Assembly (NCBI GenBank): GCA_028712695.1
Contig: JAQTQZ010000002.1
Span: forward strand, 62,001 to 126,000
Origin: Methylovulum sp.
Lineage (GTDB): Bacteria > Pseudomonadota > Gammaproteobacteria > Methylococcales > Methylomonadaceae
DNA length: 64,000 bases
Direction: 5' to 3'
The notes below the pieces were generated by a model. That model saw nothing but the letters and a program-made list of their open reading frames with translations. It did not search any database and had not been told where the DNA came from. The translations under genes and the position numbers were made by a program. This document shows positions 1 to 64,000 of the stretch, piece after piece. Every line of letters begins with the position of its first letter. Position 1 is the stretch's first letter.

Positions 1-2
1 CC

Positions 3-1559
3 CACAAAATCCTCATCTTGGATTTCGGCTCACAATACACCCAATTGATCGCCCGCCGCATCCGTGAAATCGGTGTTTATTGCGAGATTTATTCCTGCGA
101 ATGCGCGGCTGAAGAAGTGCAAAACTTTGCGCCTAACGGCATTATTTTGTCGGGCGGCCCTGATACGGTGACCAGCGGCGACACACCCCGCGCACCGCAG
201 ATCGTTTTTGAGTTGGGCGTACCTGTGTTAGGTATTTGTTACGGTATGCAGACCATGACCGAACAAATGGGCGGCAAGGTTGAAAGCTCCAGTCACCGGG
301 AATTCGGTTATGCGCAAATCCGTGCCCGTGGGCATTCAAAATTACTGACCGGTATTGAAGATCATTTATCCCCTGAAGGCTTTGGTTTGCTGGATGTCTG
401 GATGAGCCACGGCGACCGTGTCGTGGCACTGCCAGAAGGCTTTATGCTAATTGCCAGCTCGGAGGGTGCGCCTATTGCGGGCATTGCCCATGAAGAAAAA
501 GCTTTTTATGCCTTGCAATTTCATCCTGAAGTTACCCACACTAAGCAAGGCGGACGGATTTTAGCGCGCTTTGTGCTGGAAATTTGCGGCTGTGAGGCGT
601 TATGGACAGCCAGCAATATTATTGATGACAGTATTGCGGCGGTGCGGGCAAAAGTCGGCAACGACCACGTTATTTTGGGGCTATCCGGTGGCGTCGATTC
701 ATCCGTGGTCGCCGCCTTGTTGCATAAAGCCATCGGTACGCAATTAACCTGTGTTTTTGTCGATACCGGTTTGCTGCGCCTTAATGAAGGCGATCAGGTG
801 ATGGCGATATTTGCCGAACATCTGGGCGTTAAGGTGATCCGGGTTGATGCTGAGCAGCATTATCTGGATGCGTTAGCCGGGATTACTGATCCTGAACAAA
901 AACGTAAAATCATTGGCAATTTGTTTGTTGAAATTTTTGATGATGAAGCCAGCAAATTGACTGATGCCCGCTGGTTGGCACAAGGGACGATTTACCCAGA
1001 CGTGATTGAATCGGCAGGCTCAAAAAGCGGTAAGGCGCATCTCATCAAGTCGCATCATAATGTCGGCGGGTTGCCGGAAAATATGAAGCTAAAACTGGTT
1101 GAGCCATTACGTGAGCTATTTAAGGATGAAGTGAGGAAACTAGGCCTGGAATTAGGATTGCCGTCTGAAATGGTGTTCCGCCATCCATTCCCAGGCCCCG
1201 GTTTAGGGGTGCGGATTTTAGGTGAAGTGAGAAAGGATTATGCCGATTTATTGCGCCAGGCGGACGCCATTTTTATTGAAGAATTGTATCGCCATGATTT
1301 GTATGACAAGGTAAGCCAGGCATTCGCCGTTTTTTTGCCGGTCAAGTCGGTCGGTGTGATGGGCGACGGGCGGCGTTATGATTATGTGATTGCGATCCGT
1401 GCGGTGGAAACCATCGATTTTATGACGGCCCGTTGGGCGCATTTGCCGTACGAATTTTTGGATTTGATTTCACGCCGTATCATTAATGAAGTCGCCGGCA
1501 TTTCTAGGGTGACTTACGATATTTCTGGCAAGCCGCCTGCGACTATTGAATGGGAATAG
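3..1559 (+). CDS. guaA: GMP synthase (glutamine-hydrolysing), 5' end truncated by window
   Basis: Frame open from base 3 ([22 protein letters not shown]); GATase motif GICYGMQ, PP-loop [10 protein letters not shown]-terminal [10 protein letters not shown]. Confidence 0.97.
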
Positions 1560-2011
1560 TGGGCACTGATGATGAGGCTTGGATGCGTTACGCACTGCGT
1601 CTTGCCCAGCGGGCGGAAAGCTTGGGTGAGGTGCCGGTTGGTGCCGTTATTGTTAAAGACGGGCGTTGTATCTCAGAAGGTTGGAATAGCCCGATTGCAT
1701 TAAACGATCCGACCGCCCATGCGGAAATCATGGCGCTACGGCAGGCGGGTATGGTTTTGGAAAATTATCGCTTAGTCGATACAACGCTCTATGTGACGCT
1801 AGAACCTTGTGTAATGTGCATGGGGGCAATCAGCCATGCCCGAGTCAGGCGCTTGGTGTTTGGCGCATCCGACCCTAAACGCGGTGCGGTCTGTCATGTG
1901 TTAAATCTGACGGATGCGCCGTTTTTAAACCATCGCGTGAGTTGGATGGGCGGGGTGCTGGAAGCCGATTGCTCGGAATTGTTAAGGGATTTTTTTCGCG
2001 CTAGGCGTTGA
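1550..2011 (+). CDS. tadA: tRNA-specific adenosine deaminase
   Basis: HAEIMALRQ and PCVMCMGAI zinc/deaminase motifs; ATG overlaps the guaA end. Confidence 0.95.
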
Positions 2012-2014
2012 TGG

Positions 2015-2050
2015 CTAACGCTTGCTGGCTTGTTGGCAAGCAAGCGTTAG
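2015..2050. terminator. Hairpin between convergent tadA and pgi (possible bidirectional terminator)
   Basis: CTAACGCTTGCT ... AGCAAGCGTTAG, 12-bp perfect arms. Confidence 0.6.
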
Positions 2051-2059
2051 AGATACCGT

Positions 2060-3694
2060 TTAATCACGCATTTGTTTGTATGCGTTAATCAAGGCATTGG
2101 TGGAGCTATCGTGGCTGGTGATGACGTCATCATTTTGCAGTTCCGGCAAAATCACTTTGGCTAATACTTTGCCTAATTCCACGCCCATTTGGTCGAATGA
2201 ATTGATGTTCCAAATAACACCTTGGACAAAAATTTTATGTTCGTAAAGCGCAATAAGTGAGCCCAGGGTTTTAGGCGTCAGTTTTTTGAACAGGAACGAA
2301 TTTGACGGTTTGTTGCCGTCGAATACTTTGGAGGCCACTAATACCTTATCTTCCCGCTCGGCAGGTGAAAGCTGTTGTTTGACTTCTTCAGCCGTTTTGC
2401 CGCGCATTAACGCTTCGGGTTGGGCAAGGAAGTTTGACACTAAAATGTCGTGATGTCCTGGTAGGTTGTAATGGCTGTTAGCGGCGACCATAAAATCAGC
2501 GGGTATCAGTTTAGTGCCTTGATGGATAAGCTGGTAAAACGCATGTTGGCCATTTGTTCCTGGCTGGCCCCAGATAATCGGCCCTGTGTTGTAATCAACT
2601 TTTTCCCCGTTCATGTCAATGTTCTTGCCGTTACTTTCCATGTCACCTTGTTGGAAATAGTCGGCGAAATAGCGCATAGACTGGTCGTAAGGTAGTAAGA
2701 CGTGTGATTCGGCATTAAAGAAATTGTTATACCAAATGCCAAGCAAGGCCATAATGATTGGAATGTTTTGCTCAAATGGCGAATTACGGAAGTGTTCGTC
2801 AACCTCAAAAGCACCCTGTAATAGCGCCTCAAATTGATCCATACCGACATATAAGGCGATAGACAAGCCTACTGCTGACCAGAGCGAATAGCGGCCACCT
2901 ACCCAGTCCCAAAATTCAAACATATTATCGGTATCTATCCCAAATTTAGCGACATTTTCATGATTGGTCGAAATGGCGACAAAGTGTTTGGCAATCGCTT
3001 GCTGGTCTTTTGCGCGGTCAAGAAACCAATTACGTGCCGATGTGGCATTAGTCATGGTTTCTTGGGTATTAAATAGCTTTGACGCGACAATAAATAAGGT
3101 GGTTTCAGCAGATAAAGGCTTTAATGTTTCAACAAGGTTAGCCTGGTCTATGTTCGAGACAAAGTGCACTTTTAAAGTCTCTGAGCCATAAGGGGTAAGG
3201 GCTGTTGCCACCATTTTTGGCCCTAAGCCTGAACCGCCAATCCCAATGTTGACAATATCAGTGATGGTCTTGCCAGTATAACCCCGCCATTCGCCCGAAT
3301 GGATGCGTGTACAAAATGCCCGCATTTTGCCCAAAACTTGATTGATTTGTGGCATGACATCTTGGCCATCCACATAGACAGGTTGGTTGCTTCTGTTGCG
3401 TAAAGCAGTATGCAAAACGGCGCGGTGTTCAGTGGTATTGATATTAGTCCCTGAAAACATGGCGTTGATTTTTTCTTTAAGCTGGGCATGATTGGCAAGG
3501 TCAATCAACAAAGGCAAGGTTTGTTCGGTTATCCGGTTTTTGGAGTAGTCAAAGCGTATGTCATCAAGGGATAGGGAGAATTTGCTGTGGCGATTGGTGT
3601 CTTGTTCAAAAGCATCTCGTAGCGAGGTATTTTTAATTTGGTCAAAATGGTCTTGCAGTGCAGACCAAGCTTTTGAAGTGGTCAGGGATGACAT
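2060..3694 (-). CDS. pgi: Glucose-6-phosphate isomerase (start probably [13 protein letters not shown] extends to 3748)
   Basis: [16 protein letters not shown] and [26 protein letters not shown] motifs. Confidence 0.95.
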
Positions 3695-3887
3695 GTTGAG
3701 GCGGCTCCGTTTAGATTTAGTATGGCGAAAAGGCAGGGAGTATAGCAATAGCGTAATAACAGCATTAGCATTTGAACATATAACGCCGGATGTGCTAGAG
3801 TTGATCCTTGCTATTGGTCAATAATATAGCAAATTAAAGTCATTTTGTGAGGCTCACGCACACTATAAAGAGCATTCGCATTGTTCT

Positions 3888-3902
3888 ATATAATAATTAT
3901 CA
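3888..3902. promoter_or_regulatory. Fur-box-like dyad upstream of the cupredoxin cluster
   Basis: ATATAAT-a-ATTATCA matches 12/14 informative bases of the TGATAAT-n-ATTATCA model; AT-rich context makes chance likely. Confidence 0.25.
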
Positions 3903-3924
3903 TTTATTGAGACAGGAAGGTATT

Positions 3925-4518
3925 ATGAACACAGCACAGATTTTAAGAAAGGGGTTCTTAGCATTATTTTTAGGGTTATTTATGTCTTCATCGGTATGGG
4001 CTCATGGTGGCGCGGCCGGTACGGATACTGACCAATGTAAATTTGAGATGGAGCCTGGCCACTGGATTCATTACACCGCTTATCAGCCTAAAGATTTTCC
4101 TGCAGAAGACTTTTGCGGCAATATACCTAACGTAAATTCACTGACTCAGCTGGTTTTTGATTATCAAGACGTCCGGTACAGAAATATGTCAGTTGAATTT
4201 GAAGTGACTAAAGAGCCAGAAGGTACCCGTGTATTTTTCCAACCGGCAGCAAAACACAAATCAGGTAGTGTGATGCTGGATTTAAAAAATGGCGTCCCAG
4301 AAGCCGGTAAATATTTGATTCATATTACGTTGGTTCCAGATCAAGGCGAGCGTTTAGATGCGCACATGAGTTTTAAGGCAGGCGCCGGCCAATCGGTTAG
4401 CAAAAATAGTATGTTGCTTTACGCGTTTTTTGCTTTCGCAGGTTTGTATGTATTGTACCTGTCAAATGCGGGCTTTAAACGTATGGTCGATGAAGCTATA
4501 GCAAAAATTAAAAGTTAA
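3925..4518 (+). CDS. Secreted, C-terminally anchored protein of unknown function; predicted mature N-terminus His
   Basis: RBS-like ACAGGAAGG before ATG; signal peptide ...LFMSSSVWA|HGGAAG; C-terminal TM LLYAFFAFAGLYVLYL. Confidence 0.8.
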   Translation: MNTAQILRKGFLALFLGLFMSSSVWAHGGAAGTDTDQCKFEMEPGHWIHYTAYQPKDFPAEDFCGNIPNVNSLTQLVFDYQDVRYRNMSVEFEVTKEPEGTRVFFQPAAKHKSGSVMLDLKNGVPEAGKYLIHITLVPDQGERLDAHMSFKAGAGQSVSKNSMLLYAFFAFAGLYVLYLSNAGFKRMVDEAIAKIKS

Positions 4519-4594
4519 TGGCTGAACCGTGCGGCGCATTTGCTAGTCCCTGATTAGGTATGCTGATGATTATCGAACAAAGAGGAGATAAAGA

Positions 4595-5509
4595 ATGGTG
4601 AAATTATTATCGGTAGGAATGCTGGTTTTGTTTTTTTCTACGCCAGTGCTGGCAAAGGATTATGTGGAGCATGACGGAATGCTTATGGATCATGGTGATG
4701 GCCACTTAATGGATATGGCTGGCGGTATGGTCATGGGCCAGAATGCGGATACATTGCCTGGTGGCTGCGATAGCATAGCTGAAACTAAAGAAATCACTGT
4801 TCATGCCGGTCATCAATATGCTGAAAAATTTCCGGGCAGGATGTTTGCATTTGATACGCAGGAATTTAAATTTAAGCCGTGCACTAAATTAACCATACAT
4901 TTTGTTAATGATGATAGTGTCCGTCATCAATGGATGATGCACGGCCTTCCTAAATATTTATATCCAAAAGGCATGTTCCATCTGGAAATAACAGGTCCCG
5001 CTAAGATTTCCGGTACTTTAATTTTGCCGCCTGGTGATAAAACCTATCTGGTGCATTGCGATATTGCCCAGCACATGGAAAAGGGCATGAAAGCACAATT
5101 AAAAGTCGGGAAAGGCGATGGCGACTTGCCTAGTATTCCTGGTTTAACGGCTAGTGTCGTACCCGATGATTATAAAGCCAGTTTGCCTGAGTTGATTGCT
5201 TCTGCAGAAGCCCTGGAAAAAGAGCTTGCTAGTGCGCCGCCAGTTATAAGTGTAGCTAAAGCACCTGTTGACGTCCCTGTTACACCGTCTGATAATTCTG
5301 TTATTTCAGGTGTTACAGTCGTTGGTTTGGCAATAGGTTTGCTTGTTGCGCCTTTTTTAGCGAGAAAATTTAAAGGGATGAGCCCATCGGAAATAATTGC
5401 CACTATTTTTGAGATGGTGCGGATGGTTTTTGATTTTGTTTTGGGCCTATTATCCCGTTTGATAAAGCGGGTTTCCCCTAACAAAGATAAGATATTGCCT
5501 GAAAATTAG
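4595..5509 (+). CDS. Membrane-anchored cupredoxin-domain protein with His/Met-rich N-terminus
   Basis: Signal peptide; EHDGMLMDHGDGHLMDMAGGMVM; candidate type-1 Cu ligands VRHQW and C-x4-H-x4-M (HCDIAQHMEKGM); C-terminal TM. Confidence 0.8.
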   Translation: MVKLLSVGMLVLFFSTPVLAKDYVEHDGMLMDHGDGHLMDMAGGMVMGQNADTLPGGCDSIAETKEITVHAGHQYAEKFPGRMFAFDTQEFKFKPCTKLTIHFVNDDSVRHQWMMHGLPKYLYPKGMFHLEITGPAKISGTLILPPGDKTYLVHCDIAQHMEKGMKAQLKVGKGDGDLPSIPGLTASVVPDDYKASLPELIASAEALEKELASAPPVISVAKAPVDVPVTPSDNSVISGVTVVGLAIGLLVAPFLARKFKGMSPSEIIATIFEMVRMVFDFVLGLLSRLIKRVSPNKDKILPEN

Positions 5510-5520
5510 GCTTGAACTCA

Positions 5521-5562
5521 AAAAAGCCCCTGTGTCATTTTTGTGCGCAGGGGTTTTTTTTT
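5521..5562 (+). terminator. Rho-independent terminator
   Basis: GCCCCTG...CAGGGG stem followed by a T tract. Confidence 0.8.
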
Positions 5563-5576
5563 GATAAAAATTAAGA

Positions 5577-5999
5577 ATGGGCGAAGTGAGCGAATTATCA
5601 GGGCTATTCATTAGCGCATTTATATCATCTACTGTTGCACCAGGTGGTTCCGAAGCTGTTTTGGCGTATCTGGTTTCGGTAGGGCATTATCCGGTTGGGT
5701 ACTTGCTTATAGTTGCCACAATAGGTAATACGTTGGGAGCAATGACTACCTGGTGGTTAGGTGTGTTGGCGGCAAAAAAATTCCCTGTTGAAACCATGTT
5801 GCCAGAGAGAAAGCAAAGCATGCTCAACATCGTCAAAAAAAAAGGTAGCTGGACGTTGCTTTTTAGCTGGTTACCTGTCGTCGGCGATGCTTTGTGTTTT
5901 GCAGGTGGCTGGCTGAAGCTGCCTTGGTTGCCAGCATGCCTGTTTATATTGGTGGGCAAGTTGGGGCGCTATGCTGCTATAGCATGGCTGTTTATTTAA
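5577..5999 (+). CDS. YqaA/DedA-like small membrane protein
   Basis: SSTVAPGGSEAVLAYLV, IGNTLGAMTTWWLG, FSWLPVVGDALCFAGGWL pattern of YqaA proteins. Confidence 0.75.
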   Translation: MGEVSELSGLFISAFISSTVAPGGSEAVLAYLVSVGHYPVGYLLIVATIGNTLGAMTTWWLGVLAAKKFPVETMLPERKQSMLNIVKKKGSWTLLFSWLPVVGDALCFAGGWLKLPWLPACLFILVGKLGRYAAIAWLFI

Positions 6000-6054
6000 G
6001 ACTCCGGTATAGTTCGCTAATAAATTTATCGTTAAGCGTTAATAAGAGGTTGTT

Positions 6055-6846
6055 GTGCTACGCCATTTTCCAGAAATTAATAGAATTTACCCTCATAAAA
6101 AACGCGATTATTTTATTGCGGCATTTACTTTTTTTTGCGTAGCTGTTTGTTTGTTGAGTGATGCCAATGCCGATATGCTGACACAAAAAATGTTAGGCAT
6201 CTGTGGATGGCTATTTTTATTTGTCTTGCTGCTGGGCGAGAATAAAGAAGTGAGGACGCAAGTTGTCATTGCCGTTATTTTTGCCACTATTGGTGAACAT
6301 TTTGCTTCACCTTATATGGGTGGATACACTTACAGGTTTGGTAATGTGCCCGCGTATGTGCCTCCGGGGCACGGGATGGTTTATTTGACGGCAGTTGCTT
6401 TGGCACGCTCCGGATTCTTTTTAAGATATGCCAGGGAAATTGCCGTATTTGTTGTATTAGTCTGCGGCGCGTGGTCAATCTGGGGAATTAGTGGCTATGC
6501 AGCACAAGGCGATTCTGTTGGCGCCCTACTGTTTTGTGTGTTTTTGGGTTATCTTTTTAAAGGCCGATCCCCGATGGTTTATCTCGCCGCTTTTTTTATT
6601 ACGACCTGGCTTGAGCTCATAGGTACAGCAGTTGGTACTTGGAAGTGGGCCGCTATAGATCCTGTGTTGAGTTTGCCACAGGGCAATCCGCCCAGTGGTG
6701 TTGCAGCTTGGTATTGCTTGGTTGATGCAGTCGCAATTGGTGGTGCCCCGTTGGTTTTGGGTAGAATAAGAAGTGTCCGGGGCTGGTTTAAATCACGATA
6801 TGTGAAAGCTGGAAAACGTGCGTATGAAGGGGCAGGTAACGACTAG
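6055..6846 (+). CDS. Multi-pass membrane protein, function unknown
   Basis: GTG start with AAGAGG upstream; several hydrophobic spans; 263 aa. Confidence 0.7.
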   Translation: MLRHFPEINRIYPHKKRDYFIAAFTFFCVAVCLLSDANADMLTQKMLGICGWLFLFVLLLGENKEVRTQVVIAVIFATIGEHFASPYMGGYTYRFGNVPAYVPPGHGMVYLTAVALARSGFFLRYAREIAVFVVLVCGAWSIWGISGYAAQGDSVGALLFCVFLGYLFKGRSPMVYLAAFFITTWLELIGTAVGTWKWAAIDPVLSLPQGNPPSGVAAWYCLVDAVAIGGAPLVLGRIRSVRGWFKSRYVKAGKRAYEGAGND

Positions 6847-6910
6847 CCGCATGCGTTTAGGGTATATCGTCCCAGGGTCTCGCTGGGATGCAATCAATAA
6901 TTAATATGAG

Positions 6911-7348
6911 GTGTGTATGGAACGTCGTGATTTTATTCGTTTAAGCATGGTGGGTGTGGGTGCAAGTGTAATTATTCCAGCGCAAACATTGGCTGAAAAT
7001 AATAAACAGGTGGCGGTAAAAGGTGATATTTATTACACAAAAGATGAGCCAGGCCGCTGGGGCGGTAAGGTTGCAACGCATTTGCCCAGTATGGAAGTGG
7101 TGAAAGAGGGCGGCAAAGTTGCTGTAAAAGTGGTGACTGCGCATGAAATGAAAGGTTATGAACACTATATCGTCAAGCATGTATTGTTAGATGAAAATTA
7201 TAAGTTTATTGACGAACACCTGTTCAATCCACAAGAAGATAAAGTGGCCATTTCTTCTTTTGCCTTGGAAAATTATAAGGGCACCACTGTGCATGCGCTG
7301 AGTTTATGCAACAAACATGACCTTTGGTTAAACTCTGCTGAAATATGA
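6911..7348 (+). CDS. TAT-exported superoxide-reductase-like (desulfoferrodoxin-like) protein
   Basis: Twin-arginine leader ERRDFIRLSMVGVGA; ATHLP, TAHEMKGYEHYI, LSLCNKHDLW resemble the SOR His4-Cys iron site. Confidence 0.7.
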   Translation: MCMERRDFIRLSMVGVGASVIIPAQTLAENNKQVAVKGDIYYTKDEPGRWGGKVATHLPSMEVVKEGGKVAVKVVTAHEMKGYEHYIVKHVLLDENYKFIDEHLFNPQEDKVAISSFALENYKGTTVHALSLCNKHDLWLNSAEI

Positions 7349-7436
7349 GTCCTGCTAAGATAAAAATCGCACAGGGTGCAAGTTTAGCCACTCTGATTTG
7401 CTAGGCTTCTGATAGCTGGCCGGACTATTTAATGTT

Positions 7437-8612
7437 ATGAAAAAACAAAATATTTTTGATTATCCTTTGTTTGCTTTAGGGTTTAGGGTTTTTTTTGCCT
7501 TGGCAGGATTGTCCGCACTAATTTTGATAGTGCTCTGGAATGCTATTGTTAAAGGAGATTTGTTAGTAGATAACTACTTCGCTGGCAGCTATTGGCATGG
7601 ACATGAAATGTTGCTTGGTTATGCGGTAGCGGTTATTGCCGGATTTTTACTTACCGCAGTTAAAAATTGGACAGGTAGGCCAACTTTGACCGGCGACCAG
7701 TTAGCAGGGCTTTGCCTGCTTTGGTTGTACGGGCGTATTGTGCCATTCTATGCCGGATTGCTGCCGGATGGCTTGATTGCGCTAGTCGATTTCGCTTTTC
7801 TGCCTATGTTAGCTATTCAGGTCAGCAAACCGATCTTGCAGGCAAAGCAAGTAAAAAACTTGGTTTTTATCGCTATCTTGCTGGTGTTGGCATTAGGTAA
7901 TGCGTTGATACATGCTGAAATTTTAGGTTTGCTAAAAAGCTCGGCAGGGATTGGCATTGAATTGGTTGTCGCAACTATTATTGTCCTTATTTTGGTAATT
8001 GCCGGGCGGGTGTTTCCTTTTTTTACAGAGCGTGGCCTGTCGGGAACGTTGATAATAAGAAACCCTCTCTTGGATGGCTTGGCTATTGGCGCGGCTGTTT
8101 TAGTTTTTACTATGCAATTAGCGGATGTTTCGGGCGGAGTTTTAGCTACGTTGGCGATTATAGCGGCACTTGTTAATAGCGCTAGATTATCGGGATGGTA
8201 TGTGCGACGGATATGGTATGTCCCGTTGCTGTGGGTGCTATATGTCGGTTATGGCTGGATTATTGCCGGTTTTCTTTTGACCGCATTGGCGGCGTATTCT
8301 TTGGTGATGCCCGCTTTAGCGTTACATGCTTTTACGGTAGGCGGCATTGCCGTCCTGACCTTGGGGATGATGGCGCGGGTGTCATTAGGCCATACGGGCA
8401 GGGCATTGAAAGTTTCTAATGCCATTGCAATCGCTTTTGTATTAATCAATTTGGCCACCTTGTTTAGGGTTCTGTTGCCGATAGCGATACCCGACTGGTA
8501 TGGCTTATTGGTTTATGTTTCAACATTATGCTGGCTTGCCGCATTTGCTTTGTTTGTTTTTGTGTATATGCCGATTCTTGCTCGTGCCAGAATAGATGGG
8601 CAAGAAGGCTAA
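7437..8612 (+). CDS. nnrS: NnrS family haem/copper-type membrane protein
   Basis: Start FDYPLFALGFRVFFALAGLSALILI, SYWHGHEMLLGYAVAVIAGFLLTAVKNWTGRPT, LGHTGRAL are NnrS hallmarks. Confidence 0.88.
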   Translation: MKKQNIFDYPLFALGFRVFFALAGLSALILIVLWNAIVKGDLLVDNYFAGSYWHGHEMLLGYAVAVIAGFLLTAVKNWTGRPTLTGDQLAGLCLLWLYGRIVPFYAGLLPDGLIALVDFAFLPMLAIQVSKPILQAKQVKNLVFIAILLVLALGNALIHAEILGLLKSSAGIGIELVVATIIVLILVIAGRVFPFFTERGLSGTLIIRNPLLDGLAIGAAVLVFTMQLADVSGGVLATLAIIAALVNSARLSGWYVRRIWYVPLLWVLYVGYGWIIAGFLLTALAAYSLVMPALALHAFTVGGIAVLTLGMMARVSLGHTGRALKVSNAIAIAFVLINLATLFRVLLPIAIPDWYGLLVYVSTLCWLAAFALFVFVYMPILARARIDGQEG

Positions 8613-8762
8613 AACACTAACCGTATTGGCTTAAGCTTTATAGCGCGGGTCTCACGGGCGTGATGCTTTGCGCTATAGCTGGTGTCATTATAGCCAATTT
8701 TCCTCATCTAAAGTTTAGTGACACACTCCCCTTTTTTCAGATACTCAACAAAGAAATTCATC

Positions 8763-10157
8763 ATGACCACAGTTAATTCCGAGAAACTTTCCAGCGCCCG
8801 CTTCACTGAGGCAACTGATGCCTTTGTTGAAGTGTTCACCGCGTCGGTCGATTTTGACCAACGGATGGCACAACAGGATATTCAAGGCTCTATCGCACAT
8901 GCCACCATGCTGGCTGCTTGTAAGATACTGACCGAGCAGGAACGGGATGACATTATTCAGGGGTTAACGCAGATTAGCACAGAAATCAGCAACGGCGAGT
9001 TTGTCTGGTCGATAAAGCAGGAAGATGTGCACATGAACATTGAAGCGCGTCTAACTGATCTAATCGGTATAGCGGGCAAAAAATTGCATACAGGACGTTC
9101 ACGGAACGATCAGGTTGCAACTGATATCCGGTTATATTTACGCAGCGAAATTGTACACATCACTGCCGAACTTAGCCGTCTGCAACGGGCTATTTTGGAC
9201 TTGGCCGAGCAGCATGCCGATACCATTATGCCAGGATTTACCCATCTGCAGGTTGCCCAACCCGTTACGTTTGGCCATCATCTGATGGCTTGGTTTGAAA
9301 TGTTAAGCCGCGACCAGGAAAGGTTGCAAGATTGCTGTAAAAGGATCAATGTCATGCCATTAGGCGCTGCGGCACTGGCGGGCACGAGTTATCCAATAGA
9401 CCGTTTCATGACAGCCGAGTTACTCGGCTTTAGCAGGCCTTCCGCCAATTCACTGGATTCGGTAAGCGACAGGGATTTTGCCATTGAATTTACAGCGGCG
9501 GCCAGCTTGATCATGATGCACTTGTCGCGGTTTTCCGAAGAGCTGATTTTATGGTCTAGTGCCCAGTTTGATTTTATCAACATGCCTGATGCGTTCTGTA
9601 CCGGCTCATCTATCATGCCGCAAAAGAAAAATCCTGACGTGCCGGAATTGGTGCGCGGTAAGTCCGGACGGGTGACAGGGCATTTGATAGCGTTGCTGAT
9701 GTTAATGAAAAGCCAGCCGCTGGCGTATAACAAAGACAATCAGGAAGATAAAGAGCCTCTGTTTGATACAGTTGACACCTTGCTCAATTGCTTACGGGCC
9801 TATGCCGATATGATCCCGCATATCCAAGCGAAAAAAGCGAATATGTACGCATCCGCCAAACGGGGATTTGCTACGGCAACCGACTTGGCTGATTATTTGG
9901 TGCGCAAAGGCATGGCGTTTCGTGATGCCCATGAAGTGGTTGGTCTGGCAGTGCGTTTGGGGCTAGAAAGTAGCCGTGATTTATCGGAACTGTCGCTGGC
10001 AGAGTTGCAGCAGTTTTCAACATTGATTGTAGCGGATGTTTTTGATTATTTGACGCTGGAAGGGTCAGTTGCTGCACGTAAGCACATAGGTGGCACGGCA
10101 CCTGATACGGTAAGAAGCGCTATCGAGGCGGCACGGGTAGGTTTAGTGCCACGCTAG
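8763..10157 (+). CDS. argH: Argininosuccinate lyase (ORF extends upstream to 8718)
   Basis: [13 protein letters not shown] and [20 protein letters not shown] signature. Confidence 0.96.
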
Positions 10158-10168
10158 CGAGGATCAAG

Positions 10169-10203
10169 TTGGCCTTTCCACCGTATAGCGGTAGAAAGGC
10201 CAA
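10169..10203. terminator. Hairpin between convergent argH and topA
   Basis: TTGGCCTTTC-c-ACCG ... CGGT-a-GAAAGGCCAA. Confidence 0.6.
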
Positions 10204-10219
10204 GAAATCGTCGGCTGGG

Positions 10220-12544
10220 TTATGCCGATGTTTCTTTAGGGCCGCCGACATCAGCCGGGTCACCTTCATAAGGGGTCGCATATTTACAGTCTTTTTGCGG
10301 GCAGACTTTTTCTACGCCGTGTCTTTTGGTTTCTTTAACGGTCAAGATCGGCCACTCACAGTTAGGGCAGCTTTCTTTAATAGGTGCATTCCAAAGGGCG
10401 TAAGTGCATTTTGGGTAGCCAGAGCAAGAATAGAAAATTTTACCGCTTTTGGCTTTACGCTTGAGTATCGTGCCTTTTTTGCATTGTGGGCATTCTACAC
10501 CAGTATCTAAAGGTTTTTCTAAAGGCTCAATATGGCGGCATTTAGGATAACCACTACAACCGATAAATTTGCCATAGCGTCCAGTTTTGATAACTAACGG
10601 TGACTCACATACAGGGCAGACGCGGCCTTCCACAACTTCGGATTCATCAGCTGCTCCGCCATCGTCATTAAGATTTCGGGTATATGAGCATTCAGGGTAA
10701 TGCGTGCAGCCGATAAACCGCCCATTCCGGCCTAAACGAATGGACAAGGGATTACCGCATTCGGGGCACTTTTCGTCGATGGCTTCCTGCGTGACATCTT
10801 TACGTTGCACGCTTTCTTCTTTTTCATTGATCAGCGTTTTAAACGGGCTCCAAAATGCGTGCATCAATGGAATCCAGTCTTTTTCTCCCCGCGAGACTGC
10901 ATCAAGATCATCTTCCAGCTTGGCAGTGAAGTCGTAATCGACGTATTTGGTGAAATGGTCAGTCAAGAACTTATTGACGATCCGGCCAACATCGGTGGGA
11001 TGGAAACGTTTGTTGTCCAGTGTGACATATTCCCTATTTTGCAAGGTTGAAATAATTGACGCATAAGTTGATGGACGACCAATGCCGTGTTCTTCCAGCG
11101 CCTTAACCAGACTCGCTTCGCCATAACGCGGTGGCGGTTCGGTAAAATGCTGGGCGGTGATGATGTCGTTAAGCGGTACCGGCCGGCCTTCTTCCAATGG
11201 TGGTAAGAAGCTTTCTTGTTCATCGCCTTCGTTACTATCGTCCTTTCCTTCCAGATAAACTGACATAAAACCTGGTGTGGCGATGGTCGAACCGGTGGCT
11301 CTAAAGATATGTTTGCCGCTGCCGCAACTTAAATCGACTGCGACCATATTGATGGTGGCGTGGATCATCTGGCAGGCGATGGTGCGTTTCCAGATCAAAT
11401 CATAGAGTTTGAATTGTTCGGCACTCAGGTAGTTTTTTAGCTGGTTAGGCAACAAACGGGCTGAAGTTGGGCGTATCGCTTCGTGTGCTTCTTGGGCGTT
11501 TTTGGATTTGGTTTTAAATAATCGGGGTTCTTCGGGAACATTATCGCGCCCGTAGTTTTCGGCAATCAGTTCCCTAATGTCCGCTACCGCTTCTACCGAC
11601 AGGTTGACCGAGTCGGTACGCATGTAGGTAATAAGGCCTTGCGTCTCGCCGCCGATGTCAATGCCCTCATACAACTGCTGCGCGACCATCATGGTGCGTT
11701 TGGTTGTGAAGCCCAATTTTCGGGAAGCTTCTTGCTGTAGGGTGGACGTGATAAACGGGGGGGCTGGGTTACGTTTGCGCTGCTTTTTTTCCAGCTTGGT
11801 GACCAGCAACTGGCCATCCGCAGCATCCAACAGGGCGAGTCTGGTTTGTTCTGCCTGTTCCTGATGGGTTATGCTGAATTGCGTTAGCTTTTCACCAGAA
11901 AAATGAGTCAGTTTGGCTTTAAAAACTTGCTCTTGGGCAGTTAAGTTGGCATCAATTGTCCAGTATTCGCGAGTTTTGAAAGCTTCAATTTCCAGTTCGC
12001 GTTCGACGATCATCCGTAGGGCTGGACTTTGTACACGGCCTGCTGACAAGCCACGGCGGATTTTTTTCCAAAGCAACGGTGACAATTTAAAGCCGACCAG
12101 ATAGTCGAGCGCCCGTCGTGCTTGTTGGGCATTAATCAGGTTAATGGCAAGCTGTTCTGGGTGGGCGATGGCTTCGGTGACCGCTTTTTTGGTGATCTCA
12201 TGAAAAACAACACGGTGTACAGGCTTGTTTTTGATTAGATTTTTTTCATTCAGCAATTCGTACAAATGCCAAGAAATGGCTTCACCTTCACGGTCAGGGT
12301 CGGTTGCCAGATAGAGGGTGTCTGCAGTCTTTAAGGCTTTACTTATGGCTTGAACGTGACGTTGATTACGTTCAATGACTTCATATTTCATCGCAAAGTC
12401 GTGGTCGGGATCAACAGCGCCTTCTTTGGGGATCAAATCCCGCACATGTCCATACGAGGCTAATACCTGAAAGTCTTTGCCTAAATATTTTTCTATTGTT
12501 TTCGCCTTAGCAGGCGACTCTACAATAACAAGGTTTTTACTCAT
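10220..12544 (-). CDS. topA: DNA topoisomerase I
   Basis: MSKNLVIVESPAKAKTIEKYLG, YMRTDSVNLS, C-terminal Cys4 zinc motifs. Confidence 0.97.
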   Translation of the reverse strand: MSKNLVIVESPAKAKTIEKYLGKDFQVLASYGHVRDLIPKEGAVDPDHDFAMKYEVIERNQRHVQAISKALKTADTLYLATDPDREGEAISWHLYELLNEKNLIKNKPVHRVVFHEITKKAVTEAIAHPEQLAINLINAQQARRALDYLVGFKLSPLLWKKIRRGLSAGRVQSPALRMIVERELEIEAFKTREYWTIDANLTAQEQVFKAKLTHFSGEKLTQFSITHQEQAEQTRLALLDAADGQLLVTKLEKKQRKRNPAPPFITSTLQQEASRKLGFTTKRTMMVAQQLYEGIDIGGETQGLITYMRTDSVNLSVEAVADIRELIAENYGRDNVPEEPRLFKTKSKNAQEAHEAIRPTSARLLPNQLKNYLSAEQFKLYDLIWKRTIACQMIHATINMVAVDLSCGSGKHIFRATGSTIATPGFMSVYLEGKDDSNEGDEQESFLPPLEEGRPVPLNDIITAQHFTEPPPRYGEASLVKALEEHGIGRPSTYASIISTLQNREYVTLDNKRFHPTDVGRIVNKFLTDHFTKYVDYDFTAKLEDDLDAVSRGEKDWIPLMHAFWSPFKTLINEKEESVQRKDVTQEAIDEKCPECGNPLSIRLGRNGRFIGCTHYPECSYTRNLNDDGGAADESEVVEGRVCPVCESPLVIKTGRYGKFIGCSGYPKCRHIEPLEKPLDTGVECPQCKKGTILKRKAKSGKIFYSCSGYPKCTYALWNAPIKESCPNCEWPILTVKETKRHGVEKVCPQKDCKYATPYEGDPADVGGPKETSA

Positions 12545-12630
12545 TTAATCGTTATAGGTTCAAGGTTCAAGATTTAAGGTTCAACGGGGGCTTTTTGCAC
12601 CTTAGTCACTTGAACCTAGCGTCTGATGGT

Positions 12631-13098
12631 TCAGTGCAGATAGGTCGGTACAAGATCGTAAACAATATCTTCCATTCTGGAAAAAGCCAGTTCTTCATCT
12701 GGCTGGCTGAGCAGGATCATCAAGACGATCCATTTTAGTTTTTCTAAGGATATTTCTTCATTTTCGAGTGCCATAGCCCGGTCGATGACAATTTCTCTAT
12801 TAGCGGAGTTCAGGATGCCGTTGTGTTCCAAAAACATCAGGAGATTACGGCATTCAAGATCAAGCTTAGCCTGTTCCTGAGGACAAAAAATGCGGAATGC
12901 GGCCGAGACGGTAGGTTTTATTGAGCGTTGCAAGCTTAACGATTCAAGCCAGTCAAAGGCTTTGTTCACTTCAAGCTGGGCAAAGCCTGCTTCTTGCAAT
13001 TCTGTTTTGATGACATCGCTGTCAGGAAGTATTTCAATTTCTTCTTCCATATAGTTTTCGAATAAGTACATCAGGACATCAAAAATATTTTCTTTCAT
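12631..13098 (-). CDS. smg: Smg/DUF494 family protein (ORF extends to 13140)
   Basis: MKENIFDVLMYLFENYMEEEIE; position next to dprA and topA. Confidence 0.88.
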   Translation of the reverse strand: MKENIFDVLMYLFENYMEEEIEILPDSDVIKTELQEAGFAQLEVNKAFDWLESLSLQRSIKPTVSAAFRIFCPQEQAKLDLECRNLLMFLEHNGILNSANREIVIDRAMALENEEISLEKLKWIVLMILLSQPDEELAFSRMEDIVYDLVPTYLH

Positions 13099-13111
13099 AG
13101 TGGATTGTCGT

Positions 13112-14221
13112 TTATTTAAGTCGAGTGTAGCAACCGCCACTGGTTGCTTCCAGGTAACCTTGCAGTTCTAAAATAAGTAGCATAGATGAAATGACCCCAA
13201 TCGATAACCCTGAATTTTCAACCAGATTATCAATTGAAGTTGGGCTGAACATAACCAGATTCAATAATGTTTGTTGCTCCAGGTCAAGCACTGATTGTGT
13301 TGATATTGCAGAAAAATTGTTATCTTGTTGAATATATTGATTTAATTCTTCAAAAATATCTTGCGTGGTTTCAACTAGTTTTGCACCTTCACGGATGAGG
13401 GCGTTGCAGCCGCGTGCTAGGGGGTTATGGATGGAACCGGGAATGGCAAACACTTCACGGTTTTGTTCCAGTGCCATTCGGGCCGTTATCAGTGAGCCGC
13501 TTTGTTTGGCTGCCTCAACAACCAACAAGCCTTGGCATAAGCCGCTGATAATCCGATTGCGTCTAGGAAAATGGTTGGCTTTGGCTGTTGTGCCGGGAGG
13601 GAATTCTGAAATCATTGCGCCTGTGCTGACAATTTCTGTGGCGAGTTCTTTGTGTCTGGCAGGATAGACGCGATCCAGCCCCGTGCCGGCTACGGCAATG
13701 GTATAGCCTTTGTTGGCGAGAGCCCCTTGATGACTGGCTGCGTCAATGCCCAGAGCTAGACCGCTGGTGATGACGAAACCGTGCTGGCTTAAAGTTTGGG
13801 CAAAATTGAATGCGGTTTCTTTGCCTGACAGCGAGGGGTTACGGCTGCCAACCATAGCAATTTGTGGCAAGGATAACAATGCGGCATTGCCCCGTACAAA
13901 TAAAATGGGCGGCGGGTCGGCAATTTCTTTTAGCTGTGTAGGGTAGCTGAGGTCGGCAATTGTAATAACTTGATTGTTTTGTTGTGCTAACCAGGATAGG
14001 TCATAATCAATGGCAGTCCAATCAGGATTTTTGATGGCATGTATACTATCGTCTTTTAGCCCTAAAGCAATCAGTGCCGAGCTGGATTCTGAAAATAACA
14101 GTGGCGGGGAGTGGCTTGCCAGTAAGCGGAGAAATGTCCGGCAACCAACTCCTGGCGTGCGTAATAAAGCAAGCCAGAATTTGATGTCATCGGTATTAGG
14201 TGGCTGAATCAGCGTGCTCAG
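13112..14221 (-). CDS. dprA: DNA processing protein DprA; probable non-canonical start
   Basis: GSRNPSLSGKETAFNFAQTLSQHGFVITSGLALGIDAASHQGAL; open reading continues upstream (STLIQPPNTDDIKFWLALLRTPGVGCRTFLRLL...) to 14221. Confidence 0.85.
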   Translation of the reverse strand: MSTLIQPPNTDDIKFWLALLRTPGVGCRTFLRLLASHSPPLLFSESSSALIALGLKDDSIHAIKNPDWTAIDYDLSWLAQQNNQVITIADLSYPTQLKEIADPPPILFVRGNAALLSLPQIAMVGSRNPSLSGKETAFNFAQTLSQHGFVITSGLALGIDAASHQGALANKGYTIAVAGTGLDRVYPARHKELATEIVSTGAMISEFPPGTTAKANHFPRRNRIISGLCQGLLVVEAAKQSGSLITARMALEQNREVFAIPGSIHNPLARGCNALIREGAKLVETTQDIFEELNQYIQQDNNFSAISTQSVLDLEQQTLLNLVMFSPTSIDNLVENSGLSIGVISSMLLILELQGYLEATSGGCYTRLK

Positions 14222-15333
14222 GGGGTTTGTACTTTATCTAAAACATGGATAGGCTGGATGGCTTTCATCACTAGCGCGTAGCTGACCCGCTCAAATGGAC
14301 GAAATACCATTAGTACTCCGGCATGTTCATCAGGCAGTTTGACAGTGTCGTTTTTAATCGCGCTGTATTGATCCCTAACTAGCTTGCCTTGTTGGAGGAT
14401 TTCCAGTTCATGTCCTGGCAACAGGCCATCTTTGGTGCCCTTGTCGATAACCACAACGTTATGCCGGCCAATTTGGGAAACGCCGTCTAAGACACTGATG
14501 ATGTTGCCAGTAATTTTTTTCTCAGGGGGCCTGGGGAAATAGTTCAAGATAATATCTTCTTCATCTTTACGCATGGTCCGATCGCCGATACGGATTTCAC
14601 CGTTTGATTTGGTAATGGCTAATGTTGCCGGATCGCCTGCTTGCTGTAAACTAACATCAGCGATGTATTTTGCCTCATAACCCAAGATTTCTTTTGTGGT
14701 AGGGCTAACGTAGGCGCCACCAGGCCGATATACAGTGTATGAGATAGTGTTGGGGGTGTTTATCGAACGGACATAGATGCGGTCACCGGCACCGGCAACT
14801 ATATGTTCTCCGGCCAAGCCAATAACATAAGGTGAGTCGTTCAGGTCATTTTTTCCAACAACCTTGGGTGATGTTAAGAATGCCGAGATTTCATTCGAAG
14901 GTATTAACTTGATAGCTTGTTTCAAGTTAATTTCACGTATGCACGGTAGTAGTTTGCCGTTTTCATCGACAGCAAAGTTTTTGCGGCCATGCTTATAATC
15001 TTCTTCTTGAAGGACGCATGGGCCATGCACAAGAGGACTATCAAATTGCTCGGTTCTGGAAAGGCTAAGCTGGGGCTTACCGTTAACCATGGAAAAATAA
15101 ATAGTATCGCCGGGATAAATCAGATTAGGGTTTTTGATTTGTGTGTTATCGCGCCACAGTTCAGGCCATTGCCAAGCATGATGTAAAAACTTGGCCGATA
15201 TATCCCATAAGGTATCGCCTTCAACAACAGTGTATTGATCGGGATGCGCAGGGTTTATTTGGATGTCTTCGGCCCATAAACAGGCACTGAAAAGCAAAGA
15301 AAATAGCAACCCTGAGAGTGTTCTAAAAGCCAT
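14218..15333 (-). CDS. LysM-domain secreted protein
   Basis: Signal peptide; YTVVEGDTLWDISAKFLHHAWQWPELWRDNTQIKNPNLIYPGDTIYF LysM motif. Confidence 0.9.
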   Translation of the reverse strand: MAFRTLSGLLFSLLFSACLWAEDIQINPAHPDQYTVVEGDTLWDISAKFLHHAWQWPELWRDNTQIKNPNLIYPGDTIYFSMVNGKPQLSLSRTEQFDSPLVHGPCVLQEEDYKHGRKNFAVDENGKLLPCIREINLKQAIKLIPSNEISAFLTSPKVVGKNDLNDSPYVIGLAGEHIVAGAGDRIYVRSINTPNTISYTVYRPGGAYVSPTTKEILGYEAKYIADVSLQQAGDPATLAITKSNGEIRIGDRTMRKDEEDIILNYFPRPPEKKITGNIISVLDGVSQIGRHNVVVIDKGTKDGLLPGHELEILQQGKLVRDQYSAIKNDTVKLPDEHAGVLMVFRPFERVSYALVMKAIQPIHVLDKVQTP

Positions 15334-15612
15334 AGTGATTCCTTAGGAGTCTTTTGATCGGTTTGAATTCAAAGTTTAGATGAATTCAGATAGGATTCAA
15401 GTCTGAAAGTAACTTATTGATTTATCAGGATTAAAAACTCTCTCTTTTGGTGAGGTGTGACACCTGATCGATACCTGTTAATTTGTTATTTTTGCAGTTT
15501 GTTTTAATAGTTACAAGATAAATCCAATATCAGGTGCGCATTCATTCTCAAATGCTTGTTTATTCAGAGCATATCTTATAACTCAAAATCAAATAGACCG
15601 GATGGGTCAATT

Positions 15613-15774
15613 TCACTGTTTGTTGCCTTGCGCTGCGATGGCATCAGAGACAGGCTTGGTTTGAAAATCTCGTTTTGTGCTATATCGCCCAAGGCTAAAT
15701 GCCAGCCAGTTATGCACGGCGATGATATGTTTTAAAAGTGTTCTTAGGATTAGCAGTCTAGGCCGAAAGCACAC
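15613..15774 (-). pseudogene. Short 53-codon ORF remnant, possibly a transposase C-terminus
   Basis: Frame reads VCFRPRLLILRTLLKHIIAVHNWLAFSLGRYSTKRDFQTKPVSDAIAAQGNKQ*; family not certain. Confidence 0.3.
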
Positions 15775-15966
15775 TAAAAAAATTCTGGCCAATTTGGCTC
15801 AACAATTGTAAGACCCACCATGATGACTTATTTTGCACTGAACCGGCGAAAGATATACGCTTGATTAAGCCGGTGGAAGCACAGCTTTAACTGAAGCGTT
15901 TCCGGTTTAGACACACCTAAACAACACAGCAACACGTCACGATCACATAACAAGAGGGGTAAGTTA

Positions 15967-17223
15967 GTGAAATTCATTCATGCCGCAGACATACATTTGG
16001 ATAGTCCGTTAACCGGGTTAAGCGCTTATGCCGATGCCCCGGTGGAAATGCTGCGCACGGCGACCCGCGATGCCTTTACCAACCTAGTTACCGAAGCGCT
16101 TGAGCAACCCGTTGACTTTATGGTTATTGCCGGCGATCTGTACGATGGTACTTGGAAGGATCACAACACCGGCATTTATTTCTGTAAAGAAATGGGGCGC
16201 TTAAAAAAAGCAGGAATACTGGTTTACCTGCTGTTCGGCAACCATGATGCCGAAAGTGAAATGACCAAAAAACTGCAATTGCCTGACAATGTCTTTACTT
16301 TCGACACCCGCAAGCCCACTACTTTTTGTCTGGAAAGCCTAAAAGTCGCCCTTCATGGCCGTAGCTTTAAGGAAAAGGAAACACTGGAGAATCTTGTGAC
16401 AGGGTATCCGGCTCCGACACCGGGAATGTTCAATATTGGCGTATTACACACCGCGCTTGAGGGCAATGCGGCGCACGCCAGCTATGCCCCGTGCAGTATT
16501 GATGAACTTCATGCCAAAGGCTACCAGTATTGGGCATTAGGCCATGTCCATGAGCATCAAATTTGGCAAGGCACCTCGACGGTGGTTTTCCCTGGCAACC
16601 TTCAGGGGCGACATATCCGGGAGACGGGCCCACGCGGGGCGGTTCTCGTCACCGTGAATGAATCTGGCGCTCCAGAAGTTGAACGGCTTTTTGTGGACGT
16701 ACTGCGCTGGTGCAACCTTGAAGTCAATGTAAGCGAGTGCCATTCTTTATCTGAAGTGGTGCTTGCCATTGGTAAAGGGCTAAATGCACTTGTCCAAAAC
16801 GCCGCCACTTCCATTCCAACCGCCATAAGAGTCACGGTTATCGGCAAGACACCGGCTCATGGTGAGCTTTTCGGGCTGGAATCCCAACTGCGTGCCGAGG
16901 TCTTAGCCTTGGCTGTCACCATTGGGGCGGAGCGAATTTGGATTGAAAAGGTCAGCGTCAACACTTCAGCCACGGATGACGGTGTAGCGGTCAAGGCGAG
17001 GGTCGATGCACTTTCAGACTTGCAGGATCTGCTCGAGGCTGCTGAAGCAGACCCGGACTTTCTCAAAAGCCTACAAGAAGAGCTTTTAGGCTTGGTCAAC
17101 AAGGCACCCTTGGAGTTGCAAACCGCTGTCCCTTATTTCAAGGACATCCGCTCCGGCGACCTGGCCGGACTGGTGCGCGAAGTGCGTTCGGGGCTAGTCT
17201 CACATTTGGCAATGGTGGAGTAA
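15967..17223 (+). CDS. YhaO-like metallophosphoesterase (SbcD/Mre11-type DNA repair exonuclease)
   Basis: GTG start; KFIHAADIHLDSPLTGL, VIAGDLYDG, LLFGNHDAES, WALGHVHEHQ motifs. Confidence 0.9.
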   Translation: MKFIHAADIHLDSPLTGLSAYADAPVEMLRTATRDAFTNLVTEALEQPVDFMVIAGDLYDGTWKDHNTGIYFCKEMGRLKKAGILVYLLFGNHDAESEMTKKLQLPDNVFTFDTRKPTTFCLESLKVALHGRSFKEKETLENLVTGYPAPTPGMFNIGVLHTALEGNAAHASYAPCSIDELHAKGYQYWALGHVHEHQIWQGTSTVVFPGNLQGRHIRETGPRGAVLVTVNESGAPEVERLFVDVLRWCNLEVNVSECHSLSEVVLAIGKGLNALVQNAATSIPTAIRVTVIGKTPAHGELFGLESQLRAEVLALAVTIGAERIWIEKVSVNTSATDDGVAVKARVDALSDLQDLLEAAEADPDFLKSLQEELLGLVNKAPLELQTAVPYFKDIRSGDLAGLVREVRSGLVSHLAMVE

Positions 17224-17228
17224 GCGAT

Positions 17229-20200
17229 ATGCGCTTTCATCGTTTAGACCTTATCAAATATGGCAAGTTTTCTGACCGTTCAATCGAGTTCCCGGAAGCC
17301 AAACAGGATTTTCATCTGATTGTCGGTCCGAATGAGGCGGGTAAGTCCACCTTACGCGCCGCGATTGTTGATTTGTTGTTCGGCATACCCACGCGTTCTG
17401 CGTTAGGTTTCTTGCACCCGCTCAACGAACTGCGCTTGGGGGCGCACATCGGCAACCCGTCGGGCGCTTTGGAATTTCATCGGGCAAAAGCCCAAAAACA
17501 AACGGTGCGCTCACCCTTGGATGTTGTCTTGCCGGAATCCGTGTTAATACCGTTTCTGGGGACTGCGGATAGGCATTTTTTCGATCAGATGTTTGGCCTT
17601 GACCACACCCGTTTGGTTTCGGGAGGCAATAGCATCTTGAATGCCGAGAACGATGTGGGCCAGATACTGTTTCAATCAGCGGCGGGCGTTGCCAGTCTCG
17701 GCAAAATTCGTGATGCGCTGGTCGCTGAAGCCGATAAACTTTGGGCGCCGAGAAAATCGGCCGATAGAGCCTATTACATCGCTGCCGACCAGCTCGAAAA
17801 GGCGGCAACTACGTTAAAGGAAGCAACCGTCCGAACCAAGGTGTGGGTGGAGGCCAATAATAAGGTTGAGGAACTGCAAGAATTGTTGAGTGGTGAGCGT
17901 GACCGCCATCAGCAACTCCAAAGCCAGCGAAATAGCCTTGAACGCATTCGAAGGCTGGCACCCTTTTTGATCGCCATCAGGGATAACGAGATGAAGTTGG
18001 CTGAACTTGGTGAGGTGATTGAATTACCGACTGACGCAGCCACGATTTTATCGGTGTCAGAGCGAGACCTTGCCGTAGCACGCCAGCGTTTGGAACTGCG
18101 GGAGAGTGAAGTTGAGAAAACTACAGAGGCTTTAGGACACATCCATGTCGACGAAGCCATGCTGGGCATGGCTGCTGACCTTGTTACACTCGATAACCTT
18201 CGACTTCAATACAGCGCCTATCACCGGGATATTGAACGTCGAAGAAATGAAATAGCCGCCCTTTGGCAGGAGGTTGGCAATTCATGCGCCCAGCTGGGTT
18301 GGCTGCCGGAATCCGAACAGGCTATCGCCCAACGCCTGCCCAAGCTTTTGGTACAACGTGAACTCAGACAATTGATCCGTGATCATGGTGGGGTCATTCA
18401 GACCCTGCGGTCAGCTGAAAAGGCGGAAAGCAATAAGCTGTCCGAAATTGACCAACTGTCAAAACAACTGGCCAATGTCCAGGAAGGCGAAATAAAACCC
18501 GCCCTACGTGCGGCATTAGCCCATGCCAAGTCTTTCGGTGATTTACAGGCTACCCATCAAAAGCAACAACGTGTCCTGACCAAAGCCAAATCAGCGTTGG
18601 AAAGTTCCTTGCAAGAATTAGGACAATGGCAGAAGCCATTGGCTGAATTGATCACAATACAGCCACCTGGCCCAGAAAAAATATCACGTTTGCAGCAAGA
18701 CCGTCTGAGTCTTATCGCCGATCAAAAAGCCGAATCAGTGAGGCTGAACACCCAAAAGGCAGAGGTCGCTCGGATTGAATTGGCTATCTCCCAATTTCAG
18801 GAACTGCATCATCCCACTACCCGTGATACCGTCCTGCAAGCACGGAAAGAACGGGACGCATCATGGCTTGCTATCAAAATTGGCGAGGCTACGCTGCAAC
18901 AAGCCGCCCCAACATTCGAAGCGACAATAGTTTATGCCGACAGCGTTGCCGATAAGCTGCTGGATGATGTGGAGGAGGCAACTGAACTGCAAAGCTTGTT
19001 GCATCAGCTTGAGCGCGAAAAGCAGCAGCTGTTGATTATTGAAAGTCGGCAGACGGACTTGGAACAGGAAATCCAACGGCTTGATGAGGGTTGGGCAAAA
19101 CAGGCGATCAGCCTCAATTTGGTGGGTATGCCGTTAGAGGAAATTGGAACCTGGATAATCAAGCGGGAAAAGGTTCTTAGAGCGGACACTGTTTATCAAG
19201 AGGCTCAAGATGATGTTGACTCAACTTGTCGATGGGTCGAGGAAGCCAGCATCAACCTGATGAACGCCTTACGGGAAACCGGGCTTAAGGTGTCCGAAGC
19301 CGATAGCCTTTCGTTGCTCAGTGTGCAAGCGGACAATTTTATCCAAGAAACCGATGGTGCGAACGTCCGCCGTGAAACATTATCCACCCAATTGCTTGCC
19401 GCGAAGACCCTTGCAACCACGCTAAACCAAGCGACCGATGACGCGAAGGCAGAGGAAAACCGCTGGACTGAAGCATGGTCCACTACGCTGGTAAAAGCGG
19501 GATTATCCCCAGATAGCGATCCAGGAATCGTTGAAGGCGCACTTGAACTTATTGGCAAAATTGCTGAGAAATTGGAAAAGATGCGCCAAATTCAGGTTGA
19601 GCGTATTGATACCATGAACACTGATCTTAAGGGCTTTTCTGTTAACGCTAATCGTTTGGCGGAAATCATTGCACCAGAACTTACTGGTATGTCGGCTAGC
19701 GAAATTGCCCTAGAACTTGCAAACCGGCTGATCCAGGCCCGCGAATCTCATGCAGAACGGGAGCGTTTGAAAGACGTGTTGCGTTCAGCTCAGACCCAAG
19801 TCCTTGAAGCCAAAGAATTGATCCAAACGGCAACGGCAAACCTGAAGCCATTGATGGCTAGGGCTAACGTTGATACCACTGCGTTGTTGGCAGAAGCCAT
19901 CAGGCGGTCTGACGAACATCGCCGTTTAAACGCCGGGTTGGTCGAGTCCCAAACGTCCCTGCTCAATGGGGGGGATGGTCTTAACCGATCACAAATCGAA
20001 GCCGAGATTGATGCGGCCGACTTAGTCCAGTTAGTATCCGGGCTAGCGAAAATCAATGATGAATTGTCTGACACCGTACAGCGGCAAACCGATCTTTCGG
20101 CTGACTTGGCTAATGCGGCACGGATTTTGTCCGACATCGGTGGTTCTGATGCCGCCGCCCAAGCTGAAGCACAACGGCAAGAAGCGATTGCCAAAATGGC

Positions 20201-20687
20201 GGATGTGGCGGAACGATATGTTAAAGTCTTAACAGCCGGACATTTGCTCCGCTGGTCGATAGAGCGCTATAGGGAAGAGAAACAAGGGCCATTGCTGCTG
20301 CGGGCAAGCTCAATCTTTTCAACTTTAACTTCAGGGGCGTTTCGGAAGCTTGTTGTGGATTTTGAGCGCGAACCGATGGTTTTGGAGGGGGTGCGGTCGG
20401 ACGGAAAACTGGTCGGTATCTCTGGGCTCAGTGACGGTACACGGGACCAACTCTATTTGGCGCTTCGACTGGCCGCCTTGGAAATGCACTTGGAACAGAC
20501 CCTGCCTTTGCCCTTCATCGCCGACGACCTGTTCATCAATTACGATGATGCACGGTCAAAGGCAGGGTTTGAAGCCCTCAAGGGATTATCCGAGCAGACG
20601 CAAGTCATTTTTCTAAGCCATCATGACCATTTGATACCAACAGTCCAAGCCGTTTTTGGAAAACAAGCCAATATTATCTATTTGTGA
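17229..20687 (+). CDS. YhaN-like AAA ATPase (SbcC/Rad50-type coiled-coil)
   Basis: Walker A VGPNEAGKSTL, long coiled-coil region, LSDGTRDQLYLALRLAALE signature, Walker B LPFIADDLFINYDD. Confidence 0.9.
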   Translation: MRFHRLDLIKYGKFSDRSIEFPEAKQDFHLIVGPNEAGKSTLRAAIVDLLFGIPTRSALGFLHPLNELRLGAHIGNPSGALEFHRAKAQKQTVRSPLDVVLPESVLIPFLGTADRHFFDQMFGLDHTRLVSGGNSILNAENDVGQILFQSAAGVASLGKIRDALVAEADKLWAPRKSADRAYYIAADQLEKAATTLKEATVRTKVWVEANNKVEELQELLSGERDRHQQLQSQRNSLERIRRLAPFLIAIRDNEMKLAELGEVIELPTDAATILSVSERDLAVARQRLELRESEVEKTTEALGHIHVDEAMLGMAADLVTLDNLRLQYSAYHRDIERRRNEIAALWQEVGNSCAQLGWLPESEQAIAQRLPKLLVQRELRQLIRDHGGVIQTLRSAEKAESNKLSEIDQLSKQLANVQEGEIKPALRAALAHAKSFGDLQATHQKQQRVLTKAKSALESSLQELGQWQKPLAELITIQPPGPEKISRLQQDRLSLIADQKAESVRLNTQKAEVARIELAISQFQELHHPTTRDTVLQARKERDASWLAIKIGEATLQQAAPTFEATIVYADSVADKLLDDVEEATELQSLLHQLEREKQQLLIIESRQTDLEQEIQRLDEGWAKQAISLNLVGMPLEEIGTWIIKREKVLRADTVYQEAQDDVDSTCRWVEEASINLMNALRETGLKVSEADSLSLLSVQADNFIQETDGANVRRETLSTQLLAAKTLATTLNQATDDAKAEENRWTEAWSTTLVKAGLSPDSDPGIVEGALELIGKIAEKLEKMRQIQVERIDTMNTDLKGFSVNANRLAEIIAPELTGMSASEIALELANRLIQARESHAERERLKDVLRSAQTQVLEAKELIQTATANLKPLMARANVDTTALLAEAIRRSDEHRRLNAGLVESQTSLLNGGDGLNRSQIEAEIDAADLVQLVSGLAKINDELSDTVQRQTDLSADLANAARILSDIGGSDAAAQAEAQRQEAIAKMADVAERYVKVLTAGHLLRWSIERYREEKQGPLLLRASSIFSTLTSGAFRKLVVDFEREPMVLEGVRSDGKLVGISGLSDGTRDQLYLALRLAALEMHLEQTLPLPFIADDLFINYDDARSKAGFEALKGLSEQTQVIFLSHHDHLIPTVQAVFGKQANIIYL

Positions 20688-21111
20688 TTGATACTATGTC
20701 GGCAATTATGCAAATGCACTGAAAGGCTAACGGCCTCTGTTTTTATCACACCAATCAACGAAACTATTAAGGAATAAATCGGAACCCATCGACGCCATTG
20801 TCCAGCACGCCGTTCAGCGGCAGCGGTGACATTTATCAGATCAGGCCCAGCAATTATTAATCTCCGATGCAAAATTAGCCTGCACGCTGTTCCAGACATC
20901 GCCCGTCGCTGTAAACGGCATTCGCATCGTTTCCTAAATACCCCCCACATAGCGGACGTGGCGCATCCATGTGCATGGCTGCATTATCCAGTTGGCTGGT
21001 GGCTAGTCCCATACTGCCAGAGGGCATTTGGCAGCAATTGACCCGCCTCACTAGGCCGTCGGCTATTTTACAGCGGACGCTTTTGCGTTGAACACTTCGC
21101 AGGCGTTGGGA

Positions 21112-21342
21112 TCATTTTTTTTTGATATAAAAAACTTGTGCCGTTGATAGTCTGGTCAGTTCAATAAGCTCATGGCCTGCTTGATCGACATAAACCCCAA
21201 AATCCAGATGGGCCGCGGGGTCGGTTGTGATGACTTTGACGACATCCCCGCTTTCCATAGCCATCAAGGCTTTTTTAAGGCGCAATAACGGCAAAGGGCA
21301 CAGTAATCCGCTTGCGTCGATTTCTATAGTAAATTCAATCAT
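21112..21342 (-). CDS. TusA/SirA-like sulfurtransferase
   Basis: IDASGLLCPLPLLRLKKALMAMESGDVVKVITTDP. Confidence 0.9.
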   Translation of the reverse strand: MIEFTIEIDASGLLCPLPLLRLKKALMAMESGDVVKVITTDPAAHLDFGVYVDQAGHELIELTRLSTAQVFYIKKK

Positions 21343-21422
21343 GATTCGCTTTTAAGTTTCTCTATAGCACTTTGAAGCGCTTATAATACCACCCCCTATT
21401 CAATCCACGAATTATCGTAGCA

Positions 21423-22823
21423 ATGGATTATTTCCCAATTTTTGTAAAACTTAGCGGGCAAAACTGCCTTGTTGTCGGTGGCGGTGAAATAGCGGCGCGA
21501 AAAATTGAGTTACTGGCGCGTGCAGGTGCAAAAATTACCGTAATCACCAGAAAAGTAGGTTCGCCGGTCGCGGCTATAGAAGCCAAATACGGCTTGGTTA
21601 TCGTGCAAAAATCGTTTGCAGAACCCGATTTGCAAGACTTCAAGTTAGTGGTGTCGGCCACCGACAATAAAGAGACGAATCAATTGGTCGCCAAAGCAGC
21701 TAACGCGTTAGGCGTATTGGTTAATGTGGTCGATGACCCCAGCCTGTGCAGCTTTATCTTTCCGGCGATTATAGACCGCTCGCCTATTATTGCAGCGGTT
21801 TCTTCAGGCGGTGCGGCGCCCGTTTTGGCACGGTTGCTTAGGGCCAAGATAGAAACCACGATTCCACCTGCTTATGGGCGGCTGGCGCAGCTTGCCGAAA
21901 AGTTTAGAAGCCAGGTTAAACAACATCTTAAAGACCCTACTCAGCGCAGGATTTTCTGGGAGAATTGCTTTCAAGGGCAAGTCGCCGAACAAGTTTTTGC
22001 GGACAATGGGCCACAAGCCGAACAGTGCTTACTGCAAGCATTGGCCGGTCAGCAACAATACACTAATGGTGAGGTGTACTTGATTGGTGCCGGTCCCGGT
22101 GCGGCGGACTTATTGACGTTTCGGGCACTGCGGCTAATGCAGCAGGCGGATGTGGTGGTGTATGACCATTTGGTTTCGCCAGAAATCATAGATTTGGCGC
22201 GGCGTGACTCAGAAAAAATTTATGTCGGCAAACAACGGCAAAAGCATACCTTAGCGCAAGAAAGCATTAACACGCTATTGGCAGATTTGGCCAAAGCAGG
22301 GAAGCGGGTGGCGCGGATAAAAGGCGGCGACCCGTTTATTTTTGGCCGTGGCGGTGAAGAAATCGAGACCTTGATGCAGCAAGGCATCCATTTTCAAGTG
22401 GTGCCCGGTATTACCGCCGCATCAGGTTGCGCGGCCTATGCAGGCATTCCGCTAACGCACCGCGAACACGCGCAATCCGTCACGTTTGTGACGGGGCATT
22501 TAAAAGACGATTCCATCAATTTAAACTGGACGCAGCTTGCCGCGCCAAATCAGACTATTGTTGTTTATATGGGTCTGGTAGGATTGGAAAAAATCTGCCT
22601 ATCGTTGATCGCCCACGGCAGTCCAGAAAATTTGCCGGTCGCGTTGATACAACAGGGAACAACGGAAACCCAGCGGGTAATCACCGCGACCTTGGCAACT
22701 TTGCCGGAGATAATTGCCAGCCAGACGATTCTGCCGCCGACGTTAATCATAATTGGCACCGTAGTGACCTTGCATGACAAATTGAATTGGTTCAATAGCA
22801 GTGGTGCTGGCATCGATGTGTGA
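21423..22823 (+). CDS. cysG: Siroheme synthase
   Basis: N-terminal CysG(B) VVGGGEIAARKIELL; C-terminal uroporphyrinogen methyltransferase VYLIGAGPGAADLLTFRALRLMQQADVVVYD. Confidence 0.96.
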   Translation: MDYFPIFVKLSGQNCLVVGGGEIAARKIELLARAGAKITVITRKVGSPVAAIEAKYGLVIVQKSFAEPDLQDFKLVVSATDNKETNQLVAKAANALGVLVNVVDDPSLCSFIFPAIIDRSPIIAAVSSGGAAPVLARLLRAKIETTIPPAYGRLAQLAEKFRSQVKQHLKDPTQRRIFWENCFQGQVAEQVFADNGPQAEQCLLQALAGQQQYTNGEVYLIGAGPGAADLLTFRALRLMQQADVVVYDHLVSPEIIDLARRDSEKIYVGKQRQKHTLAQESINTLLADLAKAGKRVARIKGGDPFIFGRGGEEIETLMQQGIHFQVVPGITAASGCAAYAGIPLTHREHAQSVTFVTGHLKDDSINLNWTQLAAPNQTIVVYMGLVGLEKICLSLIAHGSPENLPVALIQQGTTETQRVITATLATLPEIIASQTILPPTLIIIGTVVTLHDKLNWFNSSGAGIDV

Positions 22824-22842
22824 TTTCGACACATCCGGTAAC

Positions 22843-23366
22843 TTAGTTTGCTGAATCTAATCCAGTTTGGGGAAATTGTTGTTGTAAAAATGCTAGCACG
22901 TCCTCATTGTTGACTTGGTCATAAAGGGCTTCGACTGACACACTGATGCCCAATGAATGGAAGGTGAGCTGATCACCCAAGTAATAATAAAATGATTGCC
23001 AATGGTCTTTTTTGCGGTTTGGTCAAAACGGCGGGTAGATTTGGATAACACTTCAACAATAATGACGGGTGCGGTTTTGTAATAATCGTTTTCGTTATCT
23101 TCGCTGCAAACGACCATGACATCAGGATAGAAAAAATCGTCAGCGACTTTGACTTTCATGTCCGCCATAAACGTCCGGCAGCGCGTGCCTTTTAGCTGGC
23201 TCTTCAATTCGCTGGCTATATTGAGTGCCAACAAATTATGGTTCTCGCTAGCCCCCGCCATCGCATAAATTTCACCGTCGATGAGTTGGTGTTTAGTTTT
23301 CGACTGCAACTCATTTTGCAGATAATCTTCCGTACTAACGCGGTGAACAGTGTGTTGTAGCGACAT
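22843..23366 (-). pseudogene. Uma2-family (PDDEXK-like) protein with internal deletion/frameshift
   Basis: Frame 1 reads MSLQHTVHRVSTEDYLQNE...FYPDVMVVCSEDNE...IIVEVLSKSTRRFDQTAKK; the next part reads DHWQSFYYYLGDQLTFHSLGISVSVEALYDQVNNEDVLAFLQQQFPQTGLDSAN* in another frame. Confidence 0.75.
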
Positions 23367-23441
23367 AATTGGGTCTTGACTGAAGGTGGTGGTGTCCAAG
23401 CGTTCAAATAAATTAAGCATAAAACGCCAAGTGGTAATCTT

Positions 23442-23822
23442 TTAAGCGTTACTTTGGCATTTTGTCAGTTCGATGATTTCTTTTAAATAGGAAATTTCTT
23501 TCAGTTGCTGCTCGACGATGAGTTGCAGTTTTTGTATTTCAAACTGGGCTTCTTTGGAATCGCTGATGTTTTGTCCAATATTGCTGAACTGATTGTTATT
23601 GCCTATTAAGCAAGCCACTGTCTTCTCGCCAAAATTAAACAATTCCACCAAATCCATTTCAAACGTGTTGGCAATTTGTTCCAACCTGGACACAGACACA
23701 TCCGTTTCACCGCGCTCGATATTCGCATAAGTATTTTTGGAAATGCCTAATTTTTCCGCCATCTCTTCCTGAGAAAAGTCTTTCAATTGCCGGATGGTAC
23801 GGATTTTTTCATTAACTTTCAT
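23442..23822 (-). CDS. XRE-family helix-turn-helix regulator
   Basis: KIRTIRQLKDFSQEEMAEKLGISKNTYANIERGETDVSVSRLEQIANTF. Confidence 0.9.
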   Translation of the reverse strand: MKVNEKIRTIRQLKDFSQEEMAEKLGISKNTYANIERGETDVSVSRLEQIANTFEMDLVELFNFGEKTVACLIGNNNQFSNIGQNISDSKEAQFEIQKLQLIVEQQLKEISYLKEIIELTKCQSNA

Positions 23823-24005
23823 AGTAGTGCGCTCATACTGTGGAAAAGACAAGTTTGGCTGGGTGGTAATAATTTTATTCTAACATCAAAATCGACCCGC
23901 ATCCTTTAGTTGGGATGTGTGTGAAGAAAACTAGATAAGCAGGCCATGCCGAATACCGCAGCGGCAAACCTGATTTTTTGCGCGGTTATTTTTGAGGAAT
24001 ATCCC

Positions 24006-24497
24006 ATGATAAAAAAACAATTTCTATTGGCAGTATGTGTTGTTTCCGCTTTATTTACCTCTGAAAGCTTTGCCATAGACAAAATGCAGAAAGCTGTTTC
24101 TGGGGAAGTTGCCTGTATTGGCAGTGATGGTCTGTTTCCAGACGGTAAAGTAACCACCAATTTTGTATTCCGTAACTTGGATACCATCCGTTCCATATCG
24201 TTTACAAAAATTAGCCTTTACACTGAAGGCGGGCAGTTAGTCAGTTCGCTGCTTCCTGCCAACTTCCCTGCATCATTTAGGGAAATCATCGGGCCTTCTG
24301 TCAGCACGGCCTTAAATTCAACCGAATTGCTCAACGGTGTAACGGGGGGGCGCTTGACGCTCAAAATCAGTTTTAAAACCACAGACGGCATAGCCGCCAT
24401 CGCACCTCATGCCGTGTCTGCCCAAGTTGATTTCGCGGCTAATGGGGATCGTATTTCCAGAGACACCATAGAGTGTGTCTATACCCTGCTTAAATAA
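24006..24497 (+). CDS. Secreted protein of unknown function
   Basis: MIKKQFLLAVCVVSALFTSESFA signal peptide. Confidence 0.65.
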   Translation: MIKKQFLLAVCVVSALFTSESFAIDKMQKAVSGEVACIGSDGLFPDGKVTTNFVFRNLDTIRSISFTKISLYTEGGQLVSSLLPANFPASFREIIGPSVSTALNSTELLNGVTGGRLTLKISFKTTDGIAAIAPHAVSAQVDFAANGDRISRDTIECVYTLLK

Positions 24498-24532
24498 GAC
24501 AATACCCCCTTATTATCGTTGGAGAGAAACGT

Positions 24533-25492
24533 ATGAAAAAAAGACAAACAATGTTACTGGTAAATGCCCTAACCACGGCCTTGCTGGCTTCAAGCGCAAC
24601 GGCTGTTTTTGCTGATTCTGCCAAAGTGTTTAATCCTGATAACAGCCATTATTATCAGCGGTTTGATATTGCCGATATAAATTGGAACACGGCAAAGGGT
24701 AACTGTGAAGCATTAAGAGGGCATTTGCTAACCCTTCCCTCAGAAAGTGGTGTCTCTTCTGAGGAAAATTTTGTTTATACTCAACTCGTTAGCAAATCAC
24801 CTGCCGGTTCAAATGCAAACTACTTTATTGGCCTTTTTTATACTCCAAGCACCTTTACTTGGGCTTGGGTGACAGGGGAAACCTATCCTCTCTTTTCCGC
24901 ACCACCTTCTGTTGTGAATTACAATTATATTGTGATGAATTCCGCTGCTCTTGATACTTGGTACATCAGACCCGTTCAATTTAATGGCAATAGCAATTCT
25001 CATACTGCTGGCTACATCTGCGAATGGGACGGCAACCACTTCGTAGCCAATGCCACCATACCCGACCTCAACGCTAACGGCGTACCTGAAATTGCCTCGC
25101 TGTATCTCGACTACAAAAACAACAAACACACCGTCATTATCCGTGATCCGCAAAGCCATGCCACTATCAGCACTTTAACCTTTGCCACCAGCACCACACC
25201 ACCGATAGGTTTGGCGGTCATCCCAGGTAATGGATTTTTTAATGACACCAAAATTGCGGTACTTTCAAACCTCAATGTCCAAATCAAAGACGCAAAAGAC
25301 AACAGCAAAGTGTTGAAGTCAATCAAATTCTTGAATAAGACTTACCAGCCCCGTGCCCTCAGCGTGATGCCTGACACCGACAACAACGGTTTTGACGAAT
25401 TGACGGTATTGGGTATTTTAAAAACCGGCAAAGCCACCTCAGAAACACGCGACAGCAGCACAGGGGCAAAGCTGTTTAGCGACACGTTTTAA
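24533..25492 (+). CDS. Secreted protein with C-type-lectin-like domain and FG-GAP/VCBS-like C-terminal segment
   Basis: ADINWNTAKGNCEALRGHLLTLPSESGVSSEENFVYTQL...YFIGLFYTPSTFTWAWVTGE; then IPDLNANGVPEIASLYLDYKNNKHTVIIRDPQS. Confidence 0.65.
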   Translation: MKKRQTMLLVNALTTALLASSATAVFADSAKVFNPDNSHYYQRFDIADINWNTAKGNCEALRGHLLTLPSESGVSSEENFVYTQLVSKSPAGSNANYFIGLFYTPSTFTWAWVTGETYPLFSAPPSVVNYNYIVMNSAALDTWYIRPVQFNGNSNSHTAGYICEWDGNHFVANATIPDLNANGVPEIASLYLDYKNNKHTVIIRDPQSHATISTLTFATSTTPPIGLAVIPGNGFFNDTKIAVLSNLNVQIKDAKDNSKVLKSIKFLNKTYQPRALSVMPDTDNNGFDELTVLGILKTGKATSETRDSSTGAKLFSDTF

Positions 25493-25525
25493 ATGGCACG
25501 GTATTTAGGCTTACCCTAAAAGTTT

Positions 25526-25600
25526 GTAGGTTGGGGTGACGCGAGGAACCCCAACATCGGGGGTCACTGTTGTTGGGGTTCGTACCTTACCCCAACCTAC
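25526..25600. repeat. REP-like hairpin, family A (GTAGGTTGGGG)
   Basis: GTAGGTTGGGGTGACGCGAGGAACCCCAAC ... GTTGGGGTTCGTACCTTACCCCAACCTAC; second copy at 33271. Confidence 0.85.
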
Positions 25601-25644
25601 GGCACTGCACATAAAACATGCCCAGTGGGAGCGGCTTTAGCCAT

Positions 25645-25720
25645 GTAGGGTACGCACCGCGTACCTTTTTAAAATCAGCTTTACTCAAGCATGGTTTAAG
25701 GTACGCGGTGCGTACCCTAC
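25645..25720. repeat. REP-like inverted repeat, family B (GTAGGGTACGC)
   Basis: GTAGGGTACGCACCGCGTACCTT ... AAGGTACGCGGTGCGTACCCTAC, perfect 23-bp arms. Confidence 0.9.
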
Positions 25721-25793
25721 GGTTTTCTGACGCTGGAAAAGGTTTGCACCCCGATTCCAGCTCACTTAATCCACTGTATTTGTCCAAAATTCC

Positions 25794-25994
25794 TTAAAAC
25801 GCACACCCCGGCTTAACGCCCAACTTTTTCAAAATCATCGCCAACGGGCAAAATCCCGTAAACGCGGACTGGAACAAATTCGCCCCGACAAACGCGGTGA
25901 ACCATAGCCAGTTTTCCGAATGGAAATGCGCCAATAGCAAGCTAATCAAGATAAAACTACCGGCAACAGCATAAACTACGCGGTCAATCGTCAT
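25794..25994 (-). CDS. DUF2892-like inner-membrane protein
   Basis: [61 protein letters not shown]. Confidence 0.85.
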
Positions 25995-25995
25995 C

Positions 25996-27276
25996 TTAAT
26001 GCCCTTTTAAACGCACTACGCCGATTAATTTCAGCATCAGTTTTTCATAAAATGGCTCGCTGATACCCTTGCGGATTTTGCGCATGAAATATTTTTCAAA
26101 GCCGATTTTTGCCCAATGCACCCATTTGCCCTCTGCCGACCAAGTGACATTGCGCGGCGGAATTTGCGGTTTGGCCAAAAATGCCACGCCGGAATCACCA
26201 AAATCGGCCAGGCACAGCGCGTTCCATGTCGCAATATGGCTAGGTTCTTTGCCTGCCAATTGATCAGCAATGTTATGGGCGGTCGCCGTCACCATCGACT
26301 CGATCATGTAACCCGTTTTGGGTGCACCGACCGGCACTGGCGTTTTCTCAACGGGCGGGATGGCGATACAAACGCCGACCGAATAGATATTTTTAAAGGT
26401 AGTGTTGCGCTGATGCCCGTCCACCAACACAAAGCCGCGCGGGTTGACCAAGCCTTCAACACCGACATTACGCACGGCATCAATGCCGGTAAATGCAGGC
26501 AACATCATCGAATGCTTGAATGGCAATTCGTGCTTTTTCTTGTCGTTGCCTTCGTCATCCACTTCGGTGACATACATCATGCCCTCTTCGATTTTATCTA
26601 CCTTGGCATTGGTTATCCATTTGATGCTTTTGTCGCGTAAGGCGCTTTCCAGCAGGCCTTTGGTGTCGCCGACCCCGCCTAAGCCCAAATGACCGATATA
26701 CGGTTCGGCAGTGACAAAAGTCATCGGCACTTGGTCGCGGATTTTGCGTTTGCGCAATTCGGTTTCCAATATCATTAGATACTCGTAGGCGGGGCCATAA
26801 CAGGATGCGCCTTGCACCGCACCGATAATAATTGGCCCTGGGTTTTCCATAAACTTGTCCCAATCTTGGGCGGCAACTGCGGCATGGTCAACATGGCAGA
26901 CGGATGAGGTATAGCCATCGGGGCCTAAACCTGGAACTTCATCAAATGCCAAACGCGGGCCGGTGGCAATGATAAGGTAATCGTAATTAACAGCTGAGCC
27001 GTCGGCCAACAAGACTTGGTTGTTGATTGGATCTATTTTGGTGGCGGCTTTCTGGATAAACTCGATGCCTTTCTTTTTCATTACCGGCGCCAGTTCGATT
27101 TTTAAATCTTCCGGTTTGCGCCACTTTGGTGGTACCCACGGGTTTGACGGGACAAAATGAAAGGTAGGGCTATCAGAAATCACGATGACCTCATGATTTT
27201 TTTTGACAGTTTCTTTCATTTCATAAGCCATAGGTACACCGCCTATGCCTGCACCTAACACTACTATTCGAGCCAT
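25996..27276 (-). CDS. Sulfide:quinone oxidoreductase-like FAD/NAD(P) oxidoreductase
   Basis: [76 protein letters not shown]. Confidence 0.85.
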
Positions 27277-27500
27277 GATGTTCTCCTCATTAGTTATTGT
27301 GTGCCATGTTGTTAGTGTGGCGTCATTATAAAAATGCCGCCCCTAATAGAAAGCGGGGGTAGCATTCCTTACGAATATTAGCACTTGCTAAAATACTATT
27401 CAAATACTAAACTTCATTATTCGAGTTTAATTGCCTTTCAACAATTTACCAGCGAAACTATCTTAAATCCGCTCCAATTAACTCCGTCCAGAGAGTCAGT

Positions 27501-28892
27501 ATGCCTAAACTAACCAACAAACAGACCCTAAGCCTGGTTGTTTTGATGACGCTACCTTACTTGTCCGGCATTGCGGATGATAAGTTCAAATTAGCCGACA
27601 ATCCAGCGGCTGATGCCCACGTTAGCGGGCAATCTTTTACGTTAGCCCAAGCGATTGATTACGCCCTGGCTAACAATCCTGATATGCAAATTGCGGCGGA
27701 GCGTATCGGTGAGGCAGAAGCACAATTGGGGGTGGCGTTGTCCGCCTTTTATCCGCAAGTGACTGCCCGTGTGGGTTACGAAAGCTCTAATAATCCGGCC
27801 CGCGTGTTTGCCATGATTGTCGCGCAAAGGCGTTTTGATAGTGGCTCGATTGCCAACATCAACCAGCCCGGTTTCCATGAAGATTTCCGGCCGGAAATAA
27901 CCGGAAAAATGTCGTTGTACCGTGGTGGCCAAGACCTTTACAACAGCGAGGCGGCAAAGCTAGGCATAAGGTCTGCCGAACTGGAACAATCCGCGCTGCA
28001 CAACGCACTCATTCAAGCCGTTACCGCCTCGTATTACGGTTATTTGGCGGCGCTGGAAGCGCATAAAATCGCGCAGGACTCCATTGCCGCCATCAACAGC
28101 GAATTGGAGCAGACCCGCAAGCGATACGCGGCGGGGACTGTGCTGAAATCAGATGTGCTATCGTTGGAAGTGCAACTGGCGGATGCCCAGAGTGCAGAAA
28201 TCAGGACAGCTAACGGTATCGAACTCGCGCAGACCAGTATGGCCACATTGCTCGGTAAGTCAGCACATCAGGCTTTTACAATTGCACCGTCAGCCAACCT
28301 GCCTAAACCCGTATTAGCCACAGCATTCAATGCGCTGCTGGATCAGGCTTTGGTGCAAAGGCCTGAAATTAAAGCCGCCGCCACGCAAGTGGCAATTAGC
28401 GAAAAACAGTTAAAAAGCGAGCAGGGCGCTTATTTACCCAGAGCCGATGCGTTTGTCAGTTACGGGCAAAATAGCGCTGAACCGGGGTTTTCAGCTAACA
28501 GGGATAATGTCACCGTCGGTGTGGCTGTTGAAATGGATTTGTTTTCCGGTTTTAGCACCCAGCAACGGGTTAGTGCCGCGACCCGCAAAGCCGCAGAAGC
28601 CAGGGAAACAGAGCGTAAGATCAAGCTGGTTATAGAGCAGGAGGTCAGGACGGCCTACCTGCAACTCGAAGAGGCGCTGGCACGGTTGCATGTGGCTGAA
28701 ACATCAGTTGCCGCTAGTGATGAGGCCTTACGGTTGGTGAACGAACAACGGCGGGCGGAAGTGGTGACGGTCACCCGTTACCTCGAATCCGAAGTTGCCA
28801 GAAATAAAGCCCACTCCAACACGATTGCCGCACGTTATGATGCGTTGAGTGCTGAAGCAGCGTTAAAAAAAGCCATCGGCGCCTGGAAATAA
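27501..28892 (+). CDS. TolC-family outer-membrane efflux protein
   Basis: FTLAQAIDYALANNPDMQIAAERIGEAEAQLGVALSAFYPQV repeat architecture. Confidence 0.9.
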   Translation: MPKLTNKQTLSLVVLMTLPYLSGIADDKFKLADNPAADAHVSGQSFTLAQAIDYALANNPDMQIAAERIGEAEAQLGVALSAFYPQVTARVGYESSNNPARVFAMIVAQRRFDSGSIANINQPGFHEDFRPEITGKMSLYRGGQDLYNSEAAKLGIRSAELEQSALHNALIQAVTASYYGYLAALEAHKIAQDSIAAINSELEQTRKRYAAGTVLKSDVLSLEVQLADAQSAEIRTANGIELAQTSMATLLGKSAHQAFTIAPSANLPKPVLATAFNALLDQALVQRPEIKAAATQVAISEKQLKSEQGAYLPRADAFVSYGQNSAEPGFSANRDNVTVGVAVEMDLFSGFSTQQRVSAATRKAAEARETERKIKLVIEQEVRTAYLQLEEALARLHVAETSVAASDEALRLVNEQRRAEVVTVTRYLESEVARNKAHSNTIAARYDALSAEAALKKAIGAWK

Positions 28893-28902
28893 AGGAAAAC
28901 TC

Positions 28903-29988
28903 ATGTCACAAACCGACCTAAAAAAGCCCAATAAACTCATTATGTTGGCAGTCGCTATCGTGGTGCTGATCCTGTTGTTGCTTTATATGCAGGGTAGTTT
29001 CGTCAGCAAGGTAGACCCTGGCGTAACCCAACCGGCAACCGCCACCACCAGCTCAAAGGGTAATACGGCACAAGTCGAAAAAAGGACGGTTGATGACATC
29101 CTTACTTGGCCTGGCACGGTGCGTTCCCGAACAGTTGCCAATATCTCGCCAAAAATGACCGCGCGGATTATCGACATTAAAGTCAATGCCGGCGACAAGA
29201 TCAAAAAAGGCGATATTATCGCCAAACTCGATGAACGCGACATCCATGCCCAAGAAAACCAAGCCTTGGCGGGGGTTGCCAGTGCCAGCGCACAAGCAAA
29301 CAGGGCGAAAGCCGATGCGCAACGCACCCGATCTTTGTACAGCAAGGATGCCGCAACGCGTGAAAACTTGGATGCCGTGGTGGCGCAGGAAAAATCAGCG
29401 CAAGCCTCAGTGAACCAAGCGATGAGTGCAGTTAATGAAATCAGGACGCATCTGGATGACGCCGTATTACGCGCGCCGTTTGACGGGATTGTGGTCAAAC
29501 GCCTTAAAGAACCTGGCGATATGGGGCTGGCTGGCGTTCCAATCGTGACTATTCAAACACCGAAAGGTCTGCGGCTGGAAGCCGATGTACCCACCACTTG
29601 TGCAGGCCGTGTTAACATCGGCATGACTGTTACCGTGCGCATCGACACCTTACGGCAAACAACGACAGGGCAGGTTGATGAAATTATCCCCGAGGTTGAT
29701 CCGCAAACCCGCACCCAACTCATTAAAATTGCCCTACCTGCTATCGAAGGCTTACAGCCAGGCCATTTTGGCTGGTTGGAACAAGCCTGCGACCAGCACG
29801 AGGCCTTGTTGATACCGGTAAGCGCCGTGCAGCATATCGGCCAACTGGAAGTAGTCCAGGTGCTGGCGGACGGCAAGCAAACCATGCGCCACATCCGGAC
29901 TGCGAAGACCTTTGGCGACCAGATTGAAGTGTTGTCCGGTTTGCACGCAGGCGAAACTGTCATTGCCAACCCCGCACAGGTGCAATGA
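28903..29988 (+). CDS. RND efflux periplasmic adaptor subunit (MFP)
   Basis: GTVRSRTVANISPKMTARIIDIKVNAGDKIKKGDIIAKLDERD; APFDGIVVKRLKEPGD. Confidence 0.92.
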   Translation: MSQTDLKKPNKLIMLAVAIVVLILLLLYMQGSFVSKVDPGVTQPATATTSSKGNTAQVEKRTVDDILTWPGTVRSRTVANISPKMTARIIDIKVNAGDKIKKGDIIAKLDERDIHAQENQALAGVASASAQANRAKADAQRTRSLYSKDAATRENLDAVVAQEKSAQASVNQAMSAVNEIRTHLDDAVLRAPFDGIVVKRLKEPGDMGLAGVPIVTIQTPKGLRLEADVPTTCAGRVNIGMTVTVRIDTLRQTTTGQVDEIIPEVDPQTRTQLIKIALPAIEGLQPGHFGWLEQACDQHEALLIPVSAVQHIGQLEVVQVLADGKQTMRHIRTAKTFGDQIEVLSGLHAGETVIANPAQVQ

Positions 29989-32900
29989 TGGATGAGCTAC
30001 AGACGCCCAAACCCAGACGTGGCCTGACGACCAAAATCGTCAAGGTCTTCACCACCTCGCAGCTGTCGATCCTGTTCCTGATTATTTCCCTGCTAGCGGG
30101 TGCGGCGGCGCTGCTGCTGACACCGCGCGAAGAAGACCCGCAAATCGTCGTGCCGGTCATGGATGTGATGATCCAATACCCCGGCGCGTCCAGTGAAGAA
30201 GTCGAAAAACTGGTGGCGACGCCGCTGGAGGTGCTGCTCAAACAGATAGAAGGCGTCGAATACGTGTATTCGATCTCCAAGCCGGGTATGGCAGTGGTTA
30301 CCGTGCGCTATTATGTCGGCGAGGATTTTGAGGACAGCCTGGTTAAAACTTGGGACAGGCTCATGTCCAACCAGAACCTTATCCCTCCAGGCGTTGCCAG
30401 CTGGACAGTGAGCCCGGTTGAAATCGACAACGTGCCTATCGTGTTGCTGACGTTATCATCGCAAAATGATTTGCAAGATGCTTCGGCCTTAAGGCGTATC
30501 GCCGATGAGCTGATTATCGCGCTGCGCGGCGTTGAGGATGTCGGCAAAAGTTGGGTGGTTGGCGGCGAACAGCGGCGCGTGTCGGTTTACGCCAACCCTG
30601 CCAGCCTGACCGCGCACGGCGTGACGCTGGGCGACATCACGCAGGCGTTGGCGAATGCCAATGTCAACCTCCAAGCCGGCAGTTTTGAGCGCGGCAACAA
30701 GGAAATCCTGCTCGAAGCAGGCCCGCACTTCACGTCATCGGCAGACGTCGCCGCGACCGTCATCAAGAGCGTCGACGGCAGGCCAGTTTATCTGCGTGAC
30801 GTCGCCCGCATTGAAGATGGCCCTGCCGATGTCAACCATTACACCCGCACCGGCTTCGGCCCTGGCGTTGCCGGGCTGCCGACTATCGGCGCGGCTTCCG
30901 GCAAACAGCCGGAAGTTGGCGAAGAGCGGCAGATGGTGACTATCGCCGTCGCCAAGCGCAAAGGCAGCAATGCTGTAGAGGTTGCTAGAGCAGTCATCGC
31001 CAATGTCGAAAAATTGCGCGGCACGCTGGTGCCTGACGATGTGCTCATCAGCATCAGCCGAGATTATGGCGAAACCGCAAACCACAAGGTTAATGAGCTG
31101 GTTAAGCATTTGAGTTTCGCCATCGTCATTATCGTCGTGCTGCTGGCGTTCTCGTTAGGGCTGAAAGAATCCTTCATCGTCTCGCTTGCCGTGCCGATGA
31201 CGCTGGCACTGACCTTGTTACTGGATTATATTTCCGGCTACACCATCAACCGGGTGACCTTGTTTGCGTTGATCCTGTCGCTGGGCTTGCTGGTCGATGA
31301 CCCTATCGTCGATGTCGAAAACATCCACCGGCACTATAAACTAGGCAAGGAATCCCCGCTTGATGCCCTGTTGACGGCAGTTGATGAAGTCAGGCCACCG
31401 ACCATTTTGGCAACTTTCACGGTAATTGTGTCTTTTTTGCCGATGTTTTTTATCACCGGCATGATGGGGCCGTATATGGCGCCGATGGCGTTTAACGTGC
31501 CTATCGCCATGATCGTCTCGCTGATCGTCGCCTTTACCGTCACGCCCTGGGCCAGTTACAAACTGCTGAAAAGCAGCCACAATGATAGCCAGGGCGGCCA
31601 TGGCGAAGAACCCGAAGAGTTAAAAGAAACGGTTATTTATCGTGTTTACCACGCCGCACTGGCACCGCTGATTGCGACTTCAGGCCGCGCCAAACTGTTT
31701 TTACTGATTGTGTTCATCGCGTTTGTCGGCTCGGCAATGCTGGCGGTGACCCGCGCCGTGCCGCTCAAACTCTTGCCGTTTGACAACAAAAACGAGCTGC
31801 AAGTGTTGATTGACATGCCCGCCGGTACGGCGCTGGAGCAAACCGATGAAGTCGCCCGTGCATTAGGCGCTTACCTGGCTACCGTTAACGAAGTCACCGA
31901 TTACCAAACCTATACCGGCCTGGCCTCGCCTATGGATTTTAACGGCATGGTCCGCCATTATTATTTGCGTAGCGGCGGTCAGTTAGGGGAAATTAGGATC
32001 AACCTGTTGCCAAAAGACGAGCGTGAGCAGCAATCCCACGAAATCGCCTTGCGCATCCGCTCTGAGATTGGGCGCATCGGCAAAAAATACGGCGCGAACC
32101 TTAAAATCGTCGAAATGCCGCCCGGCCCGCCGGTGTTGTCCGGCTTGGTTGCGGAAATCTATGGCCCGCCGGAAGCCAGCATGGACAGTTTGATCGCCGT
32201 TTCCAAACGCGTCCGCACCGACATGGAAAAAACCGAGGGTGTGGTTGATGTCGATGATTTTTCCGAAACATCGCATGACAAGGTGCATTTCCAGCTGGAC
32301 AGAGAAAAAGCCGCGCTGTCCGGTATCAGCGTTGCCGAAGTCGCCAACACCTTAAGCACCGCCGTCGCCGGTCAAACTGTCGGCATTGTCCATCTGGACA
32401 GCGAACGTCAACCCTTGGAAATCACCTTGCAACTGCCCCGCGCCTTGCGCTCTTCCGTGCCGGATTTGCTGGCGTTGCGCGTCAAAACCGACAAAGGCGC
32501 GATGCTGCCGCTGAGCGAAATCGGCACCGCCCGCATTGAAATCGAAGACCAGCCGATTTATCACAAGAACCTGAAGCGCCTTAATTATGTGATTGCCGAA
32601 ATGGCGGGACGCAGCCCAGTGGAAGCGGTGTTTGACCTGAATGATGTCTTCGCAGAACGCCCGTTGCCGGAAGGTTACAGCGCCGAATTGGCGGGCGAAG
32701 GGGAATGGAAAATCACCGTCGATGTGTTCCGCGATTTGGGGCTGGCCTTCGCCGCCGCGCTGGTGATGATCTACATTTTGCTGGTCGGGCAGACTGGCTC
32801 GCTGACCGTGCCGTTGGTGATGATGATCGCCATCCCGCTGACCGTCATCGGCATCATGCCCGGCTTCTGGCTGCTTAACCTGTTCATGGCAACCCCCGTT

Positions 32901-33266
32901 GCCGGTTACCCAAACCCGATTTATTTCACCGCCACCGCAATGATCGGCATGATTGCGCTGGCCGGCATAGTCGTGCGCAACTCCATCATTTTAATCGACT
33001 TTATCGAACGCATCCGCGCCCGCGCCAACACCAACACCACGCTGGCTGAAGCACTGATAGAAGCCGGCGCAATCCGCTTGCGGCCTATTTTCCTCACCGC
33101 AGGAGCCGCAATGTTCGGCGCGTTTGTGATTATATTAGACCCCATATTTTCAGGCTTGGCGTGGAGCTTTATCTTCGGTATCTTCGCGTCAACGCTGTTT
33201 TCACTGCTGGTGATACCTACGGTTTATTTTTTGATTAATAAAGATAAACCGGCTGGCTTGGATTAG
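29985..33266 (+). CDS. RND efflux permease (AcrB/CzcA superfamily)
   Basis: MDVMIQYPGASSEEVEKLVATPLE; LSLGLLVDDPIVDVENIHRHY; 1093 aa; ATGATG overlaps adaptor stop. Confidence 0.94.
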   Translation: MMDELQTPKPRRGLTTKIVKVFTTSQLSILFLIISLLAGAAALLLTPREEDPQIVVPVMDVMIQYPGASSEEVEKLVATPLEVLLKQIEGVEYVYSISKPGMAVVTVRYYVGEDFEDSLVKTWDRLMSNQNLIPPGVASWTVSPVEIDNVPIVLLTLSSQNDLQDASALRRIADELIIALRGVEDVGKSWVVGGEQRRVSVYANPASLTAHGVTLGDITQALANANVNLQAGSFERGNKEILLEAGPHFTSSADVAATVIKSVDGRPVYLRDVARIEDGPADVNHYTRTGFGPGVAGLPTIGAASGKQPEVGEERQMVTIAVAKRKGSNAVEVARAVIANVEKLRGTLVPDDVLISISRDYGETANHKVNELVKHLSFAIVIIVVLLAFSLGLKESFIVSLAVPMTLALTLLLDYISGYTINRVTLFALILSLGLLVDDPIVDVENIHRHYKLGKESPLDALLTAVDEVRPPTILATFTVIVSFLPMFFITGMMGPYMAPMAFNVPIAMIVSLIVAFTVTPWASYKLLKSSHNDSQGGHGEEPEELKETVIYRVYHAALAPLIATSGRAKLFLLIVFIAFVGSAMLAVTRAVPLKLLPFDNKNELQVLIDMPAGTALEQTDEVARALGAYLATVNEVTDYQTYTGLASPMDFNGMVRHYYLRSGGQLGEIRINLLPKDEREQQSHEIALRIRSEIGRIGKKYGANLKIVEMPPGPPVLSGLVAEIYGPPEASMDSLIAVSKRVRTDMEKTEGVVDVDDFSETSHDKVHFQLDREKAALSGISVAEVANTLSTAVAGQTVGIVHLDSERQPLEITLQLPRALRSSVPDLLALRVKTDKGAMLPLSEIGTARIEIEDQPIYHKNLKRLNYVIAEMAGRSPVEAVFDLNDVFAERPLPEGYSAELAGEGEWKITVDVFRDLGLAFAAALVMIYILLVGQTGSLTVPLVMMIAIPLTVIGIMPGFWLLNLFMATPVAGYPNPIYFTATAMIGMIALAGIVVRNSIILIDFIERIRARANTNTTLAEALIEAGAIRLRPIFLTAGAAMFGAFVIILDPIFSGLAWSFIFGIFASTLFSLLVIPTVYFLINKDKPAGLD

Positions 33267-33270
33267 CGAG

Positions 33271-33346
33271 GTAGGTTGGGGTGAGGTACGAACCCCAACG
33301 CATCAACGCGGCAAATTTTGGGGTTCCTCGCGTCACCCCAACCTAC
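33271..33346. repeat. REP-like hairpin, family A, opposite orientation to 25526
   Basis: GTAGGTTGGGGTGAGGTACGAACCCCAA ... TTGGGGTTCCTCGCGTCACCCCAACCTAC. Confidence 0.85.
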
Positions 33347-33364
33347 GGGCTTGTTGAGAAATAA

Positions 33365-34774
33365 TCAGCCAATAAATGATAATGCCGAATTGATTAATTT
33401 CTCGTCGGATTTAATTTTTTTTAACCGTTTTGACAAGCTATCTTTATCAGGAGGTAAATCGAGGAATTCATTAGCTTTGCCAATTGAGTCAAACTCTTCT
33501 GCTCTATCAAGATGGAATTTTATAAGTTCATGAAAATAATACTGTAACTGAAAGCAGTTTATTTTTGCTTCCGAACTCTGATCTCCTGCATGTACGCTTC
33601 CATTCCTATATTCTCTCAGATGCTCCAGTATTTGCTTATGATAATCATGTTCTGTAAAGAGAAATGAACAGCGTTTTATAAGCGAATCGGGTTTCTCTTG
33701 TGATGAGAACAAGACTGTAAGGTTCTCTATCGCCCCCCATGATTTAATCAGCGCGTTATTTTGATCTCTTTCATCGAACGCCCGCACATACCGTAACAGA
33801 GCATCTTTTAATTTTTCGGAATATCTCGATTTATTTAATTGTGTCAGATAGTATTCGTTACATTTTTCAAAGTTGCCGTTATTCCACGGATTAAATAATT
33901 GAGCTTGGACAAAATTTGGTTCATACCAAAATGGTGTGTTGCTTGCCAGTTCGCCATCTTCGTTGTGTACTGTGTGAATTTGACCGAGTCTTATTCTATT
34001 AATGGGTTCCCATTCATCTTCACCAGAGTACATTGGGTTCGATAAAAGACACCATATTGCTCTCTGTAAATCAAGATAATACAGGGCTTTTGTAACTGCC
34101 CTGTTTGCGGACTTTTCTTTAACAGTAACTATTATCTTGCTGTAATCGTTAGCGTCATTAACACTGGAAATTGAATGTTGAAGAGATGTTTTAATTGTTT
34201 TAATTGCTGTTTTCCGAGCAGTCACATATTCTTTTGGAAAATCACCATCTAACAATTCAATCTTATCCTTTTTGCAATTTTCAATCTCAATGATTCTAGA
34301 CTGCTGTAGTTTGGGTAATGAGATACTGCTGAGTATGTGAAAAACCGACTCTCTTGTTGCGTTTTGCTGTTTAAAAAGTTCATTTATCTTTTTTATCACA
34401 CTTTCTTTAGTTAGTTTTTCAGGAACGCATATAGCTTGCCATATATATTTTTTTCTCTCTATTCCATCTAACTCTTTTGGAAAATCAATCATGGTTTCCA
34501 ATGCCGACCTAGCAAAATAGACTTCAACACCAGAAAATGACACTTTTCCGTTATCATGTTTCTTCATATTCTCTATATTGTCCAGAATGACATTAGGGTT
34601 TAGATTGTTTTTTTTCTTCCATTTAATCATTGTGAAATTACCAGCAGTCAAAAGGGTGGTTGATAATCGTGAAACGTCAATATCCACAAGCAGCCATACG
34701 CCGCCTTCATATTCATATTCAGAGTTAGCTATTAACTTTCCTAGCGTAGCCCGTAGGGCGGTTTCGCGAAGCAA
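33365..34774 (-). CDS. HEPN/Apea-like domain protein; 5' end lies within a repeat (TTG start)
   Basis: C-terminal LREYRNGSVHAGDQS has the R-x4-H HEPN motif in a helical context (AIENLTVLFS...). Confidence 0.65.
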   Translation of the reverse strand: MLRETALRATLGKLIANSEYEYEGGVWLLVDIDVSRLSTTLLTAGNFTMIKWKKKNNLNPNVILDNIENMKKHDNGKVSFSGVEVYFARSALETMIDFPKELDGIERKKYIWQAICVPEKLTKESVIKKINELFKQQNATRESVFHILSSISLPKLQQSRIIEIENCKKDKIELLDGDFPKEYVTARKTAIKTIKTSLQHSISSVNDANDYSKIIVTVKEKSANRAVTKALYYLDLQRAIWCLLSNPMYSGEDEWEPINRIRLGQIHTVHNEDGELASNTPFWYEPNFVQAQLFNPWNNGNFEKCNEYYLTQLNKSRYSEKLKDALLRYVRAFDERDQNNALIKSWGAIENLTVLFSSQEKPDSLIKRCSFLFTEHDYHKQILEHLREYRNGSVHAGDQSSEAKINCFQLQYYFHELIKFHLDRAEEFDSIGKANEFLDLPPDKDSLSKRLKKIKSDEKLINSALSFIG

Positions 34775-34780
34775 ACCGCC
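34753..34780. repeat. REP-like hairpin, family D (GTAGGGCGG)
   Basis: GTAGGGCGGTTTCGCGAAGCAAACCGCC; arms GGCGGTTT/AAACCGCC. Confidence 0.7.
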
Positions 34781-34868
34781 AATTGATGCACCACATCAAA
34801 ACAATCATTGGAGATAAAAAAACAGCCGGGAAAGTCCATGCACCTTTTAGCCTCAAGGCTTGGATTAT

Positions 34869-34899
34869 GGCGGATTGCCTCACGGCGAATCCGCCCTAC
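34869..34899. repeat. REP-like hairpin, family D variant
   Basis: GGCGGATTgcctcacggcgAATCCGCCCTAC. Confidence 0.7.
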
Positions 34900-34959
34900 A
34901 GCTCTTGCCCGCGTATTTTCGCCATTCGATCACCCCTCTCCTGAAAATATCCAACTCCA

Positions 34960-35334
34960 TCAAAACATCTCAAACCGTGCCAAATAGCCGAAATGATCGG
35001 ACACGATGGGATAGAAATGGCCGTTAAAAATGACATCCATGGATTTGATCCTCATCGGGTTGCCGTTGCGCTTAAAAATGTAATCAATGCGTTTGGGCGG
35101 GGAGTTTTTCCAGCCGTCTATTTGCCCTTGGTAGCTGGGTTGGTAAAAACGATGGGGGTGCAATTCGTGGAATTGATCCACGTATTCGGCGTTGCCGACG
35201 ATGTGCTCATACGCGTGGCTTCCGGCGGGGGCGTTGAAATCGCCAGCGATTAAATCACCCACATCAATTCCATTTTTGCCACCTGATAATGGTTTTGCCC
35301 TAAAGTTAAAGCTTGATAGTCCTAGTGCCTTCAA
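34960..35334 (-). pseudogene. C-terminal fragment of endonuclease/exonuclease/phosphatase family protein
   Basis: IAGDFNAPAGSHAYEHIV ... RIDYIFKRNG ... IVSDHFGYLARFEMF; N-terminal EEP motifs absent. Confidence 0.65.
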
Positions 35335-35590
35335 CGGGTGTTGGTGGTAACTGTTCTGGGTTAGTAAGCAACCCGTATATTATTATTCCCCCACCTATCA
35401 AAATTGAAACAGTTATGATTGAAGCAGTTATGCGTATTTGTTTTATCTTTTTTTTATTTTTTGATTGCGTTGTCCTTCTACTTTTTTTTCGGCTGTCTTT
35501 TTGCCTTGGGTTCAGCCTATGATTTTCTTTTTGGCTGGACTTGCTGTTGCTTGGCTTTTCTTTCATGTAATCGCGGTCTTGTAAGCTCAT
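35306..35590 (-). CDS. Small Lys/Arg-rich single-TM protein
   Basis: Highly basic N-terminus followed by TM IRITASIITVSILIGGGIIIYGLL; overlaps the EEP fragment. Confidence 0.4.
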   Translation of the reverse strand: MSLQDRDYMKEKPSNSKSSQKENHRLNPRQKDSRKKSRRTTQSKNKKKIKQIRITASIITVSILIGGGIIIYGLLTNPEQLPPTPVEGTRTIKL

Positions 35591-35731
35591 ATTATTCCCC
35601 CGTTTGACGTTATTGATTAAACCATTTTCTTTTATTTAGGTTCTGTTGATAGAGCACTGAGAGTAGGTTCCCGTTTACCAAATTGGTCGCTTGGCAATCA
35701 AAATTGTAATAAAAACGTAGTAAAAAAAGCT

Positions 35732-35835
35732 AATATACTTTAGACGGTCAAGTTTTCGGTTTTTTATGTAGGGTACGCGGTGCGTACCCTACATAAAAAT
35801 ATAAAAACCGTAAACATGACCGTTCAGAGTATATT
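35732..35835. repeat. Nested long inverted repeat with family B REP core
   Basis: Core TTTTTATGTAGGGTACGC-ggt-GCGTACCCTACATAAAAA (35761-35799, perfect 18-bp arms) inside imperfect arms AATATACT..ACGGTCAwGTTTwCGGTTTTT. Confidence 0.85.
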
Positions 35836-36227
35836 CTCAGTTGCCCAAAAAACTACCCTGCCATTTTGTTGTTTAATTGGATGCCTGCTTCTTCCAACTC
35901 AGGGCCAATCACTTCCGATGGCTTGGCCTGCTTTGCCGACGTCACTGATACCACTGCCAACATCCGATACTATTGATTTAAACAATGGATTTATTTAGCT
36001 ATTGGATATTTATTAAAAATACCAAAACACCCGAAACTCCCAATTACACGTGTAGGTTTTTCGAAGACGAGCGATGGGACAGGATAGGGCAGGACAGTGC
36101 GGTAAATTATGTGCTTTATCTACATTGATTTACCAGAGACCCAGCCACATCGAACTTTACCAATGGACTGATGCAGTTGTCATGCGTTTTTTAAGCCTCA
36201 ATAAGTCACAAGCCACCGGTTTGCACT

Positions 36228-36900
36228 ATGGAGTTTCGGGATAATCCTGCCCGCTCATGCGGTTTAAGTACCGTGGCTGATATGTTGGCGCCGCTATTGG
36301 GTCAACCGTTCAACACCGCACGCGAACGAGTGTCCGATACGTGCCGCGACGAAGCCGGTATCAAAGTGGGGGCTAACGGGCGGAGCCCGATGTCACCGTC
36401 TGTTAGGTGACGCTGGCTGGGTGGGCAAACAATTGGTTGTGGGGATTGATATCACTTGTTTGGGTAAGCGCTTCGTGGTGTTGATGAACAGCACTTTGTA
36501 CCGAGGGAGTGCTGTTCCGGTGGCTTGGAAAGTGTTGAAGGCATAGCAAAAACACCCATGGAAGCCGGAATGGGTGGCGTTGGCACACGTCCAAGAACGT
36601 GTACCAACGGATTGGACGGTGATTGTGCTGGCTGCTCAAGGCTTAGAACGTGTTTTAAAAGCTGCTGCGCGACCCGATTGCTACGTTGCGAAGATGTGGA
36701 AATCCTTATGTACATCCAGCACACTCCGGTTCCTGCGCTCCGTGCGTCTCGGCAACCGGCCTGTCCTTAAGGCTCCCCTTGTGAGGACATCTATGCTGTC
36801 GTTGCACTCGATCCGCTCGCGACACTTTGTAAAACACATTCTTATATGCCAAGTGGCTGTTTCAGGGGGTCGCTAAACTGGGTTGGTATCCGCCACAAGG
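36228..36900 (+). pseudogene. Decayed DDE transposase gene, interrupted by a MITE-like insertion
   Basis: GKQLVVGIDITCLGKRFVVLMNSTLYRGSAVPVAWKVLKA*...VPTDWTVIVLAAQGL | insertion | YAKWLFQGVAKLGWYPPQ; stops/frameshifts present. Confidence 0.75.
36646..36841. mobile_element. 196-bp MITE-like element with 3-bp TSD (TTA)
   Basis: Termini GAACGTGTTTTA...TAAAACACATTC (11/12 IR); TTA at 36643-36645 and 36842-36844; removing 199 bp restores the host transposase frame. Confidence 0.8.
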
Positions 36901-36904
36901 TCGG

Positions 36905-37194
36905 CGGCTTTTTTTTAACATGTTGATGACGGTGTTCTTATCGATTTTCAATGCACGGGCGGTATCACGGATACCGCCGCCATTGCTAGCCATCGCCAAA
37001 GCCTGTTCTTTAACGGCCAGTTCGCATGCCCGATAACGGTACGTTAGCATGAAGGTTTTAGTCGGACAATTCGGTGTTTGGCAACGGTAACGCTGCTCTC
37101 CGTGGGCATTACGCCCCACTTTCATTAGATTGTTACTGCCGCATTTCGGGCAAGTGATTTCTTGATAGTTTGTCATAGCAAAAGTGTGTTTCAT
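36905..37194 (-). pseudogene. IS1-family InsA-like N-terminal fragment
   Basis: MTNYQEITCPKCGSNNLMKVGRNAHGEQRYRCQTPNCPTKTFMLTYRYRAC...IDKNTVINMLKK then runs into the adjacent transposase remnant. Confidence 0.75.
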
Positions 37195-37267
37195 ATTTCA
37201 CCCACTCCCGTTTTAAAAATAACCTGCTTAACCCAACCGCTTTTTTGTGGACAATCTCACTTTACGG

Positions 37268-37471
37268 TTACGAGCGGCCTTTTATCGCCTTGTTAGACGC
37301 TTTCATCAAAGCAATCCGCAAGGCACCGGTCACGCTGTCCCCCAAGCCCAAGCGGCCTGCGAAAGCGGGTATTAAGATCATCGATACCAAGGCAAGGCCT
37401 GTGCCTATCAATATTGCGCTGGTATCATTTAATTGTTGTCCTGTTGTCATGTTTGCCAACTCTTGTTTCAT
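37268..37471 (-). CDS. Small membrane protein of unknown function
   Basis: MKQELANMTTGQQLNDTSAILIGTGLALVSMILIPAFAGRLGLGDSVTGALRIALMKASNKAIKGRS; glycine-rich TM. Confidence 0.5.
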   Translation of the reverse strand: MKQELANMTTGQQLNDTSAILIGTGLALVSMILIPAFAGRLGLGDSVTGALRIALMKASNKAIKGRS

Positions 37472-37674
37472 CTTGCTAAACCTCTAAGCTAATAAACCAC
37501 CGGTAAATGTTCATATAGTCAATCAAGCATAAAAGATGCCAGCTAAATAAATCTACGCCACATAGCTAACCCATTGTTTAAAATAAATTTATTTCAACCC
37601 GCCTGTTGCGCTACACTTATTGCTAAACGATGGCTAACCGTTTGCAAATAGGCACAGGCTTTTTTCTATCGCGG

Positions 37675-37694
37675 ACTGTGTGATATGACACAGT
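37675..37694. promoter_or_regulatory. Operator-like dyad
   Basis: ACTGTGT-gatatg-ACACAGT, 7-bp perfect arms; TGATATGACACA recurs at the 37740 palindrome. Confidence 0.35.
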
Positions 37695-37739
37695 TATTAC
37701 AGAGACCATGAAAGCCATACGGCTATTTTTCCAATCTTT

Positions 37740-37799
37740 TTATAAAAAATCAGGTGATATGACACACTTGGATGCGTCATATCACCTGATTTTTTATAA
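37740..37799. repeat. Perfect inverted repeat, 24-bp arms, 12-nt loop
   Basis: TTATAAAAAATCAGGTGATATGAC-acacttggatgc-GTCATATCACCTGATTTTTTATAA. Confidence 0.95.
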
Positions 37800-37881
37800 G
37801 TGACCAAACCTTTACGTTGTCCACTGCGCCGCAAGTTAACCGTATAATTGTCTAGGCAGCCCCATCCTAACGGCTGTTAAC

Positions 37882-39015
37882 TTGCCTTCCCCCATTTTTT
37901 TCAAATCATCAATGAATTGCTGCCTATCCCCTATTAGCCCTTATTCCGTAAAACTGCCGCGCAACGATTTCCGGGCGATGGTTAAGCTTGTGCACCTGTT
38001 ATATAAGCTCAGTAAAAACAATGCTTATCAGGCGCTGCTTGAAGATAACCTGCCAACCACTGCGCAAGTCAATCCGGGCCATCATGCTGTTATGATGGGC
38101 TATGATTTCCATCTGAGCGAGTCCGTGCCTAAACTGATAGAAGTGAACACCAATGCCGGAGGCGCTTGGTATGCTTATTTGTGTGCAGAGCCTTTGGCAA
38201 ACGGCTTTGCCGGGCGCATGGCCGACCGGTTGCTGGTCTCTTTTTTAACGGAATATGCCTTATTCAAGCAAGACAAAAGGGCACGCCCTAAAAGTATTGT
38301 GATTCTTGACAGCCTTCCCGAAAGCCAATTTCTTTATCCGGAAATGCAGGTTTTTGCCGACTTGTTCAAACAAGCGGGGATTACGGCATTCATTGCCGAC
38401 CCCGCCCAGCTGAGTGCAAAAGATGGTGCGATTTACATTAACAAGCAACGGATAGACATGGTTTACAATCGCCATTGCGATTTTTATTTGCAAACGCCAG
38501 AACTGGCAATGGTCAGGGATGCTTGGCTAAACGCTCAAGTTTGTCTTAGCCCAAACCCGCGTGTTTATGGCTTGTTAGCGGATAAGCGGCGCCTGGTGTT
38601 ATGGTCTGACGCTGAAAAACTTAAACCGCTTGGCTTGACCGCAACAGAACTTGAACTACTAAGCCAAACCATTCCACCTACCCGAATGCTGGACTCACTC
38701 ACTCCCGAAGAAGCGTGGCATACCCGCAAGCGTTGGGTGTTTAAACCTGATACCGGCTATGCCAGTAAAGGCGTTTATGTCGGCAAAAAACTGACCACGG
38801 CAAAGTTAGCCGATCTGGATGCCCACAATACTGTCATTCAACAATGGATACCGCCGTCAACAAGCAATTTCAGTGATGAGTTACCGTTTAAAACCGACTT
38901 TCGGTTATTTGCCTACCGTGACCGGATTCTTGGCATTTCGGCGCGGCTTTATCAAGGACAGGTGACTAATCTACGCACCCCGCACGGCGGTTTTGCCAAG
39001 GTGCTTATTGTTTAG
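37882..39015 (+). CDS. Orphan ATP-grasp-like protein, function unknown
   Basis: PKLIEVNTNAGGAWYAY; WVFKPDTGYASKGVYVGKKL; TDFRLFAYRDRILGISARLYQGQVTNLRTPHGGFAKV; ORF opens with TTG. Confidence 0.6.
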   Translation: MPSPIFFKSSMNCCLSPISPYSVKLPRNDFRAMVKLVHLLYKLSKNNAYQALLEDNLPTTAQVNPGHHAVMMGYDFHLSESVPKLIEVNTNAGGAWYAYLCAEPLANGFAGRMADRLLVSFLTEYALFKQDKRARPKSIVILDSLPESQFLYPEMQVFADLFKQAGITAFIADPAQLSAKDGAIYINKQRIDMVYNRHCDFYLQTPELAMVRDAWLNAQVCLSPNPRVYGLLADKRRLVLWSDAEKLKPLGLTATELELLSQTIPPTRMLDSLTPEEAWHTRKRWVFKPDTGYASKGVYVGKKLTTAKLADLDAHNTVIQQWIPPSTSNFSDELPFKTDFRLFAYRDRILGISARLYQGQVTNLRTPHGGFAKVLIV

Positions 39016-39052
39016 TTATGCGCCGCATTTATACGGCGCACCTGTTAAAGAA

Positions 39053-39919
39053 TTATTGAAAAACTTTGTTTGTTTTTATCCATTGAGCTGCCATTCTTTT
39101 AGCTGCCCTAGAATTTGGGTGAGAATCGCTACTAGGTGGTGTGCTATTTGGCCCGATAGTAAATAATGAAAGGGAATAATCTGTAGCATCGTGTATATTT
39201 TGAAGATCGACTAAAGCCACTTTTTTTGAGCTGGTGGAATTATAAGTAGTTACTAAACTCCTGATGGAAGCATTAAGCTCTAAAATTAGAGTATTACTAT
39301 TGCAGTCTCCGTTAGGAGCATCATGTTCATGGTTACTACAATACCAATCCACATTATTAACTTTTGGGTAAGTCATAGCGACAACATCAAAACCAGAAGA
39401 TTGTAGTTGTGCCCAGACTTGGGTTAAACAGCTATTGATGGCTGGTAGACTTGTAACAAGATAATGCCCTAAATAGTCATTGCCTCCAATCAGTACACTA
39501 ACAATCTTAATACCTTTAGCTAGTGCAGGATTTATGACTTTATTATTAAGGTTTTGTAGTAAAGATTTTGGGTCTGGAAACGTATTGCTATAACCGTCAC
39601 AAGTAGCTCCACCTTCACCAACATTTAACCCAAGGGCATACCCATTTACTCTATCAGAATAGTTTAGATAAGTACCATAAGCTTTATCTGCCGGATGTAT
39701 GACTTGATACGCATCTGTTGTCCCCCACAAGCAATCCCCCGTGTTGTAAGTAACAGTAGCGCCATTACTTAATAATCTTTGACAATTCCCTGTTTGCTGC
39801 GTAAAGCTATCACCAGCAGTAGCAACCAAAGTTAAAGTTGTAGCGTTAGCTTGCCATGTGCAGCAAAGTAAAATCAAACTAGCTATTTGCAAAAGTATCT
39901 TCTTCATTTTATTTCTCAA
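39053..39919 (-). CDS. Secreted SGNH/GDSL-type hydrolase
   Basis: Signal peptide; VATAGDSFTQQ, VSVLIGGNDYLGHYL, SDSHPNSRAAKRMA blocks. Confidence 0.75.
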   Translation of the reverse strand: MRNKMKKILLQIASLILLCCTWQANATTLTLVATAGDSFTQQTGNCQRLLSNGATVTYNTGDCLWGTTDAYQVIHPADKAYGTYLNYSDRVNGYALGLNVGEGGATCDGYSNTFPDPKSLLQNLNNKVINPALAKGIKIVSVLIGGNDYLGHYLVTSLPAINSCLTQVWAQLQSSGFDVVAMTYPKVNNVDWYCSNHEHDAPNGDCNSNTLILELNASIRSLVTTYNSTSSKKVALVDLQNIHDATDYSLSLFTIGPNSTPPSSDSHPNSRAAKRMAAQWIKTNKVFQ

Positions 39920-40048
39920 GCCGTCAAGGGTGGCTTATTACCCGTAAATTTGTTTGTTAAAAGTGCATAACAACGAGCTCAAGGCGACGGGTTACCGCCG
40001 GTGGCGCAGCTAAAAAATGTTCAGCCGCGCCTTAGCTATGTCCGTTAT

Positions 40049-40116
40049 GTAGGGTGGGCAGCGCTGTTTTGCCCAACGCTTTATCCGTAATCTGTGGGCA
40101 AAACGGCGCTGCCCAC
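40049..40116. repeat. REP-like hairpin, family C (GTAGGGTGGGC)
   Basis: GTGGGCAGCGCTGTTTTGCCCAAC ... GTGGGCAAAACGGCGCTGCCCAC. Confidence 0.8.
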
Positions 40117-40177
40117 GCTAAAAAGGTTTAGCCATGACGCACAAAAACGTATTTTTGCACTCCAGACCAGACCACAT

Positions 40178-40549
40178 TCATTTTTCCTGATCGTCAGAGA
40201 CCACGGCAGGTGATGTTTTGCTGGCTTGCTGGCTAACCGCCAACATATTTTTAAAATCCTGTTTTTGCCTTAGCATAAAATCCTTGCCATGTTCTGCGGA
40301 GTGGTTTGAAAGCGCGATAATCTCTTTGCGGTACTTGTGGGTGAAATAACCCGCAATAATACCGGCACCAAACGTCACCAACGGATTTTTCGCCAACGTA
40401 TTGATAATTCCGCCACCCGTCTGGACAATAACCGTTGCCGCGACGCCAGTCGCAACCCCTATGGCAATCGTGTCAACTTTGGATGGCGATTTTTCTTCCG
40501 CCACTTGCTTGGTGATTATTGAATCAGCCTCTTCTGCCAGATGCCTCAT
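40178..40549 (-). CDS. Small membrane protein, paralog of 43793-44104
   Basis: KNPLVTFGAGIIAGYFTHKYRKEIIALSNHSAEHGKDFMLRQKQ. Confidence 0.75.
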   Translation of the reverse strand: MRHLAEEADSIITKQVAEEKSPSKVDTIAIGVATGVAATVIVQTGGGIINTLAKNPLVTFGAGIIAGYFTHKYRKEIIALSNHSAEHGKDFMLRQKQDFKNMLAVSQQASKTSPAVVSDDQEK

Positions 40550-40661
40550 GATTTACCTCGTGTTATGTTTAAAAATAAAAAATTAATAGTTACTGTGTTA
40601 GAAACGCGCTCGGATGGGGCTATTGCGTTCTACGCATGGTAACCCGTGAAATTAAGTTTTG

Positions 40662-41463
40662 GGTAGTGGCATCACACTAACTGATAGCCTAAAATCCGTG
40701 TCCCTCAGTTTAAGCCCATACCACCATTAAAGATGATAGCCACCACCACGATTCACACTTGCCGGGCTTGTGGAAGCACGGACATTGTCAAAAACGGGCT
40801 GAACGCCTACGGCAACCAACAATACCGCTGCAAAGCCTGTGGCGGATTCAAGGTGTTCGAGCCGAAGCAACGCTATAGCGATGCCCGGAAGGAGGAAATC
40901 CTAAGGGCGTACCAAGAGCGGGCAAGCCTACGTGGCGTTTGCCGTATTTTTGGGGTGTCCCGGACGGCACTGACACGGTGGCTGGCGGCAAAACTTGAAG
41001 GCTTGCACGCCCTGGAAGACACGCTCGAACCCGTCCAAGCAGGGGATGTGCTGGAAATGGACGAGGTCTGGTCATTTGTCGGGCAACGGCACGCCAAAGT
41101 GTGGCTGTGGACGGTCTTATGCCGCCGCACCCGCCAGATCATCGCCTTCGTCAACGGCGACCGCAGCCAGAAAACTTGCGAAGCCCTTTGGGAAGCCATC
41201 CCGGCGGACTACAAACACTGCCGCACCTTCAGCGACTTTTGGGCGTGTTACCAAGCAGTTTTCCCCGCCGAAACCCATACGTCCGGCGGCCAGGAAACCG
41301 GACAGACCAACCACATGGAACGCTGGAACAACACCTTGCGCCAACGCCTTGGCAGACTGACCAGAAAAACCCTCTCATTTTCCAAATCGTTCTGGTGGCA
41401 TGACAAGATTATCCATTGGTTTATCATTTCTTATAACCTATCAGTTATAAAGTAGCCACTACC
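40662..41463 (+). mobile_element. Complete IS1-family insertion sequence (802 bp) with 8-bp TSD
   Basis: Termini GGTAGTGGC.../...GCCACTACC; AAGTTTTG at 40654-40661 and 41464-41471; contains one intact transposase ORF. Confidence 0.92.
40733..41455 (+). CDS. IS1-family transposase (single ORF)
   Basis: CRACGSTDIVKNGLNAYGNQQYRCKACGG zinc motif; LEMDEVWSFVGQRHAKVWLWTVLCR; TNHMERWNNTLRQRLGRLTRKTLSFSKS. Confidence 0.93.
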   Translation: MIATTTIHTCRACGSTDIVKNGLNAYGNQQYRCKACGGFKVFEPKQRYSDARKEEILRAYQERASLRGVCRIFGVSRTALTRWLAAKLEGLHALEDTLEPVQAGDVLEMDEVWSFVGQRHAKVWLWTVLCRRTRQIIAFVNGDRSQKTCEALWEAIPADYKHCRTFSDFWACYQAVFPAETHTSGGQETGQTNHMERWNNTLRQRLGRLTRKTLSFSKSFWWHDKIIHWFIISYNLSVIK

Positions 41464-41498
41464 AAGTTTTGCTCAAGCCATAACCAGCCACTATCGGG

Positions 41499-43286
41499 CT
41501 AATGAAAAAAATGGTTAAGCTGCGCCAAAAAATTTTCACTGTCCCTATAACCAATAATCCGTAAAGGTTGTTGTGCCTGTTGGTCAGGATTGAAAAACAG
41601 GATCGCCGGCGGGCCTACCAGCTCAAATCGTTTCATCAAAGTCTGATGGTCGGGGGTGTTTTGGGTCACATCCGCTTGTAATAGCACTGCTTTTGCCAAC
41701 GCATCTTGAACTCTAGGATCAGCAAAAGTGTAATGCGTCATTTCCTTACAGGCGACGCACCAGTCCGCATAAAAATCCAGCATAACCCATTGACGTTTGG
41801 CACGCGCAGCCGCCAGCACTTGGCCGAGTTCATCGTGCGAACTGACTTGCTGAAACGGCAACAGCTTAGTCGTTTCGCATGCAATGGCGGCAGTACACAA
41901 CAATTGCAGCGTATCGCGTTGTTGTGTGGTAAAAATGCCCGCCGTCAATAGCAGGCCGTAAATCAACGCTACCGTGACCGCGCTTTTCCAAAACCGCTTC
42001 CAGCCCAGATAAACAATAGGGATAATCAACAACAATCCCCACAGTATCAGGCTAACGGCAGGCGTTGCAATCCGGTTTAATAGCCATACGGCGACCGCCA
42101 ATAAACCCATGCCAAAAAAGGCTTTGGTGAAGTCCATCCAACGTCCCGATTTGGGCAGCAATTTTCCGGCGGATGTCCCTATGATGAGCAGCGGTATGCC
42201 CATACCCAAACCCAAAAAAAACAAGGCCAAGCCACCCAACAGGGCATCGCCGGTCTGGCCTATGTAAATCAACGCGCCCGCTAGCGGGGCAGTCACGCAT
42301 GGCCCGACCGCCAACGCTGACAACACGCCCATTATCGCCGCACCCAACAAATTGCCGCCTTGTTGCTTGGAACTTGCGGTTAATAGTCGGGTTTGCAAAA
42401 ATGCGGGCATTTGCAAATGGAACACACCAAACATGGATAGTGCCAATAAAACGAACACGCCGCTGAAAGCGATAATCGCCATGGGTTCTTGGAAAAAAAC
42501 CTGGAGATTATTGCCAAATAGTCCGGCCAACACCCCGAACAACGTATAAGTCAGCGCCGAAGCCAAAACATAACCCAACGATAGGGTAAACGCTCTAAGC
42601 GTCGTGATCCCCTCACTTTGACCGACGATGATGCCGGACAAAATAGGGATCATCGGGAACACACACGGGGTAAAGGCCAGCAACAAACCAAAACCCAGAA
42701 AACTCAACATAACCAAACCAGTTGATTTACCATTGAATGAAGCCGCGATGCTGTCTTGTTCAGTAATCAGCGAGGTGAACTGGTTTATTACTGTGGACAA
42801 TCTCCAACTGTCCCCAGCATACTCCGGCAAATCAACTTCGACGGTTTTGTGGGTGGGCATATAGCAGACACCTGCTTCGGCGCAACCCTGAAACGTGACT
42901 TCCAAAGCCAATTTATCAAGTTTTGGGTTGTGGCGTTGCAGGTGGACGTCAATTTCAACAGACTGCTGATAAATTTCAGCCATACCCAAAAACGGGTCGT
43001 TTTTGTTTTTCCCGGCGGGGAGATCCGGTTTGTTTACTGTTATGCCTGGCGTTAGCGAACTGAATTTAAGTTTGTCACGATAAAGGTAGTAACCAGGTGC
43101 TATAGTCCAAGCCAGTAATACGCGATTAGCCTGTTCCGGCTTGACGGTCAACTGAAAAGCCTGTCCAGCAGACAAAACAGCGTCGGCATCAAGCGCAAAT
43201 AATGCACCATAAGGGCACAAGCATTGTAGTAAAATTGTAATTTTTAGTGGCACTAACCAGCGACGCATACAGCAACTCTTTTGCAA
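41499..43286 (-). CDS. dsbD: Thiol:disulfide interchange protein DsbD
   Basis: GFGLLLAFTPCVFPMIPILSGIIVG; C-terminal thioredoxin LDFYADWCVACKEM. Confidence 0.93.
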   Translation of the reverse strand: MQKSCCMRRWLVPLKITILLQCLCPYGALFALDADAVLSAGQAFQLTVKPEQANRVLLAWTIAPGYYLYRDKLKFSSLTPGITVNKPDLPAGKNKNDPFLGMAEIYQQSVEIDVHLQRHNPKLDKLALEVTFQGCAEAGVCYMPTHKTVEVDLPEYAGDSWRLSTVINQFTSLITEQDSIAASFNGKSTGLVMLSFLGFGLLLAFTPCVFPMIPILSGIIVGQSEGITTLRAFTLSLGYVLASALTYTLFGVLAGLFGNNLQVFFQEPMAIIAFSGVFVLLALSMFGVFHLQMPAFLQTRLLTASSKQQGGNLLGAAIMGVLSALAVGPCVTAPLAGALIYIGQTGDALLGGLALFFLGLGMGIPLLIIGTSAGKLLPKSGRWMDFTKAFFGMGLLAVAVWLLNRIATPAVSLILWGLLLIIPIVYLGWKRFWKSAVTVALIYGLLLTAGIFTTQQRDTLQLLCTAAIACETTKLLPFQQVSSHDELGQVLAAARAKRQWVMLDFYADWCVACKEMTHYTFADPRVQDALAKAVLLQADVTQNTPDHQTLMKRFELVGPPAILFFNPDQQAQQPLRIIGYRDSENFLAQLNHFFH

Positions 43287-43470
43287 ATTAGATTAACCAC
43301 ACAATATCCATTTGGACAATAGCGGCATTTGGCAGGTGATCAGCAATAATTACGCCACTAAAAAACAGCCAGAAAATATTTCCACCTTTACGGCACAAAT
43401 AATGCGTGTATATTTAACCCGCATTAAATCGGTTTTTTCCAAAACAGGCCTATAGTTAGCATAATCGTGT

Positions 43471-43488
43471 CACACATTGCGGTGTGTG
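43471..43488. promoter_or_regulatory. Operator-like dyad upstream of the metal cluster
   Basis: CACACA-ttgcgg-TGTGTG. Confidence 0.3.
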
Positions 43489-43572
43489 TTGTTTATTAAA
43501 TCTTGCGGCAGCTACTGGCATTGCATATTATTTACTGGCATTTAAACTTTATCGGCTAATCTTAAAATTCTT

Positions 43573-43761
43573 ATGCGTAATGATAAAAAAAACTGTGATC
43601 TTTGTGGCTTAGTGGTCGAAGTCGATGGCTTTAAATTACGCACGAAAGATAGCGATAAGCAATTTTGTTGCGAAGGCTGCAAGGGCATTTATGAAATGTT
43701 GCACGGCGATGATGTTTTAACCGAGTCTGATAAGCCAGATAAGCCAGATAAGCCAGATTAA
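43573..43761 (+). CDS. Stand-alone metal-binding domain of cation-ATPase type (CxxC/CCxGC)
   Basis: NCDLCGLVVEVDGFKLRTKDSDKQFCCEGCKGIYEMLHG. Confidence 0.75.
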   Translation: MRNDKKNCDLCGLVVEVDGFKLRTKDSDKQFCCEGCKGIYEMLHGDDVLTESDKPDKPDKPD

Positions 43762-43792
43762 CCATTTTATTATCTAAACAAAGGAAATTAAT

Positions 43793-44104
43793 ATGTCGCA
43801 CATACATGGCAAGCAGCTAATGCAAAGCATGGGTGAAAACCACAACGCAATGGGAAAAAGCCTTGTTAAAGGTTCCGTAACTACCGCTACCGTCCATACA
43901 GGAGCAAAATTGATGAAAAATATTACTAAACACCCCGCTTTAGTCTTTGGCTTAGGTGTTCTCACCGGCTACTTGATTTACAAATACCGTAAAGAAATCA
44001 TTGCCAGCACCACCAAAGCAGTTGATGTCGGCAAAGATTTCGTCCTGCAGCAAAAAGAGAGCTTGGAAGATATTGTTGCAGAAACCCAAGAAGGCAATGA
44101 TTAA
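43793..44104 (+). CDS. Small membrane protein, paralog of 40178-40549
   Basis: KHPALVFGLGVLTGYLIYKYRKEIIASTTKAVDVGKDFVLQQKE. Confidence 0.75.
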   Translation: MSHIHGKQLMQSMGENHNAMGKSLVKGSVTTATVHTGAKLMKNITKHPALVFGLGVLTGYLIYKYRKEIIASTTKAVDVGKDFVLQQKESLEDIVAETQEGND

Positions 44105-44136
44105 TAGCGTGACGGCTTATTAAAGCTTTTGATAAG

Positions 44137-44171
44137 CGGGCATTCCTACTCGCAAGGCTTGCCCGTTTTTA
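44137..44171 (+). terminator. Rho-independent terminator-like hairpin
   Basis: CGGGCA ... TGCCCG followed by TTTTTATTT. Confidence 0.5.
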
Positions 44172-44198
44172 TTTAACTTTTGTTTGTTTTAACTTTAT

Positions 44199-44813
44199 AT
44201 GGCTATCCAGAAACAATTTGTTTTACGTTACCGCGAAGAGGGGCACATCCGTTTTGAAATCCCTGCCCAGTTTTGTGAGCCAAACACCGCCAAAGCATTG
44301 ACGGCTACGCTTTTAAAGTTAGAGGGTGTTTATCGGGTCGCACTTTATGCCAGCCAAAAAAAACTCTCCATCCGTTACCAAGAAACTGTTTGTGATTTTA
44401 AGACCTTGGCAAAGTCCCTATACCGGATTATTGCCGAATTAGATCAAAAAGCACCCGTTACAAAAAGGGAAACAGCAATCGGCAAATTGCCATCAATCAA
44501 AACCAAACTCAAGAATTCAAGCGTCGGCAAGTGGTTCAACCAAAAATACACCGACACTAAAGAAACCATAGAAGCCGCTAAAATTTTAACTAAAGTCGGC
44601 ATGAAGCAACAAAAATCCCTGCTCAATAATCCCGAAAAGGCGATGATTGATTTCTTCAATGACATGCTGGTGATTTTTTTGATCAAGCTGCATTGGGAAC
44701 ACATCACTAAAGCCTGGATTCCCAACCCGTTAAAGTACCGCTATGAATGGCTGGCGGTGTTCTATATGTTCTTTTTACTGATGCGCTCGCGTAACCCAAA
44801 ACAACCAAAGTAA
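44199..44813 (+). CDS. HMA-like membrane protein lacking CxxC
   Basis: EGHIRFEIPAQFCEPNTAKALTATLLKLEGVYRVALYASQKKLSIRYQE HMA-like fold pattern; C-terminal TM. Confidence 0.65.
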   Translation: MAIQKQFVLRYREEGHIRFEIPAQFCEPNTAKALTATLLKLEGVYRVALYASQKKLSIRYQETVCDFKTLAKSLYRIIAELDQKAPVTKRETAIGKLPSIKTKLKNSSVGKWFNQKYTDTKETIEAAKILTKVGMKQQKSLLNNPEKAMIDFFNDMLVIFLIKLHWEHITKAWIPNPLKYRYEWLAVFYMFFLLMRSRNPKQPK

Positions 44814-44882
44814 CAACGTTGTCTTGTTGCCGCCTATTTCTCCAAAAATGTCACTCAACGCTTTATTTTTACAGGTCTAGCA

Positions 44883-47327
44883 ATGGATATGATGCCGACT
44901 TACCAAAATTTCAGCCTGGTCCACCAACTCAAAAGACGTATCCGCATTATTGCCCCCGCGTTAAAACGTGATCCTGAACGCGGTTACATTTTTGAAATCC
45001 TGCTAAAAAAACGCCATGAAATCAAACGGGTACGCTCAATATTTGCGTTAGGCTCAGTAGTGATTGAGTTTGATCCCAAACGCCTGCCTAAAGCAAACCT
45101 ATTAATCATGCTCGATGCTATTTTGGGCAATATGGGAGGCAAGGGCACTCTCGGTGCAAACCAACCCAAAGCGCTTACCGGGCCATTAAAGGAAATTGAT
45201 CTGGCAGTTGAAGGTATGACCTGTGCTTCGTGTGCATTATTGCTGGAAATGGTGTTGAAGCGTGACCCAAAAATAAAACAGGCCAGCGTCAATTTTGGCA
45301 CGGAAACCTTGACTGTCCACGGGCAATTAAGCAAAGAAGATGTTTGCGCCTGCATCGAAAGCTTAGGCTATAAAGCCTATCCAATGGACACGCTCTCGCA
45401 ACGCAAAAAAATAATTGAAAAAGAACAGTTTCGGATTGAGTCCGCACGGCATCGTTTGCTCTGGTCGGCAATTTTAAGTGCACCGGTTATTGCTGTTGCC
45501 ATGTCCATGACCCAATCCCGCCCGCTGCATTGGCTGCAATTTCTGCTGGCAACGCCGGTGGTGTTCTGGTCAGGAAAGCCCTTTTTTGACAAAGCCCTCC
45601 GTCTGGCCAAGCACCGCGCCGCCAACATGGACTCTTTAATCGCGTTAGGCGTAGGCTCTGCCTATTTATACAGCTTGCCGACTTTTTTCCTGCGCCGGGG
45701 CCATGTCTATTTTGAGGCGGCAGCGGCAATCATCACTTTTGTGCTGTTAGGGCGTTATCTGGAAGAAAAGGCCAAAGGCAAAGCGGGCGAAGCGATCCGG
45801 CAATTGGTCGATTTGCAGCCGCAGACTGCCACGCTATTGAAAGACGACCAAGAATTCACCGTCGATGCAGACAGTTTGCAGGTTGGCGATGTGCTGCTGA
45901 TCCGGCCTGGGGAAAAAATCCCGGCCGATGGCGTCATTATCCACGGCATTTCCACGGTCGACGAATCGATGGTGACTGGCGAAAGCATGCCGGTGGTCAA
46001 AGAAATCGGCGGCCGCGTCATTGCTGGCTGTGTCAACGGCACCGGCGTGTTACGGGTTAAAGTCACCGCAGTGGGTATGGATACCGTGCTGGCGGGCATC
46101 GTCCATATGATCGACCAAGCCCAATCCGCCAAACTGCCCATCCAAAAGCAAGTCGATAAAATTTCCGCCGTGTTCGTCCCCAGTGTCATGGCAATCTCCG
46201 GCCTGACGTTTGTCGGTTGGATGATGGCCGGTGCACCATTTGCGCTGGCTTTTGGCAATGCCATCACCGTATTGTTGATTGCCTGCCCGTGTGCCCTAGG
46301 TTTGGCAACCCCGGCGGCGATTATGGTCGGCACTGGTCAAGCGGCTAAAAAAGGGATTTATATCCGCAACGGTGAAAGCTTGGAAATCGCCGCAAAGCTA
46401 AATGTCATCGTCTTTGACAAAACCGGCACGATTACCGAAGGCAAGCCAAAAGTCAGCGACTTTCTAAAACTGTCGCGGTTGGGCCAAGATAAAATCATCA
46501 TGCTGGCGGCATCGGCGGAACATAATTCCGAGCATTTTTTGGGTAGGGCCATCGTTGATTATGCCCGCGAACAGGCCATCGCCCTTAAAGAAAGCAGCCA
46601 TTTTTACAGCGAAACAGGGCGCGGCATCCTCGCCGAAATTGACGGCAAAACCGTCTTGCTGGGCAATCAAGCGTGGCTGGATGAACAGCAAGTGGCGATT
46701 CCAGGCTTGCTGGAAGCTGCCCGACACTATTCGGAGCAAGGAAAAACCCCCGTGTTCATGGCCGTCAACGGCAAAGAAGCCGCTGTTTTCGGCATTGCCG
46801 ACAAACCTAAAGAACACGCCCTGGAAGCCATCGCCAAACTGCACAAACTTGGCATTGAAACGCTAATGGCAACTGGCGACACCGAACGCACCGCGCATTA
46901 CATTGCCGCCCAAGTCGGCATTGGACAAGTCATTGCCAACGCAAAACCAGAACAAAAACTGGCGATCATCGAAGCCTTGAAAGCCCAAGGGAAACTAGTC
47001 GGCATGATAGGTGACGGTGTAAATGACGCCCCCGCCTTGACTGCCGCCAGCGTCGGTTTTGCAATTGGCAGCGGCACCGATATTGCGATTGAGTCTGCCG
47101 ACCTGACCTTGGTGCAGGGCGACATCACCAAAGTCGCGGACGCCATTGGCTTAAGCAAAGACACTATTGTGATTATCAAACAAAATTTATTCTGGGCATT
47201 CGCCTATAACACCATTGCCATTCCAGTCGCGGCAATGGGACGGCTCAACCCGATGCTGGCCTCTGCCGCGATGGCCTTAAGCTCAGTATCGGTGGTTGTC
47301 AATTCATTACGCTTAAGTCGGAGGTAG
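44883..47327 (+). CDS. P1B-type heavy-metal (probably Cu) translocating ATPase
   Basis: GMTCASCALLLEMVLK; LLIACPCALGLATPAAIMVG (CPC); VFDKTGTITEGKP; MIGDGVNDAPAL. Confidence 0.95.
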   Translation: MDMMPTYQNFSLVHQLKRRIRIIAPALKRDPERGYIFEILLKKRHEIKRVRSIFALGSVVIEFDPKRLPKANLLIMLDAILGNMGGKGTLGANQPKALTGPLKEIDLAVEGMTCASCALLLEMVLKRDPKIKQASVNFGTETLTVHGQLSKEDVCACIESLGYKAYPMDTLSQRKKIIEKEQFRIESARHRLLWSAILSAPVIAVAMSMTQSRPLHWLQFLLATPVVFWSGKPFFDKALRLAKHRAANMDSLIALGVGSAYLYSLPTFFLRRGHVYFEAAAAIITFVLLGRYLEEKAKGKAGEAIRQLVDLQPQTATLLKDDQEFTVDADSLQVGDVLLIRPGEKIPADGVIIHGISTVDESMVTGESMPVVKEIGGRVIAGCVNGTGVLRVKVTAVGMDTVLAGIVHMIDQAQSAKLPIQKQVDKISAVFVPSVMAISGLTFVGWMMAGAPFALAFGNAITVLLIACPCALGLATPAAIMVGTGQAAKKGIYIRNGESLEIAAKLNVIVFDKTGTITEGKPKVSDFLKLSRLGQDKIIMLAASAEHNSEHFLGRAIVDYAREQAIALKESSHFYSETGRGILAEIDGKTVLLGNQAWLDEQQVAIPGLLEAARHYSEQGKTPVFMAVNGKEAAVFGIADKPKEHALEAIAKLHKLGIETLMATGDTERTAHYIAAQVGIGQVIANAKPEQKLAIIEALKAQGKLVGMIGDGVNDAPALTAASVGFAIGSGTDIAIESADLTLVQGDITKVADAIGLSKDTIVIIKQNLFWAFAYNTIAIPVAAMGRLNPMLASAAMALSSVSVVVNSLRLSRR

Positions 47328-47335
47328 GAATACAA

Positions 47336-48175
47336 ATGGATCACTCTATGATGGATCATAGTATGCACGGCATGGCCGATATGGGCATGGCAAGCGGCGG
47401 CTTTGATTATACCCTGGCGTTTGTTGCCGGATTTTTAGGGAGCGGGCATTGCTTAGGGATGTGCGGGGCGCTGGTGTCGGGTTATTTTATGAATGCCGGC
47501 AAAAACAGCTCGTACCTGCCTTATTTTCTGTACCAGATTGCCCGAATTTCAGTGTATACGCTGGTCGGTTTTGCCGCCGCCTCGCTAGGCGTGGTGATCG
47601 TGTCCAGTGGCCTGTTCGGTAAAGTCCAAAGCCTGCTGCAAATGTTCATCGGGTTAGTCGTTATTCTATTGGCGTTCGGCATATTAGGCTGGATTCCATG
47701 GCAGGGTTCGATCAGGCTGTTGCCCATGAAGTGGTTGCGCAAAGGTTATAGCAGCTCACGAACCAAAGGCCCGCTCATCGGCAGCCTGTTTGCCGGCCTG
47801 TTAAATGGCATGATGCCTTGCCCGCTGACTTTTGCGATGGCGGTAAAAGCCACCTCAGCACCTAGCATTTATGAAGGTGGCGCACTGATGCTGGCGTTTG
47901 GTGCGGGCACTTTGCCAATGATGCTGTTTATCAGCGTCGCGTTCGGGAAAATAAACGCCCATATCCGCGGCCTGATGCTTAAAACAGCGGCTTTAATCAT
48001 GGTGTTTATGGGCTACAACACGTTTTACCGGGGCTTGAGCTTTTATGCCGACGAAAACTTCAAGCACCACAACTATTTTAATATCTTGAAAGAACGGATT
48101 GATGAGCTAATTGCCTACTTATCGCAAATAGTCAGTTATTTTTCAGACCTCGTGACCAACATCCAAAACATGTAG
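47336..48175 (+). CDS. SafE/TauE-like (UreH/DsbD-like TM) protein with His/Met-rich N-terminus
   Basis: MDHSMMDHSMHGMADMGMASGG; FLGSGHCLGMCGALVSGYF; GLLNGMMPCPLTFAM. Confidence 0.88.
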   Translation: MDHSMMDHSMHGMADMGMASGGFDYTLAFVAGFLGSGHCLGMCGALVSGYFMNAGKNSSYLPYFLYQIARISVYTLVGFAAASLGVVIVSSGLFGKVQSLLQMFIGLVVILLAFGILGWIPWQGSIRLLPMKWLRKGYSSSRTKGPLIGSLFAGLLNGMMPCPLTFAMAVKATSAPSIYEGGALMLAFGAGTLPMMLFISVAFGKINAHIRGLMLKTAALIMVFMGYNTFYRGLSFYADENFKHHNYFNILKERIDELIAYLSQIVSYFSDLVTNIQNM

Positions 48176-48256
48176 GCGTCGGTTATCGGACAAGGTTTTG
48201 CCTCGAATTACCGAAGAGCACGCACACAGACTGGTTGTTTCAAATTTTCATAGCTC

Positions 48257-48344
48257 AAATAACTCGCAAAGGTGGCCACTGATATTTCAGCTGCCGCCAC
48301 AGAATTTCGATCAAGTTCAGTTCTGGACTGTGGCAAGTAATGTA
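48257..48344 (-). pseudogene. IS630-type transposase C-terminal remnant
   Basis: Minus frame reads YITCHSPELNLIEILWRQLKYQWPPLRVI*. Confidence 0.65.
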
Positions 48345-48414
48345 AAACCACCCCACAGTGCATAGTGGACACGTCAACGCCCACACATTGCCTAACGTTT
48401 TCCAGTCAGTCCCC

Positions 48415-48603
48415 CATGCTTACGCGGAAGGAACCGATAAGGGTCATAGCCGGTTGGAAATCCGCCGTTACTGGATTACCGGAGACCTGCCCACCTTGCC
48501 AAAAGCCAATTTATAGCCGGGCTTGCGCAGCATCGGCACGGTCAAACGACGCTTGGCTGATTGCCGTACAATTAACCAGTCATTTTGCGTAACGCGCCGA
48601 TAA
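48415..48603 (+). pseudogene. ISAs1-type (H-repeat-like) transposase remnant
   Basis: Frame reads HAYAEGTDKGHSRLEIRRYWITGDLPTLPKANL*PGLRSIGTVKRRLADCRTINQSFCVTRR*. Confidence 0.65.
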
Positions 48604-48625
48604 CCAATACCAATCATTCCGGTTT

Positions 48626-49483
48626 TTACACCAGATAATTCACCAATAAACCAACAAACACCGCGAAGCCAAACCAATTGCTGTTTAAAAAAGCCTTAAA
48701 GCAATCCGCTTTTTGGCGATGGAAAATCAGTTTTTGCTGGTAAACCGACAAGCCTGCGGCAATTAGCACGCCCAGATAATAAGATAACTTTAACTGCGCC
48801 ATCAACCCGATCATAATCAATAATCCGATGATGAGCAGCTGCAACAACGCCATGATCTGCCGGTCATAATCGCCAAACAAAATAGCCGTGGATTTAACGC
48901 CAATTTTGAGATCATCTTCCTTATCGACCATCGCATACATCGTATCGTAAACCAAAGCCCAGAGCATGACCGCCAAATACATCACCCAAGCCACGCCAGG
49001 AATACCTCCGGTTTGGGCGGCAAAAGCCATCGGCACGGCCCAGCCAAAAGCCATGCCCAAGTACGCTTGTGGCAAATGCGTGTAACGTTTCATAAACGGG
49101 TAGCTAGCGGCCAGAAATGCGCCGATAAACGACAATAGAATGGTGCGGGCATTCATCAACAGCACCAAACCAAAAGCTGTTAGGCAAAGCACTGCAAACA
49201 CCATCAGAGCTTCCTTTGGTTTCACCTTGCCTGCGGCGATGGGCCGTTGTTTGGTGCGTTCGACATGGGGGTCAAAATCGCGGTCGGCATAGTCATTGAT
49301 GACACAACCGGCGGCACGCATCAGCACCACGCCCAACACAAACACCGTGACCACCAAACTATCCGGGTTGCCCTCGCCAGCCACCCACAAGGCCCATAAG
49401 GTCGGCCACAATAAAATCAAAGTGCCGATAGGCCGGTCGAAACGTGCTAACAACCAATATTGCTTAAGTCTTTCCATCATCAT
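48626..49483 (-). CDS. ubiA: 4-hydroxybenzoate octaprenyltransferase
   Basis: [47 protein letters not shown]. Confidence 0.95.
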
Positions 49484-49550
49484 TTTTCAACAGTTCATTT
49501 TTGTTAGATGCTATTATAACGGCTTTATTTTTGATAAGGGCTTATCCACG

Positions 49551-50503
<953 letters not shown>

Positions 50504-50581
50504 CATTAATGCCCGGCCTTACTACACCGCATCGGCTGCCATTTTAATCAATTTGCGCGTGCCACATCCCGGAAACCCAAC

Positions 50582-50944
50582 ATGAACATCAAACCGATTT
50601 ATTATTACGCTATTGCGCTGATTGGTTTTTTTGGGCTGTTCTCGTTATTGATGCTTTGGCATACAATTTTGGCACCCTCATCCCGAATGCCTGTCACGCT
50701 AATTTTATTAATGACGGTCACCCCATTGCTGTTGCCGATGCGTGGTTTTTTGGCACACAATTTTAAAAGCTGCGCATGGGAAGCTTATATCAGCTTAATT
50801 TACTTTATTCACGGTGCCCAAGAAATTTATGCCAGTCCAGACACGCGGCTTTACGCCGCGCTGGAAATTGTGCTGAGCCTGATGCTGTTTTTTGGCGCAA
50901 CATTTTATGTCCGTTATGCAGGAAAAAACGCTAACCATGGCTGA
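50582..50944 (+). CDS. DUF2069-like membrane protein
   Basis: Position before hda; TPLLLPMRGFLAHNFKSCAWEAYISLIYFIHGAQEIYA. Confidence 0.8.
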   Translation: MNIKPIYYYAIALIGFFGLFSLLMLWHTILAPSSRMPVTLILLMTVTPLLLPMRGFLAHNFKSCAWEAYISLIYFIHGAQEIYASPDTRLYAALEIVLSLMLFFGATFYVRYAGKNANHG

Positions 50945-51665
50945 ACAACTTTCCCTAAGCTTTGAATTTCGTGCAAATAAGACGTTTGATGATTTTTTTC
51001 CTGGTATCAACCAAGAAATTGTCACGCACTTAAAAAATTTCTTGCTTAACGATGAAGAGCAACAAATCTTTATTTGCGGAAAATCGGGCCTAGGCAAAAC
51101 ACACTTGTTGCAAGCTTGTTGCCATCAGGCGCATAAACAAAAATTGAGCGCGTTTTATTTCGCCCTGTCCGATAAGGGGTTACCTGATCCGGCATTGCTG
51201 ATTGGCTTGGACAAATTTGACCTCGTTTGCTTTGACAATATTGATTACATTGCGGGCGATCCGGTTTGGGAGCAAGCTTTCTTCAATTTTTTTAACCTGC
51301 ACCGCAGTAGCGGCCACAAGCTTATTTTATCTGCAGCTGGTGTGCCCAATAAAATGGCTATCCAATTAGCCGATCTTAAATCCCGGCTTAATTGGGGACT
51401 CACCTTAAAATTAAAGCCGTTACCGGACACCGACAAAATCACCGCATTAATTTTTAAAGCAAACCAACTTGGTTTTGCCATCACGCCACAAGCGGGCCAA
51501 TTTTTATTGGCGCATTACGATCGGGATCTAGTCAATTTATGGGCGCTGTTGGACAAGCTAGACCGTGCCTCGTTAGCCGCCAAATGCAAATTGACCCTCC
51601 CTTTTTTAAAGAAATTTCTGCGTCAAGAAGGTGTCGGCGAACAAAACACCTATCCCTCCCAGTGA
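50937..51665 (+). CDS. hda: DnaA-homologous regulatory inactivator Hda
   Basis: MAEQLSLSFEFRANKTFDDFFPGINQEIV; CGKSGLGKTHLLQACCHQA. Confidence 0.88.
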   Translation: MAEQLSLSFEFRANKTFDDFFPGINQEIVTHLKNFLLNDEEQQIFICGKSGLGKTHLLQACCHQAHKQKLSAFYFALSDKGLPDPALLIGLDKFDLVCFDNIDYIAGDPVWEQAFFNFFNLHRSSGHKLILSAAGVPNKMAIQLADLKSRLNWGLTLKLKPLPDTDKITALIFKANQLGFAITPQAGQFLLAHYDRDLVNLWALLDKLDRASLAAKCKLTLPFLKKFLRQEGVGEQNTYPSQ

Positions 51666-51745
51666 AGGCTTATACCCTAAGCGGATTAAATAATGCTTAG
51701 GGCACGCGCTTAAAGTTTATTAATAAAAAATAATTATTAATTAAA

Positions 51746-52285
51746 TCAGTTTGTTAACTCTATTATTCTGCTATAAAAAACATAGTCTGCGGTATAGGCG
51801 ACCCGCCGTTCACCACCTAAATGATTGGCATCGCAACCTGACACAGGCGGCAAACCACCCTGCGTATTAATCCGGTTAATAAAACTGGTTTTGGCAAACG
51901 GGCTATCGCCCTTATGCCCGACAACTTTGACCAGTAACCAGGTAATGGCCGAACTGGGCGCCATATCTGCCTTAGCCATTATTTTTCCTTGCACACGGCT
52001 GCCTTCTTTATATTCCCAAACGGGGCCTTTAAAATGTTTACCAACAATTTGTCCTTGGTTGTCGAATAGTCGGGCGTCGGGAGCCTGTATCTGCCATAAA
52101 TAACTGCCTTGATTAACAGTGCACTGATAAATCTGGTCACCTTTTGCATGAACTGTCAAAAAAGCGGTATGCCCATCGGGCACTTTAATTTGCTCAGGTA
52201 TTTGAACAGCCGTGCCAGGACAGGCATGGCTGATATAAGGCAACATCGCTGCCAAAAGAATTATTTTTTTAATTTTCTTAATCAT
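51746..52285 (-). CDS. DUF3455-like secreted protein
   Basis: IPEQIKVPDGHTAFLTVHAKGDQIYQCTVNQGSYLWQIQAPDARLFDNQGQIVGKHFKGPVWEYKEGSRVQGK. Confidence 0.75.
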   Translation of the reverse strand: MIKKIKKIILLAAMLPYISHACPGTAVQIPEQIKVPDGHTAFLTVHAKGDQIYQCTVNQGSYLWQIQAPDARLFDNQGQIVGKHFKGPVWEYKEGSRVQGKIMAKADMAPSSAITWLLVKVVGHKGDSPFAKTSFINRINTQGGLPPVSGCDANHLGGERRVAYTADYVFYSRIIELTN

Positions 52286-52289
52286 AAAG

Positions 52290-53003
52290 TCACCATGCCA
52301 TCGGTTTGCCGTCATATTTAATGAAACTGCCTGATTGGGCGAGCGAAAAATTGGCTATTACAGCACGCATACCGGCAACACTTTCTTCAGCTTCAATTAA
52401 CGCATTTGTGCCACCCATATCAGTTTTGACCCAACCCGGATGCAGGATCAACACACCAACACCCAACTTATTTAGATCTATCGACAAGCTCTTCATCGCC
52501 GCATTAAGCGCCGCTTTGCTGGAACGGTATAAAATGCTGCCACCGCTGGTGTTATCGGCGATGCTGCCCATTAAGCTGCTGATATTGACCAGCAATTTTT
52601 TATCGCTACGCTGAAGTTGCGGTAAAAACGCCTCGGCCATTTTTACCGGCGCCTGCGTATTGATCCGCAAGGTTTCAGTCCAGACTTGATAATCCAATTG
52701 CCCGAAGCCGTGGTCTTGGCTATCACCGTAAACACCCGCATTATTAATCAGCACATCAATGCTGTGTCCTGACAGTTGTTGCGCTAACGTATCAATTTGA
52801 TCAAAATCCACCACATCCAAATTTTGCACTTGTATGTTCCGGTATTTCTCCGCCAACTTAACCAAATCCTGAGCTTGTCCAAGATTACGACAACAGGCGA
52901 TCACGCTCCAGCCGTCCTTGGCATATTGCCTGCAAAACTCCAAGCCCAAGCCCAAGCCACGATTAGCACCGGTAATCAAAACAGTCGTCATATTTACCCC
53001 CAT
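52290..53003 (-). CDS. Short-chain dehydrogenase/reductase
   Basis: TGANRGLGLGLEFCRQYA; LINNAGVYG; YRSSKAALN. Confidence 0.92.
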   Translation of the reverse strand: MGVNMTTVLITGANRGLGLGLEFCRQYAKDGWSVIACCRNLGQAQDLVKLAEKYRNIQVQNLDVVDFDQIDTLAQQLSGHSIDVLINNAGVYGDSQDHGFGQLDYQVWTETLRINTQAPVKMAEAFLPQLQRSDKKLLVNISSLMGSIADNTSGGSILYRSSKAALNAAMKSLSIDLNKLGVGVLILHPGWVKTDMGGTNALIEAEESVAGMRAVIANFSLAQSGSFIKYDGKPMAW

Positions 53004-53069
53004 AAAAAAGCCTTCTGCACCTTTTGCTGCAGAAGGCTTTCATTTTAACGTAACGTTTAAAGCGGAAAA

Positions 53070-53651
53070 TTAAGCCGCGTAATTGGCTGCTGCAAAATCC
53101 CAGTTGACTAATGCCCAAAATGCTTCCAGATAAGCAGGGCGGGCATTGCGGTAGTCGATGTAATAAGCGTGTTCCCAAACGTCACAAGTCAATAATGGTT
53201 TTTGGTCTGTAGTCAATGGGCAACCGGCGTTACTGGTGCTGACCAAAGCTAAGCTACCATCGGCATTTTTGACCAACCACGCCCAACCTGAACCAAAAGT
53301 GGTCACTGCGCATTTGGTGAATTCTTCTTTAAATTTTTCAAACGAGCCAAACGTTGCAGTAATTGCGTCAGCCAACGCGCCAGTAGGCTCGCCACCAGCG
53401 CTAGGAGCCAAACTGTTCCAGTAGAAAGTGTGGTTCCACACTTGTGCGGCGTTGTTAAAAATGCCGCCTGAAGATTTCATGATAATTTCTTCCAGTGACA
53501 TGCCTTCAAATTCAGTGCCTGGAACCAAGTTGTTCAAATTGGTCACATACGTTTGGTGATGTTTGGCATAGTGATATTCCAAGGTTTCTTCTGAAATATG
53601 GGGCACCAGTCTATTTTTAGCATAAGGTAAAGCAGGAAGTTCGAAAGCCAT
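53070..53651 (-). CDS. sodB: Superoxide dismutase (Fe type)
   Basis: [68 protein letters not shown]. Confidence 0.95.
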
Positions 53652-53963
53652 TTGATTATCCTCAAATAAAGTTAAAAGAGATGTTGATGAAACTACATGG
53701 AACAGGTGATAAATACCCACTAATTTAATAAGCTATAACTTTAACATTGCTATTGAATTTAATAAAGCGGGAGTTTCCCATACGTTGCAACGTCTTGATG
53801 TCTTGTGACAACGTTTAAGCAATGGTATTAATTTTGGCATCTATTAAAAACACCATCCTTTGGTAGAACCATCGCTAATCTAAGGGTTTTATCAATCCTA
53901 CCCAAGTTCAATGCCAAGGCCAAAAGGCAAAGTCAAGTTTATCTTTACCGTAGCAACACCTGG

Positions 53964-56117
53964 TTAAGGCAGTTTTTTCAACCCTGAGCCCATCAAATTG
54001 GGATTACTAATATACTTCTCGTGTTGTCCAAATGAATATTGGCTACGGAAGGCTTCGCTGATCAACTCCACATCCCGGTCTTGCTCCAATATATACGGGA
54101 TAATCATGATGACAATTTCCGATTTATCATGGGAACCACCCTTGGTGCTAAAGATATTTCCTAGCCAAGGAATATCTTTTAAGTACGGTATTCCTGAATC
54201 ATCCCTTTTAGTCGTGTCGCTAATAAGGCCGGCGAGCAATACCGATGTGCCGTCTTTAAGGCTTAAGCTGGTTTCCACTTTCCGGTTAAGAATCGATGGA
54301 CTGCTGATCGAGCTGGTTTCATTGTTCTGCGCCGAACTAAGTTCTTGGCTAATATCAATATCAATCCGTCGCCCAGAATGGATAACCGGTTTGATATTTA
54401 GGATGACACCAGTTTTTCGGTACTGCACATTTTGGGTGAATATGCTGCTGCCATTCGTTTGGGCCGAGCCAGAAGGCACCCCTTGACTGGTGACAATAGG
54501 GACTTCAGTGCCAATTTCAATATTAGCCTCTTCGCCGCTTTTCACCATAAGCCTAGGGGTCGACAAGACATTGACACGGCTGTTAGTGGCCAAGGCATTC
54601 AATACCATGCGGGTTGTCCCTCCGGAATTGAGGATATAGTTGAACGCCCCAGGAATCGCTCCAGCACCGGCACCAACTAAGGTGCCTGTGTCAAAATTGT
54701 ATTCTCCGACCTTGCCATTAATAAGCCATTGGATACCGAATTTATCTGTATCGCCTAGCGTTATTTCAGCAATAGTGACTTCAATTAGGACTTGTTTGGA
54801 TGGCAGATCCATTTGCTGGATAATCGGCAATAACTGTGCCCATGTATCGGAATCGCCAAAAAACAGCAGTGCGTTCCGTTGTTTGTCGACCACTAGATTG
54901 GTCTTGCCCCCCCCACTGGTTGTGCTAGTGGTTGATATTGCTTGTTGCGTGGTACCTGGTCTTTTTTGCGCATTGGCGGCTTGCTGGGTGGCAATATTGG
55001 GCACTAGGTTGCTTAACGTTTTGGCAAGATCTTCAGCACCCGTATTTTTTACGGGGTAGTAAAAAATTGTATCTTTATCGGTTCCATAAGTCGGCTGATC
55101 CAATACTTGGACCCATTGCTTCACCAGCGCCAGTACTTTGGGGTCGGCGGTAAAAACCAACACGGCGTTGATCTTACTCATTGGAAGCACCAGTATGCTA
55201 CCCATCGGCAATGTCGCACTGGCACCGTAACCCTCAGACTGCAAAACCTGTACCAACGCTTCGCTTAAGGCCTCAGGCGTTTGGTACAACGGGTCGATAC
55301 GCAAACTATAGTGTCCGCGCATCGCTGGCTGATCGAGGAATTTAATGGTATCGAGCGCACTGGCTACAAGTTGCTGGGATCCTTGAAGGGTAACGGTATT
55401 GCGTTCAGGATCTTCAGTTATTTTTAACTCCTGCCCTGTGTATATTTGGTTCAATGCCGAGGTGACATTGATATTCCGCACATGATAAAGCGGCACCACC
55501 TGAAAAATAGGACGGTGTGTCACCGGTACCTGGGGAAGCGTCCGTCCACTAATCAATAACGGCGGTTCTTCGATGGGCGTAGTACTGCTACGCAGAAAAC
55601 GATAACGGTCTTGTTCTTTTTTGATAGCAACGCCGTATTCAGCCAAAATTTTAGCGACGACCCGCGACAGTTCTTCAGCACTCTGCGGTTGCGTTATCCT
55701 TAACGTTATCAAATCGGGCACATTTTGCAGTGTTTTATCAATTTGAAAAGAAACATGCAACATATTGCCATAAACCTCATTAATAAAGGCGGGTAATGGC
55801 ATATTGTCGACATCCAGTTTGAAGGCGCCGCCTTTAAGTCCGGGTAGCTTTTCCTCGAAAGTATCAAGGCCAGCAACAGTCGGCGGCAGGACTGTTCCTG
55901 GTGTTTCGGTAAACCGCTTCTGCTCGGCTTGGCTTTGCAATTCGGCCACATCAGCATTTTCGGCCAAAGCTGCCTTATTGGGCGCAGTCACTTCTGGCCG
56001 CGTCTGGCGTAGCGGTTCGGGCAATTTAGGCGAGGGTATGCGCCACATCTGACATCCTGCTAAAAGGCTGGCAATCAAGGCGACGAGAATCAATAACGAT
56101 TTGTATTTTAAGGGCAT
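53964..56117 (-). CDS. gspD: Type II secretion secretin GspD; putative lipobox
   Basis: Secretin domain VNVLSTPRLMVKSGEEANIEIGTEVPIVTSQ; start MPLKYKSLLILVALIASLLAGC (ORF to 56171). Confidence 0.93.
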   Translation of the reverse strand: MPLKYKSLLILVALIASLLAGCQMWRIPSPKLPEPLRQTRPEVTAPNKAALAENADVAELQSQAEQKRFTETPGTVLPPTVAGLDTFEEKLPGLKGGAFKLDVDNMPLPAFINEVYGNMLHVSFQIDKTLQNVPDLITLRITQPQSAEELSRVVAKILAEYGVAIKKEQDRYRFLRSSTTPIEEPPLLISGRTLPQVPVTHRPIFQVVPLYHVRNINVTSALNQIYTGQELKITEDPERNTVTLQGSQQLVASALDTIKFLDQPAMRGHYSLRIDPLYQTPEALSEALVQVLQSEGYGASATLPMGSILVLPMSKINAVLVFTADPKVLALVKQWVQVLDQPTYGTDKDTIFYYPVKNTGAEDLAKTLSNLVPNIATQQAANAQKRPGTTQQAISTTSTTSGGGKTNLVVDKQRNALLFFGDSDTWAQLLPIIQQMDLPSKQVLIEVTIAEITLGDTDKFGIQWLINGKVGEYNFDTGTLVGAGAGAIPGAFNYILNSGGTTRMVLNALATNSRVNVLSTPRLMVKSGEEANIEIGTEVPIVTSQGVPSGSAQTNGSSIFTQNVQYRKTGVILNIKPVIHSGRRIDIDISQELSSAQNNETSSISSPSILNRKVETSLSLKDGTSVLLAGLISDTTKRDDSGIPYLKDIPWLGNIFSTKGGSHDKSEIVIMIIPYILEQDRDVELISEAFRSQYSFGQHEKYISNPNLMGSGLKKLP

Positions 56118-56151
56118 TCTGATATGAAAAGGCGTGATGTCTATAAAGGTT

Positions 56152-56637
56152 CTATCTTGGTCGTCCGCCATGTAGGGAAATCGCTGTTAACTTGCCCGCT
56201 ACGTCAATGATAATTCCATTATTATTAATGGCGGTCAATATCGACGAATCTGGCAGTTGCTCACCTATTCTATAGCGCTTTATTTTGTTATCGGTTTTAA
56301 TTAGTGCATATTGCTTTGATCTTTCTTGAACTAACCCCTGAAGAGTCCAAGCTTGGACTGTCTGCTGACCAGGCTGGTTAGCGCCCCCTTGACTGGCAAC
56401 TGCGCTTGTGGTTTTGGGGTAATAACGGCTAAGTGTATTGTACGCATTGAGGTTTTCTGAACTCTCTTTTGCCAAAGCCGGCAATTTCCATTCTGCATCA
56501 CGGACTGTTTTCAATTCATCCTGCGGCAATGAATATTGCAAGTAAGCAACGAAACTACCGAGCATGCAGGCAACTAATGTTAAAGCAATTTGCTTGTGAC
56601 CTGCTTTCATTGCACGTCCGGCACTTGAAAATAACAA
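56152..56637 (-). CDS. GspC/XpsN-like inner-membrane protein, no PDZ domain evident
   Basis: N-terminal TM; VQAWTLQGLVQERSKQYALIKTDNKIKRYRIGEQLPDSSILTAI homology-region-like segment; located between gspM and gspD. Confidence 0.75.
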   Translation of the reverse strand: MLFSSAGRAMKAGHKQIALTLVACMLGSFVAYLQYSLPQDELKTVRDAEWKLPALAKESSENLNAYNTLSRYYPKTTSAVASQGGANQPGQQTVQAWTLQGLVQERSKQYALIKTDNKIKRYRIGEQLPDSSILTAINNNGIIIDVAGKLTAISLHGGRPR

Positions 56638-57179
56638 TTGACTTGTAACGTTATCCGTAGCAAGTCCTGCAGGTCGCGATTGATTTGTAGTTGTTCCACT
56701 TGCATTAACTGGGGGTTTTGCTCAATATTATTCAGCAATTCCAGCAAGTCCCTATCATACAATGTACCTTTGATTTCAATAACCACCTGCCAAACGACCG
56801 GGGTTTTGGGGTCGCTTTGTACGCTTGCCCCAGCGACTTCCAAGCCGTTGAGATTGGACTGTTGAAATTTCTCATTAAACCAAGTTTGCACGTTTGCTTG
56901 CGCCAAACCCTTTGTTTCAGCGTGCCATAAACCATTTTCCAATTGTAAACGAATATTTTTTATGCTTTCGGCCCGTTCTTTCCAGTCGCTTTGTTGCTGC
57001 ACATAACGCAACTTTAATAAGGTGTTATGTTCGCGTGTGTATTCTTCATACAGGCTGTTCCGGTAATCATCAACCATCAACAAGCCATTACTGGCAACAA
57101 TTAACGCTATCAGCACTAGCCCCATGCGCAAGCGTGGGTTTTCCTGCCACTGCGACACCAATTCTTTATACATTTGCAT
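56607..57179 (-). CDS. gspM: GspM-like protein
   Basis: Single N-terminal TM, ferredoxin-like periplasmic pattern, gene order. Confidence 0.75.
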   Translation of the reverse strand: MQMYKELVSQWQENPRLRMGLVLIALIVASNGLLMVDDYRNSLYEEYTREHNTLLKLRYVQQQSDWKERAESIKNIRLQLENGLWHAETKGLAQANVQTWFNEKFQQSNLNGLEVAGASVQSDPKTPVVWQVVIEIKGTLYDRDLLELLNNIEQNPQLMQVEQLQINRDLQDLLRITLQVNCYFQVPDVQ

Positions 57180-58234
57180 TACATTTGGAATCGGATAAGA
57201 ACACTAATCTGGCCTGTTTTTGCATCAGGCTGTGCAGATACATCTTTCCCCCATCCGAGATCGGAATAGGTTTTTACAAATAAACTGGGATCGGCATTAC
57301 TGGCTTTAATAGTAAAGCGCAATTGGTCGGGCTGATATTCCCAAAGCGTCACTTTCATGTTGGCAGGATCCGGTAACTTGCTTATCACTTGCTCAAGCAG
57401 TTGCAATTGGCGATGGCCTTTTCTTAATCCCACCACCTGATTTAGATAACGCTGGTCATCCTGTATTTGATTACGGGTTTGTAATATGGGCTCTATTTGG
57501 CGACTAAGCGCTTCTTGTTGCTGGATCTGTGTCGCAACATCCTGTTTCAGCAGATAAATTTGCGTACCTTGCCATGCCAACAAAAAAACTACGATAATGG
57601 GCAATGCCCTCCACAAAATGGCTTCTAAGGCAATGATAAGTGCATTTTTATCCAGCTTGTAACTTTTACCCCAAGGTTGCCCAAGCTTTTGGGTTTCGAC
57701 GACAGGCAATTCCATTTGCACGTCCTGGCCTGCGGAGCGCTGGAAATTCTGCCATGCATTTTCGCTCGGAATTTCTGGCCACCAATGGCTTTCTTTTAAA
57801 ATACCTTGCAGCCAATATTGCGCTTCGTAGCCTTGCTTACAACCCAGCAATTGTAACTGCGTAACCTCTGGGCGAGGGAAATAGCGCGTCTCAACCACGC
57901 TGATTTGTTTTTTATCCACACCGTCTTCAGCCCGCCAACACCATACTTGCGCGTAACTATTTTGCCAGATGATATTGCTCATAGGATCCTGCCAGGGACT
58001 CCATTGGCTGATTTTTAATTGCAGGGTTTGTCGTCTGGCACTGGCTGGAATATCACGCAAATCGAAACAACGGTAAATACATTGCGATCTGGGTATCTCC
58101 GTGGACTTTGTCGATTTTTCTCCAAAAATCTTGGGGTGATTATTGCGTAGCTGCGATAGTGCTTGTTTCAGATTGTTTAACTTGAGAACTGTTATCGTTA
58201 AAAAGGTCAGTTTTAAGCTGTTTAGGTTGGACAT
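57179..58234 (-). CDS. gspL: GspL-like protein; start uncertain, overlaps gspK
   Basis: Cytoplasmic region + TM LPIIVVFLLAWQGTQIYLLK + periplasmic domain; gene order. Confidence 0.75.
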   Translation of the reverse strand: MSNLNSLKLTFLTITVLKLNNLKQALSQLRNNHPKIFGEKSTKSTEIPRSQCIYRCFDLRDIPASARRQTLQLKISQWSPWQDPMSNIIWQNSYAQVWCWRAEDGVDKKQISVVETRYFPRPEVTQLQLLGCKQGYEAQYWLQGILKESHWWPEIPSENAWQNFQRSAGQDVQMELPVVETQKLGQPWGKSYKLDKNALIIALEAILWRALPIIVVFLLAWQGTQIYLLKQDVATQIQQQEALSRQIEPILQTRNQIQDDQRYLNQVVGLRKGHRQLQLLEQVISKLPDPANMKVTLWEYQPDQLRFTIKASNADPSLFVKTYSDLGWGKDVSAQPDAKTGQISVLIRFQM

Positions 58235-59264
58235 GTTGTTGTTCGGCAGTTTTTGCAATATCAAGCTGGTAATCAACAGTCCAGGGGCGAGTGGTCTTTA
58301 AAGAATAATCTTTTACAAGGATGGAAGGATGCAATTCTAAGTGAATTTCCCGAGCCCGTCCAGTTTGCGGATGCCATAGGGTCACTCTAAAAAAATTTGA
58401 CGGGATTGATGAAAACGACAGCACATCGATGCTAAGCACCTTACCGATAATCTGATAGAGCTGGCCAAGGTCTGTGATCGGCAATTCGTTTCTTGCTTGA
58501 ATAATTTTTTCAGCATCTTCACGGGTAATTCCCATCGAGGTTTGCAGCACTTGATTAGGCGCCGCATTAAAATTCGGCCACTCTCCCCAGCTACTGCTGG
58601 TTAAACGGGGTAAATCATTTTGCCAAAGTTCCGGATACTTGTCCCAGTCAAGGACATTTTGCATCTCCCAACTGGTAAGCAAGGCTCTATTTGCGGGCGC
58701 TTGTTTATGTTGCTGCTTGTATTGTTGCTCTTCAGCACCGTTGATACGATGCAAACTATCGGAATCTTCGTAGTCCTGCAACTTGGCAATAGCTTCATCC
58801 CGTGCCGTTGCGCTAAGTCCGAACAAGCCCAAAAGGTATTTTAAATGGAATGGTTCCTCTATATTGGTTGCTATCAACCCGCTTTCATCCTGAACTGAAA
58901 AAATAACATCCCCTATACCGTGGTAGGCTTGATCATAGAGTTTAATGTAACTACCTTCAGATGCCATCAAGCCCATACCTGAGCCTAATGTGTCCGCTTC
59001 TTTTTGTTCTGCGGTGATTTCCGTCAACATGACGCCGTATTGATTGACGTATTGGGTATTAATTAAATAGAGGAACGTGGCTAAGGTTCCTTGAAAATCT
59101 ATTTCCGCCTGCGTATTTTGTTGTTGGCTGGCGATTTGCTGTTTGGCTTCACCTGCCCATTGGGCAAGATAGGTGCCCGCAACAGTAATAAAGGCAATAA
59201 GCCACAGCGTTGCAGCCAAAATAAAGCCTTGCTGTTGTTTTGCCGGGATGGCCATAAAGCTCAT
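58140..59264 (-). CDS. gspK: GspK minor pseudopilin
   Basis: QQGFILAATLWLIAFITVAGTYLAQWA; GLIATNIEEPFHLKYLLG; gene order. Confidence 0.85.
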   Translation of the reverse strand: MSFMAIPAKQQQGFILAATLWLIAFITVAGTYLAQWAGEAKQQIASQQQNTQAEIDFQGTLATFLYLINTQYVNQYGVMLTEITAEQKEADTLGSGMGLMASEGSYIKLYDQAYHGIGDVIFSVQDESGLIATNIEEPFHLKYLLGLFGLSATARDEAIAKLQDYEDSDSLHRINGAEEQQYKQQHKQAPANRALLTSWEMQNVLDWDKYPELWQNDLPRLTSSSWGEWPNFNAAPNQVLQTSMGITREDAEKIIQARNELPITDLGQLYQIIGKVLSIDVLSFSSIPSNFFRVTLWHPQTGRAREIHLELHPSILVKDYSLKTTRPWTVDYQLDIAKTAEQQHVQPKQLKTDLFNDNSSQVKQSETSTIAATQ

Positions 59265-59863
59265 AAAAATTCTTCTATGTTCGGCTTGGGATTTTTTTTG
59301 CTTGGGATGCTGACTATCCAGTTGACAGGCTTCGGGCTACTGTCAATTTGTAATCGGATAGCTTCAGGTAGCTGCTGCGTCACCATGCCCATTTTTGGTG
59401 GCCAAGTTGAAACCCAGTTACCCTCATTATCAAGGTAACTGAACGATGCTGTTTGGGCGGGCCATTCCCCTAACGTCCAATCATCCTTTTCAGTGATACG
59501 GTATTTAAGCGTTATCGTATTGTTTTGAGATAACAGCGTTAAGATAAACTGTTTGGGCACACCCGCAGGTGCAGTTAGCGTATTAATAGACAGCCCTTGC
59601 AAAATGGAATCATCCCCCTGAAACAAGGCCTTTTCGTTCTGGGCATTAACAATTAACCCGGTGACAAGGCCACTGTACCAGTATTCTTGCAATTGCTGGA
59701 CGCGTTGTGTTTTAAGTTGTTGGGTGACGTTAAGCCGGAGCCGTAACACATACCCAAAGCCTTGCATCAGTAAGCTGCTCAGCAAGCTAACAAGCACCAA
59801 CACAACCAGAACCTCCATTAACGTGAAGCCTTGGCAGGATTTTTTGAAGGGGTAAAAAATCAT
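59261..59863 (-). CDS. gspJ: GspJ minor pseudopilin
   Basis: QGFTLMEVLVVLVLVSLLSSLLMQGFGYVLR. Confidence 0.85.
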   Translation of the reverse strand: MIFYPFKKSCQGFTLMEVLVVLVLVSLLSSLLMQGFGYVLRLRLNVTQQLKTQRVQQLQEYWYSGLVTGLIVNAQNEKALFQGDDSILQGLSINTLTAPAGVPKQFILTLLSQNNTITLKYRITEKDDWTLGEWPAQTASFSYLDNEGNWVSTWPPKMGMVTQQLPEAIRLQIDSSPKPVNWIVSIPSKKNPKPNIEEFL

Positions 59864-60276
59864 TTTACGTGCTGGTAACCCACTTGCCTTAGAGTAAACT
59901 CATCGGCTTTATTGTCTTGTGTCGTGATCGTGACTTTAGCATCAAATAACCCAATCAAATAAGTGCCTGGATTACCATGATTATCTATTTCTTGCTTCAG
60001 CGGCGTAATGGCCGTGGCTTCCCAATTTAAAGTAAATCCAGCTGATTTAATCTCACCAGTCCTATCCACCGCAGGGTTTACCTGCTGCATCAGCGCTAAG
60101 GCATTTTGTCTATATTGCATCTTTTGGGTGCTTTCCAGCGCGTGATTAAGGCCACTTAACGTGTTGTTAATCCAACTAAATAATGCCATACCCGAAGTGC
60201 TTAGCAAAACTAAAGCGACAATAGCCTCTAACAGTGAAAAGCCGCTTTGTTTTAGCTTGGCTTTAACCTGCTTCAT
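59860..60276 (-). CDS. gspI: GspI minor pseudopilin
   Basis: QSGFSLLEAIVALVLLSTSGMALFSWINNTL. Confidence 0.85.
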   Translation of the reverse strand: MKQVKAKLKQSGFSLLEAIVALVLLSTSGMALFSWINNTLSGLNHALESTQKMQYRQNALALMQQVNPAVDRTGEIKSAGFTLNWEATAITPLKQEIDNHGNPGTYLIGLFDAKVTITTQDNKADEFTLRQVGYQHVK

Positions 60277-60655
60277 AAAGCACTGGTTGGCACAAGGGCG
60301 CTTCTAATAGCCATTGCTGGGTAAAGAAGGCTTGTTGCAAACTAATCACCCCCCCGGTGCAAACCCCATTCGGATAATAATCAATGGGCGTTTCTGCATT
60401 GATTGTCCAACCTTCGGGAATTGTCAACGAGGGATCTAACGTTACCTGCCCATCTTCCAGCAGACCTAACCGGTAGCTTTTTCCTTGTTGATACGCTTTG
60501 TAACCCAACCCAGCAATTTGTTGCAATAGATCCTCTTGCTGAAATGACCGTACCGCACTCTCATAAAGCGTGCTTAATCGGGGCATAATAAGCCCCGCAA
60601 CTAAGGACAACAACAACAGTACAACCAGTAACTCCAGCAGTGTATAGCCGCGCAT
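60263..60655 (-). CDS. gspH: GspH minor pseudopilin
   Basis: RGYTLLELLVVLLLLSLVAGLIMPRL. Confidence 0.85.
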   Translation of the reverse strand: MRGYTLLELLVVLLLLSLVAGLIMPRLSTLYESAVRSFQQEDLLQQIAGLGYKAYQQGKSYRLGLLEDGQVTLDPSLTIPEGWTINAETPIDYYPNGVCTGGVISLQQAFFTQQWLLEAPLCQPVLYEAG

Positions 60656-60664
60656 CGCTAGCGG

Positions 60665-61120
60665 TTATGGCAAATAACCAACGTCCGCCGCAATCCCTTC
60701 ACCACCTGGCTGCCCATCCGCACCAAAAGAATACAGCGCAAAAGGCTGCCCTTCTTTACCCGGAATACTGTATTGGTAAGGTTTTTCCCAAGGATCCAAT
60801 GGCACCTGTTCATCCAGGTACGGGCCACGCCAAAGGTTTTTTACTTGCTCCTGAGTGGGTTGCTGATACAGTATCTTCAAGCCCTCATCAACCGTAGGAA
60901 AACGGTTAATATCCAAACGCATCGTTTCCAATGCGCCTTTTATCATCTTGATTTGAGTTTGAGCGGTACTGACTTTTGAGCTATCGACCTTGCCAAATAA
61001 CCTAGGGCCGACAAGCCCTGCAAGCAAACCGATAATGACGAGCACCACCAGCATTTCCAACAACGTAAAACCTTGTTGTGACAGGGATAATTTTAAAGAT
61101 AGACGAGGTTTTCTTAACAT
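60665..61120 (-). CDS. gspG: GspG major pseudopilin
   Basis: QQGFTLLEMLVVLVIIGLLAGLVGPRLFGKVDSSKVSTAQTQIKMIKGALETMRLDINRFPTVDEGL. Confidence 0.96.
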   Translation of the reverse strand: MLRKPRLSLKLSLSQQGFTLLEMLVVLVIIGLLAGLVGPRLFGKVDSSKVSTAQTQIKMIKGALETMRLDINRFPTVDEGLKILYQQPTQEQVKNLWRGPYLDEQVPLDPWEKPYQYSIPGKEGQPFALYSFGADGQPGGEGIAADVGYLP

Positions 61121-61169
61121 AGACTGCCTATAATAGAATTTCGAAAAAATAAATGAGTGCGGTTAAAAA

Positions 61170-62393
61170 TTACACCGAAATGTCATTGACGCTGGTAATC
61201 GCCAAAATTATACCGGTCATTATAACACCGATGACTGCACCAATAACCAATATGGCTATGGGTTCCAATAGAGCTAAAAACCGCTTCATACGTTCCCGGC
61301 CGCTTTCAGTATACAAAGTGGCTAAAGAATTAAGCATGCTAGGTAACTCACCAGACCGTTCGCCAACCTTTATCAGGCCATAACCGGTAGCAGTAATCGC
61401 GCCGCTTTCTTGTAACGCATCGGCAAGGCTACGCCCACCTTTAACCGCTTTGGTGACTTGCGAAAAATTGGCGCGCAACCGACTGCCGGATACCCCTTGT
61501 TGCGCCAACGTAAGGGCACGGGTCAATTCGACGCGACTGGTCAGCAACGTACCGAGCATCGCTGACCAACGACCAATATCAGATTCGATCAGCCAAGTGC
61601 CCAACAATGGGACAAGCATCAGCTGATCCCATAAACGTTGGCGGATGGCGGGCTTTGACAAGCCGATAATGCCCAATACCACGGAACACGCAATAACACC
61701 GCCAATGATCGCAATGTGGCTATTGACGAACTGTCCGGTTTCCAGCACCGCTTTTGCCAAAAAGGGAATGTCCCCTTTGGACTTGCTCAATAATTTAGTG
61801 AATTTAGGGACAACAACAACAAAAATAATCATCACGGCACTGATACCGGAAATGATCAAAATACTCGGATAAATAAGAGCATTGCGTAATTCGCTGTTGA
61901 TACGCTGCTCATATTCCATCTGCGCTACGCCATCGCTTAATGATTCCGCTAGGCTTCCGGTTAATTCCCCTGCCGTTGCCAAATGGAACATATAAGGTGG
62001 CAAGTCAATTTTAGATTCTGTCAACGCCTTGGAAAAGGCGACGCCTCGGCGTAGTTGGGTAGAAATATCACTCAGCTGCTCTTTCAAAAAATCTTGTTGT
62101 ATTGACTCGGCTAATGACGAAACTGCCTCGTCTAAAGACACGCCGGACTTTAATAAAGTAGTCAGCTGGTGCATCACTAGCAACACATCGCTTTTTTTTG
62201 CTTTGCCTGACCCGCCCGTGCTTTTAGCCTGCTTCGCCATCTGCAACGTCAAGGTGACTGGCGTCAACCCCTGGCGTTGCAGTTGCCGCGCGGCTGAACG
62301 CTCAGTATCGACCTCAATACTGCCCGTCACGATGCCACCGTCTTTATTGATGGCCCGATAATTGTATTTCATAGTTTTTGAGTCGTTTCCCAA
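61170..62393 (-). CDS. gspF: GspF inner-membrane platform protein
   Basis: MKYNYRAINKDGGIVTGSIEVDTERSAARQLQRQGLTPV; LEPIAILVIGAVIGVIMTGIILAITSVNDI. Confidence 0.95.
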   Translation of the reverse strand: MGNDSKTMKYNYRAINKDGGIVTGSIEVDTERSAARQLQRQGLTPVTLTLQMAKQAKSTGGSGKAKKSDVLLVMHQLTTLLKSGVSLDEAVSSLAESIQQDFLKEQLSDISTQLRRGVAFSKALTESKIDLPPYMFHLATAGELTGSLAESLSDGVAQMEYEQRINSELRNALIYPSILIISGISAVMIIFVVVVPKFTKLLSKSKGDIPFLAKAVLETGQFVNSHIAIIGGVIACSVVLGIIGLSKPAIRQRLWDQLMLVPLLGTWLIESDIGRWSAMLGTLLTSRVELTRALTLAQQGVSGSRLRANFSQVTKAVKGGRSLADALQESGAITATGYGLIKVGERSGELPSMLNSLATLYTESGRERMKRFLALLEPIAILVIGAVIGVIMTGIILAITSVNDISV

Positions 62394-62443
62394 GCAATGA
62401 ATAACGTTTTGGGTGCTTTATAGGCAATGGAGCCGTTCATAAC

Positions 62444-64000
62444 TTAACTGGCAGTGACACGTAACACCTCCTCAACACTGGTGATACCTTGATAAGCTTT
62501 CAAAAAACCATCTTCCCGCAATGACTTAAAGCCTTGCTGCACCGCTATTTGATGCAACTCAGCCGTGCTCCCGCCTTGTGCTATGGCGTGCTGCAACTCA
62601 GGGGTAACAGGCACCAATTCATGGATCCCAACCCGTCCGCTAAAGCCTGAACCTTGGCAATGCTTGCAACCGACAGGTTCCAGCCAATTCGCCGCCTGCC
62701 CGACCAAAAAGTCCGGCAGATTTTGTTCGGTTTTGGCCCGGATATCCACCACGGGATTGCCCGTTACGGCACAGTGCTTACATATCCGTCTGACCAGACG
62801 TTGCGCCATGACCGCGCGTACCGGTGTCGCCACCAAAAAAGGGTCTATGCCCATATCAATCAAACGGGTGAAAGCGCTAATCGCATCATTGGTATGCAGT
62901 GTAGAAAGCACCAAATGGCCGGTAAGCGAGGATTGGATTGCGATTTCGGCTGTTTCCCGATCGCGAATTTCGCCGATCATAATAACATCCGGATCTTGAC
63001 GGAGAATCGCGCGTAACGCACGGGCAAAGTTATAGCCAATAGTGTCCAGCGTTTGCACTTGGGTGATACCCGCCATACGGTATTCCACCGGATCTTCTAC
63101 GGTAATGATTTTGCGGGCCCCCGTATTGATATTATCCAGCACTGAATACAAGGTCGTAGATTTACCTGAACCGGTAGGCCCAGTCACCAAAATGATACCG
63201 TGTGGCTGGCTTGCCCATTCCTTCAAACTTTTTAAGTTATCCGGCTGCATGCCGATGGAATCAATACTGAATTTTTGTTTTTCCTTCGGCAACAGCCGCA
63301 TAACAATGGATTCGCCATGTACGCCGGGCAAAGCCGATATACGCACATCCAAATCCTCACCGCTAACCCGTGTTTCAATCTGACCGTCTTGCGGTAGCCG
63401 ATGCTCGGCAATGTCCATGCCGGAAATCAGTTTGATCCGCGAGGCAATGGCATTAAAACGGTCAATCGGCAACGTAAAGCGTTCATACAAAATCCCGTCT
63501 ATGCGCAGCCGCACTTTAACAGTATAACGTTCAGGCTCAATGTGAATATCAGAAGCCCGCTGGTCAAACGCCATCGCCAATAGATTGTTGACGAATTCGA
63601 TGACAGGCGCTTCCTCAGCCAATTCCCGCAAATAACCCACACCGCTATTGGCCTGGCCATCGCTATTTTCAAGACGGGAAACCCGATCCAGCAATTGGTC
63701 AAGATCATGACTGCGGACTAGCATCCATTCCAGATTACTGTCAGGAAACGTTTTTTCCAAAATCTCACGAATGTTGTTGTTCAATGGGTCACGGGCACAA
63801 CAACTAATTTTTTCATCTTGCACAAAGGCGAAAACTTCCTGATCCAGCCACCAATCGATAGCCAAACCTGTGCTGTTCAACCATTCCAGCAATTGCCGGC
63901 TATTACCCGGTAAATCTTTAAGATCTAACAGTGGCATGCCGAGTTGCTCCGACAAAACGGGCAAAATGGCGTCTTCTGACAAGGCACCAATACGGATCAA
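62444..64000 (-). CDS. gspE: GspE secretion ATPase, 5' end truncated by window
   Basis: GIILVTGPTGSGKSTTLYSVLDNIN; DPDVIMIGEIRDRETAEIAIQSSLTGHLVLSTLHTND. Confidence 0.96.
   Translation of the reverse strand: MIRIGALSEDAILPVLSEQLGMPLLDLKDLPGNSRQLLEWLNSTGLAIDWWLDQEVFAFVQDEKISCCARDPLNNNIREILEKTFPDSNLEWMLVRSHDLDQLLDRVSRLENSDGQANSGVGYLRELAEEAPVIEFVNNLLAMAFDQRASDIHIEPERYTVKVRLRIDGILYERFTLPIDRFNAIASRIKLISGMDIAEHRLPQDGQIETRVSGEDLDVRISALPGVHGESIVMRLLPKEKQKFSIDSIGMQPDNLKSLKEWASQPHGIILVTGPTGSGKSTTLYSVLDNINTGARKIITVEDPVEYRMAGITQVQTLDTIGYNFARALRAILRQDPDVIMIGEIRDRETAEIAIQSSLTGHLVLSTLHTNDAISAFTRLIDMGIDPFLVATPVRAVMAQRLVRRICKHCAVTGNPVVDIRAKTEQNLPDFLVGQAANWLEPVGCKHCQGSGFSGRVGIHELVPVTPELQHAIAQGGSTAELHQIAVQQGFKSLREDGFLKAYQGITSVEEVLRVTAS

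Follow-up and report, generated by a model that had tools for sequence, protein, structure and literature searches.

The window analysed here is a stretch of 64,000 nucleotides from Methylovulum sp. (contig JAQTQZ010000002.1), in which six consecutive open reading frames lie on the forward strand (Table 1), gene 4 starting with a GTG codon. A preliminary description had identified these, in order, as a secreted and anchored protein with an N-terminal His in its mature form, a cupredoxin with a Cx4Hx4M motif and a His/Met-rich leader, a YqaA/DedA-like protein, an unassigned membrane protein of 263 residues, a Tat-exported superoxide reductase (SOR)-like protein, and NnrS, and had placed a terminator between two possible transcription units; these features were borne out by the present analysis, the YqaA/DedA likeness of gene 3 by a weak match. 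Nearly all loci of the 29-genus family have the divergent pgi homologue (cluster c3) as left neighbour of gene 1; it is a constant flank of the cluster, located outside the system.

Table 1. Features of the gene cluster, with positions within the window.
Feature	Positions	Strand	Basis
pgi (glucose-6-phosphate isomerase)	2060..3748	-	ORF call; divergent left neighbour of gene 1
Gene 1, PmoD-family copper protein, 197 aa	3925..4518	+	6CPD similarity; conserved residues
Putative copper-binding segment of gene 1, His27-Cys64	4003..4116	+	C-x10-H-xn-C; conservation and motif classes of PMC6189053
Gene 2, type-1-like cupredoxin, 304 aa	4595..5509	+	Pfam Cu-oxidase_2, 22.3 bits, above cut-off; conservation
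Met/His-rich leader of gene 2, residues 21-58	4655..4768	+	conservation
Type-1 copper loop of gene 2, HCDIAQHMEKGM, Cx4Hx4M	5054..5089	+	conservation
Predicted intrinsic terminator after gene 2	5518..5564	+	-24.4 kcal/mol, z = -6.0
Gene 3, small VTT/DedA(YqaA)-like membrane protein, 140 aa	5577..5999	+	weak VTT match
Gene 4, polytopic membrane protein, 263 aa	6055..6846	+	no Pfam family
Gene 5, SOR-like protein with RR signal (Tat-type)	6917..7348	+	Pfam Desulfoferrodox; accessory neighbour
Gene 6, NnrS	7437..8612	+	Pfam NnrS; lineage-specific neighbour

As judged from its sequence, the product of gene 1 belongs to the PmoD family. It consists of a signal peptide, a periplasmic domain and a C-terminal membrane anchor, and matches the PmoD entry 6CPD of the PDB with an E value of 5.6e-4 as a single sequence (phmmer) and of 1.2e-7 as a family profile (A1), which retrieved no other PDB entry. 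This match rules out an unknown protein and corrects the preliminary description, since the family of gene 1 is a characterised one; gene 4 is without known family or fold. The residues H27, C38, H49 and C64 are invariant among 27 orthologues, His27 representing the N-terminus of the predicted mature protein. The CuA motif Cx7MxHxnC is absent from gene 1, which shows C-x8-W-I-H instead (His at C+11), as do most of its orthologues. A CuA-type PmoD is ruled out by this motif, and the well-studied copper site of PmoD should therefore not be assumed for gene 1. Other classes of PmoD are known to bind copper, and loss of pmoD in Methylosinus causes a copper-dependent growth defect (PMC6189053). Gene 1 resembles PmoD/AmoD (6CPD; Fisher et al. 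2018, PMC6189053) in sequence, signal peptide, two invariant Cys residues and C-terminal anchor, as well as in having relatives in pmo and amo operons. It differs from them in its C-x10-H spacing (C-x9-H in most of the cassette relatives described below), in its location outside the pmo operon in this lineage, and in the occurrence of relatives beside a caa3 oxidase without any copper membrane monooxygenase (CuMMO). Members of the gene 1 family were recorded in all 104 good genomes of the family, and gene 1 is apparently the sole PmoD detectable by homology search in its own genome.

Gene 2 codes for a single cupredoxin domain preceded by a Met/His-rich leader and followed by a C-terminal anchor. 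The leader contains the invariant residues H26, M31, H33, H37, M39, M45 and M47, and the loop HCDIAQHMEKGM is invariant in 25 orthologues. The ligand set consists of C155, H160 and M165 plus H111/H116, all invariant, the first His ligand being probably contained in the segment RHQWMMH (residues 110-116), and the H/C/H/M positions are retained in all of 17 diverse homologues. Best matches in a Foldseek search were the domains of CuA, N2OR, laccase and auracyanin, all of them weak (E >= 0.014), and these support the fold class only, because the AlphaFold2 model is of low confidence (pLDDT 67.9). Gene 2 shares a type-1 ligand set and weak similarities in sequence and fold with the C-terminal type-1 domain of two-domain laccases and multicopper oxidases (MCO; 4gxf, 3cg8) and with the single-domain cupredoxins auracyanin and AcoP. 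It is distinguished by its single domain with an Asp replacing the T3 His after the Cys (HCD), by its leader and by its C-terminal anchor. Membership of gene 2 in the AcoP family is ruled out by the ligand spacing, which is C-x6-H in AcoP and C-x4-H in gene 2. Neither a published description of this cupredoxin family nor, by sequence, a member with a solved structure was found, while the family itself occurs in 103 of the 104 good genomes.

The six genes are real, as is the terminator, yet a view on the corresponding loci of the family shows that they represent more than one system. In 39 of 41 loci, from a search across 29 genera, gene 1 lies next to gene 2. Genes 3 and 4 follow downstream in 35 of these 41, whereas the SOR-like gene accompanies the cluster in 15 (it was found in 57 of 121 family genomes) and NnrS in only two, namely the window and its closest sibling. 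Of 35 relatives, 32 likewise have a terminator-like hairpin separating genes 2 and 3, and the predicted terminator in the window probably closes a gene 1-2 transcription unit. Genes 3 and 4 should be regarded as a separate, co-inherited membrane unit, and gene 5 and NnrS as optional neighbours outside the core. The six-gene unit of the preliminary description is ruled out by these neighbourhoods and by the conserved terminator. The refuting outcome named in that description, a lack of co-occurrence in other genomes, holds for the six genes together and not for genes 1-4.

In the wider Gammaproteobacteria, the pair usually flanks an MCO with conserved HxHG motifs, forming a PmoD-MCO-cupredoxin cassette. 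Some 20 loci have this cassette immediately downstream of pmoCAB, with the operon order pmoC-pmoA-pmoB-PmoD-MCO-cupredoxin (L208, L226, L216 and about 17 named loci), and in two further loci (L302 and L306) pmoCAB lies about 3 kb from the PmoD/cupredoxin cluster. Among 274 genomes of the class, the cupredoxin was detected in 9, PmoB in 9 and both in 8 (Fisher p 1.1e-13), the cassette being absent from most sampled Gammaproteobacteria. In another 8-9 loci, the three genes adjoin those of a caa3 oxidase whose CoxB carries fused cytochrome c domains; this count includes one locus (L258) with heme-o synthase alone beside the cassette. Searches for PmoB and PmoA in the caa3-linked genomes found neither, and such cases as G235, which has PmoD and no detected monooxygenase, rule out that the cassette is strictly tied to genomes with a monooxygenase. 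The genome of the window itself encodes PmoB (641 bits) and PmoA (433 bits), without a pmoD adjoining its pmoCAB genes, and its MCO is encoded beside a second cupredoxin, away from the gene 1-2 cluster. A comparable association of PmoD with periplasmic copper proteins and pMMO is known from the alphaproteobacterial pmoCAB-pmoD-copC-copD-pCuAC operon, in which the partners are CopCD and PCuAC instead of the cupredoxin and, in the relatives, the MCO.

The cluster most likely serves a copper enzyme of the methane/ammonia monooxygenase type and not a response to nitric oxide or superoxide. With somewhat better than even confidence, genes 1 and 2 are explained as the methanotroph PmoD-(MCO)-cupredoxin cassette, serving membrane-bound Cu-dependent O2 enzymes, in this case pMMO. 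The best reading of this cassette would be a periplasmic copper-supply (or electron) unit for membrane copper oxidases. PmoD and the cupredoxin are predicted to be tethered by their C-terminal anchors at the periplasmic side of the membrane. Copper may be bound by the leader and the type-1 site of the cupredoxin and by the N-terminal His/Cys site of PmoD, while the MCO would set the redox state of periplasmic copper and PmoD would pass the metal on to PmoB/PmoC. A partner need common to two different and unrelated copper enzymes makes copper supply likelier than a substrate-specific role such as electron delivery.

The absence of an MCO gene from the cluster in the window, the lack of the CuA motif in gene 1 and the occurrence of the cassette beyond monooxygenase genomes count against this explanation.

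A wider reading, which we consider tentative as a whole, treats the cassette as a portable copper loader without specificity for methane or ammonia oxidation. It would have originated in CuMMO operons, moved to a caa3 oxidase in a single lineage of Gammaproteobacteria, where it may have taken the place of CuA assembly of the SCO/PCuAC type, and become detached from pmoCAB in Methylomonas-type methanotrophs, in which gene 2 would be a universal pMMO partner that has so far been overlooked.

Electron transfer would suit the type-1 site of gene 2 as well as copper carriage does, and the cupredoxin and PmoD might feed electrons rather than copper to pMMO or, in relatives, to the caa3 oxidase, both of which consume electrons and O2. 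The intact ligand set in 17 of 17 homologues agrees with such a role, as does the precedent of AcoP, a cupredoxin that is encoded alongside a cytochrome oxidase and binds to it (PMC4059628), and PMC6189053 lists the delivery of reducing equivalents among the possible roles of PmoD. However, CoxB already possesses its own cytochrome c domains, the leader and the MCO have no obvious place in this scheme, and gene 1 lacks the CuA motif; we consider the scheme rather unlikely. Still less probable is a general periplasmic copper tolerance system, in which PmoD, the cupredoxin and the MCO buffer and oxidise Cu(I) in the manner of CueO or CopC without a dedicated client: the HxHG motifs of the MCO, the Met/His-rich leader and the occurrence in genomes without monooxygenase would suit this function, but the co-occurrence with PmoB and an operon position downstream of pmoCAB or next to cox genes point to client enzymes, and the phylogenetic range is narrow. 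Finally, the copper-dependent NO/superoxide module of the preliminary description, of which the copper part stands, draws on the SOR and NnrS families downstream on the same strand, yet is very improbable in view of the inconstant (SOR-like gene) or rare (NnrS) adjacency of these genes to the near-universal genes 1-2, the terminator splitting off this pair, the association of its kin with pmoCAB or cytochrome oxidase, and the missing Glu-Lys pair of the SOR-like protein.

The latter is evident from a comparison of orthologues and an alignment with SOR 1do6: the Glu-Lys pair (EKH) before the first Fe-ligand His is absent from all 12 sequences compared (ATH, AGH or GTH), although the five Fe ligands (H55, H76, H83, C131 and H134) are invariant in them. 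Gene 5 nevertheless belongs with the SORs of the class without a desulforedoxin domain (Desulfoferrodox, 31.7 bits at a cut-off of 22.2; profile against 1do6, E 7e-6), differing by its RR export signal and the missing catalytic-Lys motif, and gene 6 falls into the NnrS family over its full length (373 bits, residues 10-385); both are optional neighbours of this cluster. None of the literature searched dealt with NnrS and SOR together in methanotrophs.

Descriptions of PmoD have so far limited it to organisms that oxidise methane or ammonia, and the caa3-linked cassettes in genomes without detected monooxygenase would, if confirmed, revise this specificity. Isolated pMMO is less active than in whole cells, its copper source and reductant in vivo being unsettled, and PmoD is the leading accessory candidate, yet gammaproteobacterial methanotrophs lack it in their pmo operon (PMC6189053); Methylomonas sp. 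DH-1 was chosen for an engineering study because its pmo operon lacks pmoD (PMC8764830). The present results point to PmoD and a dedicated cupredoxin located outside the operon in essentially every genome of the family considered here.

Gene 4 is present in 101 of the 104 good family genomes. The structure prediction proposed for it in the preliminary description gave a confident AlphaFold2 model (pLDDT 86.7) without a fold match in the PDB; a profile search of the PDB likewise gave no match, and a Pfam search over 24 members returned scattered weak matches only and no family. The neighbours of distant homologues (Tex-like, pyrophosphatase and dienelactone hydrolase-like, inspected by eye) gave no functional lead. 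Gene 4 also occurs in two genomes in which no PmoB was detected (G262 and G391), which counts against the preferred explanation. Gene 3 matches the VTT domain of Pfam weakly (28.9 bits, below the cut-off of 33.9), and it also follows the cassette in one of the pmoCAB operons (L226).

Judged from its sequence, gene 1 of the six-gene cluster is a PmoD. The single sequence has one good match among solved proteins, PmoD 6CPD (E 5.6e-4), which is also the sole match of a profile of 27 gene 1 orthologues (E 1.2e-7), and the orthologues (n=27) all retain His27 (the predicted mature N-terminus), Cys38, His49 and Cys64. In contrast to CuA-type PmoD, gene 1 lacks the Cx7MxHxnC motif and carries Trp at the position of the CuA Met, and copper binding without CuA formation is predicted from the published PmoD motif classes (PMC6189053). 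The window's genome (3.79 Mb, completeness 99.98%; the window represents bases 62001-126000 of its contig C38) contains pmoCAB with no pmoD directly behind pmoB, and no second PmoD was found in it by a single-sequence search to E 10 or a profile search. Gene 2 is a type-1-like cupredoxin, composed of a Met/His-rich leader, the cupredoxin domain and a C-terminal helix region. It carries HCDIAQHMEKGM and RHQWMMH, both invariant among orthologues, and across 17 diverse homologues, 43-65% identical to the first, the H/C/H/M positions do not vary. The nearest solved sequences are type-1 domains of two-domain laccases, while the weak structural model (pLDDT 67.9) supports the fold class only. No description of this cupredoxin family was found in the open-access papers searched, although this absence is not proof.

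The six ORFs and the terminator at the locus all stand as first described. The family was sampled with 121 genomes from 29 genera (104 good genomes, 41 mapped loci); gene 1 was detected in all 104 of the good genomes, and genes 2, 4 and 5 in 103, 101 and 50 of them, respectively. Gene 1 is followed by gene 2 in 39 of the 41 loci, by genes 3 and 4 in 35 each, by gene 5 in 15 and by NnrS, which is gene 6, in two, making NnrS a lineage-specific neighbour. The copper part of the previously proposed Cu-dependent NO/superoxide module is supported; its NO/superoxide part is not. In 9/41 loci, genes 1 and 2 are separated by the gene for a multicopper oxidase (MCO) of ~580 aa with a hydrophobic C-terminal stretch. 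Because a terminator-like hairpin recurs at the gene 2/gene 3 junction in 32/35 loci (other junctions tested: 6/28, 5/33 and 2/13), genes 1-2 and genes 3 onward should be regarded as separate transcription units, a split already considered possible in the preliminary description. The gene 1-2-3-4 order is shared by Methylomonas methanica, Methylomonas sp. LW13 and Methylomonas koyamae, with the divergent pgi also kept in the first two. In L141 and L142 (genus g22), PmoD is still beside pgi and the adjacent cupredoxin is lost and located elsewhere in the genome, which may offer a natural test of the PmoD-cupredoxin pairing.

Gene 3 codes for a small VTT-like protein (match below cut-off). The gene 4 family is conserved and unnamed, with invariant PPGHGxVYLTA-type and QGNPPSG-type motifs and no PDB match to its fold despite a confident AF2 model; it also occurs in two genomes in which PmoB was not found. 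Further members are present at L223 (449 aa, with an apparent fused extra N-terminal part) and L228-L231. Gene 5 retains all five SOR iron ligands, but lacks the Glu-Lys pair of superoxide reductase.

The gene 2 profile and PmoB each occur in 9/274 gammaproteobacterial genomes, eight of them common to both (Fisher p 1.1e-13, a value overstating independence because the sample is family-structured). The order pmo genes-PmoD-MCO-cupredoxin is found in G201 (L208), G127 (L226, with the gene 3 homologue after the cassette) and G440 (L216), PmoD-MCO-cupredoxin in Methylococcus capsulatus Texas (L309), and the pgi-1-2-3-4 cluster lies ~3 kb from pmoCAB at L302 and L306. In a set of 80 loci ordered by resemblance to the L208 protein, and hence not random, 69 contain MCO, 60 PmoD and ~17 pmo genes directly upstream. 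The proximity of PmoD to multicopper oxidases was noted previously (PMC6189053). A gene judged by eye to be SBP56/methanethiol oxidase-like lies beside the PmoD-MCO-cupredoxin-VTT cluster of family f6 at L224.

PmoB was detected in 7/39 further genomes checked, and PmoA was likewise not found in 18 locus genomes, nor in G235 and G357. Draft MAGs make up many of these genomes, but G235 is one contig with 99% completeness. In eight loci from genomes without detected PmoB/PmoA, the cassette adjoins CoxB and CoxA, plus CoxC and CoxIV where the contig allows, often with heme-o synthase as well; a ninth has heme-o synthase only. CoxB of the cassette-linked loci carries a fused cytochrome c, i.e., is caa3-type. 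The order in G235 is CtaB-CoxB-CoxA-CoxC-CoxC-CoxIV-PmoD-MCO-cupredoxin; starting at CoxIV, neighbouring genes are no more than tens of bases apart. The PmoDs of these loci match 6CPD at 5e-19 and would be exceptions to the specificity for methane and ammonia oxidisers that published work ascribes to PmoD. G357 encodes a PmoD homologue, with no PmoB, PmoA or cupredoxin found. In a midpoint-rooted tree of concatenated PmoD-MCO-cupredoxin from 62 loci, all nine loci with CoxB/CoxA or heme-o synthase alongside the cassette fall into a group of 24 tips, none of them pmo-linked. Its sister is a pmo-linked group of nine tips (support 0.999), and both lie within a group of 33 tips (support 1.0); loci linked to pmo occur on both sides of the root. 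A single switch of the cassette from copper membrane monooxygenase to caa3 is suggested, but not established, since the rooted tree gives no support value for the branch leading to the 24-tip group.

Copper supply is the simplest account, because two different membrane enzymes needing periplasm-exposed copper have one cassette of copper-binding-type proteins in common: the cassette would supply copper to its partner, in the window's genome pMMO. From the observed homology, conservation, linkage and co-occurrence of the cassette, we infer copper binding, anchoring, the direction of transfer and pMMO as client in that genome. Electron delivery to the partner enzyme is the main rival, as the type-1 site of the cupredoxin is intact and AcoP sets a precedent for a cupredoxin able to partner an oxidase (PMC4059628). 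PmoD itself is already known; what appears to be new is the dedicated cupredoxin, which is almost universally paired with PmoD in methanotrophs of the Methylomonas type, and the finding that a caa3 oxidase shares the cassette.

Positions of the features discussed
Feature	Locus	Position
Gene 4	window	6055-6846
caa3-linked cassette	G235/L210	7545-16367
caa3-linked cassettes	L261, L263, L275, L286, L304, L308, L313	
Cassette, heme-o synthase only	L258	
PmoD homologue	G357:C11 (L227)	9723-10706
SBP56-like gene	L224	7193-8683
Second MCO, shorter cupredoxin paralogue	G000:C19 (L221)	128772-131000 (9674-12001)
Copper-type locus	window	44199-48175

The MCO/cupredoxin pair on contig C19 of the window's own genome sits downstream of an ABC-transporter/auxiliary gene set, and similar pairs occur at L225, L234, L240 and L241. 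The other copper-type locus in the window, recognized by eye, encodes a small-domain protein, a CopA/FixI-type P-type ATPase and a TauE-like membrane protein with the leader MDHSMMDHSMHGM.
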